The notes beneath the pieces are model-generated. The model did no database searches. It was not told where the DNA came from and saw only the letters and a list, made by a program, of their open reading frames with translations. Below are positions 1-64,000 of a stretch of 64,000 nt of DNA, piece after piece. This stretch comes from Bdellovibrio bacteriovorus (lineage in GTDB: Bacteria > Bdellovibrionota > Bdellovibrionia > Bdellovibrionales > Bdellovibrionaceae). Location of the stretch: assembly GCF_002208115.1 (NCBI RefSeq), contig NZ_CP020946.1, positions 2,108,001 through 2,172,000 of the forward strand. The letters are read 5' to 3'. Both the position numbers and the translations under genes were made by a program. Numbering within the stretch: the stretch's first letter is position 1; each line of letters opens with the position of its first letter.

Positions 1-432
1 AGCCTGGGAATCACGATCCGTGGCCTTGCGATCAATGCGCTGAAGTTGTTCAATGAAGTGCTCAAGACTTTCGCGGGTCACACCGCGCGCGATGCCTCCA
101 CGGAACTGTCCATCCTGACTGCGGATGATGATATCCATGGTTTCATAAACATAGGCACGATGGGCCGGATCTTCCTGCAGACGTTGAAATGCAGGACTGG
201 ATTCAAGGCTTTGTGCGGTGTCGGCTCCCGCGACCTGCACATACAGATGCGGCTCCAGCCCCAGAATGCGTTTGTGAATACTGGCATTCATGCCGTTCAT
301 GACAAACAAAACCACCAGAAACGCCGTCACGCTGATTGTGATTCCAACCATGGACAACCAGGCGATGCGTTTCACCAAAGAACCCGCTCGCGGAGAGAAT
401 ATAAAATGACGGAAAAGGTGGCCTACCAACAT
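1..432 (-). CDS. LolC/LolE-type FtsX-family permease, N-terminal part (runs off the window start)
   Basis: An open frame of 144 codons on the minus strand starts at ATG 430-432 and has no stop before the window edge, so the gene is cut by the window. Residues about 22-46 form one strong membrane segment. It is followed by the pattern NGMNASIHKRILGLEPHLYV, which is characteristic of the start of the periplasmic domain of LolC/LolE and related FtsX-like permeases. In that family the protein forms the inner-membrane part of an ABC complex that releases lipoproteins for transfer to the outer membrane. Only about one third of the usual 400 residues is visible, so the split between LolC, LolE and other MacB-like permeases cannot be made here. 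Confidence 0.8.
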   Translation of the reverse strand, partial: MLVGHLFRHFIFSPRAGSLVKRIAWLSMVGITISVTAFLVVLFVMNGMNASIHKRILGLEPHLYVQVAGADTAQSLESSPAFQRLQEDPAHRAYVYETMDIIIRSQDGQFRGGIARGVTRESLEHFIEQLQRIDRKATDRDSQA

Positions 433-469
433 CCCCTCATAATAGAGCCTGGGGACCCGGATTCAAGCC

Positions 470-1267
470 TCAATGGGGCTTCGGACCACTTTTAAGCATG
501 GCGGCAAGGCGCTCACCCACGTAAATTCGCACGATACTGTCGTATTCGCCGCTTTGGCGCAGACGCTCGAGCTCTTTATCGAAAGCCGATCGTAATTTAG
601 CATCCCGAAAGGCCACATAGCTGTGATTTACCACCGGGAACAGATCAAAGACATCCACGTCCACCCCGGTGTTCACCTGGGAAGCCATGGTCATTCTAAA
701 CCAGCCAAAAATATATCGATCCATCACCAGGGCCTCAACCTCACCGGCCCACAGGGCTCGCACCTGGTCCTCTTGGCGAACAAACTCGCGATAGTTGTCC
801 GGCAGGCGCCCGTTGGCTTTAGGTGAAAACACCCGGCCAAACTCCTTCCCCAGATCCTTCCAGGCATTGTGCCACGCCCCCACCCGCACCCCTGAAAGAT
901 CCGATATCTTCTTCGCTCCAAGCTTGCGGGATCTTAATGCGATCAGATAATTCTCGTAAGCCACAAAAGGTTTGGAATAATAGTGGCCGGAACCATCACT
1001 GTTATGAGGAACACCGACCACAACATCGAAAGTGTTTCCGTGCTTGGCCTCCGCCTCAATACGATAAGGCGACATCACCTGCTGCCGGACTTTGTAACCC
1101 AGACGCTTCAGAATCTCCATTGCCAGATCCACTTCAATACCACGGGTATTGCCGCGCTCTGAAAAGGAATAAGGCGGACGGCCTTTACCAAAGGCCACAA
1201 ACAAGGATTTAGCCTCTTGAGCTTGAACACCTGAACAGAAAAACAGCAGCGCAAGAATCAGCTTCAT
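470..1267 (-). CDS. Periplasmic solute-binding protein, SBP_bac_3-like (copy 2 of a tandem pair)
   Basis: This 265-residue protein has a signal peptide (about residues 1-16, cleavage near VQA-QE). It has the fold pattern of family 3 extracellular solute-binding proteins: GRPPYSFSE, then GIEVDLAMEILKRLGY, a central FDVVVGVPHN stretch and a C-terminal RLRQSGEYDSIVRIY segment. Such proteins usually capture polar amino acids or act as periplasmic sensors. The start overlaps the stop of the upstream paralogue by ATGA, so the two are translationally coupled. No permease or ATPase gene is adjacent, so the ligand and partner are unknown. The length fits the family (240-270 residues). Confidence 0.85.
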   Translation of the reverse strand: MKLILALLFFCSGVQAQEAKSLFVAFGKGRPPYSFSERGNTRGIEVDLAMEILKRLGYKVRQQVMSPYRIEAEAKHGNTFDVVVGVPHNSDGSGHYYSKPFVAYENYLIALRSRKLGAKKISDLSGVRVGAWHNAWKDLGKEFGRVFSPKANGRLPDNYREFVRQEDQVRALWAGEVEALVMDRYIFGWFRMTMASQVNTGVDVDVFDLFPVVNHSYVAFRDAKLRSAFDKELERLRQSGEYDSIVRIYVGERLAAMLKSGPKPH

Positions 1268-2049
1268 TTTTTACCCAATCCCGCCAAACGCTCACCCATA
1301 TAGGCCTTCACCATGCGGGCATAGTCCCCGCTGTCGCGCAAACGTTTCAGTTGACGGTTGAAGGCATCCCGGGTCTTTTCATCACGGAAGGAAACATAGG
1401 CCGGAGTGTTTTCCGGGAAGATTTCATGCACTTTCACGTCCTGCGTAAAGTGACTCGCCTCCTGCGGCATCAGGCGATACCATTCAAAGATAAAACGATC
1501 CATGACCAACACATCCACTTCGCCATTATACAAACTGGCAAAACGGTCCTTGGTCTGCGGATACTCGATCAGGTTTCCCGGAACTTTTCCGTTGAATCCA
1601 GGCTCGAAGATTCTTTTAAAGTCCGCTCCCAGGTCTTTCCAGGCTCCGCGCCAAACGGCTACTTTCAAGGACTGCAGATCTCTGGCACTTTTGATAGAAA
1701 TCTTTCGCGATTTCAAACTGAAGGCGCAGACCTCGTGGTCCATGAAGGGCTGAGAATAATAGCGCCCCCCTTCACGATTGCGCACGCCAACGATCATGTC
1801 GAAGGTGTCGCCGTGATTGGCTTCAGTTTCAAGACGCAGATAAGAAAGACTTTGGAAGTCATGGGGTGCCTTCAGGGATTTTAAAATCTCCCGCACCAGA
1901 TCCACTTCAATTCCATGCACGACACCATTTTCCTCATAAATATAAGGCGGCTTGCTTTTTCCAAAAGCAACCTTCAAGGTTTTGGCGTCCATTTGTACCG
2001 GTAATACGTTCAGAAGTAAGATTGTCAGGAAGCGAAAAACATTTCGCAT
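1264..2049 (-). CDS. Periplasmic solute-binding protein, SBP_bac_3-like (copy 1 of a tandem pair)
   Basis: It is a clear paralogue of the next gene downstream, sharing the same order of motifs (KPPYIYEENG, HGIEVDLVREILKSL, TFDMIVGVRNREGG, RLRDSGDYARMVKAYMGERL). I place the start at ATG 2047-2049, preceded by a GGGGATGG stretch; a TTG two codons upstream is also open. A signal peptide covers about residues 1-22. The pair looks like a local duplication in which both copies kept a full-length binding fold. Because there is no transporter nearby, they may serve a sensor or share a distant permease; that is inference. Confidence 0.85.
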   Translation of the reverse strand: MRNVFRFLTILLLNVLPVQMDAKTLKVAFGKSKPPYIYEENGVVHGIEVDLVREILKSLKAPHDFQSLSYLRLETEANHGDTFDMIVGVRNREGGRYYSQPFMDHEVCAFSLKSRKISIKSARDLQSLKVAVWRGAWKDLGADFKRIFEPGFNGKVPGNLIEYPQTKDRFASLYNGEVDVLVMDRFIFEWYRLMPQEASHFTQDVKVHEIFPENTPAYVSFRDEKTRDAFNRQLKRLRDSGDYARMVKAYMGERLAGLGKK

Positions 2050-2081
2050 GATCAACCATCCCCATGCTCAACATTGTGAGC

Positions 2082-2124
2082 TGAAGTATTATCGTGCGAA
2101 TTGAAGTATTACTGAAGAGTAATA
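2082..2124. promoter_or_regulatory. Direct repeats upstream of the solute-binding pair
   Basis: Two exact copies of TGAAGTATTA start at 2082 and 2102, exactly 20 bp apart, with a third imperfect copy (TGAAGAGTAATA) at 2113. They lie 33-75 bp upstream of the start of the first solute-binding gene. On the minus strand a possible -10 (GATAAT) falls at 2088-2093, inside the first repeat. Phased repeats overlapping a promoter would suit a regulator site, but no regulator is known here. Confidence 0.35.
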
Positions 2125-2183
2125 AAGAATTTTTGATATGTTGTAATGTGCCCCAAAGCGAGACACATCACAACGATTCAGAT

Positions 2184-3134
2184 CTATTTGCTGGCCGGAA
2201 GACGATCTTGAGTTTCCTCGTCTTTAACTTCTTTAACACTGCTTCTCATGAAGAAGCTTTTTTGCATGGCCTTTAATACAACAACTGTTTCGTCCAATGC
2301 CTGTACCAAACGCACACTGGCTCCTGGAAGCTCGCCTTCAACTTGTTTCACCGCAGGTCCCAGCGCCTTGGTCATTACGGCCAGGTTCTGAGTCATCACG
2401 GCAAGGTCTTTGGCCATTTCCGGATTCTGTTCGTTCAGTTCAGGAAGGATCTTGTTAATCTCACGCGTGGTCACAGCAAGATTTCCCACCAGCTTTTGCA
2501 CACCATCATCGTGCGTGGCCTGCTTGGAAAGTTTAATCACTTCCACAGACATCGTGTTCAGGTTTTTCACCAACGGATCCAAACGGTCAATCACACGAAC
2601 CAGACTTTCTGCACGGCTTTTATCCGCAAACGCATCTACCAGGACCTGCACACTCTCTAAAATCCCGCCCAATTTGCTCAGGTAAGAATTCAGGTGTTTA
2701 CCACTCATCAATGTCATCAGATCCACCGTTTCGATGGACTTCACAGCACTGTGATCCGGAATCATTTCAAACTCTTCGTTCCCCACGGTCAGCTCCAGCA
2801 CCCGCTCACCGATGATGAACGGACGAATCAACTGCACCGTGCTGTTTTCACGAATGCGGTTCTGGAATTTTCCCAGAACATAGAAGCCAACACGAATGCG
2901 GTTGTCACTTTCCAGTTCCACGGTTTCAACGGCACCGGCACGAAGACCCGCCATCTGCACCAGCGTTCCTTGATGAATACCGTCGGCATTCTCAAAGGTC
3001 GTGGTGAAGCGCACCTTCGGCTCAAACCAGCCTTGTTTCACTGCCGCACTGATGGCTGTGACAATCACACCCACAATGGCCAGGACAACAAAAAGGCCGG
3101 CGACTCTTTCAAACTTGTTGAATTTTACCTTCAT
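2184..3134 (-). CDS. MlaD-like MCE-domain lipid-transport protein
   Basis: This 316-residue protein has one N-terminal membrane anchor (about residues 10-32). It is followed by an MCE/MlaD domain (about 38-120) with the typical ADGIHQGTLVQMAGLRAGAVETVEL pattern, in which a loop binds phospholipid, and then a long helical tail rich in hydrophobic repeats. In the Mla family this subunit sits in the periplasm on the MlaFE complex and passes lipids between the membranes. It is the last gene of an mlaE-mlaF-mlaD order and overlaps the ATPase stop by ATGA. The C-terminal 200 residues are longer than in E. coli MlaD (183 residues total) and resemble the extended helical tails of other MCE proteins. 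Confidence 0.9.
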   Translation of the reverse strand: MKVKFNKFERVAGLFVVLAIVGVIVTAISAAVKQGWFEPKVRFTTTFENADGIHQGTLVQMAGLRAGAVETVELESDNRIRVGFYVLGKFQNRIRENSTVQLIRPFIIGERVLELTVGNEEFEMIPDHSAVKSIETVDLMTLMSGKHLNSYLSKLGGILESVQVLVDAFADKSRAESLVRVIDRLDPLVKNLNTMSVEVIKLSKQATHDDGVQKLVGNLAVTTREINKILPELNEQNPEMAKDLAVMTQNLAVMTKALGPAVKQVEGELPGASVRLVQALDETVVVLKAMQKSFFMRSSVKEVKDEETQDRLPASK

Positions 3135-3841
3135 AGGTGAACAACTCTTTTCTCGGGATCCACAGCCTGGAAGTAAATCTGTCCGTCATCCAGGTGAATG
3201 ATCTGATAATTGAAAAGATTCATGAACTTTTCATCATAGGAACTGATAAAGATATGTTTCAGGTGCCCCTCTTTGCGCAGACGGTGCACGTGATCAGCAA
3301 AGATATAAACACTGTCCTGCCCCAGACCCACGCTTGGATCATCCAACAGCAGCATTTCCGGCTGCATCACCACTGCGCGCATCAGGCAGGTCAGTTTGCG
3401 AATACGACCTGGGACATGGGCCGGTCTTTCATGGGCAAATTTCTCGATGCCAAATTCCTTGATCATCGCTTCCACGCGGGCTTTGCATTCCTCCGGCGTC
3501 AAAACCTTATGATACAAAAGCGGCAGCATCAGATTGTCATACAAAGTGCGGTTGTTGATCAGACCACCGTAATCGAAGGAATAGCCAATCTTCAGACGGA
3601 AGGGCAAAAACTCTTCAAAGGACATATCCACCACATTTTCACCGTTGATCAGATATTTCCCGGACTGGGGGATCTGCAGGCCTGCCAGAATCTGCAACAG
3701 AGAGCTCTTCCCCGCGCCTTCATCGGCTTTCACCCACAGGATTTCGTTCATTGGAAAATCAAACTCCACATTCTGAACAATTGGCTCCTGCCCTTCATGA
3801 GTGAAAGACACGCCTTCAAATTTTAGATTTTCGATTTTCAT
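3131..3841 (-). CDS. MlaF-like ABC ATPase with degenerate catalytic motifs
   Basis: The protein has 236 residues. I choose ATG 3839-3841, which overlaps the permease stop as TGATG, over a GTG one codon upstream. By length and position it is the ATPase of an Mla-type lipid transporter. Its motifs are unusual: Walker A is ADEGAGKSS (residues 39-47, Ala for the first Gly), the Q-loop position carries Asp (about D90), the LSGG signature is replaced by VPGRIRK (143-149), the catalytic Glu after Walker B is Asp (LLLDDP, D168), and the switch His is Tyr (SSYDEKF, Y202). The Lys of Walker A (K45) and the Walker B Asp (D167) remain, so ATP binding is plausible but ordinary hydrolysis is doubtful. The operon is intact around it. 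Confidence 0.85.
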   Translation of the reverse strand: MKIENLKFEGVSFTHEGQEPIVQNVEFDFPMNEILWVKADEGAGKSSLLQILAGLQIPQSGKYLINGENVVDMSFEEFLPFRLKIGYSFDYGGLINNRTLYDNLMLPLLYHKVLTPEECKARVEAMIKEFGIEKFAHERPAHVPGRIRKLTCLMRAVVMQPEMLLLDDPSVGLGQDSVYIFADHVHRLRKEGHLKHIFISSYDEKFMNLFNYQIIHLDDGQIYFQAVDPEKRVVHL

Positions 3842-4665
3842 CACACCACCCCTAAACTACGAAGTTGATTTAGATAAAACAAAGCTGTCACAATCAGATT
3901 AAACACGACCACAAAGATGATACTGTTCACCACGGCCTGGGTCGTGACCTGTGGAACCTCATGCGGACTGCGCTTCACGGAAAGCCCCTGATAGCAGCAC
4001 ACCACAAAAATAATCATCCCGCTGAAACCGTTCTTCAGCAGGAAGATCAGCACGTCCTCTTTGGCAAAGGCGCGCATCAATGAATCCGTATAAAAAGCCA
4101 GCGGCAGATCCTGCACGAATTTCGTGACCAGGAACCCGCCAATCAAAGCGATGAAATTGAAATAAAATGCCAGCCCCAGCACGCTGATGATTCCACCCAG
4201 CACACGTGGGAACACAATAAAGCTCAGCGGGTTGATGCCCATGCTTTCCAGCGCTTCAATCTCGCGATTGGCGCGCATGTTGCCGACCTCGGAAGCCACC
4301 GCCGTCCCCGAACGCGCGATCACCACCAAAGCCACCAGCAACGGACCGGCCTCACGCACGATCATGACGATCAGGAAGTTCCCGATCATCTGGGTGCCGC
4401 CCAGAAGTGATAAATTGGATAAGGATTGAAGCAAGATGATAGATCCGGTTCCCAAAGCCAGAACCGAAATCAGTGGCAGCGCCTGCCAGCCGGTGAAATA
4501 GATTTGTGCGGAAATAACGCCGACGATCTGGCGGAAGCCTTGGGCACGATCCAAAACCGTTGCACGTAAAGAAAGATAAACCATCAGGAGAACACGTGCC
4601 GTGTACTCCACATTCTTTGTTACTGATCTTCCTAGCGAGTCAATTTGCGCCAGTAAAGAAGTCAT
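3841..4665 (-). CDS. MlaE-family permease
   Basis: This 274-residue integral membrane protein has the MlaE (DUF140) pattern. That includes an amphipathic N-terminal segment, the stretch RSGTAVASEVGNMRANREIE (the conserved coupling region with EIEALESMGINPL just after), and about five membrane helices ending near residue 265. MlaE dimers form the inner-membrane channel of the Mla phospholipid transport complex. It heads the operon mlaE-mlaF-mlaD, with a Shine-Dalgarno-like GAGGGTG just upstream of the ATG. Unlike the ATPase, its conserved coupling region looks intact. Confidence 0.92.
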   Translation of the reverse strand: MTSLLAQIDSLGRSVTKNVEYTARVLLMVYLSLRATVLDRAQGFRQIVGVISAQIYFTGWQALPLISVLALGTGSIILLQSLSNLSLLGGTQMIGNFLIVMIVREAGPLLVALVVIARSGTAVASEVGNMRANREIEALESMGINPLSFIVFPRVLGGIISVLGLAFYFNFIALIGGFLVTKFVQDLPLAFYTDSLMRAFAKEDVLIFLLKNGFSGMIIFVVCCYQGLSVKRSPHEVPQVTTQAVVNSIIFVVVFNLIVTALFYLNQLRSLGVV

Positions 4666-4736
4666 GATTCACCCTCGATTTCTCAAGGATTTATCGGTTC
4701 ATTTGGATAAAAGATGTCTTGGTCAAAGGTCTGGTT

Positions 4737-5312
4737 TTAGTAGGCCCAGATAGAGTAAAACAGCGATTTCAGAGCCTCAAACCCCGACTCCCAGACGGAA
4801 GACTCAAAACGCCCCCCGATAATCGCATGCTTTTCGATATAGATGTTTTCCGGGAACGTGGCCCGGAAGGTCCGGTACGACCGGTACATGTGAAGCCTTG
4901 ATGTCACCAGCAGGATGTCCCGGCACTTCAGCGCCTCCACAATCGGCAGGCTTTGCTGGGCATTTCCATAAGTGGTTTCTGAACGGCGGTCCAGGACCAC
5001 ATCGTTCTCGCTCAGGTTCCCGTAAAAGGGCCACACCGGCATGATCTCGCGCAGACGCGCATTGGAATACACACCCGAAATAACGAGCTTTTTGACATTC
5101 TGATTCGCCAGAAGGTCAAAACCCTCCCGCACCCTGCCCGCGCCGCCCGTCAGGACAACCGCGCAGTCAGCGGAAGGGGTTTTCGTCCAGGATTGAATCC
5201 GCTCTTTCTGCACTTTCTGATATTCGTCGGCGAAGCGGTAAAGCACCACCGCGCTCAGGAATGCCAGAGCCCAGAATGAGCGGGATTTCAACAGGGACTT
5301 AGCGATGCGCAA
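4737..5312 (-). CDS. DUF218 (YdcF/ElyC/SanA-type) membrane-anchored protein
   Basis: The 191-residue protein has an N-terminal membrane segment (about residues 12-28) and then a DUF218 domain: CAVVLTGGAGRVREGFDLL, VKKLVISGVYSN, SETTYGNAQQSLPIVE and ILLVTSRLHMYRSYRTFR. DUF218 proteins such as ElyC and SanA act in envelope and peptidoglycan or lipid-carrier homeostasis; the exact reaction is not established. The start appears to be TTG at 5310-5312, lying inside the 3' end of ridA (14-bp overlap), and no clear ribosome site is seen, so the first residues are uncertain. Confidence 0.8.
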   Translation of the reverse strand: MRIAKSLLKSRSFWALAFLSAVVLYRFADEYQKVQKERIQSWTKTPSADCAVVLTGGAGRVREGFDLLANQNVKKLVISGVYSNARLREIMPVWPFYGNLSENDVVLDRRSETTYGNAQQSLPIVEALKCRDILLVTSRLHMYRSYRTFRATFPENIYIEKHAIIGGRFESSVWESGFEALKSLFYSIWAY

Positions 5313-5676
5313 TGACTTCGATCTCCACGTTCACGCCTTTAGGCAAAGCAGCAACCGCCACTGTCGAACGCGCCGGAGGAGCGTCAGTGAAGGCCTTGGC
5401 GTAGATCTCGTTCACAGTTGCAAAGTCCGACATGCTGGTCAGGAAGATCGTGGTTTTCACGATATTGCTGTATTTCATATTGGAAGCTGCCAGGACCGCT
5501 TCGATGTTTTTCAAAACCATTTCAGTCTGGGTTTTGATATCGCCTGTGAAAACTTCGTTTGTTTTTGGATCGATGGAAATCTGACCGGAGCAGAACAACA
5601 TGTCGCCGATCTGAATTGCCTGAGAATAAGGACCAACAGCTTTAGGTGCGTTGTCTGTGTGAATAACTTTTTTCAT
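5299..5676 (-). CDS. ridA: RidA-family reactive enamine/imine deaminase
   Basis: It encodes 125 residues from ATG 5674-5676, which has a good AAGGAT site just upstream. A longer in-frame start at 5754 lies inside the preceding gene and is not needed. The protein shows the YjgF/YER057c/UK114 pattern: NAPKAVGPYSQAIQIGDMLF, CSGQISIDP, TEMVLKNIEAVLAASN and the C-terminal PPARSTVAVAALPKGVNVEIE with the conserved Arg. RidA trimers hydrolyse toxic 2-aminoacrylate and other enamines made by PLP enzymes. Length and motifs are typical and nothing looks damaged. Confidence 0.93.
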   Translation of the reverse strand: MKKVIHTDNAPKAVGPYSQAIQIGDMLFCSGQISIDPKTNEVFTGDIKTQTEMVLKNIEAVLAASNMKYSNIVKTTIFLTSMSDFATVNEIYAKAFTDAPPARSTVAVAALPKGVNVEIEVIAHR

Positions 5677-5713
5677 AAATATCCTTTTTCGAGATTGGGA
5701 AATTGGTTGAGGA

Positions 5714-6202
5714 TTAGAAGTAGAAAATGATTCCGGCGCTGAACGGACCATCACCGATGGTTCTGAAGCGCACGTTGTCGCCAGAGATCACACCCACGCC
5801 GCCTTCAAAAGTAAACGCCAGGGAATCCAGACCGGTGAAGAAGAATTCACCACCGAACAACGCATTCAGTTCGAAACCGGATTCTTTGTCACCAGCCACT
5901 TCGTTATTCAGGATGCCCAATGTACCACCCATATAGAAGTTCATGTTGTCTTCTTTGAAAACGATGCGACGAATGCCTGCGTTGAATGCAAACTTGGAAT
6001 AGTCTTCCTGAGTATCAATACCCAAGCCGCCCGCGATGGAAACATCCGGAGCAATATAGTAAACAGCAGCCAACTGAGCCAGATCCAGAGCAGAGTGACT
6101 TTTAACACCCACACCCAAACGGTTGGTCAATTCCTTGGCTTCACCTTGAGCTGCAAAAATAACTGTTACCAAGCATAGCGCCAACGCCACATTTTTAAGC
6201 AC
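5714..6202 (-). CDS. Small secreted outer-membrane beta-barrel-like protein
   Basis: The 162-residue protein starts at GTG 6200-6202 with a strong AAGGAG six bases upstream. It has a signal peptide (about residues 1-22, cleavage near GEA-KE). The rest is alternating hydrophobic and glycine-rich strands such as FYMGGTLGILNN and LAFTFEGGVGVISG, and it ends in FSAGIIFYF, a terminal aromatic typical of proteins inserted by the BAM machinery. I do not recognise a named family. A small 8-stranded barrel in the outer membrane is the most likely form. It lies just upstream of ridA on the same strand. Confidence 0.7.
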   Translation of the reverse strand: MLKNVALALCLVTVIFAAQGEAKELTNRLGVGVKSHSALDLAQLAAVYYIAPDVSIAGGLGIDTQEDYSKFAFNAGIRRIVFKEDNMNFYMGGTLGILNNEVAGDKESGFELNALFGGEFFFTGLDSLAFTFEGGVGVISGDNVRFRTIGDGPFSAGIIFYF

Positions 6203-6348
6203 TTTGATCTCCTTGCGATCGATTTTTTAAGCCCTCTTATTAAAGGCAAAAGCTGGGAATGGGGCAAAGGATTTTCCTTCTTACGGACAGTGTCAAAGCT
6301 GCCAAAAGGCCCCTTGCGCAAAGCCGGCCTTCATGGGAAATCAGGGAC

Positions 6349-6978
6349 ATGAAATTCCTCTGGCTCGTACTTGTGATTCTTGCTCCCATGACTTCTTCTG
6401 CCATCATCAAGGGCGATGGGTTTGAAATGCTCAGCCCTGATGAAAGCCGCATGCTGGAAGTGGGCCTTGAATCCTCCGAACTTCCCAGCCTGTGCCCGCA
6501 CACCAAGGATTTCGCAGAAAAGGCCCGCTGGGACCACGCCCCGATTTCACAGAAGCTGGATTTCGTTCTGGTGGATAAAAAGCGCCGCTTGTTGCATGTG
6601 ATGCGCCACGGGCAGGTGCTTGCCACTTACGCCGTCGCCCTGGGGGGAAACCCGCAAGGACATAAAAAAACTGAAGGCGATCAGCGCACTCCGGAAGGAC
6701 GTTATTTCTTTGATCTGAAAAAAGAAAAAAGTGAATACCATCTGGGTCTTCGCATCAACTATCCCAACGCCAAAGATCTTGCGGAAGCCAAAAAAAATGG
6801 CATCAAAAATCCCGGCGACAGCATTTTGATTCACGGTCTTCCCAACAGTTGGGTGAAACGCAAAGTCATCCGCCATCCGCGCGATTGGACCAAGGGATGC
6901 ATGGCCGTTCGTGATTATGAAATAGAGGAAATTTACGCCAACATGGATCTGGGCGGAATGATCGAGATCTGCCCTTAA
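6349..6978 (+). CDS. Secreted L,D-transpeptidase (YkuD domain)
   Basis: It encodes 209 residues from ATG 6349, which begins a clear signal peptide (MKFLWLVLVILAPMTSSA); in-frame codons upstream do not encode one. Residues about 70-209 form a YkuD domain with the conserved His in ILIHGLP (H162) and the catalytic Cys in DWTKGCMAV (C184). Such enzymes make 3-3 crosslinks, attach or detach proteins on peptidoglycan, or exchange the terminal amino acid. Bdellovibrio uses several of them to remodel its own and prey cell walls, so a role in predation is possible but not shown. The 3' end overlaps the convergent gene by 4 bp. Confidence 0.9.
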   Translation: MKFLWLVLVILAPMTSSAIIKGDGFEMLSPDESRMLEVGLESSELPSLCPHTKDFAEKARWDHAPISQKLDFVLVDKKRRLLHVMRHGQVLATYAVALGGNPQGHKKTEGDQRTPEGRYFFDLKKEKSEYHLGLRINYPNAKDLAEAKKNGIKNPGDSILIHGLPNSWVKRKVIRHPRDWTKGCMAVRDYEIEEIYANMDLGGMIEICP

Positions 6979-8348
6979 AGCAGGGATTCTGCAATCGCCG
7001 CCAGGAACGCCGGAGGAAAAGCATCGGCCGAGTTGTTTTCCGACTCCCAGATTCTTTCCTTCAGGAAGCGGAAACCCACACCATTTTTTTTCATGATGGT
7101 CAAAACGCCCTGATCAATTTTCTCAGCAAATTGCAAAATAAAAGCCTCTACCGGAATCTTGTCCGCCGGGACCTGATTCGGAAAGCCCTTCTCATCGAAG
7201 CGCTCATGGGTGCAGACCATCACGGCTTTGATCTCTTCTGACAGGGGCAGCCCTTTGATCAGACAGCGGTTCAACGACAGAATCGGATGGTTGCTGAACA
7301 CGCGCTGCTGCTCTTCCCGGACAGTTCTGCTTTCAGACGTCAGAAACTCGCGACTGACTTTATCGTCGATATCAAACAGCCCCACATCGGTCAGCAGGCC
7401 CGCCATCAAGACCGTCAATGGATCGCCCTGACCACTTTTCTTCGCAATCATGGCGCCATAAACGGCAATCCAAGGGGCGCGCCACTGTTCATAAAACTCG
7501 CCCTTTAAAACCTCGCGGAAAAGATCCCAAAGATCCTCTTCGGTCCCCAGAAGCTGCAACAGATCCGAGGCCGTTTTTTGCACAACCTCATAACGGGAAC
7601 GGAAAGTCTCCGGTTCGGGAGATTTAAAATCAAACAGCAGAATTTCGTTCAAATGCAAAGCCCCGTGGCACAACGACAGAAAAAGCGCACGGGCGCGTTT
7701 CTTCAGACCGTGCCCGGAGGTGTCGTAATAGGTGGCGATGTAATCCAGATATTTTTCACTGTCACGATTCTGGATGTAGGTGCTTTCGGCCTTTCCAACC
7801 CGCTGGAAGCGCTCATCACTCAGGACCGAGTTGCTGTACACCACCGCCAGATAACGCTGATTCAGCGGCATGCGCACAAACACCGGGAAGGTCATGGTGG
7901 TCATCGGAAACAGATCCCCGATTTGAATTTCAAAGTACTGCGCCCGGCAACGATAAAGACAAATGTATTCAAATTTTAAAGTGCGGTTGAACTCACTTTG
8001 AGAAAGCGGCGTGACTCGCGGGTTCTGGGTTCCTTCCAGATTCTCCCGCGACAATGAGGCCGCCATAACGGTCACAATTCTGGAGCGCGGAAAAAGATTC
8101 AGGACCTGATCCACCCGCCCTGCGAATGAGGACAGCTCTTCATTTTCCTCCTGCACCATCAACACCATCTGGGCCCGCATCAAGTCCATGCGGGAGCCTT
8201 TATCCAGCTCAGAGTACGGCATTTGTTTGAAAGTCAGAAAGTGGCGGGAGATGATCTCTTTGGCGCGGTTTAAAATCGCCTCATCCCCGGACAGGATCAG
8301 AAGTTCCAATTTTTGTCTGAATAAGGTCTGCGTCCGGGTGTCAGTCAT
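6975..8348 (-). CDS. Degenerate HD-GYP-like signalling protein
   Basis: It encodes 457 residues from ATG 8346-8348. The C-terminal third resembles an HD-GYP c-di-GMP phosphodiesterase domain, but key metal ligands are changed: the HD of HDIGK reads TD in GLLTDVGLFD, and the HHE motif reads THE in CTHERFDEKGFPN, where GFP replaces GYP. The His of the NHPILS segment is kept. The N-terminal 250 residues are of no family I recognise; they may be a response-regulator-like or sensory domain. The likely role is a c-di-GMP-binding or protein-binding pseudo-enzyme, which is inference. Confidence 0.7.
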   Translation of the reverse strand: MTDTRTQTLFRQKLELLILSGDEAILNRAKEIISRHFLTFKQMPYSELDKGSRMDLMRAQMVLMVQEENEELSSFAGRVDQVLNLFPRSRIVTVMAASLSRENLEGTQNPRVTPLSQSEFNRTLKFEYICLYRCRAQYFEIQIGDLFPMTTMTFPVFVRMPLNQRYLAVVYSNSVLSDERFQRVGKAESTYIQNRDSEKYLDYIATYYDTSGHGLKKRARALFLSLCHGALHLNEILLFDFKSPEPETFRSRYEVVQKTASDLLQLLGTEEDLWDLFREVLKGEFYEQWRAPWIAVYGAMIAKKSGQGDPLTVLMAGLLTDVGLFDIDDKVSREFLTSESRTVREEQQRVFSNHPILSLNRCLIKGLPLSEEIKAVMVCTHERFDEKGFPNQVPADKIPVEAFILQFAEKIDQGVLTIMKKNGVGFRFLKERIWESENNSADAFPPAFLAAIAESLL

Positions 8349-8459
8349 TGCTCTAAAAATTCTAAACTTCCGCACGGGAGCTGCCAACAAAACTTTTCCC
8401 GGTTGACAATTAATCCCCCTCAACCAATCCTATCTGGACCAATACGAGAAAGGACCTGT

Positions 8460-9101
8460 ATGAAACACCTTATCGCAGCCCTTGCGACTGTTCTTTTGTC
8501 TGTAAACTCCATGGCGGCCCTGCTGACTCCGGAAGGAACCGGCGAAAAAGTGGAAAAAGTAACCCTGTCCACTTCCGCCACCGCCAATGTGGAATCTGAA
8601 TCCCTGAAGCTGACTTCCGTGGGTGCCGGCCTTCGCGCAAAAAAAGTGGTCTTTGTGAATGTGAAAGTATACGTGGGACAGCTTTTCGTAAGCTCCCCTG
8701 AAACTTTCAAAAAAACCGATGCCGAGGCTTTGACATCCCTGAAGGATCAGCAGGCCGTTGCGATCCAAATGCACTTCCTGCGCAGTGTGGATGCAGACAA
8801 CGTGCAAAAGTCCTTCAAAGAAGCTTTGAAAGCCAATGGCGTCAGCTCTGATGAAGCGTCTGTAAAACAATTCCTGGATTCTGTTTCCAAAGGCGGCGAA
8901 GCCAAGGAAGGCAAGGCACTGACTGTACTGGGTGCCAAACTGAAAGACGGCACTGAGGCTGTTCTTTACGAAACAACTTCCGGCAACGTGTCTGAAATCA
9001 AAGGCCCGGCGGGATTCATCGAAAAGATCTTCTCCATCTGGCTGGGCAAACCATCTGACGATGGCGTGGCCTCTTTGAAAAAATCCATCCTTAAAAAGTA
9101 A
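8460..9101 (+). CDS. Secreted chalcone-isomerase-like protein
   Basis: It encodes 213 residues from ATG 8460 (AAAGGACC upstream), with a signal peptide ending near SMAA. Residues about 35-200 fit the chalcone-isomerase-like fold found in secreted bacterial proteins (Chalcone_3). The supporting features are GLRAKKVVFVNVKVYVGQLF, a long helix with AIQMHFLRSVDADNVQKSF, and the closing KGPAGFIEKIFSIWLGKPSD. Bacterial members have no known catalytic activity; fatty-acid binding is known for plant relatives. It starts 110 bp from the divergent HD-GYP-like gene. Confidence 0.8.
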   Translation: MKHLIAALATVLLSVNSMAALLTPEGTGEKVEKVTLSTSATANVESESLKLTSVGAGLRAKKVVFVNVKVYVGQLFVSSPETFKKTDAEALTSLKDQQAVAIQMHFLRSVDADNVQKSFKEALKANGVSSDEASVKQFLDSVSKGGEAKEGKALTVLGAKLKDGTEAVLYETTSGNVSEIKGPAGFIEKIFSIWLGKPSDDGVASLKKSILKK

Positions 9102-9126
9102 ATAGTCTTTCTAAAAAAGAATTGAA

Positions 9127-9157
9127 ACTGCCTCTCTCTGGAGTCTCTGGAGGCAGT
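9127..9157. other. Perfect 8-bp hairpin downstream of the chalcone-isomerase-like gene
   Basis: ACTGCCTC (9127-9134) pairs with GAGGCAGT (9150-9157) across a 15-base loop. It lies 25 bp after the stop codon, but no T-run follows on either strand, so it may be an mRNA 3' stabiliser or a weak terminator. Confidence 0.4.
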
Positions 9158-9265
9158 AACCTGCTTCCCTTCCCCCCCCCAATTTGTATTTTGGAACATT
9201 TGCAACTTTTCATCCGCGCCTCCTCACGGACAGTGAGATAATCTCTTCTATTCAAGAGGTGCCAA

Positions 9266-9877
9266 ATGAAGGTCTTTATGTTCGCGGCGTCTTTGCGCCA
9301 GGGCTCGTACAACAAAAAACTTATTCGCGTGGCCGCCGAGATGGTTCAGGATCTGCCTTTTTGTGAAGTGGACCTTTGTGAATTCAATGAGTTCCCTTTA
9401 CCCATGTACGATGCAGACCTTGAATCCTCCAAAGGTGTCCCTCAAGGCGCCAAAGAGCTGGGAAAGAAGTTCAGCGAAGCTGACGCCATTATCATTTCAA
9501 GCCCCGAGTACAATGGCAGCATTCCGGGCACCTTTAAAAACGCCATCGACTGGCTGTCGCGATTAAAACCTGTGCCCCTCGAAAAAAAGCACATTCTGCT
9601 GCTGGGGGCATCCCCGGGTGCCTTGGCGGCCGTGCGCGGCAACCTGCACGCCCGAGTGCCATTGCATGTGCTCAAGTCCTATGTTTATCCCGAATACTTT
9701 GGAGTGGCGAAAGCCGACGAGGCCTTTGATAAAGAGGGGAAGTTAAAAGATGAAAAGCAGATTGAAAAGCTACGGACTATGATTGCGGACTTTATCCACT
9801 TTGCCGCAAGGAAAGAAACTCCCTTTGAAAAGCTCACCGAGTTTGTGGATGAAAAAATCCACGAACAACACAACTAA
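9266..9877 (+). CDS. NAD(P)H-dependent FMN reductase-family protein
   Basis: The 203-residue protein has a flavodoxin-like fold. The N-terminal KVFMFAASLRQGSYNKKL binds FMN phosphate, and the SSPEYNGSIPGTFKNAIDWL motif is diagnostic of the NADPH-dependent FMN reductase/azoreductase family. These enzymes reduce flavins, quinones or azo compounds. The start follows an AAGAGGTGCCAA ribosome site. The length is slightly above the usual 180-190 residues owing to a charged C-terminal tail. It is cytoplasmic, as no signal peptide is seen. It stands alone between two gaps and ends in a good terminator. Confidence 0.9.
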   Translation: MKVFMFAASLRQGSYNKKLIRVAAEMVQDLPFCEVDLCEFNEFPLPMYDADLESSKGVPQGAKELGKKFSEADAIIISSPEYNGSIPGTFKNAIDWLSRLKPVPLEKKHILLLGASPGALAAVRGNLHARVPLHVLKSYVYPEYFGVAKADEAFDKEGKLKDEKQIEKLRTMIADFIHFAARKETPFEKLTEFVDEKIHEQHN

Positions 9878-9914
9878 AACTCTGACAGCAGGTGCGGCTG
9901 TATCGCACCAACCG

Positions 9915-9942
9915 AAAGGGATGATCACCTCATCCCTTTTTA
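9915..9942 (+). terminator. Rho-independent terminator after the FMN reductase gene
   Basis: A perfect 10-bp stem (AAAGGGATGA at 9915-9924 with TCATCCCTTT at 9930-9939) has a 5-base loop and runs straight into T residues on the plus strand. Confidence 0.85.
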
Positions 9943-9959
9943 ATTCAACTCCACAAAAA

Positions 9960-10724
9960 CTACTGACAGATAAAGATGCGCGGAGCGGTTCTCAACTGAC
10001 CATCAGCCAAAGAAGCCGTGATCGGAGTTGAGGGAACAAACTCCCTGGTATTTCCTGGCGCCCTATGCTTCCACAAACCAAACAGAACCTCGCCCTTTTC
10101 ACAGTTGGCTTCGCTGGAAGGCCATTCCCCAGCTACGACCACATAGTTATAAAGTTTGGAGTGACCATCATCATTGTTTTCAGTTCCGGCAGGCAGAATA
10201 ACATGGGGGAAGCGAACACCCTCAGAGCCGCCACGCGCTTCAAATTTCAAATCATCAAAGATGGCCTGGCCGTATTCGCTGTACTCATCAGCCAGACCAC
10301 TTTGGTCATTCAGAGCACGGAAGTAGTTTAAATCATAGCGCATCCCCAGCGGATACTGCTTGATGAAAGAAATCGGACTGGAGGCGCCCGTGGTGGTCGG
10401 AAAAATCCCCTTGGTGCAAACATAATAGGAAAAAGTCAGAGCGTCGACCGTCACATCCTTGATCAAAGGAAATGCAAAGGTTCTAACCCCATCTCCGCCG
10501 AATTTATTTCCATACAAAGAGAACAAAGTGACGTTACTCATTAATTCAATGACGTGACCATCCGCCTTGGCCCACTTCTCAGAATTGGGCTGCACGGTGG
10601 ACACGAAGGCTTTCACTTCCCCCAGATCACACTCATTGCGAAACACATCACTCCAGGCAAAAGAAACAGAAGACACCAGTTGCAAAAGAAGAAGTCCAGA
10701 GACAGTCAGAAATTTTGTTTTCAT
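9960..10724 (-). CDS. Secreted protein with a phage tail-collar-like domain
   Basis: It encodes 254 residues from ATG 10722-10724, which begins a signal peptide ending near SFA-WS. Residues about 34-92 match the phage tail collar / microcystin-dependent-protein pattern: a GEVKAF start, a W-x-x-x-D-G segment (KWAKADGHVIEL), then TLFSLYGNKFGGDGVRTFAFP, close to the family's LFSLLGTTYGGDGRTTFALP. The C-terminal half is unrecognised and has Cys residues that may form disulphides. Unlike phage collar proteins it carries a cleavable signal peptide, so it is exported through Sec. A role in a surface fibre or appendage is possible. Confidence 0.7.
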   Translation of the reverse strand: MKTKFLTVSGLLLLQLVSSVSFAWSDVFRNECDLGEVKAFVSTVQPNSEKWAKADGHVIELMSNVTLFSLYGNKFGGDGVRTFAFPLIKDVTVDALTFSYYVCTKGIFPTTTGASSPISFIKQYPLGMRYDLNYFRALNDQSGLADEYSEYGQAIFDDLKFEARGGSEGVRFPHVILPAGTENNDDGHSKLYNYVVVAGEWPSSEANCEKGEVLFGLWKHRAPGNTREFVPSTPITASLADGQLRTAPRIFICQ

Positions 10725-10890
10725 AAACACACCTTTGTGATGATTGGTATTGTCTAACTGAATTGCACAGCCGGTGCCAGTCAAATTACGGTCTCAAAAC
10801 CATCACAATCCTTCTGAAGGCCCTGCTGCCGATTTCCCGACAGCCCCTTCTGCCGCCATTCCCGCACCTGCCGAAACCCCGGCATAAAAT

Positions 10891-10919
10891 AAAAAAGGAG
10901 TGGTCTTCGCCACTCCTTT
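10891..10919 (-). terminator. Rho-independent terminator of the SMR gene
   Basis: AAAGGAGTGG (10894-10903) pairs perfectly with CCACTCCTTT (10910-10919) around a 6-base loop. Read on the minus strand, the stem ends in a T6 run, 30 bp after the SMR transporter stop. Confidence 0.85.
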
Positions 10920-10950
10920 GCATTTTTTAGAATGTAATTGCTGAAAAAAC

Positions 10951-11388
10951 CTAACCCGCGTTGCGCGGAGCTGCCGAGGCAACGGGCGCTGCTGGCACCG
11001 GCACAACCACGGCCGACGGAATCGGCTCAATGTGTGTGGCTTCAACCTTGGCTACTTGCTCTTCGGTTTTTTTGCCTTCACCCAGGTTCAAAATAACGAC
11101 ACCAGCAATGATCAATGTTGTCGCCACCACTTTCTGCAGAGGCAAAGGCTCATTGAAAATAACCAGTCCCAGGAATGCCATCAAGGCTGTTCCCACTCCC
11201 GCCCAGATCGCGTACACGTTACTGACCGGAAGATATTTAAGCGCCACAGTGAGGCTTATAAAGCAGATTCCATGACATGCTACTGTGAGCACGGATGGGA
11301 GCACCTTTGTAAACCCCTCTGAGTACTTCATCGTGATCGTACCGAAAACCTCGAATATAATTGCTGCTGCAAGATACACGTATGCCAT
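10951..11388 (-). CDS. Small multidrug resistance (SMR/EmrE-type) transporter with a Pro/Ala-rich tail
   Basis: The 145-residue protein has four membrane helices in residues 1-105. The essential membrane Glu is present (E13 in YLAAAIIFEVFGTITMKYSEGF), as are the GAGTAL-like YAIWAGVGTALMAFLGLVIF and a fourth helix with ATTLIIAGVVILNLG. EmrE-type proteins export cationic drugs, and Gdx-type proteins export guanidinium. The pattern here is nearer the EmrE/QacE side, but that is a judgement by eye. A tail of about 38 residues rich in Pro, Ala and Val (VVVPVPAAPVASAAP) extends beyond the usual 105-110 residues. Confidence 0.9.
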   Translation of the reverse strand: MAYVYLAAAIIFEVFGTITMKYSEGFTKVLPSVLTVACHGICFISLTVALKYLPVSNVYAIWAGVGTALMAFLGLVIFNEPLPLQKVVATTLIIAGVVILNLGEGKKTEEQVAKVEATHIEPIPSAVVVPVPAAPVASAAPRNAG

Positions 11389-11445
11389 AAGACACCCTGT
11401 CGCATCTCGACCCTTTCTATCGTATTAAATTGTGTTTACCCCGTG

Positions 11446-11476
11446 TCTCGGATGAACCTCCGAGAGATCTTTTTTT
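11446..11476 (+). terminator. Orphan intrinsic terminator
   Basis: TCTCGGA (11446-11452) pairs with TCCGAGA (11459-11465), followed by GATC and a T7 run on the plus strand. No plus-strand gene lies upstream, since the SMR gene is on the other strand. Confidence 0.6.
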
Positions 11477-11936
11477 GAACCAGTCGACAAAAAAGACTTA
11501 AAAAGCGAACAGGAGAAAGCTCCTGTATTTGATATAACTAGAATACCACAGCCCTTTAAAAAAAGCTCTCATGACTCGACTCCAATGAGATTATGCAGTC
11601 ATTTCATGGATTTAGTGGTGAGACACAGCGAATATTTTTAGTCCAAATTTTGTTTGATTACACATTTCTGTGTTTATAGAAATTCCCCTTTTGAAACAAA
11701 AAAGGACCTCCAAAGGGCAAGTTCAACGTCTCTGAATGATGTGAAAATGAAAGAAAAGATCCGAGCCGCTTCGCCAGCGGTCGCACTCGCCAACCCTGGT
11801 AAGCACCTTCACCAGTAAACTTTTGCATCTGATTGAGGCGATAAAGAGATTCAAGGGGCCATTGAAATGCCAGGAAGGCATTTCGAAGGGAAGTCCACGA
11901 AGTGGGTTTGCAGCAATCCACTTCCAGATTTTAGAC

Positions 11937-11970
11937 ACAAAAAAACCCGGATTACTTTCGTAACCCGGGT
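11937..11970 (-). terminator. Orphan 12-bp hairpin with GAAA loop and T-run
   Basis: On the minus strand a 12-bp stem (AACCCGGGTTAC with GTAATCCGGGTT, one G-U pair) is capped by a GAAA tetraloop and followed by T7. It has ideal terminator form, yet no minus-strand gene lies upstream within 450 bp. It begins only about 25 bp after a TTGACA box, so it could instead be a 5' leader structure. Confidence 0.6.
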
Positions 11971-12168
11971 TCAAGTAAAATAGAGCTGGCGTCTTGTCAA
12001 CACCCTCTCAAACATTTTTTCGAAAATTTTCAAAAGAACTTTTTCGAAAAAATATTTGATCCTCAATCAACGTTCAAACGCGCCAAAAATAATTGAATTC
12101 AAATCAACTACTTAAGAACCCTGTCTGTGTTTGGAATCAAACATAACGTCGGTGAGGTCCTGATTTAT

Positions 12169-12202
12169 AGGCCTATTGCCCTTTACTGGCAAGGCCTTTT
12201 TT
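12169..12202 (+). terminator. Orphan intrinsic terminator
   Basis: AGGCC and TTGCC (12169-12180, separated by TA) pair with GGCAA and GGCCT (12188-12197), and a T6 run follows on the plus strand. There is no plus-strand gene upstream. Confidence 0.6.
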
Positions 12203-12377
12203 AAATAAATAAAAGTGTAGAAAAATGTAGAAAAATAGGGCAAAAATTGCGCTTTATGCCGCCTTAATGGGCACAAACCGGCTCCGCAGCGCTTCATGCC
12301 TGAAAAAGAGGAGCCCATTTATAGCGCATTTCAGAGGAAATCTCTGGATATCATCGCCTTTGGCACCCTCCAAAAAC

Positions 12378-12411
12378 GAAAAAAGCCCCTTCTATATAAG
12401 AAAGGGCCTTT
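12378..12411 (-). terminator. Rho-independent terminator of the 56-residue gene
   Basis: On the minus strand AAAGGCCCTTTCT pairs with AGAAGGGGCTTT (one mismatch, one bulge) and is followed by T6. It lies 12 bp after the stop of the small gene. Confidence 0.75.
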
Positions 12412-12423
12412 AAAAGCGCTCTT

Positions 12424-12594
12424 CTAAGTACGGCGGGACTTCTTATTGTCGTTCATGTGTTCAATCTTATCCCCCAGATCATGAATGGCCTGACCGGTTT
12501 TAGGGGCTTTTTCAGAGATCTTCTGACCGACCTTCTCAATTTTGTCCCCCACCTTATGGGAGAGGCTTTCTTTTTCACCCTGTTTTGAAGCCAT
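12424..12594 (-). CDS. Small charged helical protein, 56 residues
   Basis: This short frame has an ideal AGGAGG site 5 bases upstream of its ATG (12592-12594) and its own terminator, so I consider it a real gene. The protein is highly charged and contains a seven-residue-like repeat (VGDKIEK, VGQKISE, LGDKIEH), which suggests an amphipathic helix. It has no signal peptide or membrane segment. I do not recognise a family. Small abundant charged proteins of this kind are often stress-related, but no function is claimed. Confidence 0.8.
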   Translation of the reverse strand: MASKQGEKESLSHKVGDKIEKVGQKISEKAPKTGQAIHDLGDKIEHMNDNKKSRRT

Positions 12595-12726
12595 AAAGAA
12601 CCTCCTGGTTCGTTTTCTTTATTCTATTACTTAAAGAGACGGCTTCAGAAAGAATCCACCAACAGTGCCAGCTTACATTCAACAATCCATCACCTTGGTT
12701 TGGCGCCGATGAATTTAGACATAAAA

Positions 12727-12752
12727 AAAGCCGCCCCTAAGGACGGCTTCAT
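12727..12752 (-). terminator. Rho-independent terminator of the RND pump gene
   Basis: On the minus strand AAGCCGTCC pairs with GGGCGGCTT around a short loop (one mismatch) and runs into T7, starting right after the RND stop codon. Confidence 0.85.
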
Positions 12753-12755
12753 TGT

Positions 12756-15700
12756 TTAGATCACTGTCTCATCATGTCCGAAGACTTTGCGATACTTCGC
12801 CATGAACCAGTTCTGGAATCTATCGACATACAGATGCACGGCGGGAATCACATACAAAGTCAGCAAAGTGGAACTGATCGTCCCGCCAATGACGACAATC
12901 CCCAGGCTTGTGCGGGATTTTGAAGCTTCATTCAACCCGATCGCGACTGGCACCATACCCGCAATCAATGCAAGACTGGTCATGATGATCGGACGAAGGC
13001 GGGTTTCCCCGGCTTTCAGCAACGCCTCCGTCGGAGAAGTGCCTTGCTTTTGTTGTTCCGCCGCTGAATCAATCAACAAGATCGAGTTCTTGGTTGCAAG
13101 ACCCATCAACATCACACACCCGATCATCGAAAACAGATCGAAACTGGAGCGTGTGATAAATAACGACAAGAAAGCCCCGCAGGCTGCCAGTGGAATCACC
13201 GACATGATCGTCACCGGAGTGATGAAAGAGCCATACAAGCTTGCCAGCACCAGATAGATGAACATAACCCCCAAGCCCAGCGACACCAGAATGTTGGTCA
13301 TTAGTTCGGCGAAACGTTCCGCCTCGCCCACGAAGCTGAAGGTCACCCCTGGTGGCGGCTTGAGCTCTGTCTTGGACAGACTGTTGATTTCCGCAATCAC
13401 CCCACCAAGGCCTTTGCCACCCGGAGTGATATCCGCAGAAAGCTGGATGTAACGGTTGCGGTTTTCACGCAGGATCACAGACGGCCCCTGAGCCTCTTTC
13501 AAATGAGCCACGTTGGCCAGAGGCACCAATCGCTGGCTTAAGTTCGGAACCTTCAGACTGGGGTACTGCTCCCGCAAATCGCGCTGATCCGGCTGCAGGC
13601 GCACGCGCACATCATAGTTCACGCCATTTTCACGATAGATGGCCGGTGTCTGACCTTCGATCAAAGTACGGAGCTCCATTCCCACACCCACCAGGGACAC
13701 TCCGGAGGCCTGGGCATTTTCACGCTTTAGCTGCACCTGAAATTCAGGCTTGCCCGCACGGTAACTTGTATCCGGCTGGGACAGACCGGGTTCGGCCTTC
13801 AGCTTGGCCAGCACTTTTTCCGAATACTGAATCAGATCGTTCATGTTCTGACCCACGATATTTAAGTTGAACTGACGGCTGTTCTGCTGTCCCGGGTTGT
13901 CCGTCACGATGATGTTGTATTTTTCAAGGCCCTTATAGGCTTCACGCAAAGCCGCTTTGGTCTGTGTGGTGTTCAGGCTGCGCTTTTTAGACGGCACAAG
14001 ACGGATATACAGGCTTCCTTTGTGAGGTTCGCCATTACCCGTACCCACGAAGGTCAGAATATCCTCAATCTCAGGGAACTTGCGGGTGCGATTTTCGATC
14101 TCTTTGGCGATCACATCAGTGCCATCAAGACTGGCTCCCGGAGAAAGCTCAAACTGCACATAGAATTCACCATTGTCCTGCGCGGGCAGGAATGTGAAGG
14201 GCACACGCGTGGCGATAAAGAGCGAGAACACGAAGATTCCCACCGAAGCCAGGATGGTTTTTGCTGGATGTGCCAGGGCCCAGCCAAGGGTTTTTACGTA
14301 CCACTGTTCCAGACGGGTCTGGAAGCGGTCAAAGGCCTTAAGAGCTCTTTGATTCCAGATGCCGAACCGCGAGGTTGGGGGTTTGTGAGAATGCTCCCCT
14401 GCAACATACGCTGACAGAGTCGGCGCCACAAAAAGCCCGTCAAACAAACTGACAATCATGGCAAAGCAGATCGTCAGGCCAAACTGCTTGAAGAACTGCC
14501 CCACGATCCCCTGCAGATTTCCGATCGGACCGAACACCGCTAGAATGGTCAAAGTCGTGGCCACAACTGCAAGTGTCACTTCGTTGGTGCCAACCACTGC
14601 GGCCTTTTTCGGTGACATGCCGATTTCAAGTTTGCGGAAAATATTTTCCCGCACCACGATGGCATCATCCACCAGAAGACCCACGACCAAACTCATTGCC
14701 AGCAGACTCATGATATTGATGGAGAATCCAAAGATACCCATCATGATACACGCCCCTAACAAAGAATTGGGCAACGCAAACCCCGTAATAAGCGTGGATT
14801 TCATACTGCCCAGGAAGAAGTAGACCACAAGAATGGTCAGTATCACCCCGAAGATAATGGATTCATATACGTCATAGACGTTGGCGCGGATCTTGTTGCT
14901 GGTATCCTGGACGATCTTCATCCGGGCGTCCACACCCTGGGCTTTGAAGTCCTCGTTGATCTTGGCCACTTTTCTGGCGATGTCGTCGGCGACTTTGACC
15001 GAGTTGGCTCCGGACTGGCGATAGATGCTAAAATTAATAGCCTTTTTCCCATTCAGACGACTGCGCGAACTTTCGTCCTGCAAGGTGTCTTCAATCTTCG
15101 CCACCGTGCCAATGGTGATCGGGTGATATACGTCCGCCAGACGAAGCACTGTAGAGCCGATTTCATGCACGGACTGATACTGCCCCAGAGTACGGAATGA
15201 AAACTGAGTCTCACCGACGTCGATTTTACCGGCAGGAATATTTCGTCCCCCACTGCGCAGGGCTTCGGCCACCGTGCTTGCAGAAATGTCCGTGCCGTTC
15301 AGGCGGTCCCGATTCAGGCTGACATGAATTTCACGCTTGCGCCCGCCGAGGATCTCAACCTGCCCGACCTGATAAACCTGTTCAAACTGGGGGGAAATGA
15401 TTTCCTTGGCCAGATCGTAAAGCTTCCCGTCCTCCATATCAGCCTGCAGGGAAATGTACATGATGGGTGCATCCGAGGGACCGACCTTTCGGATAACAGG
15501 CTCATCCACATCCTCTGGCAGTTCGCGCATGGAGTTTTGCACTTTGGCGCGGACTTCCTGCTCAGCAAAGTTCAGGTTCGTCTTTAAAGAGAACTCGATA
15601 CTGAGAATACTGACCCCCTCCATATTCTGGGAAGAGACCTTCTGAACCCCGGAGATGGTGGAAACCTGATCTTCCAGCACTTTGGTGATTTCAGTTTCAA

Positions 15701-15875
15701 CTTCCTGAGGACCGGCACCGGCATACGAAGTCACAACCACGACTGTGGGAAGCGTGACATCGGGATACAGATCGATGGGAAGATTTTTTAAAGAGATGCC
15801 TCCGAGAGTCAGCATAAGGATGACAAGAGACATGATAAGAACCGGTTGGCGTACTGATAGTAAAGCTGGTGACAT
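12756..15875 (-). CDS. RND-family (AcrB/HAE1-type) inner-membrane efflux transporter
   Basis: The 1039-residue protein has the full RND layout. There is one N-terminal helix with the LPIDLYPDVTLPTVVVVTSY start, a periplasmic porter domain (about 35-335), helices 2-6 with LLVDDAIVVRENI (the two membrane Asp residues needed for proton transfer), a second porter domain, and helices 8-12. Such pumps drive efflux of drugs, solvents, or in some clades lipids, using the proton gradient, with a periplasmic adaptor and an outer-membrane TolC partner. Neither partner is adjacent, which is unusual. The length is typical (1020-1050). The start region shows no strong ribosome site. Confidence 0.95.
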   Translation of the reverse strand: MSPALLSVRQPVLIMSLVILMLTLGGISLKNLPIDLYPDVTLPTVVVVTSYAGAGPQEVETEITKVLEDQVSTISGVQKVSSQNMEGVSILSIEFSLKTNLNFAEQEVRAKVQNSMRELPEDVDEPVIRKVGPSDAPIMYISLQADMEDGKLYDLAKEIISPQFEQVYQVGQVEILGGRKREIHVSLNRDRLNGTDISASTVAEALRSGGRNIPAGKIDVGETQFSFRTLGQYQSVHEIGSTVLRLADVYHPITIGTVAKIEDTLQDESSRSRLNGKKAINFSIYRQSGANSVKVADDIARKVAKINEDFKAQGVDARMKIVQDTSNKIRANVYDVYESIIFGVILTILVVYFFLGSMKSTLITGFALPNSLLGACIMMGIFGFSINIMSLLAMSLVVGLLVDDAIVVRENIFRKLEIGMSPKKAAVVGTNEVTLAVVATTLTILAVFGPIGNLQGIVGQFFKQFGLTICFAMIVSLFDGLFVAPTLSAYVAGEHSHKPPTSRFGIWNQRALKAFDRFQTRLEQWYVKTLGWALAHPAKTILASVGIFVFSLFIATRVPFTFLPAQDNGEFYVQFELSPGASLDGTDVIAKEIENRTRKFPEIEDILTFVGTGNGEPHKGSLYIRLVPSKKRSLNTTQTKAALREAYKGLEKYNIIVTDNPGQQNSRQFNLNIVGQNMNDLIQYSEKVLAKLKAEPGLSQPDTSYRAGKPEFQVQLKRENAQASGVSLVGVGMELRTLIEGQTPAIYRENGVNYDVRVRLQPDQRDLREQYPSLKVPNLSQRLVPLANVAHLKEAQGPSVILRENRNRYIQLSADITPGGKGLGGVIAEINSLSKTELKPPPGVTFSFVGEAERFAELMTNILVSLGLGVMFIYLVLASLYGSFITPVTIMSVIPLAACGAFLSLFITRSSFDLFSMIGCVMLMGLATKNSILLIDSAAEQQKQGTSPTEALLKAGETRLRPIIMTSLALIAGMVPVAIGLNEASKSRTSLGIVVIGGTISSTLLTLYVIPAVHLYVDRFQNWFMAKYRKVFGHDETVI

Positions 15876-16065
15876 AGTGGCGGGAAATTAGCAGCTAGGC
15901 TGAAACCGGACAACTGAAGAGATATTCGAGGGGCGAAGGAGTCTTTTCGTGGGGATCTTTATACGATACTATGACCTTTTTATGAGCCATTTAGTGGCAT
16001 TTTGGATCATTTTTTGATACCCTCAGGATGATGATTGCGACTCCGAACCAAATGCTGCAATCTGG

Positions 16066-16093
16066 TTTCAGAAAGCAATGGGGCTTTCTGAAA
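16066..16093 (+). promoter_or_regulatory. Perfect 11-bp leader hairpin ahead of the regulator gene
   Basis: TTTCAGAAAGC (16066-16076) pairs exactly with GCTTTCTGAAA (16083-16093) around the loop AATGGG. It ends 14 bases before the ATG of a 35-codon frame and right next to its AAGGCAGG ribosome site, so it could control translation. Confidence 0.5.
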
Positions 16094-16107
16094 AAGGCAG
16101 GTATCAA

Positions 16108-16215
16108 ATGAAAAAAATCTTTTATGTGATGTGTGCACTGCTTGGTTTTGACAGTCTGGATGTGGATTGCAGTCACATTTTGGAGCGCGAGTTCCGCAGA
16201 AACTTTAAAAGGTAG
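16108..16215 (+). CDS. Possible 35-residue leader peptide
   Basis: A short frame, ATG 16108 to TAG 16215, lies just before the HTH regulator. It has a ribosome-site-like AAGGCAGG upstream and a short hydrophobic start (KKIFYVMCALLGF) followed by a basic end (REFRRNFKR). Its stop is 6 bp before the regulator ATG and overlaps the regulator's ribosome site (AAAAGGTAGGATCTG), which is typical of coupled leader peptides. I recognise no homologue, so it may equally be chance. Confidence 0.35.
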   Translation: MKKIFYVMCALLGFDSLDVDCSHILEREFRRNFKR

Positions 16216-16221
16216 GATCTG

Positions 16222-17031
16222 ATGAACGAGTTTAAGTCCCAGAAAATAAAAGCAGTTCTTAAAGTTCTTTTGAAAAAGAAAGGTCTTACCTATGAAGCCC
16301 TGGCCGAGCAGATGGAGTGCTCTGTTCCCACAATCAAAAGAATTCTGGGGCCCGAAGAACTTACCCTGAACCGACTTCTTCATCTGTGTGAAATTTTGGA
16401 CACCAATCTTGCAGAGATTGAAACCCTGACTGCAGAAGAAGAAACCGGCAGCCCGTCGTTCACCGAAGAACAGGACGCTTTTCTGGCGAAGAACAAGAAT
16501 TACTTCGCCTACCTGATGAAGCTGTTTGACGGAATGACCCCAAAACAAATTGCTGACGAGTATCAACTCACCGCCAGAAGCACGGACAAGTACCTGATCG
16601 GCCTTGAAAAGCACGATCTGATCCGCGTGACCGGAAAACAAAAAGTCAAACCGGCCTTCAAAACGGTTCCAAATCTGGGGAACGGAGCCCTGGCGCGGGC
16701 CCACTCAGAGTCCTTCATCAAAAGCATCGCCTATTTCTTTATCGATCTGGTGCGTGAAGGTCTTTATTCACAAAAGAAAAAAGAAGAGCGCAACCAGGCA
16801 ACATTCTCCACCCAGGTCGTGAAAGTCTCCAAAGCCAGCTATCTGGCCTGGATTGAAGAGCAGCAAAAGTCCATGCGCAGTTTTGAAAAACTGGCCACTT
16901 ATGAAGAAAAAACCAAAGCCCCCGAAGAACTGATGTCAGCGGTGATTGTTTCTGCGCACACCCTTCTGAAGCACGACTACGAGGGTTTGAAAAAGATCAG
17001 CTCCACTTTCGGCGAAATCACCAACTTCTAA
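16222..17031 (+). CDS. XRE-type helix-turn-helix transcriptional regulator
   Basis: This 269-residue protein has an N-terminal Cro/C1-type HTH (about residues 7-60: LTYEALAEQMECSVPTIKRI, then LTLNRLLHLCEILD). It is followed by a winged-helix-like segment with GMTPKQIADEYQLTARSTDK (about 110-135) and a helical C-terminal half with no recognised ligand domain. It looks like one of the two-part regulators common in Bdellovibrio genomes. The leader carries a strong hairpin and a 35-codon frame, so its expression may be controlled after transcription start. No target gene is obvious; fpg follows 130 bp downstream on the same strand. Confidence 0.85.
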   Translation: MNEFKSQKIKAVLKVLLKKKGLTYEALAEQMECSVPTIKRILGPEELTLNRLLHLCEILDTNLAEIETLTAEEETGSPSFTEEQDAFLAKNKNYFAYLMKLFDGMTPKQIADEYQLTARSTDKYLIGLEKHDLIRVTGKQKVKPAFKTVPNLGNGALARAHSESFIKSIAYFFIDLVREGLYSQKKKEERNQATFSTQVVKVSKASYLAWIEEQQKSMRSFEKLATYEEKTKAPEELMSAVIVSAHTLLKHDYEGLKKISSTFGEITNF

Positions 17032-17161
17032 AAAGGACGGGGTGATTGCTTTTTGTCAATCACCTCGCTTGCTTCCAGCTCTCTTGACTGCTGTCATCGC
17101 AACCAGTTTTCCCTGTCCCTTGTTTGTGCGCATAAGGATAATGAACGCTTACGGAGGTCCT

Positions 17162-18028
17162 ATGCCAGAGATTGCCGAAGTCGAAACCGTACGCCGTCAT
17201 CTTGACAAAGCCCTGCGCGGTAAAAGAATCAAGGAAGTCATCTATGAAGAAAAAGACCGACACCTGTTTGCTTTTGTCTCCGCAAAAGCTGTGAAAAAAG
17301 CACTGGAAGGAGCACGCATCACCGGGACTGGCAGAAAAGGAAAGTATTTCTGGCTGGAGCTGGATCGCAAACCCTGGCCTTTATTTCATCTGGGCATGAG
17401 CGGAAACGTCTCGCTGCTGACCGATCCGTCAGACGCCAAACATCGTAACATCTGGGGCGGCAAGAGACTGTGGAGTCTTGAGGATGAAAGTGAGCACAGT
17501 ATGATCTGGTTTTGCCGCTTGCTGCTTCGCTTGGAGAGAAAAATCGAGATGGCATTCAGCGATCCCCGCCGCTTTGGCCGGATGTGGCTGACGGAAGATC
17601 CCTGGCAGCACCCGCGCATCGCCAAGCTGGGCTTTGATCCTTTATTGGATTTTCCCACGGGAAAAGATCTTTACGAGCGTCTGCACAAACGAAAAAAATC
17701 CATCAAAGCGGTGATGCTGGATCAAGGCCTTTTTGCCGGCATCGGAAACTGGCTGGGGGATGAAATTCTGTTCCAGGCAAGAATATCCCCGCATCGCCTG
17801 GCCTCGGAACTGAGCCCCGCCGAAGTGGCGACATTACGCAAGGTGACCCTGGCGGTTGTAAAAAAAGCTGTGGCCGTCGACGCGGACTATGAACGCTTTC
17901 CCAAAACCTGGCTGTTTCATGAACGCTGGGGCAAATCGAAAACTGCCAAAACCCACAAAGGACACAAAATAAAACACGAAGAAATTGCCGGACGCACGAC
18001 TGCCTGGGTTCCTGACTGGCAAAGTTAG
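17162..18028 (+). CDS. Formamidopyrimidine-DNA glycosylase (Fpg/MutM family), zincless type
   Basis: It encodes 288 residues from ATG 17162, after a GGAGG site. The mature N-terminus PEIAEVE supplies the catalytic Pro and Glu of Fpg/Nei enzymes, which excise oxidised purines and nick the DNA backbone. The conserved Lys (GRKGKYF) and the H2TH region (LDQGLFAGIGNWLGDEIL) are intact. The C-terminal zinc finger is not: all four Cys are absent, and the end reads EEIAGRTTAWVPDWQ, keeping the Arg of the usual GGRST finger tip. This zincless finger is like plant and fungal FPG and animal NEIL1. The next genes look unrelated. Confidence 0.9.
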   Translation: MPEIAEVETVRRHLDKALRGKRIKEVIYEEKDRHLFAFVSAKAVKKALEGARITGTGRKGKYFWLELDRKPWPLFHLGMSGNVSLLTDPSDAKHRNIWGGKRLWSLEDESEHSMIWFCRLLLRLERKIEMAFSDPRRFGRMWLTEDPWQHPRIAKLGFDPLLDFPTGKDLYERLHKRKKSIKAVMLDQGLFAGIGNWLGDEILFQARISPHRLASELSPAEVATLRKVTLAVVKKAVAVDADYERFPKTWLFHERWGKSKTAKTHKGHKIKHEEIAGRTTAWVPDWQS

Positions 18029-18130
18029 GACCTTGGCCAAAGCCGCAGCTTGTTTTAAATCAGCAGGCAGGGGTTTTAATTTCCGTTCCTGTCGCCGCAT
18101 CGGAAAATATCCAGACGACAGGAGGATCTT

Positions 18131-18316
18131 ATGACTGAGAAGAAAAATAAATCGGTGCGGGGCCCGGATCTGCGAAAGAAAATCATCGACTCTCAGGAAA
18201 AGGGCGAGAACTACCGCTCCGAACATCAGGGAACGGACCTGATTGACACGAACACCGTTCACGAGGACCAGACCACACGAAATCGCAGCTCGTCCGAGCA
18301 CAGCTCGAAAAAATAG
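18131..18316 (+). CDS. Small hydrophilic protein, 61 residues
   Basis: The ATG at 18131 is preceded by a perfect AGGAGG. The product is extremely polar, rich in Lys, Arg, Ser, Asp and Glu (start MTEKKNKSVRGPDLRKKI), and has no hydrophobic stretch, so it is probably disordered and cytoplasmic. It precedes the erythromycin-esterase-like gene by 13 bp and both are likely on one transcript. I recognise no family. The excellent ribosome site is the main reason to call it. Confidence 0.7.
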   Translation: MTEKKNKSVRGPDLRKKIIDSQEKGENYRSEHQGTDLIDTNTVHEDQTTRNRSSSEHSSKK

Positions 18317-18329
18317 CCCGGGAGGGACC

Positions 18330-19616
18330 ATGATCCCTGATCACATTGACGTACTGAAGCGGCGCCAGACTCCCCTGCTTAAACACGGGGACTTGCAGGA
18401 TGTGATTCTGCACATCAAGGATCGCAAAGTGGTGATGCTTGGTGAAGCCTCCCATGGGACTCACGAATATTATCACTGGCGCGCACAAATCACGCAGGAA
18501 CTTATCAGTAAACACGGCTTTCATTTTGTCGCGGTGGAAGGCGACTGGCCTTCGTGTCAGTATCTGGATCGCTATGTCCGCTCCAGCACTCTGGACAAAC
18601 TTCCTTTTGTTCATTTTGCACGCTGGCCGGCCTGGATGTGGGCCAATGAAGAGGTGCGTGATTTCACGACTTGGCTTAAATCGCACAATCATCTGAAAAA
18701 TGAAAAGCCCGTGGGCTTTCATGGGCTGGATGTGTATTCATTGTTTGAATCCATTGATGCTATTTTTAAAACGGTCGGAGAAATCGAACCGGATCTGCTG
18801 GCGCCCCTGAAGGAGTATTACAGCTGCTTTGCATCTTACCGGCACGATGAAAAGAAATACGTGAAGGACCTGATGCGAAACTATAAAGGCTGCCGGGACG
18901 AGGCCGTGTCGGCCCTGGAGGAATTGCTTGAAAAAAACATGACCCGTCCGGACAACTCTCTTTTTGATGCGATTCAAAATGCCCGGGTCATCAAGAATGC
19001 CGAAAGCTACTACAGGGCCATGACGGACTTTGAGGACAGTTCATGGAATGTGCGGGATCGCCACATGCTGGAAACTCTGGAGGCTCTGCTTCACCATTAC
19101 GGACCCGATGCCAAAGCGATCGTGTGGGCTCATAATACCCATATCGGCGACTATCGCGCGACGGACATGGTGCTGGAAGGAAGCGTCAACATCGGCGGAC
19201 TTGCCCGGGAGATCTTTGGCGAAAGGAACGTCGCCTTGGTGGGGTTTGGCAGCTATCAGGGAAGTGTTATTGCCTCTCCGGCATGGGCCGGCCCGGTGCG
19301 GGTGATGAATCTGCCGCGAGCGCAGAGTGGCAGTTATGAAGACCTGTTTCATCAAGTGGCCTATGCTTCAGGATACAAAAATTTTTCTTTGAATTTCTTC
19401 AAGGAGGATCGCTCCAAACTCTGGGCTCAATCCCGCGGTCACCGCGCAGTGGGTGTGGTTTACAATCCCCATCATGAACGCGGCAACTATGTTTCAACCA
19501 AAATTGCCGAGCGCTATGACAGCTTTCTGTTCTTCGATGAGTCGCGGGCTTTAAGTCCTCTCAAACAGGAGATTGATCGATCGGAAATACCCGAAACGTA
19601 TCCTTCGGGCTTATAG
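18330..19616 (+). CDS. Erythromycin-esterase-family hydrolase
   Basis: It encodes 428 residues from ATG 18330 (GGGAGGG upstream). The family pattern is clear: VVMLGEASHGTHEYYHWRAQ with the conserved Glu and His, FHFVAVEGDWPSC, VWAHNTHIGDYRATDM and VGVVYNPHHERGNYVS. Relatives include EreA/EreB, which open macrolide rings, and many uncharacterised members such as the succinoglycan-biosynthesis homologue. No signal peptide is seen, so it is cytoplasmic. Macrolide resistance cannot be claimed from sequence alone. The 3' end overlaps the convergent LysR gene by 6 bp. Confidence 0.88.
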   Translation: MIPDHIDVLKRRQTPLLKHGDLQDVILHIKDRKVVMLGEASHGTHEYYHWRAQITQELISKHGFHFVAVEGDWPSCQYLDRYVRSSTLDKLPFVHFARWPAWMWANEEVRDFTTWLKSHNHLKNEKPVGFHGLDVYSLFESIDAIFKTVGEIEPDLLAPLKEYYSCFASYRHDEKKYVKDLMRNYKGCRDEAVSALEELLEKNMTRPDNSLFDAIQNARVIKNAESYYRAMTDFEDSSWNVRDRHMLETLEALLHHYGPDAKAIVWAHNTHIGDYRATDMVLEGSVNIGGLAREIFGERNVALVGFGSYQGSVIASPAWAGPVRVMNLPRAQSGSYEDLFHQVAYASGYKNFSLNFFKEDRSKLWAQSRGHRAVGVVYNPHHERGNYVSTKIAERYDSFLFFDESRALSPLKQEIDRSEIPETYPSGL

Positions 19617-20447
19617 CCCGAGGATCGAGTGCTTGAGTGCCTCGATGACAAGTTTTTCTGCCGGGATCTTGCCAAACTCGGGACGATAAACCAGAGAAAT
19701 CTGATCCTTGAAGCTGGGAAGCTGGGGCAGAGACTTTAACGACAGACCCGACATCTCGACGGCACGGCCCGGGATGATTCCGTAACCAATACGTTCATGC
19801 ACCATTTTACAAATCAGCTCCAGACTGTCGGTCGAGATCACCTTTTCCGGGCGGTCCTTCCATTTTTTCAAAATGGACTGAGTCTGGAACAGGTTCAGAT
19901 TGCAGATAATGGTGTCGTGAGCTTCGTTTTTGGCCGACCAAACACCGACAGTGTCCTGAGCCATTTTATGAATCACCAAGTCCGGCACTTCGGCAGGATT
20001 GATGACCACTCCGATATCAATATTTCCCTTTTGAATCTCCATCTGAACACTGCGCGACAGATCATGACGAAGTTCGATTTTATAGTCCGGAGCTTTTTCC
20101 TTCAAATAGGTGACGGCCCTGGGAATCGAGTACTGGGCCACCGTCATGTGGCAGCCAATCGTCACTGTGCGACCCGCGAACACACGCTCATGATCAGCAT
20201 CAAAATCAAGCTCTTGCAAAGACTGCAGGGCTCTTTGCGCCTTCCCCAGAAACACCCGGCCACTTGGAGTGAGCTGAATCCCGGAACGGGAGCGGTAGAA
20301 AAGCACAGTCCCCAGATCTGATTCCAGGCGCTTCAAGCTTTCAGAAAGAGCCGGCTGACTGATCTCCAGTTTCTGCGCGGCCTGAATAATCGTGGTGCAG
20401 GTGCTGGTGTGAACAAAGTTTTCGATATCGCGAATCTTGTATTTCAT
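19611..20447 (-). CDS. LysR-family transcriptional regulator
   Basis: It encodes 278 residues from ATG 20445-20447, the start that places the HTH (TIIQAAQKLEISQPALSESLKRLE, about residues 19-42) in the usual position. The long helix and an effector domain (about 85-278) follow. Members sense small molecules and control nearby genes, often divergent ones. No divergent gene is adjacent here; the upstream neighbour is on the same strand. The C-terminal domain is a little short compared with the usual 290-310 residues. Confidence 0.9.
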   Translation of the reverse strand: MKYKIRDIENFVHTSTCTTIIQAAQKLEISQPALSESLKRLESDLGTVLFYRSRSGIQLTPSGRVFLGKAQRALQSLQELDFDADHERVFAGRTVTIGCHMTVAQYSIPRAVTYLKEKAPDYKIELRHDLSRSVQMEIQKGNIDIGVVINPAEVPDLVIHKMAQDTVGVWSAKNEAHDTIICNLNLFQTQSILKKWKDRPEKVISTDSLELICKMVHERIGYGIIPGRAVEMSGLSLKSLPQLPSFKDQISLVYRPEFGKIPAEKLVIEALKHSILGL

Positions 20448-20517
20448 AAGCAAATACTTATCACAATTCAGCACACAATCCACATTTAACTATACACAAT
20501 AGGTCCCGCTTTTCAGG

Positions 20518-21048
20518 TCATTCCTCATTCTGACACCCGGCCATTCCGGAGTAATCACCAGGATAATTCAACACCCGAGTGTAACCCCAGGTGAAGATTT
20601 GCCGGGCGATATCCGGAGCTCCCCCGCCTTGACTGCATACGACGATGATTATTGACTCCGGAGTCATGCCCTTGGCCGCGATCACTTTTGTTGCTTCTTC
20701 CGCCGACAGGGGTTTTAACGTCGACGCCGGAATATTACTGACTGGCATTTTGGTGATGGGGTCCATACTCATGTTGAATTGGACAAAATCCGCTTCCCTG
20801 CGCACATCCAACACATGAGCTTTGAGTTTAGCCTGGCTAAATGGCATTCCGAAAGTGGGGGCCAATTGCTGACTGGGTGCCCGCCCCCCGAGGGAGCTCA
20901 TTCTCGCCTTGGTGCTCCACTGGGCAACTTCATTTTTTTGGGACAAATAAGATTTCAATTGCGGCAAATCAATCTGAATGGGCCCCGGCCGGGTTTGGCA
21001 TCCACAAGACAAGACAACCGTCAGCAGCATTAATAATTTTAATTTCAT
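20518..21048 (-). CDS. Rhodanese-domain lipoprotein
   Basis: The 176-residue protein starts with a lipoprotein-type signal (MLLTVVLSCGC, candidate acylated Cys 15 or 17), so it is probably anchored in a membrane on the periplasmic side. The rest fits a rhodanese domain: AHVLDVRREADFVQFNMS, an active-site loop Cys in IIIVVCSQGGGAPDIARQ, and GYTRVLNYPGDYSGM at the end. Rhodaneses move sulphane sulphur, and the periplasmic acceptor is unknown. The loop CSQGGG is unusual against the typical C-x-x-G-x-R, lacking the Arg, so substrate preference may differ. Confidence 0.8.
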   Translation of the reverse strand: MKLKLLMLLTVVLSCGCQTRPGPIQIDLPQLKSYLSQKNEVAQWSTKARMSSLGGRAPSQQLAPTFGMPFSQAKLKAHVLDVRREADFVQFNMSMDPITKMPVSNIPASTLKPLSAEEATKVIAAKGMTPESIIIVVCSQGGGAPDIARQIFTWGYTRVLNYPGDYSGMAGCQNEE

Positions 21049-21154
21049 AAAATCATCTTATCGCGACTGCGGCGCCCTCACATATAGTCATTTCGAGGTC
21101 TCACAAATCACAAATCTGCTGAATTGCAAGGGGGCGCCCGGGATTCATCAGGTG

Positions 21155-21829
21155 TTATCTTAAAATACCCGTTGAAGTCATAGAATCAATGTCATCAATG
21201 TACATCAGCCGGAGGGTGAAGAGGTCTCCGGCGCTCAAACCACGGTCGTCCCATCTGCGGGTGTTACAATAACTCATGATCGAGTCTGCATCGTATTCTG
21301 TGTAGCCGAAGCCCCACTTCATACCCTCTTTCGTTTTGCCACCGATGGCGCAGGTGGAGTGAGGATGATCGTGTTCGTGATACAGACCTGCGATATGACC
21401 AAACTCATGTACGACCGTGGACTTATTTAAGCCTCCGGCAAAGAAGTGCACGACCCCCGAAGCTCCCGGAAAGTCCTTGGATTGATAAATAAGCTGAACC
21501 CCCACCGATGCGGAGGCCCGCGTGCCACCCAACCACTTCAAAGCATTCTTCGGGCGATAGTTGATGACGACTTTACTTTTGTCACCCAAAACGCAGTCCT
21601 CAAATCCGACAAAATGAATGCCCGTGCGGGATGCGGTGAACTCATCCTCGATCCAACGACGAACTTGCTCTTTGTCTTGGGACTTCCAGACGGATCGACG
21701 GTAGTCTTCTTTCGAGTTTTGCACTGGATTGGCAAAGCAAACTTTCACAGCTTCAGGGCGCCAACGACGCCAAGTAAACATGCCAGCCTTTGCCTGCAAA
21801 GCGGAGCTTAGAATAAGGAATACAAGCAA
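21155..21829 (-). CDS. Secreted metzincin-type zinc metalloprotease
   Basis: About 224 residues. The motif HEFGHIAGLYHE (H141, E142, H145, H151) is the full metzincin zinc site HExxHxxGxxH, followed by a Met-turn (DSIMSYC, M185), as in astacins and related secreted proteases. No ATG lies ahead of the signal peptide. TTG at 21827-21829 gives a short, good signal sequence (LVFLILSSALQAKA); an ATT (MWNLLLV...) a few codons upstream is another option. The longer frame running back through tRNA-His is an artefact. Several Cys suggest disulphides. It follows the tRNA by 68 bp on the same strand. Confidence 0.8.
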   Translation of the reverse strand: MLVFLILSSALQAKAGMFTWRRWRPEAVKVCFANPVQNSKEDYRRSVWKSQDKEQVRRWIEDEFTASRTGIHFVGFEDCVLGDKSKVVINYRPKNALKWLGGTRASASVGVQLIYQSKDFPGASGVVHFFAGGLNKSTVVHEFGHIAGLYHEHDHPHSTCAIGGKTKEGMKWGFGYTEYDADSIMSYCNTRRWDDRGLSAGDLFTLRLMYIDDIDSMTSTGILR

Positions 21830-21897
21830 TAGGTTCCAAATCGCGTCAGCATACAGGGATCTGTTTGTTTTGAATGGAATATTAAAGAGAAGGAAAT

Positions 21898-21974
21898 TGG
21901 GGTGAGTAACGGGGCTTGAACCCGCGACACTCGGAATCACAATCCGATGCTCTACCAACTGAGCTATACCCACC
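21898..21974 (-). tRNA. tRNA-His (anticodon GTG)
   Basis: Read on the minus strand, the gene folds as a complete cloverleaf: acceptor stem GGTGGGTA with TACTCACC, D arm AGCTCAGTTGGTAGAGC, anticodon loop TTGTGAT (GTG, histidine) and T arm CGGGTTCAAGCCCCG. The extra G at position -1 (21974) pairs with C73 (21901), the hallmark of tRNA-His, and the CCA end is encoded (21898-21900). Confidence 0.97.
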
Positions 21975-22055
21975 ACAAAGGAAGATCTTTTATAGGGCCT
22001 TGCCAAAGAAAGTGCAAGCAAGAAAATGGCCCCGAAATACAGATTTTAAAAAGCC

Positions 22056-23039
22056 CTAGTAATCACAAGGGCCTACGACCACCTGCGCCTTACAGGCACT
22101 GCCCCCTTTTTCGGCATCAAGGACAGTTTCCTCAGCCCATTCGCCATTGGCGTTGCAGCGATGGCGAACACAGGAAACCCCCGGCACCGCCACGAGACAG
22201 GCTTTCTTTTCTTTCTTCGGGTTGTTGAAGCATGTCCAGGAACACTCGTTAAAACGGCCGGCCGGTTTTTCACAGATAGCGCCAGCCTTCTTGCTGTCCG
22301 CCTTGGCCTTGGCGGCCCGCGCCTGCTCAGAGGCCTGTTTTTTCAGGCGCATTTTCTCGGCCTCACTGGCTTTGGACAGCTCTTTCAAATCAATGGCCGT
22401 GACCGTGGTCAAACGACCGCGGGGGATTTTTCGGCCCTGCAGAAGGATGTCATAGGCTATTTCACCACCCTCGATCACACCTTGAAAACCGACCTGCTGA
22501 CCGCTTTGAACTTTTGCCGAGTCTTCGCCGTTCAATGCCGAAAACTCCATGGAGCCCTCAAACATCTTCACTCCGGCAAAGGCTTTCCCCGGATCGATGC
22601 TTAAGACATAGTCGCCAGCAGGAGCGATAAACTCGAAAAGATCCGAACGCACAGCCACATTGTAGGGCCCCTTGTCCTTCAGGGACTGGCGCCAATGCAC
22701 ATGGCCCGACTTCAGATTCAGCACAGGGGCCTCGCCCCCTTCCCAACTGATCACAGGAATAACAAGTTCACTTCCACCCAGAACAGTGAAGCTGCGCTTT
22801 TCATCAAGTTGTACTTTAACTTCCCCATCCAATGAGGTTTCCAGAGTCGCTTTTTCCCGCAGAGTCGTGGGGCCACGAAGAGACAGGCGCTTGCCGTCTT
22901 TCCCCGTCAACCAGACCTGACCACGAACTTCGCGCACCGCCGGGTATTTGGGGACTGTAGCCAAAGCATGGGAATCCACCCAAGTGATTCCCGCCAGCAG
23001 CAAAATCGCAAACAGACTGTTAAGGCTTTTTGTGAACAC
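22056..23039 (-). CDS. FecR-like secreted protein with a Cys-rich C-terminus
   Basis: The 327-residue protein starts at GTG 23037-23039 with GGGAG seven bases upstream; it overlaps the end of the glycosyltransferase gene by 20 bp. A signal peptide (about 1-28) is followed by a FecR-like beta-rich domain (about 36-215: REVRGQVWLTG, VKVQLDEKRSFTVLGGSELV, NLKSGHVHWRQS). A Lys/Ala-rich linker (about 235-265) leads to a tail with about ten Cys residues, probably disulphide-bonded in the periplasm or at the surface. FecR-domain proteins without a partner sigma factor are frequent secreted structural proteins; function here is unknown. Confidence 0.75.
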   Translation of the reverse strand: MFTKSLNSLFAILLLAGITWVDSHALATVPKYPAVREVRGQVWLTGKDGKRLSLRGPTTLREKATLETSLDGEVKVQLDEKRSFTVLGGSELVIPVISWEGGEAPVLNLKSGHVHWRQSLKDKGPYNVAVRSDLFEFIAPAGDYVLSIDPGKAFAGVKMFEGSMEFSALNGEDSAKVQSGQQVGFQGVIEGGEIAYDILLQGRKIPRGRLTTVTAIDLKELSKASEAEKMRLKKQASEQARAAKAKADSKKAGAICEKPAGRFNECSWTCFNNPKKEKKACLVAVPGVSCVRHRCNANGEWAEETVLDAEKGGSACKAQVVVGPCDY

Positions 23040-23865
23040 GTTCCATCTCCCACTGTTTGGCGAACTTCAAGAACAGCGAATAGGCCGCTCCGACTGCAAT
23101 CACAAAACCCGGCATCCCGTCCATGAAGCCGCGCTTTACGAAATAGGTCTCAATGAACTTACCCCAGGGCTTAAAGATCAGCTTTAAGTAAGAGAATTTC
23201 TTGCCCGAAGCGGCAAGCTGCTTGGCGCCCAGCGTGGAATAGCGGTCGTTGGTGATGACCTGATCACTCAGGCCATCAAACACCCAGTGCAGCAGATCCC
23301 GCTTCATTTTCAGCATGCGCTTAACTTCCACTTTTTCGTGTACATCTGCGGAATTCCACTGGGAACGGGATTTATTAAACAATCTCAGTTGATAGTCAGG
23401 ATACCAGCCACCGTATTTAATCCAGCGCCCCAGATGATAGGACTTGCGCGGAAACAGGTAACCCGCCTCCGGATCCAAAGAATGGAAACTTTCATAAAGC
23501 TCGGAAGCAAGTTCGGGACTGAGAGCCTCGTCGGCATCCAAAGACAAGACCCAGTCATTTTTGGCTTGGGCGGCGGCAAAGGCCTTCTGAGGACCAAAAC
23601 CCTTCCATTTTTCCTGGAACACCCGGGCGCCGCACTTTTGAGCAATCTCAACGGTGCGATCCGTCGAAAAGCTGTCGACCACGACAACATCGTCTACAAA
23701 GGCGGCAGAGCGAATGCAGCGCTCAATGTGCGCCTCTTCGTTCAAGGTAATGATCACGAGGGAAATGGGAAGTTTCGTCACGGAATCAGATTCTCTTTGG
23801 ATCAAGGTCTTGTCAAACGATTCACGACTCGATACCATTTTTTGAATCGAAAGGCTTTTATCCAT
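23020..23865 (-). CDS. Family 2 glycosyltransferase (WaaE/KdtX-like)
   Basis: The 281-residue protein has a GT-A fold: ISLVIITLNEEAHIERC at the start of the domain, VVVVDSFSTDRTVEIAQ, GFGPQKAFAAAQAKNDW and the metal-binding DADEALSP. This pattern matches bacterial lipopolysaccharide core transferases of the WaaE/KdtX group. A membrane-associated segment near residues 250-275 may hold it at the inner membrane. The ATG at 23863-23865 overlaps the divergent gene's ATG and has no ribosome site, so the real start may lie downstream (ATG 23836-23838, or a GTG just before the TKLPIS segment). Confidence 0.88.
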   Translation of the reverse strand: MDKSLSIQKMVSSRESFDKTLIQRESDSVTKLPISLVIITLNEEAHIERCIRSAAFVDDVVVVDSFSTDRTVEIAQKCGARVFQEKWKGFGPQKAFAAAQAKNDWVLSLDADEALSPELASELYESFHSLDPEAGYLFPRKSYHLGRWIKYGGWYPDYQLRLFNKSRSQWNSADVHEKVEVKRMLKMKRDLLHWVFDGLSDQVITNDRYSTLGAKQLAASGKKFSYLKLIFKPWGKFIETYFVKRGFMDGMPGFVIAVGAAYSLFLKFAKQWEMERVHKKP

Positions 23866-24478
23866 GAATTTTGCTAAATACTTCGTTTTAGGTCTGTTTC
23901 TAACCTCTCAAGCGCATGCTTACCTGAGCATCGCGGAATCCGGCGAATTGCTGGCTCCGGGCAAATATCAAGTGGGTGTTGAGCCTCAGCTTTTGACCAA
24001 CAAAGGCAATGGTGCCAACTTCAACGTGTTCTTTGATACCGCACTGAGTGATTCTTCCAGCGCACGTATCAGTATGGGTGCCGGCGCGGTGGACTTTAAC
24101 ACTTTTGCCAGTGTTAAGTGGATTCCGATCCCTGACGTGGACAATCAGCCTGCAATGGGCCTTCGTGCCGGCGCGGGCATTGCCCGTGATGAAGATGAAA
24201 ATCTGATCCAACTGCAATTTGCTCCGCTGGTCAGCAAACGTTTTGACACAGAATACGGATTGACCGTGCCTTATCTGGCGGTGCCGTTTACATTCCTGAA
24301 TACCAAAGACGAGAACTTCGTTGCCTCCAATCTGGCATTGGGAAGCGAGTTCCACTATGTTGACTGGAAAGAGGTCAACATGGGGGCGGAAGTGGGTATC
24401 GACCTGAACAAGTCTTATTCCTACATCTCTCTTTATCTGACATTCCCTTTTGAAAGCCACAAAGGATTCGGGAAATAA
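23864..24478 (+). CDS. Secreted outer-membrane beta-barrel-like protein
   Basis: The 204-residue protein has a clear signal peptide (about 1-19, cleavage near AHA-YL) and alternating beta-strand segments (ARISMGAGAVDFNTFASVKW, AMGLRAGAGIARDE, LIQLQFAPLVSKRF, YISLYLTFPFES). No named family is recognised. The ribosome site GAAAGG lies 10 bases upstream. It ends one base before the mreB start, so the two are probably co-transcribed. It likely sits in the outer membrane, although it lacks the usual terminal Phe (it ends FGK). Confidence 0.75.
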   Translation: MNFAKYFVLGLFLTSQAHAYLSIAESGELLAPGKYQVGVEPQLLTNKGNGANFNVFFDTALSDSSSARISMGAGAVDFNTFASVKWIPIPDVDNQPAMGLRAGAGIARDEDENLIQLQFAPLVSKRFDTEYGLTVPYLAVPFTFLNTKDENFVASNLALGSEFHYVDWKEVNMGAEVGIDLNKSYSYISLYLTFPFESHKGFGK

Positions 24479-24479
24479 T

Positions 24480-25523
24480 ATGTTTTCATGGTTCTTTAAG
24501 GACGAAACCGGAACAGCCGCAGATCTTTACGTAGATTTGGGGACTGCCAATACACTCATCGCAGCTCGCGGCAAAGGGATCATCCTGAATGAACCCTCGC
24601 TGATTGCCTACCAGCAGACCAGCCCCGGCAAAAAACGCGTGATCGCTGTGGGAAATGACGCCAAAGAAAAACTGGCAAACAATCCCGGCAGCATCTTTGC
24701 TCAAAAGCCGATTCGCGATGGCGTGATCGCCGACTTTGAAACCTCTGAAGTGATGCTGAAGCACTTCCTAAGTCAGCCAGGAGTCAAAGGCGCCTTTTCC
24801 CGCCCGCGTGTGGTGGTGTCACTTCCCTACGGTGTGACTGAGGTTGAAAAGAAAGCCGTGATTGAATCCTGTAAAGCGGCGGGCGCAAAAGAGGTTTATC
24901 TGATCGATGAGCCGATGGCGGCCGCGATTGGGTCAGGCCTGAACGTAAAGTCCGCAGAAGGCAACATGATCATCGACATCGGCGGCGGGACCACGGAAGT
25001 GGCCGTGATCGCTTTGGCCGACATCGTTTACTGTGAAGCCGCCCGCGTGGGTGGTCACCGTTTGGACGATGCAATCATTGATTACTTCAAGAAATACAAA
25101 AAACTGATCATCTCTGACACCACGGCGGAATACCTGAAGGTCACCATCGGAACTGCGGTTCCGAAAAAAGACATTCGCAGCGTCACCATTTCCGGACGCG
25201 ATGCCGATACCGGCATGAATCGCACAATGGAAGTCAGCTCTGAAGATGTCGGCCTGGCGATGAACGGTTGTATTCAAGAGGTCATCAATGCGATTCACCG
25301 TGCATTGGAACACACCCCGCCAGAGTTGGTTTCTGATATCATCGAAAGAGGTATCACGCTGGCTGGCGGTGGCGCTTTGATTCGCGACTTTGATCTGCGC
25401 ATTCAGAATGAGGTTCGCCTGCAGGTTCGCATCGCGGAAGATCCGCTGACAGCGATCGCCAAGGGCGGCGAAGCAGTTCTGAGTGATCCAGAACTGCTCG
25501 ATAAAATCCAACTGGAAGTTTAG
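24480..25523 (+). CDS. mreB: Rod-shape-determining protein MreB
   Basis: It encodes 347 residues from ATG 24480. It has the actin-fold pattern of MreB: DLYVDLGTANTLIAARGKGI (phosphate 1), the VVVSLPYGVTEVEKKAV segment, LIDEPMAAAIGSGL, MIIDIGGGTTEVAVIAL (phosphate 2) and GITLAGGGALIRDFD (adenosine motif). MreB filaments guide lateral cell-wall synthesis at the inner membrane. The N-terminus (FSWFFKDETG) carries the amphipathic membrane-binding segment. No mreC/mreD follows; the next gene is convergent, so this is a stand-alone copy. Bdellovibrio is known to have two mreB genes; which one this is cannot be settled from the window. Confidence 0.96.
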   Translation: MFSWFFKDETGTAADLYVDLGTANTLIAARGKGIILNEPSLIAYQQTSPGKKRVIAVGNDAKEKLANNPGSIFAQKPIRDGVIADFETSEVMLKHFLSQPGVKGAFSRPRVVVSLPYGVTEVEKKAVIESCKAAGAKEVYLIDEPMAAAIGSGLNVKSAEGNMIIDIGGGTTEVAVIALADIVYCEAARVGGHRLDDAIIDYFKKYKKLIISDTTAEYLKVTIGTAVPKKDIRSVTISGRDADTGMNRTMEVSSEDVGLAMNGCIQEVINAIHRALEHTPPELVSDIIERGITLAGGGALIRDFDLRIQNEVRLQVRIAEDPLTAIAKGGEAVLSDPELLDKIQLEV

Positions 25524-25530
25524 AGTTTCG

Positions 25531-26505
25531 CTAGAATTTCACAGGGGTCGTTTTCGGCCCCTTTTTCATATCCTCACGCAAAAGCTGCAAAAGCTTAAAC
25601 GCCAGCGGACCTTGTTTGCCCTCGCCGATCTGCTGACCTTCGTATTCAGTCACCGGCAACACATCCAAAGTGGTTCCGATCATCATCGCTTCCGAAGCAC
25701 TTAGGATGTCCTGCTCGGTCAGATCCTTTTCCTGAATCGACTTTAACTCCCCGGCGGCCAGCAGACTTTCTGCCAGATCAAAGGTGCGCATCATGGTTGT
25801 GCCCTTTAGAATCTGACGCAATTTGGGACGAATCAGGTTTTTATCCTTATCAATCAGCACGATATTTTCTGTACTGCCTTCCGTGACAAACCCTTGCGGA
25901 TCAATACCGATGGTGAAATCGATTTTACGATCCACACTTTCTTTTTTCATCATCACATTCGGAAGATAGTTGCAGGTTTTAATCCGCGCCAGCCACGGGT
26001 CCTTTGGAATGACCTGGCTGCGCCCGACCTTCACGCCCTTTAAGTATTTTTCATCAGTGAACGGTGTGAACGACGTCACGATCAAATACATTTGGGAACT
26101 GATGGAATCGTAAGGATTTGTCGTAAAATATCCCGGCCCCCGAGAGATATAAAGTCGCAAGACTGCATAGGGGGCCCCCGCAATGCGGGTGGTTTCCAGA
26201 ATGATCTTTTTCATGTCTTCCAGACTGTGCGGCAGACTGATGCCGATCTGCTGAGCCGAGGACTGCAGACGCTCCAGATGCTCCTGCATCAAAAAGACCT
26301 GACCATCCACGACTTTGATCGCCTCAAAGACCCCATCCCCGCGGTGCACCAGGTGATCATCCACCGGAACCATCATCAACCCCGGATCCTTGATAACCCC
26401 TCCATACCAACTGCTGTACATGGCAAGATAGCTGCCTTGCGCCGGGTATTGTCGTTTTAAAAGTTGGGCCTGAACATCCGCAGAAGAAAGAATGGGTAGA
26501 TTCAT
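25531..26505 (-). CDS. Class IV PLP-dependent aminotransferase (branched-chain/D-amino-acid/lyase type)
   Basis: The 324-residue protein has the fold-type IV pattern: MVPVDDHLVHRGDGVFEAIKV, LRLYISRGPGYF, the PLP Lys in WLARIKTCNYLPNVMMKKE, and TEGSTENIVLI. This family includes branched-chain aminotransferase (IlvE), D-amino-acid aminotransferase and aminodeoxychorismate lyase. The pattern does not allow a firm choice between them. The ATG follows AAGGACG. It is cytoplasmic and convergent to mreB with 7 bp between stops. Confidence 0.9.
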   Translation of the reverse strand: MNLPILSSADVQAQLLKRQYPAQGSYLAMYSSWYGGVIKDPGLMMVPVDDHLVHRGDGVFEAIKVVDGQVFLMQEHLERLQSSAQQIGISLPHSLEDMKKIILETTRIAGAPYAVLRLYISRGPGYFTTNPYDSISSQMYLIVTSFTPFTDEKYLKGVKVGRSQVIPKDPWLARIKTCNYLPNVMMKKESVDRKIDFTIGIDPQGFVTEGSTENIVLIDKDKNLIRPKLRQILKGTTMMRTFDLAESLLAAGELKSIQEKDLTEQDILSASEAMMIGTTLDVLPVTEYEGQQIGEGKQGPLAFKLLQLLREDMKKGPKTTPVKF

Positions 26506-26633
26506 AAACGTCCTTAATAAAAAATCACCGTTTTATTCTAGATTCATGGCCTTATCAGAGTGAAGTTTTTTTTGTTTTTAATTTGACCATCCCCAAGGGA
26601 GGTCCTGACAATAAGACATCACGGAGGACGTCA

Positions 26634-27383
26634 ATGCAATCCAATCTCATCATCGGGCTTCTTGCTCTGAACCTTACAGCCTGTGCATCTTTCACCAGCC
26701 ATCGCGAACCCAATCAGGAAACGAAAGTAACCCTGAAAGACGGCAAAGGCGGCGTTAAAGAAGCCCCTGCTCAAGCCACCAGCACTGGCGGCGAAAAAGA
26801 AATGACCCGCGTTGAGGTTGGCAGCGATGCTGAAGCACAAGCCCACGCCACGGAAGTGAAAGAGGCCGTAGCCGCTGCTGCCCAACACATTCAAGACACC
26901 CATGGAAAAGCACCCCGTGAGGCCGGACCAGTGCCTGCGGAAAAAGCATATGGCTGGCTTAAAAACGGCAACACCCGTTTTGTGCGCGGCACCTTCCGTA
27001 ATGACGGTGCCTCGGCTGCCGACCGCCGCCGTGTGAGCGCATTGCAGCGCCCGCATTCGGTTATTTACACTTGCAGCGATTCCCGCGTTTCGCCTGAAAT
27101 CGTATTTGACCAGAAATTGGGGGAAATCTATGTCGTTCGCACGGGCGAGCTGATCCTGGATAAAAACGTTCAGGAAAGTCTTGAATATTCCGTAGGCACA
27201 CTGGGCACGAATCTAGTGGTGATCATGGGCTCGGACTCTTGCGGTGACCTGACAGCAGCGGAAGGCCTTGCCAATGAACTGCTAGAACGCTCTGCAATCC
27301 TGCGTGACGCTGTGGCCTCGGGTGATGTAAAGGTAGTGAAGGCTGTCTACCATCTGGAAGCTGGAAATGTGGAGTTTCGATAA
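26634..27383 (+). CDS. Beta-carbonic-anhydrase-like lipoprotein lacking a zinc ligand
   Basis: It encodes 249 residues from ATG 26634 (GGAGGACG upstream). A lipoprotein signal ends in LTAC (Cys17), followed by a charged Ala-rich linker (about 20-100) and a beta-class carbonic anhydrase domain. The CxDSR motif is present (TCSDSRV, C147, D149, R151), but the second ligand motif reads MGSDSCG where GHxxCG is expected, so the zinc His is Ser200 while Cys203 remains. The segment between this point and the terminal YHLEAGNVEF is also shorter than in active enzymes by some 50 residues. It is probably inactive or repurposed, and membrane-anchored. The stop directly abuts the metG ATG. Confidence 0.85.
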   Translation: MQSNLIIGLLALNLTACASFTSHREPNQETKVTLKDGKGGVKEAPAQATSTGGEKEMTRVEVGSDAEAQAHATEVKEAVAAAAQHIQDTHGKAPREAGPVPAEKAYGWLKNGNTRFVRGTFRNDGASAADRRRVSALQRPHSVIYTCSDSRVSPEIVFDQKLGEIYVVRTGELILDKNVQESLEYSVGTLGTNLVVIMGSDSCGDLTAAEGLANELLERSAILRDAVASGDVKVVKAVYHLEAGNVEFR

Positions 27384-29444
27384 ATGAACGACAAACGCAA
27401 GATTCTGATCACCTGTGCTCTTCCCTACGCAAACGGATACATTCACCTCGGTCACCTGGTGGAGTATCTTCAGGCCGACTTCTGGGCCCGTTTTCAGAAT
27501 ATGCGTGGCAATGAATGCGTCTTCATTTGTGCGGATGACACTCACGGCACCCCGATCATGGTGAAAGCCCGCGAACTGGGTATCACTCCGGAAGCACTGA
27601 TCGCTCAAAGTTATAAAGAACACACACAGGACTTTGCGGATTTCCAGGTTCAGTTCTCGCACTTTGGTTCGACCAATTCAGAAGAAAACCGTCTGCTTTG
27701 TGAGTACTTCTATAAAAAAATGCAGGAAGGCAATCACACCCGCAGTCAGCCAATCCAGCAGATGTATTGCAATCACGACAAGATGTTCCTGCCGGACCGT
27801 TTTGTAAAAGGCACGTGCCCTAAGTGCGGCGCCAAAGAACAGTACGGTGATTCCTGCGATGTGTGCGCTTCAACTTATTCTCCGAGCGACATGAAAGATG
27901 TGCACTGTTCTCTTTGCGGGACGGCTCCGGTCATGAAAGATTCTGAGAGCATCTTCTTCAAACTGAACGACTTCAAACAGTACCTTGAAGAATGGATCCC
28001 CAAACACTGCTCCCCTGAAATTTCCAAAAAGATGCTGGAATGGTTCAACGAGGACCTGAAGGATCTGGATATTTCCCGCGATGAGCCTTATTTCGGCTTC
28101 GCAATTCCAGGCACGAACAATAAAAAATTCTTCTATGTGTGGGTGGATGCTCCGATGGGTTATATGTCCACCACCGAGCAATGGGCGAAATCCCAGGGTA
28201 AAACCCTGAAGGACATCTGGCAGGATCCAAACCGTGAAATTTACCATTTCATCGGTAAAGACATCGCAAGATTCCATACGATCTTCTGGCCGGCATTCCT
28301 GAAGGCTGCGGAATTCCGCTCGCCTAACCAGGTGTTCGTGCACGGTCACTTGATGGTCAATGGTGAAAAGATGTCCAAGTCCAAAGGGACCTTCATCGCC
28401 GCAAGAACATATCTGAACCATCTGAACCCGGAATATCTTCGCTATTACTACTCCACGAAACTCAGCAGCTCTGTGGATGATATCGATTTGAATCTGGAAG
28501 ATTTCACCAACCGTGTGAATTCTGAGCTTGTGGGTAAAATCACAAACCTGGGCTCCCGTGGCGGCCAGATGCTGAAAAAGAAAATGGACGGCAAAATGAG
28601 CGTGCCGGATGCGGAAGGTAAAAAGCTGATTGAGCACGCCCAGAAAACGGCTGAATCCATCGCCGCTCACTATGAGGCCCGCGACTTTGCCAAAGCACTG
28701 GGTGAAATCCGTGGCTTGGCGGATGACGCCAACAAGTACTTTGACGAAAAAGCCCCTTGGAAAACCCTGGAAGCTGATCCAGAGGGTACCAAGCAGGTGA
28801 TCACCACCACTCTGAACATGTTCCGTTTGCTGGCGATCTACCTGAAGCCGATCTTGCCTTTCTATAGCCAGAAAGTGGCAAAACTTTTGGGCGAAAAAGA
28901 CTATGTGTGGTCTGATCTGAACACGGTTCTTACCAACCGTGAGATCAATGACTATGAACATCTGGCAACTCGCATCGAGGCTGACAAAGTCAAAGCCATG
29001 GTCGAGGAAGGTCGCAAGATCAACGAAGAAATCCAGGCCGCAAAGAAAGCAGCCTCCACCGCTAAACCGGCGGCAGCCCCTGTGGCGACGGTGCCAACCG
29101 CAGCCGATCGTCCGGCTGAAATTGAATTTGCGGATTTCGACAAAGTGGATCTGCGTATCGGTCAGGTCATTGAAGCTGAAGAAATCAAAGAAGCTGACAA
29201 GCTTTTGCGCCTGAAGATCGATATCGGCGAAGGCCAGATCCGTCAGATCATTTCCGGCATCAAAGCGGCTTATAAACCGGAACAACTGGTAGGACGAAAA
29301 GTCCTGGTTTGCGTGAACTTGAAACCGCGCAAAATGAAGTTCGGAATGTCTGAGGGCATGGTGCTGGCAGCCGGAACCGGCGGCAGCGATCTGTTCGTAC
29401 TTTCTGCCGACGACGGTGCCCAGGTCGGCCAGAGAGTGAAATAA
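27384..29444 (+). CDS. metG: Methionyl-tRNA synthetase
   Basis: The 686-residue protein has the HIGH-type signature YANGYIHLGHLVEY, a zinc-binding knuckle (CPKCGAKEQYGDSCDVC, about residues 145-161), the KMSKS loop (GEKMSKSKGTF), the anticodon-binding helices and a C-terminal tRNA-binding (EMAP-like) domain (about 585-686: DFDKVDLRIGQVIEAEEI) that allows dimerisation. It charges tRNA-Met. An Ala/Pro linker joins the core and the C-terminal domain. The start follows the carbonic-anhydrase-like stop with no gap, and the stop overlaps the next ATG, indicating one operon. Confidence 0.98.
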   Translation: MNDKRKILITCALPYANGYIHLGHLVEYLQADFWARFQNMRGNECVFICADDTHGTPIMVKARELGITPEALIAQSYKEHTQDFADFQVQFSHFGSTNSEENRLLCEYFYKKMQEGNHTRSQPIQQMYCNHDKMFLPDRFVKGTCPKCGAKEQYGDSCDVCASTYSPSDMKDVHCSLCGTAPVMKDSESIFFKLNDFKQYLEEWIPKHCSPEISKKMLEWFNEDLKDLDISRDEPYFGFAIPGTNNKKFFYVWVDAPMGYMSTTEQWAKSQGKTLKDIWQDPNREIYHFIGKDIARFHTIFWPAFLKAAEFRSPNQVFVHGHLMVNGEKMSKSKGTFIAARTYLNHLNPEYLRYYYSTKLSSSVDDIDLNLEDFTNRVNSELVGKITNLGSRGGQMLKKKMDGKMSVPDAEGKKLIEHAQKTAESIAAHYEARDFAKALGEIRGLADDANKYFDEKAPWKTLEADPEGTKQVITTTLNMFRLLAIYLKPILPFYSQKVAKLLGEKDYVWSDLNTVLTNREINDYEHLATRIEADKVKAMVEEGRKINEEIQAAKKAASTAKPAAAPVATVPTAADRPAEIEFADFDKVDLRIGQVIEAEEIKEADKLLRLKIDIGEGQIRQIISGIKAAYKPEQLVGRKVLVCVNLKPRKMKFGMSEGMVLAAGTGGSDLFVLSADDGAQVGQRVK

Positions 29445-30220
29445 TGAATCTTTCCATTCAGGATAAAAAATCCCTCGAAGAAATCCATCAGCTTTTTCTG
29501 AAGCTGGAGAAATCCTCGGGGGATTTTTCTTTTTCCGAGACAGAACTAAAAAAACTGAAAACTCTAATTTCGGCTTTGTCTGTTTGTGAGAATCCTGATG
29601 TTTCCCGCCTAGCGCCCTTGGAAAAGCACCTGACCCCGGGCATGACACTGAAACACTTTGTCAGCTATGCCATCCCTTTTGAGCGCCTTTTACATAAAAA
29701 CCTGCAGGACGATGAATTCTTAGTGGTTGAAAACGACCGCGAACAGGCTGAAAGCAAATTACCGCTGGTGTTTGTTCTGGATAACATCCGTTCCGCCTTC
29801 AATGTTGGATCGATCTTCCGCACCGCCGAGTGCCTGGGGGCTGAAAAGATTTATCTTTGTGGCTACACCCCGCTTCCGACCCAATGGAAGGTCGAAAAGA
29901 CCGCCATGGGGACTCAAGAGTATCTGTCTTGGGAAGAAGCTCCCAAACTGCTGGAGTGTTTGGAAGAGCTGAAAGACGAAGGCTACCGGATTGTCGCTTT
30001 AGAGACCGCGGCCAGCGCTTCAGATCTGTTTGAAAAGTTTGAATCTGAACCCACAGCCTTTGTTTTGGGAAATGAACGCTTCGGTCTTGATCCGGAAGTT
30101 TTAAAGATCATCGACGAAGTCCGTATCATCCCTTTGCGTGGGCGCAAAAACTCCCTGAACGTCGGCGTCACTGCGGCGGTGGCAGGCTTTGAATGGATGA
30201 GACAATGGCGACTGAAATAA
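29444..30220 (+). CDS. TrmH/SpoU-family RNA 2'-O-methyltransferase
   Basis: The 258-residue protein has the SPOUT knot motifs: LVFVLDNIRSAFNVGSIFRT (motif 1), TAFVLGNERFGLDPEVL (motif 2) and RIIPLRGRKNSLNVGVTAAV (motif 3). These enzymes methylate the ribose of tRNA or rRNA. The N-terminal 90 residues are a helical extension of unclear role. The ATG overlaps the metG stop (TAATG), so it is coupled to translation of metG. The exact nucleotide target is not clear from sequence. Confidence 0.92.
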   Translation: MNLSIQDKKSLEEIHQLFLKLEKSSGDFSFSETELKKLKTLISALSVCENPDVSRLAPLEKHLTPGMTLKHFVSYAIPFERLLHKNLQDDEFLVVENDREQAESKLPLVFVLDNIRSAFNVGSIFRTAECLGAEKIYLCGYTPLPTQWKVEKTAMGTQEYLSWEEAPKLLECLEELKDEGYRIVALETAASASDLFEKFESEPTAFVLGNERFGLDPEVLKIIDEVRIIPLRGRKNSLNVGVTAAVAGFEWMRQWRLK

Positions 30221-30981
30221 AACTCACAGCCATTGGCACCTTCAAAAGTCCCCAGGTGCATCCTTACGAAGCTGGACGCCAGCCTGATGAGTTTCACTCG
30301 CAAGGTGTGATTGAACTTGAAGCCGGTCACAACTTTGAACAGGCGCTGACCGGACTTGAGGGCTGTGAGCGCATCTGGGTGGTGTTCTTGTTTCATCATA
30401 ACGACCACTGGAGTCCGATGGTGCTGCCCCCGCGCGGTGGCAATACCAAACAAGGCGTCTTTGCGACCCGGTCCCCCTATCGGCCCAATCCCGTGGGTAT
30501 GAGCTGCGTAAAGGTGAAGTCCATCGATAAGCTGAAGATTCATGTCGAGGGCGCGGACCTTTTGCATGGCAGTCCGATTTTGGATATCAAACCTTATGTG
30601 GCCTATGCGGATTCATTCCCCGGTGTGGAGCCGGGGTGGCTGAAAAATGCCGAACGCTTCACGATTGATTATTCGCTGGAAGCCAAACAGGAACTGGAAT
30701 GGCTGGAGCTGCATAATCTTCATCAACTGCGCGGATTTTTGCAGCATCAACTGGAATTCGAACCGGACAATTCCCGAAAGAAGCGCGTAAAACCCGAAGG
30801 CACTGGCTTTGTGATTGCCTATCGGACATGGCGCGCGCAGTTTGAAATTCAAGGACAGCACGTAAGCATCCTGAAAATCTTTTCCGGATACAGCGCTGAA
30901 GATCTTGCCACACCTGAAGATGTCTATCAGGACAAAGCCCTGCACCGTAATTTTCAAAAGAATTTTCCGGGAAAAACTTAA
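30205..30981 (+). CDS. TrmO/TsaA-family tRNA methyltransferase
   Basis: It encodes 258 residues from ATG 30205; an in-frame ATG at 30193 is also possible. Both overlap the end of the preceding gene. The family motifs are present: AIGTFKSPQ at the start, FATRSPYRPNPVGMS, and HGSPILDIKPYVAYAD. TrmO (YaeB/VirR) adds the methyl group of m6t6A37 in tRNA-Thr using S-adenosylmethionine. It forms an RNA-modification operon with metG and the SPOUT methyltransferase. The C-terminal tail is longer than in E. coli (235 residues). Confidence 0.9.
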   Translation: MATEIKLTAIGTFKSPQVHPYEAGRQPDEFHSQGVIELEAGHNFEQALTGLEGCERIWVVFLFHHNDHWSPMVLPPRGGNTKQGVFATRSPYRPNPVGMSCVKVKSIDKLKIHVEGADLLHGSPILDIKPYVAYADSFPGVEPGWLKNAERFTIDYSLEAKQELEWLELHNLHQLRGFLQHQLEFEPDNSRKKRVKPEGTGFVIAYRTWRAQFEIQGQHVSILKIFSGYSAEDLATPEDVYQDKALHRNFQKNFPGKT

Positions 30982-30987
30982 GTCCTG

Positions 30988-32121
30988 CTAGAAAAGACTT
31001 TTAAGCGCACGCCATACAGAAACCGGCGGCTTTCCACACAAGATACGCAGTTGATCACCGCGATGCAGCCGCCCCTGATAGAAGCGCTCGATCAAGGGCT
31101 CTGAAAACTGGTAAAATCTTTCAAGAATCACATATCTTTTTTCTGGCTCCGCCGCCAGGAACATCATCCGATTCAGAACACGAAGATAGCGGGCCTGTTG
31201 ATTGTATCTTTGTTGCATTTGCGAAAGCACCGCTCCCCAATTATCCAAAGAACTTTCAGCCAAAGCCTGCACACATGCCACAGTCTGTGGAAATGTGTAT
31301 CCCGTCACCGGCTGATAAACACCGGAGGCCGCCCCCAACTGCAAAGGCCCGTTCCCCGTCATGGAAACGGCAGAGCCGTATAAATCCAGTGGTAAACAAC
31401 CGATCTCCCGGCGTATCACCGATTCAACTTCCCACCCCTTGGTGGCAATGTACTTCATGATTTCCTGTTGAAGCTGATCCACATTCAAATCCGGAGAATT
31501 TGAATAATAAGTGTCTTCCACAAGCAGCTCCGTCGGACTCCACGGCAGAGTGTAGAAAAAACGGTATCCATCCGTCTGGGGAACCAAGGCATCCTTCAGA
31601 ATCACATGATCAAGCCCATGAGGCTTTGCCAACTTCACATCCAGGCCCACGAACTTCTGGTAACCGCGAAGGGCTTCCTTCTTGGGCCAGCCTCGAGCAT
31701 CGATGACTTGTCGGGCTTTAAAAACCCTGCCGTCCTGCAGGGTCACGGAATCTCGCCGAACCTCCTGAACAGAGGTTCCAAGACGAATTTGATCTGCATG
31801 GTGCCGCAGCAGTCGTTGATGGAAGTCTTCCGCCCTGATGGAGCAATAGACACTTTCTATTTTTCTTTTATATTTTGGAAAACGGACTTCATAAGCCGGC
31901 CAGGATTTCGATACCAAGGGCGTAAGCCATTTTGCCTGGGGTGGAACATCGGAGCCATGGAAGCTCCAGGTATGATTTCCTCCCAAACTGGTGCCCCGCT
32001 CCAGCAGCAAGACTTTCAATGCTGGTTGCTCTGTACGCAATGCTTGCAACAGCAAACCACCGGCCAGACCTCCGCCTACGATAAGGCAATCCCAAATATT
32101 ATCTTCTGTCTGACCAAACAT
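30988..32121 (-). CDS. crtY: Lycopene beta-cyclase
   Basis: The 377-residue protein has an N-terminal FAD/NAD-binding motif DCLIVGGGLAGGLLLQAL and the lycopene-cyclase pattern GTSLGGNHTWSFHGSDV, with further matches at FFYTLPWSPTELLVEDTYYS, EIGCLPLDLYGS and GVYQPVTGYTFPQTV. It closes the ends of lycopene to make beta-carotene. It is separated from the crtE-crtI-crtB operon by a three-gene block on the other strand and is divergent from the hydroxylase-like gene with a 37-bp gap, so the two may share a regulatory region. Confidence 0.93.
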   Translation of the reverse strand: MFGQTEDNIWDCLIVGGGLAGGLLLQALRTEQPALKVLLLERGTSLGGNHTWSFHGSDVPPQAKWLTPLVSKSWPAYEVRFPKYKRKIESVYCSIRAEDFHQRLLRHHADQIRLGTSVQEVRRDSVTLQDGRVFKARQVIDARGWPKKEALRGYQKFVGLDVKLAKPHGLDHVILKDALVPQTDGYRFFYTLPWSPTELLVEDTYYSNSPDLNVDQLQQEIMKYIATKGWEVESVIRREIGCLPLDLYGSAVSMTGNGPLQLGAASGVYQPVTGYTFPQTVACVQALAESSLDNWGAVLSQMQQRYNQQARYLRVLNRMMFLAAEPEKRYVILERFYQFSEPLIERFYQGRLHRGDQLRILCGKPPVSVWRALKSLF

Positions 32122-32158
32122 GTTTTACAAATATCGTGCTTTAAGATAGCAATCAATT

Positions 32159-32980
32159 ATGAACCACTTTGAGAAGTATGAATCCTACATCCCCTTCGAT
32201 CTTCTGGTGCCACAAAATTTCCTGATTGCCACGTTGGCACTGACATTGGTGGTTTTGGTTCGATATCTGGCTTTGACAGCCTGCTTCTATGCAGCCTTTT
32301 ACAAGAAAAACTGGCCGTGGGCACAGCGTCGCCAGATCTATCCCGTTTTGCCCGATAAAAAAATGCAACTTTTTGAAATCAAATGGTCCATCATAAGCTC
32401 GGGGATATTCGGACTGGGCGGAGTTCTACTGGGCGTATTATGGCAAAGTGGATGGGCTCGCTTCTATCTGCCGCTCAATGAATACGGCTGGACCTATCTG
32501 GTGATCAGTGGTTTCCTGCTTTCGCTGCTCCATGACTTTTACTTTTATGTGACCCACAGGCTTTTGCATATCCCATGGCTGTACCGTCGCTTCCACTCTG
32601 TTCACCATGCTTCGTTGCAGCCTTCTCCCTGGGCTTCTTTTTCGTTCCATCCCGTGGAGTCCATCATCGAAGCCCTGCCGCTGCCTTTGATTCTGCTTTT
32701 CCTGCCGCTGCATCCCTTGGTTTTGCTGGTTTATCTGACCCTGATGACAGTATCGGCCATCATCAATCATCTGGGCTTTGAAGTTCTGCCGCGCGGGTCG
32801 GCCGTTCATCCCGTTGGCAAATGGCTGATCTCAGGGACTCATCATTCTGCCCACCACCGTTATTACAAATACAACTTTGGCCTTTTTTACACTTTTTGGG
32901 ATCACCTGTTAAAGACCCAGCATCCCGCCTATGAAACTCAGTTTCGCAAAAATACAGGCGAATGGGATCAAAGCAAATGA
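32159..32980 (+). CDS. Fatty-acid hydroxylase/sterol desaturase-family membrane enzyme
   Basis: The 273-residue protein has about four to five membrane helices and the His clusters that bind a di-iron centre in this family: LLHDFYFYVTHRLLH, YRRFHSVHHAS, and GTHHSAHHRYYKYNFG. Such enzymes hydroxylate or desaturate lipids. Its place in the carotenoid cluster, divergent from crtY, suggests that it modifies a carotenoid ring or an attached lipid, though CrtZ-type beta-carotene hydroxylases are shorter (about 160-180 residues). The start has only a weak ribosome site. The stop overlaps the ABC ATPase ATG. Confidence 0.85.
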   Translation: MNHFEKYESYIPFDLLVPQNFLIATLALTLVVLVRYLALTACFYAAFYKKNWPWAQRRQIYPVLPDKKMQLFEIKWSIISSGIFGLGGVLLGVLWQSGWARFYLPLNEYGWTYLVISGFLLSLLHDFYFYVTHRLLHIPWLYRRFHSVHHASLQPSPWASFSFHPVESIIEALPLPLILLFLPLHPLVLLVYLTLMTVSAIINHLGFEVLPRGSAVHPVGKWLISGTHHSAHHRYYKYNFGLFYTFWDHLLKTQHPAYETQFRKNTGEWDQSK

Positions 32981-33840
32981 CCTCTCCTCTGCTGTCTATA
33001 ACGAACCTTCGTAAAAGTTACGGCGCCAAGGTCGCCTTGCACAATGTGGGTTTTTCTGTCGAGCCCGCTCAGATTGTCGCTCTTTTGGGGCCTAATGGTG
33101 CTGGCAAAAGCACGACATTAAAGATTCTGCTGGGCCTAAGAAGCGCTGATCAAGGCGTCATCGAAAAGCCTGACAAGTCCCTGATTGGTTACTCGGGGCA
33201 GGAAATTTCCTTTCCCGCCCATTTAAAAACTGTCGAAGTCCTTCGTCTGGTAAAGGCGCACTATGACCGAGGCCCCTCGGTTGAACACATGGCAACCCAC
33301 TTCAGTCTGCATTCATTCCTGCATCGTCAGATGGGGGGCCTGAGCGGCGGGGAAAAGCGCCGGGTTTCTTTGGCCTGTGCCCTGCTGGGAGCACCCCATT
33401 TGCTTGTGCTGGATGAACCCACTGCAGGGCTGGATGTGGAGTCCCGCATTCACCTGTGGCAGGAGATCCGTGATTTCGCCGCAGATGGCGGCGCCGTCCT
33501 GCTTTCCACCCACGACCTGAATGAAGTCTCTCAAGTCGCGCACCGGGTCGTCATCATCGATCACGGAACCGTGCTGTTTGATGGCCCCACCAATGAAATC
33601 ACGCGCAGCCTGAAATTCAGAACCATCAAGTTTCGCAGTCCCAGAAAACCGCTGTCCTCTTTGATCGAGGATTGCACCACCGAAGGTGACAACCATCGTA
33701 TTCTGACCCAGCACCCTGAAGAGCTTTTAAAAGAGTTCTTTGAAAACAGCTTCCCGCTTGAAGATCTGGAAGTTTCAACGGCGACCCTGGAAGAGGCCTT
33801 CATTCACTTAAGAAAGAAGCATCATGAAAAGACACCTTAA
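32977..33840 (+). CDS. ABC transporter ATP-binding protein (ABC-2 exporter type)
   Basis: It encodes 287 residues from ATG 32977 (ATGA overlap with the preceding stop); an ATG five codons upstream is in frame. All nucleotide-binding motifs are intact: Walker A GPNGAGKST, signature LSGGEKRRVSLA, Walker B LLVLDEPTAGLD and switch His STHDL. A C-terminal extension of about 80 residues is typical of DrrA/NatA-like export ATPases. It pairs with the following permease. The substrate is unknown; the carotenoid neighbourhood suggests a lipid or pigment, which is inference. Confidence 0.93.
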   Translation: MTSPLLSITNLRKSYGAKVALHNVGFSVEPAQIVALLGPNGAGKSTTLKILLGLRSADQGVIEKPDKSLIGYSGQEISFPAHLKTVEVLRLVKAHYDRGPSVEHMATHFSLHSFLHRQMGGLSGGEKRRVSLACALLGAPHLLVLDEPTAGLDVESRIHLWQEIRDFAADGGAVLLSTHDLNEVSQVAHRVVIIDHGTVLFDGPTNEITRSLKFRTIKFRSPRKPLSSLIEDCTTEGDNHRILTQHPEELLKEFFENSFPLEDLEVSTATLEEAFIHLRKKHHEKTP

Positions 33841-34570
33841 ACTGACGCTGCTTCACACTTATTACCAGTTCTTGGAACTGATTCGTCAGCCCATGTACCT
33901 GCTGTCGACCCTGGTGTTTCCCGCGATGTTCTTCTGGTTCTTTGGAGTTCCAAACGCACAAACCGAGGCTGCCGCCGCCATGCTGACAGGCTCGTTTGCC
34001 TGCTTTGGCGTATTGGGAGTTGTACTTTTTCAATTTGCCATCGGCATCGCACAGGAAAAGGGCACGGCCTGGTCCCACTATCTGCACATTCTGCCTTTGC
34101 CTCATGTGCTGACTTTTTTACCCAGGGTTTTAAACGCCCTTTTTGTTTCGCTGCTATCCATTTTAACGGTGATTCTTGTCGCCGTGATCACGACACCTCT
34201 GAAGTGGCCGGAGATTCCGTGGCTGCACTTCTTCATCACTTTAATGCTGTCCTCGATCCCGTTTGCGCTGTTGGGCGCCTGCCTTGGATATTCTGCCAGC
34301 GGCAAGTCGGTGGTCCCCCTGGCCAATCTGGTTTATCTGCCACTTTCTTTCGCTGGCGGACTTTGGATGCCACCGCAGGCATTACCAAAAGTCGTTCAGG
34401 AAATATCTCAGTATCTGCCGACACGTTTTATGGGAGAAGTGGTCTGGGCTGCTTTGCTGAAGCAGGACACAAACAGCAAGTATGTCTGGGGTCTTGCTAT
34501 TTATGCCGTGTTGTTTTTTGCGGGCTCTTTGCTGTTATTTAGAAAAACCCAAGAGCAAGAGTTTCGTTAA
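33824..34570 (+). CDS. ABC-2-type permease
   Basis: The 248-residue protein has six predicted membrane segments and the ABC-2 layout, including a short amphipathic start (HTYYQFLELIRQPMYLLSTLVFPAMFFWF) and a late LPLSFAGGLWMPPQALP region before the last helices, as in NatB/DrrB-like permeases. The gene overlaps the ATPase by 17 bp, so it is translationally coupled to it. The 3' end overlaps the convergent membrane-protein gene by 32 bp. Confidence 0.9.
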   Translation: MKRHLKLTLLHTYYQFLELIRQPMYLLSTLVFPAMFFWFFGVPNAQTEAAAAMLTGSFACFGVLGVVLFQFAIGIAQEKGTAWSHYLHILPLPHVLTFLPRVLNALFVSLLSILTVILVAVITTPLKWPEIPWLHFFITLMLSSIPFALLGACLGYSASGKSVVPLANLVYLPLSFAGGLWMPPQALPKVVQEISQYLPTRFMGEVVWAALLKQDTNSKYVWGLAIYAVLFFAGSLLLFRKTQEQEFR

Positions 34571-35120
34571 CCCCCTGATAGCCCTCGCTGTACCACTGCC
34601 ACCAGGCAAGAATCATAATCAGATGACCCACGAAAATGAAAAAATGACTCCACATTTCGACCCGGTCAGAATGCTGGGCCAGATAGCGATACCAGTGCAA
34701 CCCCTCATCGATCAGTGAATAAACGATGCTCAAAGCCACCAGCACCAGAGCTGGAATGCGCAGGAAGACCGGGAAATGGTACGCCAGACACAACACCAGC
34801 ACACTGGTGATACCGGCAAAAATCGTGATGTGATGAACCAGGGCCTCGGCTTTTTGCAGGAACTCTTTATAAACCGTGCGGTGCCCGATAGTGTCGAAAG
34901 CAATCGCAGTTGAAAAAATGAAAATCCCCAGTGGAATGTTGTAAACATAGGCCGGGAACTGAACTCCGTTGAAATGCCCCACGCCGATAAACAGAGTGAC
35001 CACGGCAAAGAGCCCGTACATCATCCCCACCCAAAGCACGTACACGATCCAGTCTTTCAGACTGAACTCGCGAACACGGCTGGCATAAATCCATGTTTCT
35101 TTGACAAAGCTGGTACTCAC
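34539..35120 (-). CDS. Unrecognised membrane protein of the carotenoid operon
   Basis: It encodes 193 residues from GTG 35118-35120, chosen because a GGAGTG site lies just upstream and the start overlaps the crtB stop (GTGA); a longer frame reads back through crtB and is a shadow. The protein has five membrane segments (about residues 20-45, 55-75, 90-112, 118-138 and 160-182) with several His and charged residues near their ends (TIGHRTVYKEF, DEGLHWYRYLAQHSD). I do not know the family. Its tight coupling to crtB suggests a role in carotenoid synthesis, modification or placement. Confidence 0.75.
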   Translation of the reverse strand: MSTSFVKETWIYASRVREFSLKDWIVYVLWVGMMYGLFAVVTLFIGVGHFNGVQFPAYVYNIPLGIFIFSTAIAFDTIGHRTVYKEFLQKAEALVHHITIFAGITSVLVLCLAYHFPVFLRIPALVLVALSIVYSLIDEGLHWYRYLAQHSDRVEMWSHFFIFVGHLIMILAWWQWYSEGYQGVNETLALGFF

Positions 35121-36031
35121 TTTACACTCCAAATTCTTAGTGGCAAACGCACACTTTCCCTCGACCTCAACGCCCACCAGACCTGGGGGCCCAGATACTT
35201 TACGGTCGAAACGATCAAAATTATCTTCTTCCAAACACTCACATAAATTCGCCGGGTCAGACCGCGGTCAGAATCCCTGCGTATCAGCTCGCCAATATGA
35301 GAGTACACTTTAGCCGCAATCAAAACCGCCCAGCAAGAACGGAGTGATAAAAAACGAAGTCCCGCAAACCCTTCGCGGTACAGCTCATCGGCCCTTTGCA
35401 GCAGGCGCTCCTGAATACCCACCAGAGACTTGCGGTGCTCAGGCAGGAACATTGTCGACTCGGTGATACCGGCCTGCTGCAACCAATCCTGAGGCAGATA
35501 ACAGCGTCCGCGTTCAGCATCCTCGCGAATGTCGCGACAGATGTTCGTCAACTGCATGGCGCTCCCCATAGAGACTGCATATTTCAAAGCCTGGTCAGAA
35601 CGAACCCCCATGATGTGACACATCATCAGTCCCACAACTCCGGCGACGCAGTAGCAGTAATCTTCCAACTCCTGCAAGTTACGGTAACGGCGGTTCTTCA
35701 CATCCATTTCCATTCCCCGCAACAAATCCAAAGGGTACTGAACAGGAATGTTATTGCCGGACAGGATTTCGGCCAGCCCACGAAACTGAAAAGGCAGTCC
35801 CGCTTTGATCGCCGGCAGGGATTTTGTCAGACAAAGCAGCTCCTGCAGCCGCCGCGGAGCCTGATCCACCGAGGCCTCATCAATCTGGTCATCACAATAC
35901 CGGCACCAGGAATAAAGCTTCCACGCGGCAATTTTTTGCTGTTTGGAAAAAAACAGCGAGGCCACCGCAAAACTTTTGGAGCCTTTTTGAATCGACTCCC
36001 TGTGCAGATCCAAATCAGAGGCCTGATCCAT
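35117..36031 (-). CDS. crtB: Phytoene synthase
   Basis: It encodes 304 residues from ATG 36029-36031, which overlaps the crtI stop as TGATG. Both Asp-rich motifs of squalene/phytoene synthases are seen: SWCRYCDDQIDEA and LTNICRDIREDAERGRCYLP. The enzyme condenses two geranylgeranyl diphosphate molecules into phytoene, the first committed carotenoid. Gene order crtE-crtI-crtB, with one-base or few-base overlaps, shows a single tightly coupled operon. Confidence 0.95.
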   Translation of the reverse strand: MDQASDLDLHRESIQKGSKSFAVASLFFSKQQKIAAWKLYSWCRYCDDQIDEASVDQAPRRLQELLCLTKSLPAIKAGLPFQFRGLAEILSGNNIPVQYPLDLLRGMEMDVKNRRYRNLQELEDYCYCVAGVVGLMMCHIMGVRSDQALKYAVSMGSAMQLTNICRDIREDAERGRCYLPQDWLQQAGITESTMFLPEHRKSLVGIQERLLQRADELYREGFAGLRFLSLRSCWAVLIAAKVYSHIGELIRRDSDRGLTRRIYVSVWKKIILIVSTVKYLGPQVWWALRSRESVRLPLRIWSVK

Positions 36032-37512
36032 CAATTAAGATCCTCGACGACCAGGCCCGCAGTGGCTTTGCCAGAGTTCACAACCCCCGGCACCCCCGGA
36101 TGAGTTCCCGCCCCCACAAAGTACAATCCCTGAATCTGGGAGTCTTTGTTGTGCTGGCGGAAGTATGCACTTTGAGTCAGCTTCGGCTCCAGAGAAAACG
36201 CCGAACCATGGAAGGAATTCAGTTCGGTTGAGAAGTCTTCAGGTGTGAAAATTCTCTGGGTGACAATATTTTCTCTTAGACCCGGCATGTATTTTTCTTC
36301 CATGTATTTCAGGATCTTTTCTGCGTAAACCGGCCCTTCCTTTTTCCAGTCGATGTTCATTTTACCCAGGTGAGCCACCGGAGCCAGAACATAGAAACAC
36401 TCATGCCCTTCCGGAGCCAGATTCGGATCCGTCAGGCTGGGCACATGCAAATAAAGCGAAAAATCATCCGGAAGTGTGCCGTTACTGAAAATATCCTCAA
36501 GAAGACCTTTATAGCGAGGACCGAATAAAACGTTATGATGCGCCAGATTCGGATACTTTTTTCTGGTCCCGAAGTAGATTAGGAAAAGACTCATGCTGAA
36601 GTCTTTGTTTTGCATTTCCTTTGATTTCTTTGCCGCCAGGGGCTCCTTCCCCAGCAGGTCACGGTAGGTGTGAACAATATCGCCATTGCTGACCACGGCA
36701 TCACAGTTCCAGACTTCGCCCTGAACCGTTTGCACCCCGGTCACTCTGCCACGGGTGGTGAGGATTTGTGCGATCTCGCTTTGGCAACGGATTTCTCCGC
36801 CCATTTCGGTGAAGTACTGAACCAAAGCCTGCACCAGGGCCCCGGTTCCGCCGCGTGGAAAGAAAACACCCCAATTGCGTTCCAGGAAGTGAATCAAGGT
36901 GTAAATGGCAGACGTGCTATAGGGGTTTCCGCCCACCAGCAAAGAGTGAAAAGAAAACGCCTGGCGCAAATGATCATCTTTGACGTACTTTGAAACCACG
37001 GAATAGACGCTGCGATAAGCCCCCAGACGCAGAAGCTGCGGGGAAACTTTCACCATGCTCCAAAGATGCAAAAAAGGTGTCGCCACCAGTTTCGTGTACC
37101 CCTCGTTAAAGACCTCTTCTGAATACTTCAGAAATTTTTCATAGCCTTTGGCGTCTTCGGGGGATTTCTTTTTAATTTGAGAGTACAGCTCCTGGGTGTT
37201 GTTGCTGTAGTCGAACTTATACCCGTCATCCCAGAGCAGACGATAAAAAGGCGATACGGGGATCATCTCGACATAGTCGGACATCTTTTTGTTTTTTAGG
37301 GCAAAAAGCTCTTCCAGACACTCAGGGGCTGTGATCACCGTGGGGCCGGCATCAAAGGTGAAACCTTTGTCCCGATAAACATAAGCCCGTCCCCCCGGCA
37401 TATCGCGCTTTTCAAAAATTCGAACTTGAAAACCTGCAGCCTGAAGTCGAATGGCAGCACTCAATCCGCCGAATCCACTTCCGATCACGGCAACTTTTTT
37501 ATTCATAGGCAT
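36031..37512 (-). CDS. crtI: Phytoene desaturase (CrtI type)
   Basis: It encodes 493 residues from ATG 37510-37512 (a TTG two codons upstream and an ATG two codons downstream are alternatives). The N-terminal dinucleotide motif KVAVIGSGFGGLSAAIRL and the C-terminal GLYFVGAGTHPGVPGVVNSG are the bacterial-type carotenoid desaturase signatures. It uses FAD to convert phytoene to lycopene. The length is typical (490-510). The start lies inside the 3' end of crtE. Confidence 0.95.
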   Translation of the reverse strand: MPMNKKVAVIGSGFGGLSAAIRLQAAGFQVRIFEKRDMPGGRAYVYRDKGFTFDAGPTVITAPECLEELFALKNKKMSDYVEMIPVSPFYRLLWDDGYKFDYSNNTQELYSQIKKKSPEDAKGYEKFLKYSEEVFNEGYTKLVATPFLHLWSMVKVSPQLLRLGAYRSVYSVVSKYVKDDHLRQAFSFHSLLVGGNPYSTSAIYTLIHFLERNWGVFFPRGGTGALVQALVQYFTEMGGEIRCQSEIAQILTTRGRVTGVQTVQGEVWNCDAVVSNGDIVHTYRDLLGKEPLAAKKSKEMQNKDFSMSLFLIYFGTRKKYPNLAHHNVLFGPRYKGLLEDIFSNGTLPDDFSLYLHVPSLTDPNLAPEGHECFYVLAPVAHLGKMNIDWKKEGPVYAEKILKYMEEKYMPGLRENIVTQRIFTPEDFSTELNSFHGSAFSLEPKLTQSAYFRQHNKDSQIQGLYFVGAGTHPGVPGVVNSGKATAGLVVEDLN

Positions 37513-38488
37513 GGACAATTCTCTCTGTCAGATTTTTTATAAGACCCAGGGTTTGAACATTTTCAAAACCGGCAAAAGACTTTTTCATTTTTTCTTCCAT
37601 GTTCCGGTGAAGCCTCAAGGCCTCGGCATGGGCGCGCTTTTTCAGATCCGTGCTCTGCACGAAGGCCTCCAGAGCATGGGTTTCAGGAAGGAACTCCAGC
37701 GCCTCCTTGAAGCCTTGAATCTGACTGCTGTCACCGCAAGTGGCCAAATACATCCAGATCCACGAGGGACGGCCAAGCTTCAGGTCTTCCAGGGCCTTGC
37801 TGTCAGCACAGTGGAACTTCAAATTCCCAAGATCATCAAAGCGCTGCAATGACGAGCCCAATTGCGTGCCGAGTTCCTGCAAAAGCAACAGATCCGGCTT
37901 TGGCTCTGCGACCAAGGCCCCCACTTGCAGAGCCAAAGCCACCAGGGCCCCGCTTTTAAGGCAATGACTTTTATGCACGACTTCCTGAATCTGACCGGCG
38001 TTGAGAGTCTTCATGCTGGCCCCCAGATCAAGTGCCTGGCCCAGATGGGCCTGGTGCATGGCCTCGTGAGTGCAGGAGATAATTTTAAGTTTCACCCCGT
38101 CATCCACCGCCAAACCATGCAAAGCTTTTAACGCTTCAAAATACATCCAATTTCCCAGATTCAGCGCCGGCCCAACACCATAAAGGCGATGGACGGTGGG
38201 GCCCCCACGGCGCTCCAGGCTGTCATCCTGGATATCGTCAACAATCAGGGAGCCGGCGTGGATCCACTCCAGCACCCGGGAAAGCTCTGCTATGATTGAT
38301 TTTTGTTTTTCGCTGAACGGAACACCCTTCAGATACAGTCGGCAGCCAATGGACACAAGCTCCGCCCGAAATTCTTTTTTGGGGCGAGACATGAATTCCT
38401 GGGCCGGACCGTGCAAAAAGGCACCCCAACATTGCTCGACACTGGAAGGTGAGCTGACCTGAAGAGCTGGAGAGAGAACTAAATTCAC
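37499..38488 (-). CDS. crtE: Geranylgeranyl diphosphate synthase-like polyprenyl synthetase
   Basis: The 329-residue protein starts at GTG 38486-38488 with AGGAG upstream. The first Asp-rich motif and its context are clear (LIVDDIQDDSLERRGGPTVH), as is the GNWMYFEALKAL region. The second Asp-rich motif is altered: LQRFDDLGNLKF has Asn where the last Asp of DDxxD is expected. The role in this operon is to make the C20 precursor for CrtB. It is the first gene of the operon; a palindrome lies 39 bp upstream. Confidence 0.88.
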   Translation of the reverse strand: MNLVLSPALQVSSPSSVEQCWGAFLHGPAQEFMSRPKKEFRAELVSIGCRLYLKGVPFSEKQKSIIAELSRVLEWIHAGSLIVDDIQDDSLERRGGPTVHRLYGVGPALNLGNWMYFEALKALHGLAVDDGVKLKIISCTHEAMHQAHLGQALDLGASMKTLNAGQIQEVVHKSHCLKSGALVALALQVGALVAEPKPDLLLLQELGTQLGSSLQRFDDLGNLKFHCADSKALEDLKLGRPSWIWMYLATCGDSSQIQGFKEALEFLPETHALEAFVQSTDLKKRAHAEALRLHRNMEEKMKKSFAGFENVQTLGLIKNLTERIVHAYE

Positions 38489-38526
38489 GACTATGAACTC
38501 CTCAAAACTTGCCCCGGGGCCAAAAC

Positions 38527-38541
38527 GTTATTTGAAATAAC
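38527..38541. promoter_or_regulatory. Palindrome upstream of the carotenoid operon
   Basis: GTTATTT (38527-38533) and AAATAAC (38535-38541) form a perfect 7-bp inverted repeat around one base, 39-53 bp upstream of crtE. It is a candidate operator; the LysR-type gene at 38612-39520 is a plausible but unproven partner. Confidence 0.4.
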
Positions 38542-38611
38542 TCACTGATGTTGTCATTAAAATCAATGTCCGCACTAGAATTGGAATTAAGGACTGCCAA
38601 ATGACATACTC

Positions 38612-39520
38612 TTATTCTTTAAGCAGACCTTTCAGTTGGGATTGCCACTGCTTGAAAAGACGCTGGCTGATCTTGTCAGATCGAACCGAGAGATAGATTC
38701 GCGACTCTATGGGGTCCAATCCCCGGATTTTCAGACTGCGTATCAATCCGGCCTCTTCGGCTTTTCGTGCAATGATGTTCGGGATCAGTGCCACGTTGTT
38801 GGAATGTTGCACGATCTCGATGGCCGTCAGGGCCGTTTGCATTTCATGTCCCATGATCCGCTCGCTGCGCGGTATCGGCAAATGATCCGCCGCTTGCGCG
38901 ATCGCACGTCCATTCCAATAAGCCGACCGGGCAAATGGAAATTTCAACAGCTCCTCTTTGGAAACAGATCCCTTTAAGGGGTGATTCTTTCCGACATACA
39001 GATTCCAGCGCATAGAACCCACTTCGGCCGCGCTCCAGGTTTGGGGCCATTGGATCTCTTCCAAATGAAGAGCCACATCCAAAACCCCTTCGGTGGCGGT
39101 CTGGCGCAGTTCTTCCGGCGAAAGATCCATAAAACGCAGCAGCGCCGTCACACCCGCCACCTGAAGGCTTTCAATCATCGCCCCGGAAAAGAAAACATTC
39201 ATGAAACCCCGGCCACCCACAGTGTAGGTGACCGATGGTGCCAGAAGCTGCGATTTGCGGGGAATGAATTCCTCGGCCTTTCTTAGCAGTTCTTTGGCCT
39301 GAAGGCTGACGTGGGAACCCTCGGCCGTCATGATATAACCGTGAGAGGACGTCTTGATTATCTCAAACTGCAGTTGATGCCGCACGGACTGCAAAACCTT
39401 GGTCAAACGCGGAGGCTCAATCCCCAGGGAACGCGACAGCGAACGCAGGGATTTATGATCCGGCAGCTCTGCCAGCAACAACAAATCAAAAAATGAGATT
39501 TTCGAAAGACGTTTATCCAT
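38612..39520 (-). CDS. LysR-like transcriptional regulator
   Basis: The 302-residue protein has an N-terminal HTH of LysR type (about residues 8-65: FFDLLLLAELPDHKSLRSLSR, with SLGIEPPRLTKVLQSVRHQL as the recognition part) and a periplasmic-binding-like effector domain (about 95-300). The HTH start is less regular than usual. It follows the lipocalin gene by 4 bp on the same strand, so they form an operon. It lies just upstream of the crt operon, so control of pigment genes is possible. Confidence 0.85.
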   Translation of the reverse strand: MDKRLSKISFFDLLLLAELPDHKSLRSLSRSLGIEPPRLTKVLQSVRHQLQFEIIKTSSHGYIMTAEGSHVSLQAKELLRKAEEFIPRKSQLLAPSVTYTVGGRGFMNVFFSGAMIESLQVAGVTALLRFMDLSPEELRQTATEGVLDVALHLEEIQWPQTWSAAEVGSMRWNLYVGKNHPLKGSVSKEELLKFPFARSAYWNGRAIAQAADHLPIPRSERIMGHEMQTALTAIEIVQHSNNVALIPNIIARKAEEAGLIRSLKIRGLDPIESRIYLSVRSDKISQRLFKQWQSQLKGLLKE

Positions 39521-39524
39521 CCGA

Positions 39525-40091
39525 CTATTTCACATACTCGCAAAGGGGAATTCGCTGACTAAGCCCGCCCGACTGCACGGACGTCAAAACCGTGCATGTG
39601 TCATAACCCAAAGATCTGAGTTTAAGTTCTGCTGACACCCATGTTTCGCGTGCCAAGAATGGATCGCGGGACAGAATCCACGCATACTGCAGCGTCGGAT
39701 CGCCGACCACCGCATACGAATAATCTGATGCCAGATCCAAGACCCAGTAATCGCCGCCAAAGCCAAACACCCAGTCAATGATCTTCACGAAAGTGACCTT
39801 CAGGCGTGAGTTGCTTTCTTTATCAAGAACCTTGGCTCGCCCCTCGGCCACCGAGCGTTCACCACTTTGTGTGTCACAGGAATTCACCACCGCGATCAGA
39901 CCATCTTCGGCAGAGGCATACTCGGCCGTCGTGTTTCCAATACATTGTTTTTGAAAGACCATTGGGATGCTGGCGACTTCAAACCACTTACCCAGATACT
40001 TATTCAGATCCACAAAAGGCACTGTCGCCGGCGCTGCCACAGACGTTGAAACAAACCCCAGAACAAAAATTGAAAGAATCAGTTTTTTCAT
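39525..40091 (-). CDS. Secreted lipocalin (Blc-like)
   Basis: The 188-residue protein has a signal peptide (about 1-19, AA-AP junction) and a lipocalin domain. The GxW motif is VDLNKYLGKWFEVASIP, and the family's YWVLDLASDYSYAVVGDP and AWILSRDP segments are present. Bacterial lipocalins such as Blc bind fatty acids or lysolipids in the periplasm or at the outer membrane; this one has no lipobox Cys, so it is probably soluble. Four Cys residues may form two disulphides. AGGAG precedes the ATG. Confidence 0.92.
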   Translation of the reverse strand: MKKLILSIFVLGFVSTSVAAPATVPFVDLNKYLGKWFEVASIPMVFQKQCIGNTTAEYASAEDGLIAVVNSCDTQSGERSVAEGRAKVLDKESNSRLKVTFVKIIDWVFGFGGDYWVLDLASDYSYAVVGDPTLQYAWILSRDPFLARETWVSAELKLRSLGYDTCTVLTSVQSGGLSQRIPLCEYVK

Positions 40092-40141
40092 AAGAGCTCC
40101 TTTTTCTGTTAAAACTGTTATAAACAGAATTGAGGAAGGCG

Positions 40142-40183
40142 CCTATTACAAATAGGAACACGCCTGTTTCCATACTGGAAACA
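40142..40183. promoter_or_regulatory. Two palindromes upstream of the lipocalin-LysR operon
   Basis: CCTATT-ACA-AATAGG (40142-40156) and TGTTTCC-ATACT-GGAAACA (40165-40183) are perfect inverted repeats 51-92 bp upstream of the lipocalin start. No T-run follows on either strand, so they are more likely regulator sites than terminators of the upstream MFS gene. Confidence 0.4.
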
Positions 40184-40226
40184 CCATTGAAAGGCGCAAT
40201 TCAAGAGCCTTTGCGGCATGTCAGAA

Positions 40227-41483
40227 TCAGGAGGCTTTTTCGGGGGAAAGATCTTCCCGAAGACGGTCGGAGACATTCAAGTGGCTGCGAACATACCTGT
40301 ACAGCGGATAGAACCCTGCGCCACGAACAAGGGATCCCAATATAAATACGGCGTAATAGCTGCTGACTTTTTCACCCATCACCCACAGGACTTTGCCGCC
40401 GATGTAAGTTCCCAAAATGATCGCCAGTGAATTCAAAAGATTATAAACCGTGAGCATCGGAACTTTTTCGTCGTGTTTGATGTCTTTAAAGAAGATCAAG
40501 GACAGCCCCACTTCCACAAACGCCCAGGCCATACCGCTGATGAATTGCAGGAAGAAGATAAAGTACATATCACTGCTGACCGCCCACATCGCTGGCAACG
40601 GCACAATGGCCCCGGCGCCAAACACCAGCAAATTAAAGCCCGAGGCATTCTGACGGAACCGATCAATCAAAGTCAGAGTCAGAATCTTACCAATGAATAA
40701 AACCCCGATGGCTGTCATATAGGCGCCATAATCCATTTTCACCTGCGCCAGCATATAAGGGGTCACAAAGGGTGAAGACACAAAGACTGCGGCCTGGAAA
40801 GGCGCCAGATAAAAGAAAAACTGACGCTTGGATTTGTTGGCCCAAAAGACTTTCCAGGATGCGCGGAATCCCAGCTTTGGCTCTTTGTTCCAAGCCGGAT
40901 CAAAATACTGAGAAGAAAGAATAAAGGACGAAACCAGACGACAGGCAAACGCAAAAACAAAGAGCATGGTGAAAACGGACGAGAACGGTCCGATTTCAAC
41001 ATTGTTATGCAGGGCCACCCCGCCTCCGATAAGGCCCAGCAGAATACCGATCTGGGACACGCGTGCCCGTTTGGCAAAATAGCGGCTGCCCTCTTCGACC
41101 TGCACCAGGCGACCCATCCAGTAATTCCACGCCGGTCCCGCGGCAAAGCCCGAACCCCAGTACAGGGATAAAATCAAAAACAGCATCCAGAAGTTCGGCG
41201 CCTTCGTGGCCGAGAAATAAATCAAAGGAATAAAGGTCAACGCCTGCAGCGTGGCCGAGGCCACCACCCAGTTTTTATGAGATCGAATGCGCTGCAAGCC
41301 GCGCGGAGTGATCAGTTGCAGGAACGCGCCGCTGACAATAGGGAGCGTTGAAAGAATACCGGCAAAGATTTCACCCATGCCGATGGATAAAGAATAAGCC
41401 GGCAAATAAGTTTCGCCGGCTCCAATCATCAGTGAACAAAGAAAAGCGTCGAAAAGACTAAGTCTCAGACTTCTTTCGCGCAT
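40227..41483 (-). CDS. MFS transporter
   Basis: The 418-residue protein has about twelve membrane helices in two halves joined by a loop near residues 185-215. The start LRLSLFDAFLCSLMIGAGETYLPAYSLSIG and the SYYAVFILGSLVRGAGFYPL end match major-facilitator carriers. No substrate-specific motif is recognised. The Cys-rich protein gene lies 8 bp upstream on the same strand. Confidence 0.88.
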   Translation of the reverse strand: MRERSLRLSLFDAFLCSLMIGAGETYLPAYSLSIGMGEIFAGILSTLPIVSGAFLQLITPRGLQRIRSHKNWVVASATLQALTFIPLIYFSATKAPNFWMLFLILSLYWGSGFAAGPAWNYWMGRLVQVEEGSRYFAKRARVSQIGILLGLIGGGVALHNNVEIGPFSSVFTMLFVFAFACRLVSSFILSSQYFDPAWNKEPKLGFRASWKVFWANKSKRQFFFYLAPFQAAVFVSSPFVTPYMLAQVKMDYGAYMTAIGVLFIGKILTLTLIDRFRQNASGFNLLVFGAGAIVPLPAMWAVSSDMYFIFFLQFISGMAWAFVEVGLSLIFFKDIKHDEKVPMLTVYNLLNSLAIILGTYIGGKVLWVMGEKVSSYYAVFILGSLVRGAGFYPLYRYVRSHLNVSDRLREDLSPEKAS

Positions 41484-41491
41484 AAGGTTCG

Positions 41492-41878
41492 TTATTTTCC
41501 TTTTCTCATTTTCTTGTGCGCATCTTTCATGTTTTCCATCTGCGCTTTGCAGTCTGCAGACAGTTCATCCTTGTGTTCCATCATGCATTTCATTTTTTTA
41601 CCTTTGCCCATGGAAACATTCGCACAGAATTTTTCATGGTCCTCGTGACAAGCGTCTTTCATCTCGGCCGCGTGATCTTTCATCTTTTCAAACTTTGCCT
41701 TACAGTCGGCGGAAAGTTTGTCTTTGTTGTCCATCATGCACTTCAAAACACGGCCTTCTCCGCGCTCAACGGTCCCGCAAAGTGTTTCACGATCCTTGGC
41801 GCAGACGTCGTTCGGGCCTTTTGCCACTGCCCCATTTGCAAAGCAGACAACCAACACAGCTGCTAATAGTTTTCCCAT
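41492..41878 (-). CDS. Secreted Cys-rich repeat protein (GLG1-type repeats)
   Basis: It encodes 128 residues from ATG 41876-41878, which follows a GGGGGT site; upstream in-frame codons are non-coding. A signal peptide (about 1-19) precedes two repeats of the Cys-rich FGFR/GLG1 type: CAKDRETLCGTVERGEGRV then KCMMDNKDKLSADCKAKF, and CHEDHEKFCANVSMGKGKK then KCMMEHKDELSADCKAQM. The repeats have four Cys each and are near-identical in spacing. The family is common in secreted bacterial proteins of unknown role. Confidence 0.85.
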   Translation of the reverse strand: MGKLLAAVLVVCFANGAVAKGPNDVCAKDRETLCGTVERGEGRVLKCMMDNKDKLSADCKAKFEKMKDHAAEMKDACHEDHEKFCANVSMGKGKKMKCMMEHKDELSADCKAQMENMKDAHKKMRKGK

Positions 41879-41979
41879 AAAGTACCCCCTATAGATACTC
41901 ATGTTAGAGCAGCTGCCGGAAGCACACAAAGAGCTTGAGGTCTTGTTGGTCCTTTCTGTGAGACTGGACCTAAGGGAAG

Positions 41980-42567
41980 TCAGACAAGTTTGATCGCCCC
42001 CAGGGCCAGTGTTGCAAAGAACGATGCAACTATCAGACACCACAGGTAGCTAAAAAGGATAAAAACACCGTCTTTTTCCATATGGCCAATGGCGCACAGA
42101 ATGATCCCGACGGCGGGAACGGTGTTGGAAAAAGGAATGGGTAAAGGCAGAGACAGAAGAACCGCATTCCCGACGAAAACAATCAGATTCAGGATGCGGA
42201 AAAACCACATGTCGTGGAAGAAGGTCAGCCGCTCTTTGACGATGCGGGAAACATAGGTCCAGATCTTTTCGGCCACTTCCGAGACCTTGATCACCACTTC
42301 AGAGGACAGCTTCACATTTTCAAAACGTTTGGGAAGCCACGGAGGTCGTTGCAGGTACAGAAAAAAAGCCACCACACAGATCATCATCCCCAGGGGCGTT
42401 GAAAGCCCAGGAATGGGAATAGGCTGCATAAAAGGCAGACAGAAGAACAGCACCAGCATGGCGTGGCCTTCTTCTCCCAATAAATGGAAAACTCTTCGCA
42501 AAGTGAGGTGTCCTTTGGAAGCTTCTTCCTGCAAAAGATCCATGGCGGAAATAAATCGACTTTTCAA
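41980..42567 (-). CDS. ExoD-family membrane protein
   Basis: The 195-residue protein has three to four membrane segments and the ExoD pattern, including the FCLPFMQPIPIPGLSTPLGM region and the LLSLPLPIPFSNTVPAVGII repeat. In Rhizobium, ExoD affects exopolysaccharide synthesis and alkali tolerance. The likely start is TTG 42565-42567, since AGGGAAGG lies 6 bases upstream; ATG 42541-42543 lacks a good site. It is divergent from the GDT1-like gene. Confidence 0.85.
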   Translation of the reverse strand: MKSRFISAMDLLQEEASKGHLTLRRVFHLLGEEGHAMLVLFFCLPFMQPIPIPGLSTPLGMMICVVAFFLYLQRPPWLPKRFENVKLSSEVVIKVSEVAEKIWTYVSRIVKERLTFFHDMWFFRILNLIVFVGNAVLLSLPLPIPFSNTVPAVGIILCAIGHMEKDGVFILFSYLWCLIVASFFATLALGAIKLV

Positions 42568-42630
42568 ACTTGCCTTCCCTCACCTATCCTTTTATCACTA
42601 GGTTTTCATTTTTCGAACAAAGGACCCATG

Positions 42631-42903
42631 ATGGATTGGAAGATTTTTGCCAGCACCTTTATCACTATATTTTTGGCTGAAATGGGAGACAAGACCCAAT
42701 TTGCCGCGTTGGCTGCATCTTCACAAACAAAGTCGACCATGACAGTGATGCTGGCCGTTGTATTGGCCTTGGGTCTTGCCGGGGCACTGGGAGTGATCTT
42801 TGGAAAGTTCCTGGGGACTATGTTAAGCCCCCAAATCATGAAGTACGTTTCTGGCAGTTTGTTTATTCTGGTCGGTATCTGGGTTCTGGCAGCCAAGTCC
42901 TAG
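42631..42903 (+). CDS. GDT1/UPF0016-family half-size membrane protein
   Basis: It encodes 90 residues from ATG 42631 (ATG 42628 directly before is also open; AAAGGA upstream). It has one copy of the family repeat, with the signature AEMGDKTQFAALAASS (E-x-G-D-K-T) in the first helix, and three membrane segments. Family members (TMEM165, Gdt1, MneA) transport Mn2+ or Ca2+ and normally carry two such repeats in about 190 residues. Here only one is present, so a dimer is needed for a full carrier. The stop overlaps the convergent lipoprotein gene. Confidence 0.85.
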   Translation: MDWKIFASTFITIFLAEMGDKTQFAALAASSQTKSTMTVMLAVVLALGLAGALGVIFGKFLGTMLSPQIMKYVSGSLFILVGIWVLAAKS

Positions 42904-43439
42904 AACAGAGAATAGCCGCAATACTCGGCACGATCCGTGTCGAGTCCCGTCATTGAATTCATAATTCGAAAGCGTGCCGTTTTCCCCACAAGCTCTGGCG
43001 AATTCACCGCCTGAGTGAACTGCAACTGCAAATAACGGCGTCCGTTGTCCTGAATCACAAATCCTTCACCGACACCGTTTAATTTCACGCGCCCACTGTG
43101 GCCGTCGATGCTGAAACGCGACTGCAATCTCGTATCAAAAGCCACATCATCCAAAGTGAATTCACGATAGCGCATATCAAAAGTGTGATTTGAGTGCAGG
43201 TAAAGCTCCTGCTGCGAATGTAGCACCGCAGACGGGTCCGTCCACATTTGGGTGCCCGCGGCCACCAGCACACTGAATGACAAGTCCCCTTGAGCGCAGT
43301 CACCCTTGGTTTGATAAAACATTTCAGATGGAATTTCGTGAAGAATTTCAGACGGTCCAATCAGAGCTTCGACACCGCCACAGGAGGAAAGCATAAGAGC
43401 CATTAACGATACAAAAAGTACAAACTGTGGTTTAGGCAT
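42900..43439 (-). CDS. Hypothetical lipoprotein
   Basis: The 179-residue protein has a lipoprotein signal (LMALMLSSC, Cys20). The mature part is rich in beta strands (FDMRYREFTLDDVAFDTRL, GRVKLNGVGEGFVIQDNGRR). A small lipocalin-like or beta-sandwich shape is possible, but no family is recognised. Two Cys (about positions 48 and 174) could form a disulphide. It is probably in the outer membrane, facing the periplasm. The gene is single and convergent with the GDT1-like gene. Confidence 0.75.
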   Translation of the reverse strand: MPKPQFVLFVSLMALMLSSCGGVEALIGPSEILHEIPSEMFYQTKGDCAQGDLSFSVLVAAGTQMWTDPSAVLHSQQELYLHSNHTFDMRYREFTLDDVAFDTRLQSRFSIDGHSGRVKLNGVGEGFVIQDNGRRYLQLQFTQAVNSPELVGKTARFRIMNSMTGLDTDRAEYCGYSLF

Positions 43440-43510
43440 ACTTGTTTATACGGCCTGCAAAGCCGGCTTGTCACAAATTTGGTGTCAGAATAGGCGGAAG
43501 TCCTGTGGAC

Positions 43511-43548
43511 AAAAAAGAAAACCCCACAAGTGTTAGCTTGCGGGGTTT
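43511..43548 (-). terminator. Rho-independent terminator of hppA
   Basis: On the minus strand AAACCCCGCAAG pairs with CTTGTGGGGTTT (one mismatch) around a 6-base loop and is followed by a T-rich run (TCTTTTTT). It lies about 70 bp after the hppA stop. Confidence 0.8.
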
Positions 43549-43614
43549 ATAAATTTAGAAGCTAGTCCAGCTACGGCGCCCAGAGGGCGCCTGCGCTTCC
43601 TCGGCCGGGGCCGA

Positions 43615-45681
43615 TTAGCCGCCGATAGTAGCGATCAATTGAGCGATCAACAAAGATACGACGGACATAACTTTGATAAGGATCGCAACGCCAGGACCGG
43701 AAGTGTCTTTGAACGGGTCACCGACAGTGTCACCAACAACCGCTGCTTTGTGAGCATCGGAACCTTTTGGATGACCTGGAAGGCCGCCTTTTTCGATGTA
43801 TTTTTTAGCGTTATCCCATGCACCACCCGCGTTCGCCATGAACAGGGACATAGTTGCACCGACAGCCAAACCACCCGCAAGAAGACCTGCAAGAGCTTGA
43901 GGGCCCAAGATGAAGCCCACTGCCACTGGAGCAAGGATCGCGATCATACCTGGCAGGATCATTTCGAACAATGCAGCCTGAGTTGCAATGTCCACGATCT
44001 TAGCTGGTTGTGGTTCCGCTTTACCTTCACGAAGACCTGGGATTTCTTTGAATTGACGAGCGATCTCCTGAACGATTTTCTGAGCCGCTTTACCAACCGC
44101 AGTCATTGTTGTCGCACCCACCAGGAATGGAAGGATAGAGCCCAACAAGATACCGATCAGAACGCCGGAAGAAGTCAGATCCAAAGACATTTTAGCAAGA
44201 CCCGCGCCCTCACGAACGTGGTTTACTTCCATGTTGAATGCAGAGAACAATGCCACAACTGTCAGGATCGCAGAACCGATCGCGAAACCTTTACCGATAG
44301 CTGCAGTTGTATTACCAACAGCATCCAATTCGTCAGTGATCGCACGAACGTCTTTACCCAAGCCGGACATTTCAGAGATACCACCCGCGTTGTCAGCGAT
44401 TGGACCGTAAGCATCCACAGTCATTACAACTGCAGTACCAGCCAACATACCCACTGCCGCCATTGCGATACCGTACAGACCCAAAGCCTGGTCAGCCACG
44501 TAAGCTGCGATAACAACGATCAACATTGGGATTGCTGTGGATTCCATACCCACTGCCAAACCACGGATCACACCAGTGCCCGCACCAGTCAAAGCTGCTT
44601 CCGCAACCAGACGGATCGGACGAGCCGCTGTATAGTACTCAGTGATCAAACCGATCAAAGCACCACCGAACGCACCCGCAGCCAAAGCCACAGTCACACC
44701 CTGGTTGATGCCGAACATCGGAAGGATGATGTAAGCAGCGATCGTCAAAAGAATTGGAGGGAAGATCAAAGCATTACGCAATACAGTTGCAGGCTTGCCG
44801 TTTTTGAACGCGCGAGCAGCAAAGATCACGATGATAGAGATCACCAGACCCAAAGTGGACAACAGGATCGGCAATGCAACACCGGCAATACGCACAGTTT
44901 CAGCATCCGCACCCGTCATCAAAGCAGACAGACCTTCTGCAGGGATTGTCAAAGCAATCGCCATAGCAGAAACGATCGCAGCAACCATGGACTCATAGAT
45001 GTCTGCGCCCATACCAGCAACGTCACCCACGTTGTCACCAACGTTATCGGCGATTACACCAGGATTACGAGGGTCGTCTTCAGGGATGTTCTCTACAACT
45101 TTACCAGCGATGTCGGCACCCACGTCCGCCGCTTTCGTGTAGATACCGCCACCGATACGCGCAAATAGAGCGATAGAGGAAGCACCTACGGCGAAGGAGT
45201 GAAGGATTGTGCCAAGGTGAGCATCACCCTGGAAAGCAACATACAAACCACCAAGACCGATCAAACCAAGACCTGCAACGGAAAGACCCATTACAGCGCC
45301 GCCGTCCAAAGCAACCAGCAAAGCCGCCGCTTTAGAGCCGCCAGCTGCGGCTTGAGAGGTACGAACGTTGGCATAAGTTGCCGCCTTCATACCGAAGAAG
45401 CCCGCAAGCAAAGACAGGAACGCACCCAGGATGAAGGATCCTGCTGCGATACCGCCCAAGGCGAACCAAAGAGCCAAGCCTACGACAATTGCGTAGACGA
45501 AAAGTACCTTGTACTCACGCACAAGGAACGCCATAGAACCTTCGCGCACGTAGGACGCGATACGATTCATTGTCTCATTGCCCGCTGGTTGTGCCTTCAC
45601 GCGAAGGTACAGAGCCAAAGCAACGATCAAACCAACGACCCCTGCAATTGCAGGAGAGATCAGCAAAGATTCACTAAACAT
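43615..45681 (-). CDS. hppA: Membrane-bound ion-pumping pyrophosphatase
   Basis: The 688-residue protein has about 16 membrane helices and the family motifs: [38 protein letters not shown] (binding Mg-pyrophosphate), and near the end [20 protein letters not shown]. It splits pyrophosphate and pumps H+ (or Na+ in some clades). The segment NTTAAIGKG has Ala and Gly at the positions that mark K+-dependent enzymes (K+-independent ones have Lys and Thr), so K+ dependence is likely. CGGAG precedes the ATG. Bdellovibrio growing inside prey could gain energy from pyrophosphate released by prey nucleotide turnover; that is inference. Confidence 0.97.
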
Positions 45682-45881
45682 GTTGCACTCCGTTTATGAT
45701 TTCTCGTTTTAATTACGAAGGCTTAGAGTTACCGCGTCTCATTACACCGAGTCAATCTGGTAGGGGGCCGTAGCAGTTGAATTTGCGCCGCATTATGCCC
45801 AACGATTAGGCACAATTCACTTTCGCCGCTCTTTTAACGATGCATTGCTTTCCTAAAAAGCTCAGCGTACCTTCAGGGAAC

Positions 45882-46412
45882 ATGAATGACTTGAGTGACG
45901 AGGATCTATTAATAAAACTTTCCGAGGGCGAACGAAAAGCCCTGGATATCCTCTATCTAAGACATTCTGGGCGCGTCCTCAGTTATGCCCTGAAAAGACG
46001 CCTGTCTCAGGAACGCGCCGAGGACCTGTTGCAAATCGTGTTTTTACAGATTTACCGTAAAAAACACCTGTACGACCCCAAACACTCGGCCCTGGCCTGG
46101 ATCTATGTCATCACCCGAAGTGAGCTAAAAGACTATAGAAATCGCGAAATTAAAGATTTCCTCGAGTGGGACGATTCCCTGTCACAAACCGAAGGGTCCG
46201 CTCCTATCATGGAAGAGAAGGACGAGGCCGAAGCCCTGTTGCAGGACCTCAAGCCCCGGGAGCAGGAAATCCTGCGCCTTCGCTATCTGGACGAGATGGA
46301 ATACAATGAAATCGCGGCCCTGCTGCAGGAGTCCGAAAGCAACATCCGCCAGATTGTTTCGCGCAGTCTGAAATTCTTAAAAGGCCAAAAACCGAAAGGA
46401 GCGTCGAAATGA
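45882..46412 (+). CDS. ECF-type RNA polymerase sigma factor
   Basis: It encodes 176 residues from ATG 45882 (AGGGA upstream; a longer frame from 45840 is less likely). Region 2 (about 20-85) has RAEDLLQIVFLQIYRKKHLY, and region 4 (about 118-172) has LKPREQEILRLRYLDEMEYNEIAALL with a final DNA-contact helix SESNIRQIVSRSLKFL. There is no region 3, as in ECF sigma factors. The gene overlaps the next by ATGA, and that product is a membrane protein, so a sigma/anti-sigma pair is likely. Confidence 0.93.
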   Translation: MNDLSDEDLLIKLSEGERKALDILYLRHSGRVLSYALKRRLSQERAEDLLQIVFLQIYRKKHLYDPKHSALAWIYVITRSELKDYRNREIKDFLEWDDSLSQTEGSAPIMEEKDEAEALLQDLKPREQEILRLRYLDEMEYNEIAALLQESESNIRQIVSRSLKFLKGQKPKGASK

Positions 46413-46930
46413 AAGATATCAAAAAAGACTTCGAATCATTTGCTGAAGACAGCTCCCCGGCTGGCTCCTCTTTTGTCTTGAATAAAATCAACAGCACTCT
46501 GCAAGCCGAACTACCCTCCCCATGGAAAGTGGCCGGCAAACTGGGGATTGCCCACACGGTGGCAACTTCCCTGACGCTAGCTTCCTGTTCGCAGTTTGGT
46601 GTGACGCTGTTTAACACCGGTCATGATCTGATGCATTCGTTTATGAATATCAGCGAAACTTTCTGTCACAGCTTGTGTGGTGCCTACTATCTGGCGGCCA
46701 CTTTCCTGCTGGCGCGAATGATTTTGAACCGTGAAGAGTGGCTGGTGCTTTTGAAAAACCGCACTCTGAGCATTGCCAGTCTGGCTTTGGTATCTTTGGG
46801 AGTGTTCTCGTCTCTTAGCCACGAAGTCACTTGGGAAAGTGCGCTGTTATGGTTCTTTGGCGCCGCCTTGGGGGCCGAACTAATGACCGTACGCAAGCAG
46901 GCACTCAAAAGACTCCTTCACGATATTTAA
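46409..46930 (+). CDS. Membrane protein, candidate anti-sigma factor
   Basis: The 173-residue protein has a soluble N-terminal part of about 40 residues (DIKKDFESFAEDSSPAGSSF) and then about four membrane segments (about 45-65, 92-112, 120-138 and 142-158). Its ATG overlaps the sigma factor stop, so the two are made together. Anti-sigma factors of ECF proteins often have a short cytoplasmic domain followed by membrane helices; no zinc-binding HxxxCxxC motif is seen. The role as anti-sigma is inferred from position and layout. Confidence 0.65.
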   Translation: MKDIKKDFESFAEDSSPAGSSFVLNKINSTLQAELPSPWKVAGKLGIAHTVATSLTLASCSQFGVTLFNTGHDLMHSFMNISETFCHSLCGAYYLAATFLLARMILNREEWLVLLKNRTLSIASLALVSLGVFSSLSHEVTWESALLWFFGAALGAELMTVRKQALKRLLHDI

Positions 46931-47024
46931 TTCAATTAACGAGTCAGGAGCTTATTTTTGCTCCCCCACCTGGGGGAAAAGTGCGTCTCATACCTGAACG
47001 TCATTCTTAAAAATCTGAAATTAC

Positions 47025-47051
47025 TGTAGTTTTCTGTCAAGAAGCCGATAA
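47025..47051 (+). promoter_or_regulatory. Sigma28 (FliA)-type promoter of the fibre gene
   Basis: TGTAGTTT (47025-47032), an 11-base spacer and GCCGATAA (47044-47051) match the FliA consensus TAAAGTTT-N11-GCCGATAA at 14 of 16 positions with exact spacing. Only 7 bases separate it from the fibre ATG, so the transcript would be almost leaderless or the true start is ATG 47077. Confidence 0.7.
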
Positions 47052-47058
47052 GAGAGGC

Positions 47059-50000
47059 ATGAGCAAACGAACGTTAATGGTGCTCTGTTTGACCCTGTTC
47101 ATCTGTACTTTCTGGCTCCAGTTAGGTTATGCAGCACCTTCCAATCTGACTTATCAAGGGCGAATTATTAAAGCCGATGGCACTCCATTGGAGTACGGCA
47201 ACACCAGCTTCTTATTTGAAATCACCAGCCCCAACGGCAACTGTGTGATCTATCGCGAACAACGCGATGGTGTGAGTATGCTGAATTCCAAAGGCGTCTT
47301 TGATGTGCCGATCGGATCTGGCACCAAACTTTTCCCGGCGGATCCTCTGTTCACACTTTTGGATTCTTTCAACAACTCGCTGGTGCACAACTGCTTTGGC
47401 GGCGCCACTTACACGGCGGGCACTGGTGATGTGCGTCTGTTGAAAGTTCAGTTCCACGACGGTTCCGGCTGGAAGGTGATTTCGCCAGCTAATGAGATTC
47501 GCTCTGTTCCCTACTCTGCCTACGCTCTGTCGGCGGAAAAACTGGGAAACAAAGTTGAAGCTGACTTTGTTCTGAAAGCCGCAGTTCCAACCTGTTTGGC
47601 CAATGAGTTCCTTTCCTGGAATGGCACAGCGATGGATTGTGCTCCGGTCAGTGGGGCGGCTGGTGGCACAGTCACGGAAGTGACTTCAAGCAATTCCTAT
47701 ATCACCGTTGCAAACTCCACCTCGACTCCCGCCCTGACTCTGAACGTGGGCTCCGCCGCAGGCACTGTCGCTGCAGGCAATGACCCCCGCTTGTCTGACT
47801 CCCGCACGCCGACGGGTTCTGCAGGAGGAGACCTTGGTGGTTCCTATCCAAGCCCTTCCGTTGTAAAAATTCAGGGCGTGGCTGTTTCAAACACAGCTCC
47901 CACCAGCGGCAAGTTCTTTAAACACGACGGTGCTCAGTGGGTGCCTTCGACTATTGAAATCACCGACGTGAATAATCTGTCGACGAATCTCGCGGGCTAT
48001 CACACGACGGCCGCATTTAATGCGGCGGTGGGAAGTGCTAACTGCGCGGCTTATGAAACTCCGTATTGGAGTTCCGTGTCTGGATCGTTCCAGTGTCAGG
48101 CCATTAACGTTTCAGTCGCAGGCGATGTCAGCGGCAGTATTGGTGCCGTGACTGTCAATAAAATCAAAGGCGTGAACGTGGACACCACCGGACTGACCTC
48201 CGGGCAGGTTCTGAAATATGACGGCACGAAGTGGGCTCCGGCCAACGATAGCAATGCGGGCGGCACAGTCACGAATATCGCCACGGGCACAGGTCTTTCT
48301 GGCGGGCCGATTACTTCCACCGGGACTATTTCCCTGGCGAACACATCGGTTACAGCGGGCTCATACGGTTCCGGCACTCAGGTGCCAAGCTTCACCGTGG
48401 ATGCGCAAGGTCGGTTGACTGCGGCTGGCAACGTTTCCATCCCCACAGCCAGCGGTTCCACAACAGGTCTTTTAACTTCGGCCGACTGGACTAACTTTAA
48501 CAACAAACTCGGCACGGCTTCGACGTTTGCGGGCGATGTCAGCGGCACATCGGCTGCGATGAGTGTTGATAAAATCAAAGGCACGGCCGTCAGTGCCACG
48601 GCGCCGACTTCCGCGCAGATTCTGATTTACAATGGCACTCAGTACAGCCCCTCTTCAGTCAGCGGCGATGCCACGATGTCGACAACCGGCGCGGTGACTT
48701 TGAAAAACACCGGCACGGCGGGAACTTACACGAAAGTCACTACCGATGCTCAGGGCCGCGTGACATCTGGGACGACACTGTCTGCTTCCGATGTTCCAGC
48801 ACTGGATTGGAGCAAAATCACAACCGGCAAACCAACGACTTTGTCGGGTTATGGTATCACCGATTCAATTCAAAATGCCGGTGGCACACCGAGTGTGCAA
48901 TCCGGAACGGTCGCCAGCCGCCCAGCAGCAGCCACGGCAGGACGTCTTTATATTGGCACGGATGACAACTCCCTTTACCGCGACACCGGAAGTGCGTGGG
49001 TCAAAGTCGGCGATGGCGCCGGATCCAATGGTGTGACGAGTGTCACAGCGAGTGCCCCTTTGGCTTCCAGTGGTGGTGCGACTCCGAATATCACGATCAC
49101 TCAGGCCAACACCACTACCAATGGGTATTTAAGTTCGACAGACTGGAACACGTTTAACAACAAACTGGGCACGGCTTCGACGTTCTCTGGTGATGTGAGT
49201 GGAACCTCCAGTACGACCAGTGTTGATAAAATCAAGGGGAAATCCGTCACCCCGGCGGCCTATGCAACAGGCCAAACTTTGCGCTATAACGGTACGGACT
49301 GGGTAAATGCTCTTTTAGGTTTTGCTGATATCAGTGGCACGATTGCCACGTCTCAGTTGCCGGTGGTGCCGGTTTCCAAAGGTGGTACGGGTTTATCTTC
49401 TGGCACGGCCAATGGCGTTTTGTATTTTGATTCCTCCTCGACGATGGCCGCCACAGCGGCTGGAACAGCCAATCAGGTGTTGCGAATTCCTGGAGCTGGT
49501 GGTGCACCTTCATTTGGCGCCATCAATCTGGCTCAGTCTGCGGCGGTGACTGGAACATTGGCCGTGGCAAATGGTGGTACCGGAGTCAGTTCATTGACCG
49601 CCAATCGCCTGCTGGCTAGTGACGGCACCGGAGCCACCGTGACCGCCTTTACGTGCGCTGTAGGGCAACTGGTGACCTTTGATGCTGCGGGAGTGATGGG
49701 CTGCACGAGTTACGCTTCTTCGGGCCTTTTTGCCAATGGCGGGAATAGTTTTGGTGCCGCGGCGACTTTGGGTACTAACGATGCTCAGGCGTTGAATCTT
49801 GAAACCAATAGTACGACGCGTATGACGGTGCTTAGTACAGGGGAAGTGGGTATTGGCACAACCACCCCCACATTCCCATTGGAAGTTCAGGCATCTGCCA
49901 CCACCAGCAAAGGCATCCAGATCAACAATACAAACAACACCGGGGGCGCTTACATCAACGCCAAAGCCGGAACCAACAGCCTCAGCCTCGGCACTTGGGG

Positions 50001-51348
50001 CCAGGGCAGCGGAAGTGCCCTGACTTACATCGAATCGAATTCCAACTGGAATTTCAAAATCAACACTTACTCCAACACCGCCATTACCTTTGCAACCAAC
50101 ACTAATGCTGGATCCAACGAAAGAATGCGCATCGATAACGTCGGGAATGTCGGCATTGGTACGACCTCCCCGTCCTCCCTGTTACATGTGACCACCTCAG
50201 CCGCGTCACCTCCGGCCGTGCTCGTGCGTAACTCTTTGTCTCCGGCTCCGACGGCGACGGTAACTCAGAACTTGCACGCGATTTGGAATACAATCGTGGT
50301 CGGATCTGCACAGCCATTTACCGGAGCGCTTTACGGGGCCGTAAATCGTATCGAAGATTCAGCCGGGCAAACAGGCAACATCAGTAATGCTATTGGCTCG
50401 GTTAACGACGTTCATCACAAATCAGCCTCCACGATGTCCAATGCAACGGGTCTGCAGGCCAATGTGCAAAACACTTCCACCGGTACAGTGACTCTGGCCA
50501 AAGCGGCCTATCTGACGGTTGCCAACACCGGCGGCGGAACTATCGATACGGGTTATGGACTGCATATCGGGTCTATTGCAGGAACCACAAAGTACGGCAT
50601 CTATCAGGATGACACGGCCTCAACGAACGTCTTCACCGGTAATACCGGTATCGGGACCAATTCGCCCAACACCAAACTGCATGTCGAGGGAAATACCTTT
50701 ATCAAAGACAGACTGTACGTTTATAACAACTCGGGCTGGGGGGCTACGACTCCGGGTATTGCGCTGGCGATTGGTGATCAGGACACGGGCTTGGACTGGG
50801 TGTCTGACGGGGTTTTACAGATCTATTCCAACAATGCCGCTCGAATGCATTTTGCCATCAATGGCAACGTGGGGATTGGAACCACGACCCCGGGATACAG
50901 ACTGGATGTGAATGGAACCTTGCGAGGATTTGGGATCACCGACTCTTCAGATATCCGCCTGAAACGTGACATTGCTTCGCTGTCTTCTTCCGAGGCCTTG
51001 CAACGCATTCTGAAGATTCAAGGTGTCAGCTACAACTGGAAAAATCCAGAACATGGCAAGCGCCCGCAACTGGGCTTTATCGCCCAAGAGCTTGAAAAGA
51101 TTTATCCAGAGCTTGTCGAAACCGACCCCCAGGGAATGAAGTCCGTGAATTACTCACACTTGGTGTCCCCGTTGGTGGAAGCTATCAAGGCGCTGTATGA
51201 TGAAGTCAGTGCCTTGAAAGACTCGCTGGCCGACAAAGATCAGCGTATTCTGGCTCTGGAGCAGGACAAAGCCCAAAAAGACAAAGAGCTGGCAGAACTG
51301 AAAGCCAGGATGGATCGGCTGGAAAAAGCTGTGCTTAACAGCAAATAA
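47059..51348 (+). CDS. Giant secreted tail-fibre-like adhesin with S74 intramolecular chaperone
   Basis: The 1429-residue protein has a signal peptide (about 1-26, cleavage near GYA-AP) and an N-terminal domain (about 28-160, [19 protein letters not shown]). A long repetitive shaft follows, with four KIKG-type repeats (DNA 47866, 48160, 48571, 49228) and four GIGTTTP-type repeats typical of phage fibres. The C-terminus has the Peptidase_S74 motif SDIRLKRDI (Ser1297 and the following Lys), and a coiled coil of about 50 residues closes it. In phage endosialidases this domain trimerises the fibre and then cuts itself off. Bdellovibrio is known to use such mosaic adhesive trimers to contact prey. 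The promoter is of sigma28 type. Confidence 0.92.
48484..48583 (+). repeat. 100-bp imperfect direct repeat in the fibre gene, copy 1
   Basis: It encodes a segment starting [15 protein letters not shown] and ending in DKIKG. A second copy lies 657 bp downstream at 49141-49240 ([15 protein letters not shown]). Both keep the same reading frame (219 codons apart), so recombination between them would delete or add one block of the shaft. Confidence 0.85.
49141..49240 (+). repeat. 100-bp imperfect direct repeat in the fibre gene, copy 2
   Basis: This is the partner of the copy at 48484-48583. It differs mainly at third codon positions, which suggests an old duplication under selection. Confidence 0.85.
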
Positions 51349-51389
51349 AGCTGACGCAGTGGAGACCCGAAAAAGAACCGGGAACCTTT

Positions 51390-52136
51390 TTAGAGTTTCA
51401 GGGTGATTTCCAGAGGGAAGTGATCAGAGCTTACGATGGTGTGGTGAACTTTGGCTTTCACTACATCAAAGCCCCGCACAAAGACATGATCCAGTTTCAG
51501 GATGCGCCCGTCATCTTCCAAATCCAGATGTTCAAGCCCCAGATCCCGGAAAATAGATTTCATGATCATATAGCGTTTGAAGTTCCAGGTGTTGAAATCC
51601 CCTGCCAGGACGACCGGCCCGTCAAAGCGCGCGATCTTTTCGGCGATTTCATACAGCGAAGACGTGAAAGCCTTTAAGGTCACAAAGTTCAGCACATGGG
51701 TGCAGACAAACAGGGCTTTCTTTTCACCGAAACTGTATTCACTGAACAAGGTTAATTTCGGGGTCAGCCAGAACAGCTCGCGGGTTTTTGCCCGGATAAA
51801 ATCGACCGAGTGAGGCGTCAGCCTGGAGCCAATGGCCACCCCCGTGCTGGAAAGGTCTTTTTTATAGTGAAAACTTTGCGCCAGATGCCACTCATAGGCG
51901 GCGAAATCAGATCTCCACATGGCGGGCATGCGCTGATCCAACAAAGCTTCCTGCAGGAAGATGAAATCCTTGTTTTCCCCCAAGCGTTTGAAGTCTTGTT
52001 CAAACAGATGAGCTTTTTGTCCTTTGTAAACGTTCCAGACAAAGATATCAAACTGCGAAGGTGCTTCGGGAAGCTTTGGGGCCTCCCCGATCTTCAGCAG
52101 CACTTTTTCTTTGGCCGGAACGATAAAAGGAACCAT
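51390..52136 (-). CDS. Endonuclease/exonuclease/phosphatase-fold protein
   Basis: The 248-residue protein has the EEP pattern: FDIFVWNVYKG (start of the metal site), FIFLQEALLD (Glu ligand), GPVVLAGDFNTWNFKRY (GDFN), LKLDHVFVRGF (LDH) and VSSDHFPLEI (SDH). Members cut DNA, RNA or phosphate esters such as sphingolipids and inositol phosphates. No signal peptide is visible, so it is cytoplasmic unless exported otherwise. The start is 4 bp after the cysK stop, so both are one operon. Confidence 0.9.
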   Translation of the reverse strand: MVPFIVPAKEKVLLKIGEAPKLPEAPSQFDIFVWNVYKGQKAHLFEQDFKRLGENKDFIFLQEALLDQRMPAMWRSDFAAYEWHLAQSFHYKKDLSSTGVAIGSRLTPHSVDFIRAKTRELFWLTPKLTLFSEYSFGEKKALFVCTHVLNFVTLKAFTSSLYEIAEKIARFDGPVVLAGDFNTWNFKRYMIMKSIFRDLGLEHLDLEDDGRILKLDHVFVRGFDVVKAKVHHTIVSSDHFPLEITLKL

Positions 52137-52139
52137 TTT

Positions 52140-53129
52140 TTACTTCACTTTACTCAGGTAATTTTCATCCACGGTCGCAACTGGAAGACTGAGAGCTTCG
52201 GCTCTTTCCTGTTCTGCCAGCAGGGTCGACAAATAGCGTTCGGTGGTGCTTGGAATGATCACAACGATGTTCTTGCCGCGATTTTCCTCTTTCGCCGCCT
52301 GGCGAAGGCCTGCGCTGATTGCAGCCCCTGACGAGATCCCAACAGGAATCCCCTCTTTTTTGATCACTTCGCGCGCCACTTTCATGGACTCTTCGGACGA
52401 CACTTGCTCAACGCCATCAACGACGGATCTATCCATCACGCTAGGAATAAACCCCGCGCCCAGGCCTTGAATCTTGTGCGGACCTGGTTTGCCCCCGGAA
52501 AGTACGGGACTTTCTGCAGGCTCGACCGCGATGATTTTGATGTTTTTGTTTTTTGCTTTTAGCACCGTCCCCACGCCGGTGATCGTGCCCGAAGTTCCAA
52601 CGCCGCTGATCACCATGTCGACTCTGCCGTCGGTGTCGTTCCAGATTTCAAGAGCGGTGGTTTCTTTGTGAATTGCGGGATTCGCGGGATTGTCAAACTG
52701 ACGAGGCATCCAGGCATTGGGTGTGTTTTCCAGTAGCTCCATGGCTTTGGCGATAGCACCCTTCATACCCAAAGGACCCGGAGTCAGAACGATTTTCGCC
52801 CCCAGCATCAGCAACAGCGTACGACGCTCTTGAGACATGGTTTCTGGCATTGTCAAAGTGATGTCATAGCCTTTGGCGGCTGCCACAAAGGCCAGAGCAA
52901 TCCCGGTATTGCCACTTGTCGGTTCGATTATTTTCATTCCGGGTTTAAGCTGGCCTGAGCGTTCAGCGTCTTCGATCATGGCAAGGCCGATGCGATCTTT
53001 GACGGACCCCAGAGGATTAAAGAACTCAAGCTTCAACAACAGCCTGCCCGGCAAATCCTTGCCGATTCTTTGCATTTCGATTAACGGGGTTTGACCAATG
53101 GTTTTCGTGATATCAGAATATATTCTCAT
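52140..53129 (-). CDS. cysK: Cysteine synthase (O-acetylserine sulfhydrylase)
   Basis: It encodes 329 residues from ATG 53127-53129; frames upstream of this are non-coding. The PLP Lys lies in FNPLGSVKDR, with the substrate loop EPTSGNTGIALAF, the phosphate-binding GVGTSGTITGVG and the C-terminal GISSGAAISAGL. It makes cysteine from O-acetylserine and sulphide. The beta-synthase family also includes cystathionine beta-synthase, but the length and lack of CBS domains favour CysK. Confidence 0.93.
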   Translation of the reverse strand: MRIYSDITKTIGQTPLIEMQRIGKDLPGRLLLKLEFFNPLGSVKDRIGLAMIEDAERSGQLKPGMKIIEPTSGNTGIALAFVAAAKGYDITLTMPETMSQERRTLLLMLGAKIVLTPGPLGMKGAIAKAMELLENTPNAWMPRQFDNPANPAIHKETTALEIWNDTDGRVDMVISGVGTSGTITGVGTVLKAKNKNIKIIAVEPAESPVLSGGKPGPHKIQGLGAGFIPSVMDRSVVDGVEQVSSEESMKVAREVIKKEGIPVGISSGAAISAGLRQAAKEENRGKNIVVIIPSTTERYLSTLLAEQERAEALSLPVATVDENYLSKVK

Positions 53130-53231
53130 AAGATGCCGATCTCCGTTCCTCCATGATACTCCCGTTGCGGGACCGGACAAAGATGAAGTTTATAAAATTT
53201 TGTTTTCATTTCGTTAATAAGGGGAAATCCA

Positions 53232-53654
53232 ATGGCAACTGAACCTTTTTCCAGCTCCAATACCAGTTACTGTTTCCGTTTGAGACCGGGGCAGGACTTA
53301 AAAAAGGAACTCTTGTTCTATTGTCAAAAGTACCACCTTCATGCGGCCTGCGTCGTGAGCGCAGTTGGCAGCGTCGATAAGGCTCATTTACGTATGTCTG
53401 GCGGCAAGGACGTTGTCGAGTTCCAGGGGCCGTTTGAGATTGTGTCCTTGTCCGGAACGCTGGGGCCCGATGGGGCTCACTTGCATATGGCGATTAGCAA
53501 CTATGAAGGTCAGGTGATCGGAGGGCATTTGATGGATGGCTCGGTGATTCACACGACGGCCGAGATTGTGCTTTTGGAAAATCATGATCTGACTTTCCAC
53601 CGGGAAGTGGATGGACATACCCAATACAAAGAACTGGTGATTAAAAAACGCTGA
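53232..53654 (+). CDS. PPC/DUF296-domain protein
   Basis: The 140-residue protein matches the PPC domain: YCFRLRPGQDLKKELLFYC, ACVVSAVGSVDKAHLR, PFEIVSLSGTL, then GAHLHMAISNYEGQVIGGHL with the conserved His and Gly, and a closing TAEIVLLE strand. In plants the domain is attached to AT-hook DNA-binding proteins. Bacterial stand-alone copies form trimers of unknown role, with a possible metal or ligand site at the His residues. The gene is preceded by AAGGGGAAATCC and is divergent from cysK. Confidence 0.88.
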   Translation: MATEPFSSSNTSYCFRLRPGQDLKKELLFYCQKYHLHAACVVSAVGSVDKAHLRMSGGKDVVEFQGPFEIVSLSGTLGPDGAHLHMAISNYEGQVIGGHLMDGSVIHTTAEIVLLENHDLTFHREVDGHTQYKELVIKKR

Positions 53655-53655
53655 C

Positions 53656-53976
53656 TCAAGCCTCTTTTTTAAGTTTTAGAGCTGGAAATACTTTACGAAT
53701 TTCTTCGACATCGACGAGACTACCTTGCACATAGGCATGAATCACAAACCCCAAAAGAGTTTGATAAGGAATGCCTTTTCTTTCTGCAACCGCCTTAAAA
53801 CCTTCAAAGTCCGCTTGTGTTAATCGCGCCGTAAACTTTGCTTCTTTCTTTTCTTTTTCACGTCTTAAAACTTCGTTCCGAGCATTGATTGCGGCAACTT
53901 TTTCTTTACTGACGGACTTCCAGCTTGAAAAATTATCTTCCAACTCTTTTTGGGTGGGAATTCGTTTTCTTTTCAT
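53656..53976 (-). CDS. Orphan CopG/BrnA-like antitoxin
   Basis: The 106-residue protein has a basic N-terminal half and a C-terminal ribbon-helix-helix-like region: ARLTQADFEGFKAVAERKGIPYQTLLGFVIHAYVQG. The phrase of the type 'A-x-R-x-G-I-P-Y-Q-T-L' is typical of CopG-family antitoxins of type II systems. No toxin frame lies upstream or downstream on the strand: downstream is the PPC gene and upstream only a 13-codon frame. An inverted repeat over a possible promoter lies upstream, as expected for self-control. Confidence 0.8.
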   Translation of the reverse strand: MKRKRIPTQKELEDNFSSWKSVSKEKVAAINARNEVLRREKEKKEAKFTARLTQADFEGFKAVAERKGIPYQTLLGFVIHAYVQGSLVDVEEIRKVFPALKLKKEA

Positions 53977-54053
53977 AATCCATACTCCTTCTTAAGTTTG
54001 CGGCTCTTATACATGGTTATATATCTTTCCGGAGGGATTTATCCGCCTCATAG

Positions 54054-54085
54054 ATTATACCTACTTGTATGGCAAATAGCCATAC
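54054..54085 (-). promoter_or_regulatory. Operator and -10 of the orphan antitoxin
   Basis: GTATGGC (54067-54073) and GCCATAC (54079-54085) form a perfect 7-bp inverted repeat. On the minus strand a perfect TATAAT (54054-54059) follows 7 bp downstream. No good -35 is seen, which suits a repressed or activator-dependent promoter. It lies about 80-110 bp upstream of the antitoxin start. Confidence 0.6.
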
Positions 54086-54153
54086 TTTTAATATCTGTGT
54101 AATTCCATAGGGATAAGCAATGATTATGCAGAAACGAACGACTTAACAATGGA

Positions 54154-54189
54154 GGCTGGCAGGACAGAGATTCCGAATCTCGCCCAGCC
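54154..54189. other. Nested hairpin between the Fic gene and the antitoxin
   Basis: GGCTGG (54154-54159) pairs with CCAGCC (54184-54189), and inside it GAGATTC (54167-54173) pairs with GAATCTC (54175-54181). It has no T-run on either strand. It lies about 40 bp after the Fic gene stop. A remnant of a recombination or attachment site, or an mRNA end, is possible. Confidence 0.4.
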
Positions 54190-54228
54190 ACAACCCAGTA
54201 AAGAATTTGGCTTGAGTCATTTTTAGAT

Positions 54229-54816
54229 TTAGCTCTTGGCAAAATTTAACAGGGGGCCATACTCCCCTGCTTTATCCGCCAACTTTAGACAATGAATATA
54301 TTCTTTGCGCAAGTGCCCCGCCAAGGCCAGACTGGTGCGCCCCCAGGTAAAACCAGAACACCCTTGCTGCTTCAAAAATAGATCCGTCGCCAATCGCGCA
54401 CAACGCCCGTTGCCGTTTGGGAAGGGATGAATATACACAAGACGATGATGAAAACGGATGGCAATTTCTTCGACTGAAAAAGTCTGATTCTGCAGCCAGT
54501 AGCTGATATCACCCAAAAGAATAGCCATATCACTCTGAATCGACAGCGGCGACACACCAATATTGGTTTGCCGGGTTCTCAAGTCACCCGCCCAGCGCCA
54601 GGTGTCCTCAAACATCTTCTGATGCAGCCGCTTCAGCCCGGTCAGGCTTAGCAGATCCTTTTTCAAAGACCTGCTGGATTCGGCCCACAGAATCGCCCGC
54701 GCGATATTGGCGGCCTCAAATTCATCCAGTTCCCCGTGAGTGGTCAAGCCCGGGATCAGACCACGCAAGGTCTCATCATCCAAAGGTGTGGCTCCGGGGA
54801 TTTCCTGGATTTTCAT
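54229..54816 (-). CDS. Fic-domain protein ('mobile mystery protein B' type)
   Basis: The 195-residue protein has a Fic core with the motif HPFPNGNGR (H130-R138). The canonical Fic motif is HxFx[D/E]GNGR, so the acidic residue that holds the metal is Asn134 here. The rest of the family pattern is intact (LHQKMFEDTWRWAGDLRTRQTNIG near residues 64-87). Fic proteins usually transfer AMP or other nucleotides to targets. The pairing with an HTH protein matches the 'mobile mystery' A/B pairs that occur together in mobile regions. The start overlaps the HTH gene stop (ATGA). Confidence 0.88.
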   Translation of the reverse strand: MKIQEIPGATPLDDETLRGLIPGLTTHGELDEFEAANIARAILWAESSRSLKKDLLSLTGLKRLHQKMFEDTWRWAGDLRTRQTNIGVSPLSIQSDMAILLGDISYWLQNQTFSVEEIAIRFHHRLVYIHPFPNGNGRCARLATDLFLKQQGCSGFTWGRTSLALAGHLRKEYIHCLKLADKAGEYGPLLNFAKS

Positions 54817-55283
54817 TTTTTCCGGCTCCAGATACGGCGATCTTCGTTGCGCAACAACTCTTGGGCAATTTCTTCGGAAAGCGCTTTTTGTGCGGATTTG
54901 GACGTCGCTTGCAATTCAAGACTCATCGAATGCTCGCTGGACTTCACGATTTCATCTGCGACTTTAAAAGCCTGCGCCTCTAAGGTCTTTTGCAGCCCCT
55001 GCTTCGGAACAAAACAATAAACGAAGTCACAGTTCATAGCTTCCGCTGCCTTTCTTAAAGACTCCAAAGTGACTGTCCCCGCCACTTCGTTCTTTTCAAG
55101 CCCTTCGATTCGCTGTTTGATCACACCCAAACGTGTCGCCAGGTCGTTCATCGACATCCCCAAGGCTGTACGGATTTCACGCACCCAACCCGTTTTGGGT
55201 GCTTTTAAGGCACGAACTTCTTGCGCCGCAGCAAACTGCCGGTCCAACTGAGCTCTTCGCAACTTTGCGGTTTTGGATTTCAC
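54813..55283 (-). CDS. XRE-type HTH protein ('mobile mystery protein A' type)
   Basis: The 156-residue protein starts at GTG 55281-55283 with GGGGG upstream. The HTH is at about residues 34-80 (WVREIRTALGMSMNDLATRLG, then KQRIEGLEKNEVAGTVTLES), and DFVYCFVPKQGL begins the C-terminal part. It is the usual partner of the Fic-type protein B and is likely the antitoxin or repressor. Three 18-bp palindromes lie directly upstream, fitting self-repression. The gene order, HTH first and Fic second with overlap, is that of the known pairs. Confidence 0.88.
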   Translation of the reverse strand: MKSKTAKLRRAQLDRQFAAAQEVRALKAPKTGWVREIRTALGMSMNDLATRLGVIKQRIEGLEKNEVAGTVTLESLRKAAEAMNCDFVYCFVPKQGLQKTLEAQAFKVADEIVKSSEHSMSLELQATSKSAQKALSEEIAQELLRNEDRRIWSRKK

Positions 55284-55296
55284 TAGGCCCCCATTC

Positions 55297-55380
55297 GTCT
55301 ATCTATAGATAGATATAATACATCATATCGTCTATTTTTAGATAGACTTAAAGATATATTTTATCTACTTAAAGGTAGAC
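55297..55380 (-). promoter_or_regulatory. Three phased 18-bp operators of the HTH-Fic operon
   Basis: Three palindromes, GTCTATCTATAGATAGAT (55297-55314), GTCTATTTTTAGATAGAC (55330-55347) and ATCTACTTAAAGGTAGAC (55363-55380), share the pattern TCTAY-N8-RTAGA. They begin exactly 33 bp apart, about three DNA turns, so bound repressor dimers would lie on one face. The first starts 14 bp from the GTG start codon. Confidence 0.8.
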
Positions 55381-55576
55381 GTTTTTACTGATTATAGAGG
55401 GAGCTGATCGAAGCTTTCTAAAAAACTCTATTGCCCAAACCCGGCCTTAGTCAATGAATATGTAAATTATATGTAAATACTAGACCTTTTGGACCGCCGC
55501 CCCGAAGCGAACATAAATTTAACCCGAGAGGCTTTATATGTTTGATGCCTACTTCGGCCCCCGATAGATTGCTCGG

Positions 55577-57055
55577 ATGCAATTTAATCATCCGATCGTA
55601 ATTCAAGGTGGCATGGGGATCGCAGTCTCTGACTGGCGTTTGGCAAAAACAGTTTCTCAAACAGGCCAGTTGGGCGTTGTTTCTGGAACTGCGATCAATT
55701 CAGTTCTGGTTCGTCGTCTGCAAGATGGTGATGCCGCCGGCGACTGCCGCCGTGCTTTGAAAGCCTTCCCGTCCCAGGAAATCGCTCAGAAGATTCTGGA
55801 CACTTATTTCATTGAAGGAGGTCGTCCAGCGACTCAGGCCTACAAACGTCCTCCGATGTTCAATCTGGAATCTCCAAAGGCTTTGTTGCAACTGACTGTG
55901 GCAGCTAGCTTTGTTGAAGTGTGGCTGGCGCGTGAAGGTCACAATGGTTTGATCGGCTTGAACCTTTTGGAAAAAGTGGTTCTGCCGAACTTGGCCTGCC
56001 TGTACGGCGGCCTGCTGGCGGGTGTGGATTACGTTATCATGGGTGCGGGTATTCCGCGTGAAATCCCGGGCGCTTTGGATCTGCTTGCGCAGAACCAAAA
56101 AGCGACTTTGAAGGTTCCGGTTGCGGGCGCTGCTGAAGATGGCGTTACATCTTTTGATCCACAGTCTGTGATGGAAGGCATTGAGCTTGCGCCTTTGAAA
56201 CGCCCTTACTTCTTCCCGATTGTTTCTTCTGCAATTCTGGCTGCGAATCTGAAAAAGAAATCCACGGGCCGTGTCGACGGCTTTATCGTGGAAGGCCCTT
56301 TGGCGGGTGGCCACAACGCGCCTCCGCGCGGGCCGATGAAGCTGAATGAGCGCGGCGAGCCGGTTTATGGAACTCGCGACGAAGTGTGCTTAAAAGAAAT
56401 GGCAGCTTTGGAGCTTCCATTCTGGATGGCGGGTTATTACGCGACTCCGGAGAAGCTGGCGGAAGTTCGTGCGCAAGGTGCTCACGGAGTTCAAGTGGGA
56501 ACTTTGTTTGCCTTCTCGGAAGAATCCGGAGTGAAGGAAGAACACAAAGCCCAGGCTTTGAAGAAAATCACAACCGAAACGGCTCCTGAAGGCGGCTGGA
56601 TCTTTACCGATCCTCGTTCTTCACCAACAGGATTCCCGTTTAAGGCGGCTCGCCTTTCTGGAACTATTTCTGAAGAAGCTTTGTACCTGTCCCGCAAACG
56701 TATTTGCGATCTGGGTTACTTGCGCCATGCTTATCAAAAACCCGACGGCACTGTGGGCCAGCGCTGCCCTGCCGAGCCGGTGAATGATTATGTTAAAAAA
56801 GGCGGTTTGGAAGAAGACACTGTCGGACGCAAATGTCTGTGCAATGCTTTGATGGCCGACGTGGGCATGGGCCAGATCCAGGCCGGCGGCGTGGAAGAGC
56901 AGCCTTTGTTGACTGCGGGTGATGACTTGAACAATGTCGCTCGTATGTTGCGTGGGAAAAGTTCTTACAGCGCTAAAGACGTTGTGGCTTATCTGCTGGG
57001 CCTTGATGGCACGGCACAGGTTGCAGTTCAATCTGAGGCCCCGCTGACAGTATAA
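55577..57055 (+). CDS. Nitronate monooxygenase/2-nitropropane dioxygenase-family enzyme
   Basis: The 492-residue protein has a TIM-barrel FMN-binding pattern: HPIVIQGGMGIAVSDWRLA at the N-terminus, DYVIMGAGIPREIPGAL, DGFIVEGPLAGGHNAPPRGP and GAHGVQVGTLFAFSEESG (FMN phosphate). Nitronate monooxygenases oxidise alkyl nitronates; related FMN proteins act as enoyl reductases (FabK, PfaD). The length is well above the usual 330-370 residues, with an extra C-terminal section that contains CPAEPVNDYVKK and KCLCNALMADVG. The reaction is therefore not certain. Confidence 0.85.
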   Translation: MQFNHPIVIQGGMGIAVSDWRLAKTVSQTGQLGVVSGTAINSVLVRRLQDGDAAGDCRRALKAFPSQEIAQKILDTYFIEGGRPATQAYKRPPMFNLESPKALLQLTVAASFVEVWLAREGHNGLIGLNLLEKVVLPNLACLYGGLLAGVDYVIMGAGIPREIPGALDLLAQNQKATLKVPVAGAAEDGVTSFDPQSVMEGIELAPLKRPYFFPIVSSAILAANLKKKSTGRVDGFIVEGPLAGGHNAPPRGPMKLNERGEPVYGTRDEVCLKEMAALELPFWMAGYYATPEKLAEVRAQGAHGVQVGTLFAFSEESGVKEEHKAQALKKITTETAPEGGWIFTDPRSSPTGFPFKAARLSGTISEEALYLSRKRICDLGYLRHAYQKPDGTVGQRCPAEPVNDYVKKGGLEEDTVGRKCLCNALMADVGMGQIQAGGVEEQPLLTAGDDLNNVARMLRGKSSYSAKDVVAYLLGLDGTAQVAVQSEAPLTV

Positions 57056-57167
57056 GTTTAATAAACTGTCGATGTTTTTGACTGTTGCCACTCAGCTTGA
57101 AACAGGCTGAGTTTTTCGATGGAATTATTATTCCCAATGCGGATAATGAACTTCAGCGGAGGACTTC

Positions 57168-57638
57168 ATGAAGAAGTTAATGGCAGCAGCGACGTTGTCT
57201 CTATCAATGATGATTACCACTTCTAACGCCCTTGCCGACAATGCCATCGGTATTGTGCTGGGCGATCCATCGGGGATCTCAGGAAGAGCTTCCCTGGATG
57301 GACAGCATTCAATTGAAGGCGCCCTGGCCTATGCCACGGGGGACCATTCCGGACTTCATATCCACGCCACTTATCTTTGGGACCGCGCTCGGACTTTTGC
57401 TGTGCAAGGTGGCGGTCCGATTGAGATGTATTATGGGCTTGGGGTGCGGTTGATTAACTTCAACAAGGGTGAACACGATGGCGAGCTGGCCATCGGTCCG
57501 CGGGCCCCGCTGGGGCTGCTTTATAATATCAATAATCCGGATATTGAGATCTTTGGGGAGCTTTCCGTCGCGGTGGATTTGACGCCGGAGACGGATGTGG
57601 ATTTGGATGTGGGGATTGGGGTGCGGTTGAGGTTTTAA
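57168..57638 (+). CDS. Small secreted beta-barrel-like protein
   Basis: The 156-residue protein has a signal peptide (about 1-23, cleavage near ALA-DN). A mature part of amphipathic strands follows, ending in VDLDVGIGVRLRF, a terminal Phe typical of outer-membrane barrels. Gly-rich strands such as GRASLDGQHSIEGALAYATG and YYGLGVRLINFNKGEHDG suggest a short barrel. The gene has an AGCGGAGGAC ribosome site. No named family is recognised. Confidence 0.7.
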   Translation: MKKLMAAATLSLSMMITTSNALADNAIGIVLGDPSGISGRASLDGQHSIEGALAYATGDHSGLHIHATYLWDRARTFAVQGGGPIEMYYGLGVRLINFNKGEHDGELAIGPRAPLGLLYNINNPDIEIFGELSVAVDLTPETDVDLDVGIGVRLRF

Positions 57639-57660
57639 GGTGCATCACCTGACAACCTTA

Positions 57661-58011
57661 TCAGAGATGTACCTCATCAATTTCAAAAATAAGAGCCAAG
57701 CTTTTTCTACATAGGAAAAGCTCTGACTTTGAAACCTTGCCTAGAGCTTTGGTAATACGACCACTGGATAACGTCCGGATCTGCAAAGTATCTATGACAG
57801 AATCCTTACTAAGGCCAGCGGCAGCCAGATTTTTCACGGTAACAAAAGCTGCACCCTTTTTCCCCGACGCATCGGTGACTGGCAGAACCGTTATCAAATC
57901 CAGTTTTGGATGCTGAAAGATAACCAGGCAAGGTCGAGTTTTTCCTTTTTCCTGACCTTGCACAGGATCTAGCTTTAATTCCACGACATCGCCCACGGAA
58001 TACTTACTCAA
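57661..58011 (-). CDS. MazF/PemK-type endoribonuclease toxin
   Basis: It encodes 116 residues from TTG 58009-58011, chosen because GGAG lies 6 bases upstream and the start overlaps the antitoxin end by 8 bp; a longer frame starts at ATG 58045-58047 inside the antitoxin. The MazF pattern is clear: YSVGDVVELKLDPVQGQEKG, KTRPCLVIFQHP, ITVLPVTDASGK and IDTLQIRTLSSGRITKALGKVS. MazF toxins cut single-stranded RNA at short motifs. The partner antitoxin is immediately upstream. Confidence 0.9.
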   Translation of the reverse strand: MSKYSVGDVVELKLDPVQGQEKGKTRPCLVIFQHPKLDLITVLPVTDASGKKGAAFVTVKNLAAAGLSKDSVIDTLQIRTLSSGRITKALGKVSKSELFLCRKSLALIFEIDEVHL

Positions 58012-58228
58012 AGTCTTCTCCGTCCAATGCCTTAAAGTAATGTTCAACCGATGACTTGCTATAGTCTTCCAACAACTGCTCTCTCTCTTTACGGCGGCGT
58101 TCGCGCTTCATTTTTTCACGCAAAAGATCCATCGCAAAATCTAGCATTTTGGTCTTATTCGCAAAACCCAAACCAGAATGGTTTTCCAAAAGCTCAACAT
58201 TCTCTTCTTTAAGTTTACCTATCTGCAT
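58004..58228 (-). CDS. MazE-type antitoxin
   Basis: The 74-residue protein is charged and helical: KTKMLDFAMDLLREKMKRERRRKE in the middle and an acidic C-terminal end (SSVEHYFKALDGEDFE), which is typical of the toxin-wrapping tail. The N-terminal 30 residues are probably a DNA-binding dimer part. The ATG (58226-58228) follows AAGAGG. The stop overlaps the toxin start. No exact family was recognised; the call rests on position and size. Confidence 0.8.
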   Translation of the reverse strand: MQIGKLKEENVELLENHSGLGFANKTKMLDFAMDLLREKMKRERRRKEREQLLEDYSKSSVEHYFKALDGEDFE

Positions 58229-58253
58229 AAGAACCTCTTACCTTCTTATCGGC

Positions 58254-58291
58254 GTACATGTCTATGTACATTAGGAACATACTCAAATCAA
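58254..58291 (-). promoter_or_regulatory. Promoter and operator of the MazEF-type operon
   Basis: On the minus strand, -35 TTGATT (58286-58291) and -10 TACATA (58263-58268) are separated by 17 bp. A perfect inverted repeat GTACAT-GTCT-ATGTAC (58254-58269) covers the -10, a usual place for self-repression. Confidence 0.65.
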
Positions 58292-58634
58292 TACATTAAT
58301 ATATACATATTTACATACAACAATCGGTCCATAAAGGGCAAGTTCATAAAGACCCAAAAACACTGGGCTTTTGTCTGTTTGGCAATTCAGAGTGCTGTCT
58401 AACTTTTAAACGATATTACCGGCATAGTGCTGCCATATCACCCCAAAGAACAAAAGACTCCATAGAACACCGCAACAGTCATTGCCGGTTTACAAAAAAT
58501 ATTTTACCCTTAAGCAGATTTTAGCTGTGCTAAGATCAGCTTAAATTCGCGACCACAAAAAACAATCATAACTTCTCATTGCTAAACTACAAGAAATCCT
58601 TATTAAGATGACCTCAACAATAAATGGAGGTCTC
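58292..58634. other. AT-rich gap between the MazEF pair and the Cys-rich gene
   Basis: There is no coding frame I can support. A weak hairpin with a short T-run (AAAGACCCA with TGGGCTTTT, about 58350-58375) is present. Composition is clearly more AT-rich than in the housekeeping parts of the window. Nothing else is seen. Confidence 0.5.
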
Positions 58635-58919
58635 ATGTCACTACCAAATAATGGATGGAAAAATAAATCTGGCACCGCCAAAAGAAGCTGTTCTCCTTGC
58701 GGCAGTTGGAAAGACCACTGGGTCAGCAAGACAAAACAATCTTGGCCCACACCATGTTCAGCTGGTGGCTGCGTCGGCACCGCATCAGTTGGCGCTCACG
58801 TATTTAACTCTAATGTCACCGGAGAACGCATCGTCCCTTTGTGCTACTCGTGCAACGGTATAGACAGTGAATTCTCGATCAAAGGTGGCGTTCACCTCGC
58901 CCATGCAGTTGAGTGCTAA
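58635..58919 (+). CDS. Small Cys/His-rich zinc-finger-like protein (HNH-like pattern)
   Basis: It encodes 94 residues from ATG 58635, with GGAGGT a few bases upstream. Three Cys pairs or groups are seen: SCSPCGSW (about 19-26), PTPCSAGGCVGTASVGAHVF (about 38-57) and IVPLCYSCNGID (about 66-77). The order Cys-x4-Cys, Ala-His-Val, then Pro-Leu-Cys-x2-Cys-Asn looks like a treble-clef zinc fold of the kind seen in HNH-type nucleases and related small proteins. A His-rich end (HLAHAVEC) follows. It stands alone on the plus strand next to a toxin-antitoxin pair. Confidence 0.65.
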   Translation: MSLPNNGWKNKSGTAKRSCSPCGSWKDHWVSKTKQSWPTPCSAGGCVGTASVGAHVFNSNVTGERIVPLCYSCNGIDSEFSIKGGVHLAHAVEC

Positions 58920-59082
58920 TTAGACTAATAGGAGTTATCTCCCCCCTTTTTTTTCAGTCTTACCTAGAGGCTGACCGAGAAAAAGGGGACACCCCCTCGG
59001 CACAAAAAAAGCGAGAATACGCGAACACAACTCCGTGCGGAAATTCACAGAACACTCAAAAATTTCAAAGCCCCTGTGACAT

Positions 59083-59094
59083 CTTGTTAACAAG
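59083..59094. promoter_or_regulatory. 12-bp palindrome upstream of the UDP-sugar dehydrogenase gene
   Basis: CTTGTTAACAAG is a perfect palindrome, 39-50 bp before the ATG of the dehydrogenase. It could be an operator; there is no other support. Confidence 0.3.
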
Positions 59095-59133
59095 TTTATT
59101 AGGACTTATATCTCCGCCGATTACGGAGAACTT

Positions 59134-60441
59134 ATGCCTTTTGGAACTCTTACTTCCCTATTCAAAGATCGCAAAGCAGTTATTGGAATTATCGGACTTG
59201 GCTATGTGGGACTTCCACTTGCTTTGAGATACTCGGAAGAAGGGTTCCCCGTTGTTGGCTTCGATATTGATGAGACCAAATCTGTAAAAATCGCCGCTGG
59301 GCAAACTTACATTGAGCACATCACTTCAGAATCCATCAAAAAAGCAACGCAAAGAGGGTTTCGAGCAACTACTGATTTCTCCGAGATTTCAAAAGTAGAC
59401 GCCATCGTCATCTGCGTTCCAACTCCGCTTAACAAGTATCGCGAACCAGATCTTAGCTTTGTTATTAACACAACAGAAAGCCTTCTTCCATTCCTGAGAA
59501 CCGGCCAAGTCGTCAGCTTGGAAAGCACGACTTACCCGGGAACCACCGACGAAGAGCTATTGCCACGTATTGAATCCCGCGGCTTTAAAGTTGGCGAAGA
59601 TATCTTTCTTGTATTCTCTCCAGAACGCGAAGATCCAGGCAGAAAAGACTTTACCACAAAAACCATCCCGAAGGTTGTCGGCGGCTTCTCGCCAAAATGT
59701 CTTGAGATCGGCAAGCTGCTTTACGGCGGCGTTATTGACACCGTAGTTCCAGTCAGTTCAACCAAAGCGGCGGAAATGACCAAGCTGCTTGAAAACATTC
59801 ACCGTGCAGTCAACATCGGTCTTGTGAATGAGCTCAAAGTGGTCTGCGACAAAATGGGCCTTGATATCCACGAGATCATTGATGCTGCCAGCACCAAACC
59901 ATTTGGCTTTGTGGCTTATCGCCCGGGGCCGGGCCTTGGCGGCCACTGCATCCCTATCGATCCGTTCTATTTGACCTGGAAAGCCCGTGCTTATGGCGTA
60001 AACACAAAGTTCATTGAGCTGGCCGGTGAAGTGAACTCCTCCATGCCCGAATATGTTATGGGGAAAATTAACTCCGGACTGAATACTCACAAAAAGTCCA
60101 TCAATGGATCTCGCGTGCTGGTCGTTGGCATCGCATACAAGAAGAATGTTGACGATATGCGCGAAAGTCCAAGTGTTATGATTATGGAGCACTTGCGTGA
60201 TGCAGGGGCAAACATCGACTATGCGGACATGCATGTCCCGGTGTTCCCGAAAATGCGTGAGCATAAATTTGATTTGAAGAGTGTTGAGGTCAATGAGGAC
60301 TCACTGAAGCAATACGACTGCGTGCTGATCGCGACTGACCATGATCGGTTTGACTATGGAATGATTCAGAAAAGTGCGAAACTGATCGTGGATACCCGCG
60401 GGAGATACCGCGGGGTTCATGGGAATGTTATTAAGGCGTAG
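59134..60441 (+). CDS. UDP-N-acetyl-hexosamine/UDP-sugar 6-dehydrogenase (WbpA/TviB-like)
   Basis: The 435-residue protein has an NAD-binding start [21 protein letters not shown] and the central [18 protein letters not shown]. Its catalytic Cys motif is [18 protein letters not shown], and the C-terminal UDP-binding domain carries [23 protein letters not shown]. These enzymes oxidise UDP-GlcNAc, UDP-ManNAc or UDP-Glc to the uronic acid for surface polysaccharides. The pattern favours the WbpA/WecC-type acting on N-acetyl sugars. It is convergent with the GDPD-like gene. Confidence 0.93.
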
Positions 60442-60446
60442 GACAG

Positions 60447-61055
60447 CTATCTACAAATAACCTGAAACTTGTAGTTTTGGACTTCTATACCGTTTCTATA
60501 AGCAATATCGCACATGGATTTTCTTAATGTTCTGTCGGAATAGTCATATAAAATAACTACTTTATCATGATCTATGATCAAGTCTTTAACCAAATCCTCA
60601 AAACGCTTGATCGAGTCACTTCCGGCAGCTTTCATATCGACAAGAACGGTTGCGAATCTTCGTCCCTCCAACATACCTACGACTTCTTGCATGGTGGGAA
60701 CCTTAAACCCACCCTTCATTCTTGGTATTTCTGACAGCATTGTTTTAGAAATCACAACATTCTTTTCACCATAGCTACAGGTATCCGAATCATGCATGAT
60801 GATCAACTCATTGTCCCTGGTGGATCGCACGTCAAACTCGACGGTTGAGACTTCCGACGCAATTAGGTCTTTCAAGCTCTCTAGCGAATTATGGGGGAAG
60901 CTATGTCCTGAAGATTTAGTTGCCATGCGATGGCCTTCATAAGAAATATCGGCCGGGTAGATAGCATTGTTGCCGCACTCCTGGGCGCAGCCTACCAAGA
61001 AACCACTCACGCAAAATAACAACGCCCAAATCAATACATTCTTCAAACCAATCAT
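60447..61055 (-). CDS. GDPD-like lipoprotein
   Basis: The 202-residue protein has a lipoprotein signal (VSGFLVGC, Cys23). It resembles glycerophosphodiester phosphodiesterases: SYEGHRMATK, FPHNSLESLKDL, STVEFDVRSTRDNELIIMHD (Glu, Asp and the catalytic His) and VPTMQEVVGML. Those enzymes split glycerophosphodiesters from lipids into sn-glycerol 3-phosphate and an alcohol. It is shorter than the usual 240-330 residues, so the last barrel strands may be missing. It is probably anchored in a membrane. Confidence 0.82.
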   Translation of the reverse strand: MIGLKNVLIWALLFCVSGFLVGCAQECGNNAIYPADISYEGHRMATKSSGHSFPHNSLESLKDLIASEVSTVEFDVRSTRDNELIIMHDSDTCSYGEKNVVISKTMLSEIPRMKGGFKVPTMQEVVGMLEGRRFATVLVDMKAAGSDSIKRFEDLVKDLIIDHDKVVILYDYSDRTLRKSMCDIAYRNGIEVQNYKFQVICR

Positions 61056-61132
61056 GGCTTGTAAATATATCGTTATTTGTTTTCAAGCTCAAGAGGCACC
61101 TATTTTTTCGACATACGACCAGGACAATTTCG

Positions 61133-61960
61133 CTAAGTCACAAAGTCATGGGCCAAGTTAGTTTTTCTACCAACCGCTGTGCGGGGTTCCGACGTTTTGA
61201 CGAACTCGACGACCAAATGATTCTGCAACAAGATAGCAGGAGAAAGCGCTAACGTAAAAACTTCGCGGACCTGGTTTGCGGCATCAGCCCCCTGCTTCCT
61301 TTTCATTCGACGATACGACGCCCATGAAAAATAGCAGACAAAAGGATAAATCAAAGGAAACAACATCAGGGCTGTATAGTTCACCCGATTCGCATGAACT
61401 TTGACCAGCTCCAAGCCGGCAAGTTTTGCAAAGAGCCTAAGTCTTTGGATACCAATAAGATTCACATGCCCAAAATACATCTTATTTTGGCGATCAGGAT
61501 TGAACCAAACGCTGTCGATTTCATTGGGTGGCATAATCTTACCCATGAGTTCACTTTCATTAAAAAGGTACGACATTCGAGCCCGCAAATTGGAATAATT
61601 GGGAGTTGTGACTAATAGTGTACCCTGGCTTTTAAGAACTCGCGCGAACTCGGACAGCACCCGGAGCTGATCGGTTACGTGTTCTATGCCCTCCTGACAC
61701 AAGATAAAGGCGAAGGTTTGATCTGCATATGGAAGTTTTTCGGCGAGGTCGACATAGGCACAGTTGATCTCTGGAACACGGAAGAATTCTGGAATCAGGT
61801 CGCCGGCAACGACGTTGGCACCCAGAGCATGAAGCTGCCTTGCAGAAACACCATTCCCGGCTGGCAAATCCAGGACATCTTTGCCAGCAAAGAAATCCTT
61901 TCGATTCTCAATCCACTTTTGTACGTAAAACTTAATGTCTTTTGAACCGAAGAAATACAT
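61133..61960 (-). CDS. SAM-dependent methyltransferase
   Basis: The 275-residue protein has a class I methyltransferase core: KDVLDLPAGNGVSARQL (motif I), CAYVDLAEKLPYADQTFAFI, EGIEHVTDQLRVLSEFARVL and GTLLVTTPNYSNLRARMSYL. A hydrophobic segment (MLFPLIYPFVCYFSW, about 209-224) near the C-terminus may anchor it to the membrane. The polysaccharide genes around it suggest a sugar or lipid-linked substrate. The substrate is unknown. Confidence 0.85.
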   Translation of the reverse strand: MYFFGSKDIKFYVQKWIENRKDFFAGKDVLDLPAGNGVSARQLHALGANVVAGDLIPEFFRVPEINCAYVDLAEKLPYADQTFAFILCQEGIEHVTDQLRVLSEFARVLKSQGTLLVTTPNYSNLRARMSYLFNESELMGKIMPPNEIDSVWFNPDRQNKMYFGHVNLIGIQRLRLFAKLAGLELVKVHANRVNYTALMLFPLIYPFVCYFSWASYRRMKRKQGADAANQVREVFTLALSPAILLQNHLVVEFVKTSEPRTAVGRKTNLAHDFVT

Positions 61961-62082
61961 AGTTCCAGCCGCATGAAGGTTGATGAAACTCTATAGTTGT
62001 TTAGTTGGAATATGATTTCAACTCTAGAATGTGACGCTAGTGCTCGCCAGCAATCGTCCGATCACACTTGCCACTTAGGCAC

Positions 62083-63930
62083 TTAAGTCGGCTTATACTC
62101 CGGCACCAAGCTTTTTAGCACCTCGCGCACGGCGGGTTCATCACCCGTACTGCATGCGCTGCGCATCTGATCTAAAGACTGCATAAGCTTAGACAATTCG
62201 ATCGAAGCCTCTTCCGCTGTCATGATTCGAGGGTGAGCAGTCCAGCTTACGTTTTCACCGATAAGTAATTCTTCATACAGCTTTTCGCCGGGGCGAAGTC
62301 CGGTGAATTCTATACTGATATCACCTTGTCCGGTATCTGGGTTTCGAACCTCAAGACCACTGAGCTCGATCATCTTTTTAGCAAGATCCACTATCTTTAC
62401 TGATTCGCCCATATCAAGCACGAAGACATCCCCACCCTTACCCATGGCTCCGGCCTGCAAAACAAGCTGAGCCGCTTCGGGGATGGTCATGAAGTAACGA
62501 GTGATATCAGGATGAGTTACAGTAACCGGGCCCCCGTGACGAATCTGTTCTTTAAACAAAGGTACGACGGAGCCGGAGGACCCTAATACATTTCCGAAAC
62601 GAACCATACAAAAACGCGTAGAATGGGACTTGTCCTGAGACAACCCTTGCAAAACCAGCTCGGCCAGACGTTTTGAAGCCCCCATAATGTTTGTTGGTCG
62701 AACAGCTTTGTCGGTGGAAATCAGAACAAAGGTTTCTACCTTACATTTGATAGCCGCTTTTGATGCCGACAGTGTTCCAAAGACATTGTTCACAATGCCC
62801 GCAATGACATTGGATTCAACTAGGGGCACGTGTTTATAGGCAGCCGCATGATAGATCGTTTGAACTCCGTGGCTTGCGATCATTTTTTCTAAATGTTCGG
62901 TATTTAGAACATCACCCAGAACCGGAACAACTTCAAAATTAATACGGTGCTTAAGAATGTCTTGCTCGATCTTGTACAGAGCGTACTCGGCCTGCTCAAA
63001 AATGATCAGCTTTTTCGGGGTATTCAAGATAATCTGGCGACACAACTCAGAACCAATAGATCCACCCGCCCCTGTCACCAATACGACTTTGTCGCGAATG
63101 CATGACTTAATCAGGTCTTCAAACGGCGGAACAGGATCACGGCCCAACAGATCTTCGACGCCCACCTCACGAATGTCTTCGATACGGACCTTGCCATCGA
63201 CGAGTTCGCCAATGCCTGGAAGAGTTTTCAAGCGAATGTCGACATTTTCAAAGCGCTGGATTATTTCACGACGGCGGGACCTGCTGGCTGAAGGCATTGC
63301 GATGAGAAGTTGATTGCAGTCCTCAGCACCCATGATATTCAAAGCTTCGTCAGGAGAGTAAACGCGGATACCGGCAACACTAGTCCCGTGCAGCTGTCTA
63401 TTGTCGTCGAAGAATGCAACCGGCCTAAACTCAGGACCTGACATCAGCGCCAAAGCTGTTTGCAAACCAGATCGGCCCGCACCGTAAATAGCCACGGGTT
63501 GTCTGCGATCTTGCTCCCGCTCTAAAGAGCGCAACACGCCTCGCGCAATAAAACGACTAGAAGTAATATAGGCAATCGCTATAATCCAGTAAATCACGAT
63601 AGATGAGCGTGGAACGCCCGTAACATTTCCCATTACAACGGCCGCAGTAAGCAATAGCACAGAAAGACTCACACCATAAAAGACGGTCGCAATAATGCGA
63701 TCATCCATGTATCGAATCACAGCTCGGTACAATCCTACTCGAATAAAGATCGGGACAGTCAGAAACGGAATAGCAAGAAACAGCCACCAGAACGACGAAA
63801 CTTCAGGGCGAACTGTACCCAAGCGCAAAGCAATCGCGGAATACAACGCCAAAGGAAGAAGTATGACGTCGCAGAAAAGCATGATGAAAATCTTAATTCT
63901 TCGCGGCAGTCCCGCAATACGCACAAACAT
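62083..63930 (-). CDS. Membrane-anchored nucleoside-diphosphate-sugar dehydratase/epimerase (WbpM/CapD type)
   Basis: The 615-residue protein has about four N-terminal membrane helices (about 14-115), a CoA-binding-like Rossmann domain (about 145-265, with VAIYGAGRSGLQTAL) and a C-terminal short-chain dehydrogenase domain (about 285-600). The latter shows VLVTGAGGSIGSELCRQI, VFVLDMGESVKIVDLAKKM and the catalytic STDKAVRPTNIMGASKR, where Met replaces the usual Tyr, as in WbpM. It acts on UDP-GlcNAc as a 4,6-dehydratase to start O-antigen or capsule sugars. The promoter is probably in the 70 bp before the window end. Confidence 0.93.
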   Translation of the reverse strand: MFVRIAGLPRRIKIFIMLFCDVILLPLALYSAIALRLGTVRPEVSSFWWLFLAIPFLTVPIFIRVGLYRAVIRYMDDRIIATVFYGVSLSVLLLTAAVVMGNVTGVPRSSIVIYWIIAIAYITSSRFIARGVLRSLEREQDRRQPVAIYGAGRSGLQTALALMSGPEFRPVAFFDDNRQLHGTSVAGIRVYSPDEALNIMGAEDCNQLLIAMPSASRSRRREIIQRFENVDIRLKTLPGIGELVDGKVRIEDIREVGVEDLLGRDPVPPFEDLIKSCIRDKVVLVTGAGGSIGSELCRQIILNTPKKLIIFEQAEYALYKIEQDILKHRINFEVVPVLGDVLNTEHLEKMIASHGVQTIYHAAAYKHVPLVESNVIAGIVNNVFGTLSASKAAIKCKVETFVLISTDKAVRPTNIMGASKRLAELVLQGLSQDKSHSTRFCMVRFGNVLGSSGSVVPLFKEQIRHGGPVTVTHPDITRYFMTIPEAAQLVLQAGAMGKGGDVFVLDMGESVKIVDLAKKMIELSGLEVRNPDTGQGDISIEFTGLRPGEKLYEELLIGENVSWTAHPRIMTAEEASIELSKLMQSLDQMRSACSTGDEPAVREVLKSLVPEYKPT

Positions 63931-64000
63931 CTGAGATTCCTTATAAAATCAGTGATGGATCATTACATAAGGAACTTTGATCTACAATACTTCATATATA

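Follow-up and report, generated by a model that had tools for sequence, protein, structure and literature searches.

The consensus TTAAG-N16-CCGATA of Bdellovibrio was derived from 140 mapped attack-phase promoters, and the same work identified FliA as the attack-phase regulator in B. bacteriovorus, with a regulon that includes non-flagellar surface genes (Karunker et al. 2013, PMC3627812). A further report places the Tad/Flp pilus operon under FliA control, shown by a heterologous E. coli assay (PMC5430801). Caulton et al. 2024 (PMC10769870) describe the mosaic adhesive trimer (MAT) superfamily, whose tested members form trimeric fibres displayed on the attack-phase surface; a conserved beta-rich domain of ~130 aa follows the signal peptide, and a C-terminal S74 domain with an SDxxxK motif is present in 13 of 21 members. 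A search for promoter or message architecture of MAT genes turned up nothing in the places covered, and a survey of open-access literature returned nothing relevant on leaderless genes in Bdellovibrio. Each of three elements is already known on its own: the control of attack-phase genes by sigma28, the MAT fibres and, elsewhere, leaderless genes. Here, we analyze a fibre gene and its upstream region in a 64,000-nucleotide stretch (the window, C1:2108001-2172000) of a 3.77-Mb single-contig Bdellovibrio genome, together with the orthologues and paralogues of this gene.

RESULTS

A MAT-type fibre gene and its upstream neighbors

The fibre protein is ordered as a signal peptide, a putatively beta-rich N-terminal domain, a repetitive fibre and a C-terminal S74 chaperone/protease (Table 1). 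Peptidase_S74 (PF13884) matches residues 1297-1353 with an E value of 6.4e-18, and the C terminus contains SDIRLK, an SDxxxK motif, giving the combination of S74 and SDxxxK known from MAT proteins. Residues ~905-1049 are similar to the solved bd2133 (8ond) and to 8ojn, and S74 fibres were also matched. The N-terminal 195 aa occur 18 times in the genome and were found in all 24 genomes of the genus. By sequence, the N-terminal domain, the S74 domain, SDIRLK and the similarity to bd2133 assign the window fibre to the MAT family.

Directly upstream of the fibre gene lie an ECF-type sigma factor gene and an overlapping gene for a 173-aa protein, which is also encoded upstream of the fibre orthologue in genome G007 (identical to that of B. 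bacteriovorus kdesi, L072). The 173-aa protein is possibly a partner or anti-sigma factor, in which case a sigma/anti-sigma pair might be linked to the fibre. The hairpin between this pair and the fibre gene is present in three of the four orthologues; G006 keeps the stem with a changed loop, and G007 lacks it.

Table 1. Features of the fibre locus (positions in the window) and the related giant lipoprotein genes
Feature	Coordinates	Strand	Basis or remark
ECF-type sigma factor gene (Sigma70_r2 and r4), upstream neighbour	45840..46412	+	Pfam
173-aa protein with hydrophobic stretches, overlaps sigma gene	46409..46930	+	no Pfam match
Hairpin CCCCC-ACCT-GGGGG between upstream sigma-factor pair and fibre gene	46963..46976	.	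sequence
Partly decayed palindrome copy GTCTCATACCTGAAC	46985..46999	+	perfect copy at G007 orthologue
Weak -35 region CTGTAGTTT	47024..47032	+	sequence, orthologue comparison
Sigma28 (FliA) -10 box GCCGATAA, then G	47044..47052	+	sequence, orthologues, family logo
Fibre gene, MAT-type, 1429 aa	47059..51348	+	ORF list, Pfam S74 match, similarity to bd2133
Start codon ATG, its A the predicted transcription start (+1)	47059..47061	+	fixed gap 7, C/T before ATG, rare Shine-Dalgarno
Signal peptide, 25 residues	47059..47133	+	by inspection; start conserved in orthologues
GNACGT element (GAACGT), codons 4-6	47069..47074	+	common to most MAT genes and four unrelated giant lipoproteins
Giant lipoproteins, same order	L306:451-3783, L307:531-5345, L309:1649-5254, L310:508-6966		Ig-like, CUB or RCC1-type domains

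A conserved -10 box beside a poor -35 region

The sequence-only reading had described a two-box promoter with an N11 spacer that ends 7 bases before the ATG of the fibre gene. The bases and coordinates are exact: TGTAGTTT (47025-47032), N11, GCCGATAA (47044-47051), 7 bases and the ATG at 47059. It had also called the promoter near-perfect, which is an overstatement. The -10 box matches the sigma28 consensus at 8/8 positions and contains the CCGATA(A) of the FliA regulon. The -35 core TGTA agrees with TAAA at 2/4 positions, and CTGTA agrees with the published Bdellovibrio TTAAG at 1/5; a FliA-regulon -35 box (TTAAG or TAAA at the right spacing) is not found in the window copy. Given such a poor -35 region, the promoter may be weak or activator-dependent. 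When the window gene is compared with its three nearest orthologues, the -10 box, the ATG and the 7 nt between them are kept, AAGCCGATAAGA and CATGAGCAAA.GAACGT are invariant, and the -35 region varies. The expectation of a sigma28 motif at orthologous fibre genes was thereby borne out, all three orthologues having the -10 box.

How informative is a two-box match in this genome? Motif counts were compared to those of the reversed pattern as a control. With up to 3 mismatches allowed, the E. coli consensus TAAAGTTT-N11-GCCGATAA shows no enrichment (58 genome sites versus 59 in the reversed control), so a two-box match carries no weight alone, and it was discarded as evidence. The strict pattern TAAG-N14..17-CCGATAA is not enriched either (5 versus 4), and TAGTTT-N10..12-GCCGATAA occurs a single time genome-wide. 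The genome encodes FliA; as a local yardstick, the flagellin genes were inspected, and the 300 nt around their starts yielded no CCGATA box.

A 7-nt gap to the ATG defines a lineage-wide gene class

CCGATAA-N3..14-ATG occurs at 120 genome sites compared to 23 in the reversed control. Among the first 100 CCGATAA-to-ATG matches listed, 29 have a gap of exactly 7, and other gaps average ~6; in these 29 sites, G follows CCGATAA in 19 and C precedes the ATG in 21. The same preference appears in a sample of 864 kb, made up of the window and 40 evenly spaced stretches totaling 800 kb, where 6 ORFs of at least 80 aa start at gap 7 versus 0.36 per position elsewhere, further downstream.

The MAT family provides a larger set. 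Of the 104 MAT gene starts collected, 71 have a gap of exactly 7 and 91 a gap of 5-9. A logo anchored at the ATG, built from 63 non-redundant gap-7 genes, shows T at -35 in 75%, T/C at -34, A/C at -33, A at -32 and CCGATAAG at -14 to -7, a register that matches the TTAAG-N16-CCGATA derived from transcription start sites (PMC3627812). The promoter form proposed to recur at other fibre genes was recovered, with a sigma28-type -10 box in nearly all MAT paralogues; part of this conservation is inherited, as the paralogues share descent.

Three further features fit a leaderless message. Base -1 is C or T in 98% of gap-7 MAT genes compared to 59% of other genes. Shine-Dalgarno-like 4-mers precede 4% of gap-7 MAT genes versus 49% of sample genes, and in the window a GAGG ends one base before the ATG, leaving no usable Shine-Dalgarno site. 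The window gap of 7 coincides with the class-wide peak, a fixed short distance from -10 box to start. If the A of the ATG is taken as +1, both boxes fall into standard register with a pyrimidine-purine start, which is independent support for transcription starting at that A. A leaderless message, as the sequence-only reading had offered for this gene, is thus the best reading of the sequence, given a -10 box in orthologues and nearly all MAT paralogues at a fixed 7 nt from the ATG. The first 45 nt fold with an energy like that of other genes (-5.1 versus -5.6), and unusual 5' structure was discarded.

The layout extends well beyond this genome. CCGATAAG-N6-ATG was counted at 340 sites versus 19 in the control for 24 Bdellovibrio genomes, 152 versus 25 for 42 genomes from the rest of the family, and 233 versus 40 for 75 genomes of the order's other families. 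These counts point to the leaderless sigma28 layout as a lineage-wide gene class with the window fibre among its members. A MAT-like gene of another Bdellovibrionaceae genome (L078:3001-4596 region) has CCGATAAG-N6-ATG, and the layout is therefore not limited to the genus. Other genes of the class include L213:1015-1416, encoding 134 aa with a DnaJ-like C terminus, which shares its promoter layout with a MAT gene ~1.9 kb downstream (L213:2899), and L215:2565-2987, whose product is a short protein with an HNH endonuclease domain, not expected among attack-phase genes.

GNACGT marks the 5' ends of MAT and giant lipoprotein genes

A second conserved element lies just inside the coding region. ACGT is present within the first codons of 70 of the 84 non-redundant MAT genes (83%) compared to 9.7% of sample genes. 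G stands two bases before it in 99%, the mirror C is seen in only 36%, and the element always occupies the sense strand. It falls 5-33 nt downstream of the predicted transcription start, at a loose distance from the promoter, and the ACGT copies are spread over all three reading frames (50/10/10). Most MAT copies without ACGT differ from it by one base. Thr codons after Gly, Cys or Arg are ACG in 66/78 cases, and T follows ACG in 68/73 cases versus 13/81 at other genes. A few leadered MAT genes (L303, L252) appear to have GNACGT before the ATG.

When the genome was searched for CCGATAA with GNACGT after it, 19 sites were found versus 5 in the control. Besides MAT genes, these sites include four giant surface-type lipoproteins (1111, 1605, 1202 and 2153 aa; Table 1), which combine the leaderless sigma28 layout with GNACGT; BLAST detected no similarity of the four to the fibre. 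They are candidate surface adhesins. That proteins which show no homology with the fibre have this layout in common speaks for a regulatory signal. GNACGT as a general signal of leaderless translation was rejected: of the 19 gap-7 genes outside the MAT family, only 4 contain ACGT, and the element therefore tracks adhesins, not leaderlessness. It may nevertheless help leaderless translation.

A palindrome upstream of MAT genes

The 15-bp palindrome GTCTCA-N3-TGAGAC has 88 genome sites with at most 1 mismatch compared to 7 in the control. Matches of at least 10/12 occur upstream of 50% of MAT genes versus 7.5% of sample genes, the 3-bp spacing is kept in 49/52 cases, and the positions recur with a helical periodicity of nearly 10 bp (jitter test, P = 0.004). 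By sequence, the palindrome is probably the operator of a regulator. No T-runs were seen at the palindrome, which rules it out as a terminator stem. It is a weak candidate for a general sigma28 partner, with a -10-like box within 160 nt in 5/19 sample sites versus 15% of random positions. The palindrome also lies upstream of other genes with exported products, and a perfect copy (L170:4747-4761) precedes the apparent fliA start by ~170 nt.

DISCUSSION

We consider it quite probable that the window gene encodes a MAT prey-contact fibre which is transcribed by FliA from the A of its ATG as a member of the leaderless class, with GNACGT as a control site of surface adhesins. FliA (sigma28) polymerase, made in the attack phase, would initiate at the A of the start codon and yield a message with neither leader nor Shine-Dalgarno site, whose 5'-terminal AUG the ribosome would probably read directly. 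The signal peptide would then direct export of the fibre, and its display would precede contact with prey, as for other MAT proteins. Attack-phase expression of this fibre is suggested by the motif together with published work. GNACGT, a sense-oriented second signal ~12-20 nt into the message, would be a control site that surface adhesins share, acting at the RNA level or as a polar DNA site. In reporter work, a missing ribosome-binding site strongly lowers attack-phase expression (PMC12622784); those fusions perhaps did not keep the leaderless arrangement, and leaderless translation here may be modest or in need of help.

Could the message have a leader after all? The real promoter might lie upstream, in the TCTTAAAAATCTGAAAT block or as read-through from the ECF-sigma pair, with CCGATAA coincidental or secondary. 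The TCTTAA..TGAAAT block upstream of the -35 region is indeed conserved in orthologues, the -35 beside the window -10 box is poor, and the 128 nt between the fibre gene and the upstream ORF leave room for another promoter. A leader, however, would have to serve a gene without a usable Shine-Dalgarno site, in a family where such sites are rare; a distant start leaves the fixed 7-nt gap of the whole gene class unexplained; and the hairpin stands between the upstream pair and the fibre in most orthologues. We regard this alternative as improbable. A still smaller chance, close to negligible, is given to translation from ATG 47077 with an 18-nt leader and the same sigma28 start, which the sequence-only reading had put forward as the possible true start. 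This codon is in frame and downstream of the expected transcription start. It has no Shine-Dalgarno site in front, the G007 orthologue (MSKRTSWVLC...) lacks it, and its use would cost the signal peptide the conserved, positively charged SKR of its n-region; other MAT genes start at the first ATG, with M[RK].. as the first residues. The absence in G007 and the loss of SKR rule ATG 47077 out as the start codon, and ATG 47059 is retained with the leaderless reading.

For GNACGT, the simplest rival is that it reflects inherited protein sequence only, a Gly-Thr in the signal peptide of the paralogues, and no nucleic-acid signal. MAT genes are paralogous, and 50 of the 70 ACGT copies are in the Thr frame. 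Against this, the other 20 copies encode different residues in the other two frames, the choice of Thr codon and of the next base is strongly skewed, and the element occupies the same place in four non-homologous giant lipoproteins, which makes descent by itself an unlikely account. A much stronger rival, to which we give somewhat less than an even chance, holds that GNACGT is the DNA operator of a dedicated transcription factor and not an RNA signal. The element lies within downstream-operator reach of the predicted transcription start, and the separate palindrome, which precedes about half of the MAT genes, suggests that a transcription factor controls these promoters. An operator of this kind fits poorly with the strong one-sidedness, the constant sense orientation and the loose distance from the promoter; as GNACGT is one-sided and on the sense strand only, an RNA element is favored over a polar DNA site. 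Evenly balanced, in our estimate, is the broader proposal of a new cis-acting mark of surface adhesins, MAT fibres and giant lipoproteins alike: GNACGT, close to the start of their leaderless sigma28 messages, would be read by a putative RNA- or DNA-binding factor that would coordinate, localize or time their synthesis.

If the preferred reading of the fibre gene as a leaderless FliA target is true, leaderless messages controlled by the flagellar sigma factor supply much of the predator's repertoire of prey-contact fibres, so that one switch would link motility and prey recognition while Shine-Dalgarno control is bypassed. It would also supply testable gene starts for the whole class, predict giant surface proteins co-regulated with MAT fibres, and offer in GNACGT a concrete motif with which to seek the factor controlling prey-recognition proteins. 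The union of sigma28 control, MAT fibres and leaderless genes as a lineage-wide class, and GNACGT, had no match in the open-access literature searched.

Among known systems, the FliA attack-phase regulon of Karunker et al. 2013 (PMC3627812) shares the -10 CCGATA and, at the level of the family, the -35 register; its main text does not describe leaderless starts, whereas the class defined here has its ATG at the expected +1. The MAT superfamily of Caulton et al. 2024 (PMC10769870) shares with the window fibre the signal peptide, the conserved N-terminal domain, putatively beta-rich in the window fibre, and the S74 SDxxxK C terminus. The Tad/Flp pilus operon is similar in that non-flagellar prey-interaction genes are under FliA; the consulted parts of PMC5430801 do not describe a leaderless arrangement for it. 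The leaderless genes of Deinococcus-Thermus and Actinobacteria (PMC12340547, PMC3898074, PMC3160421) resemble the class in having a -10 element a few fixed bases before the start and no Shine-Dalgarno site. Those genes use the housekeeping TANNNT box, whereas the Bdellovibrio class would use the CCGATAA of the flagellar sigma factor and belong to one regulon and one life phase.
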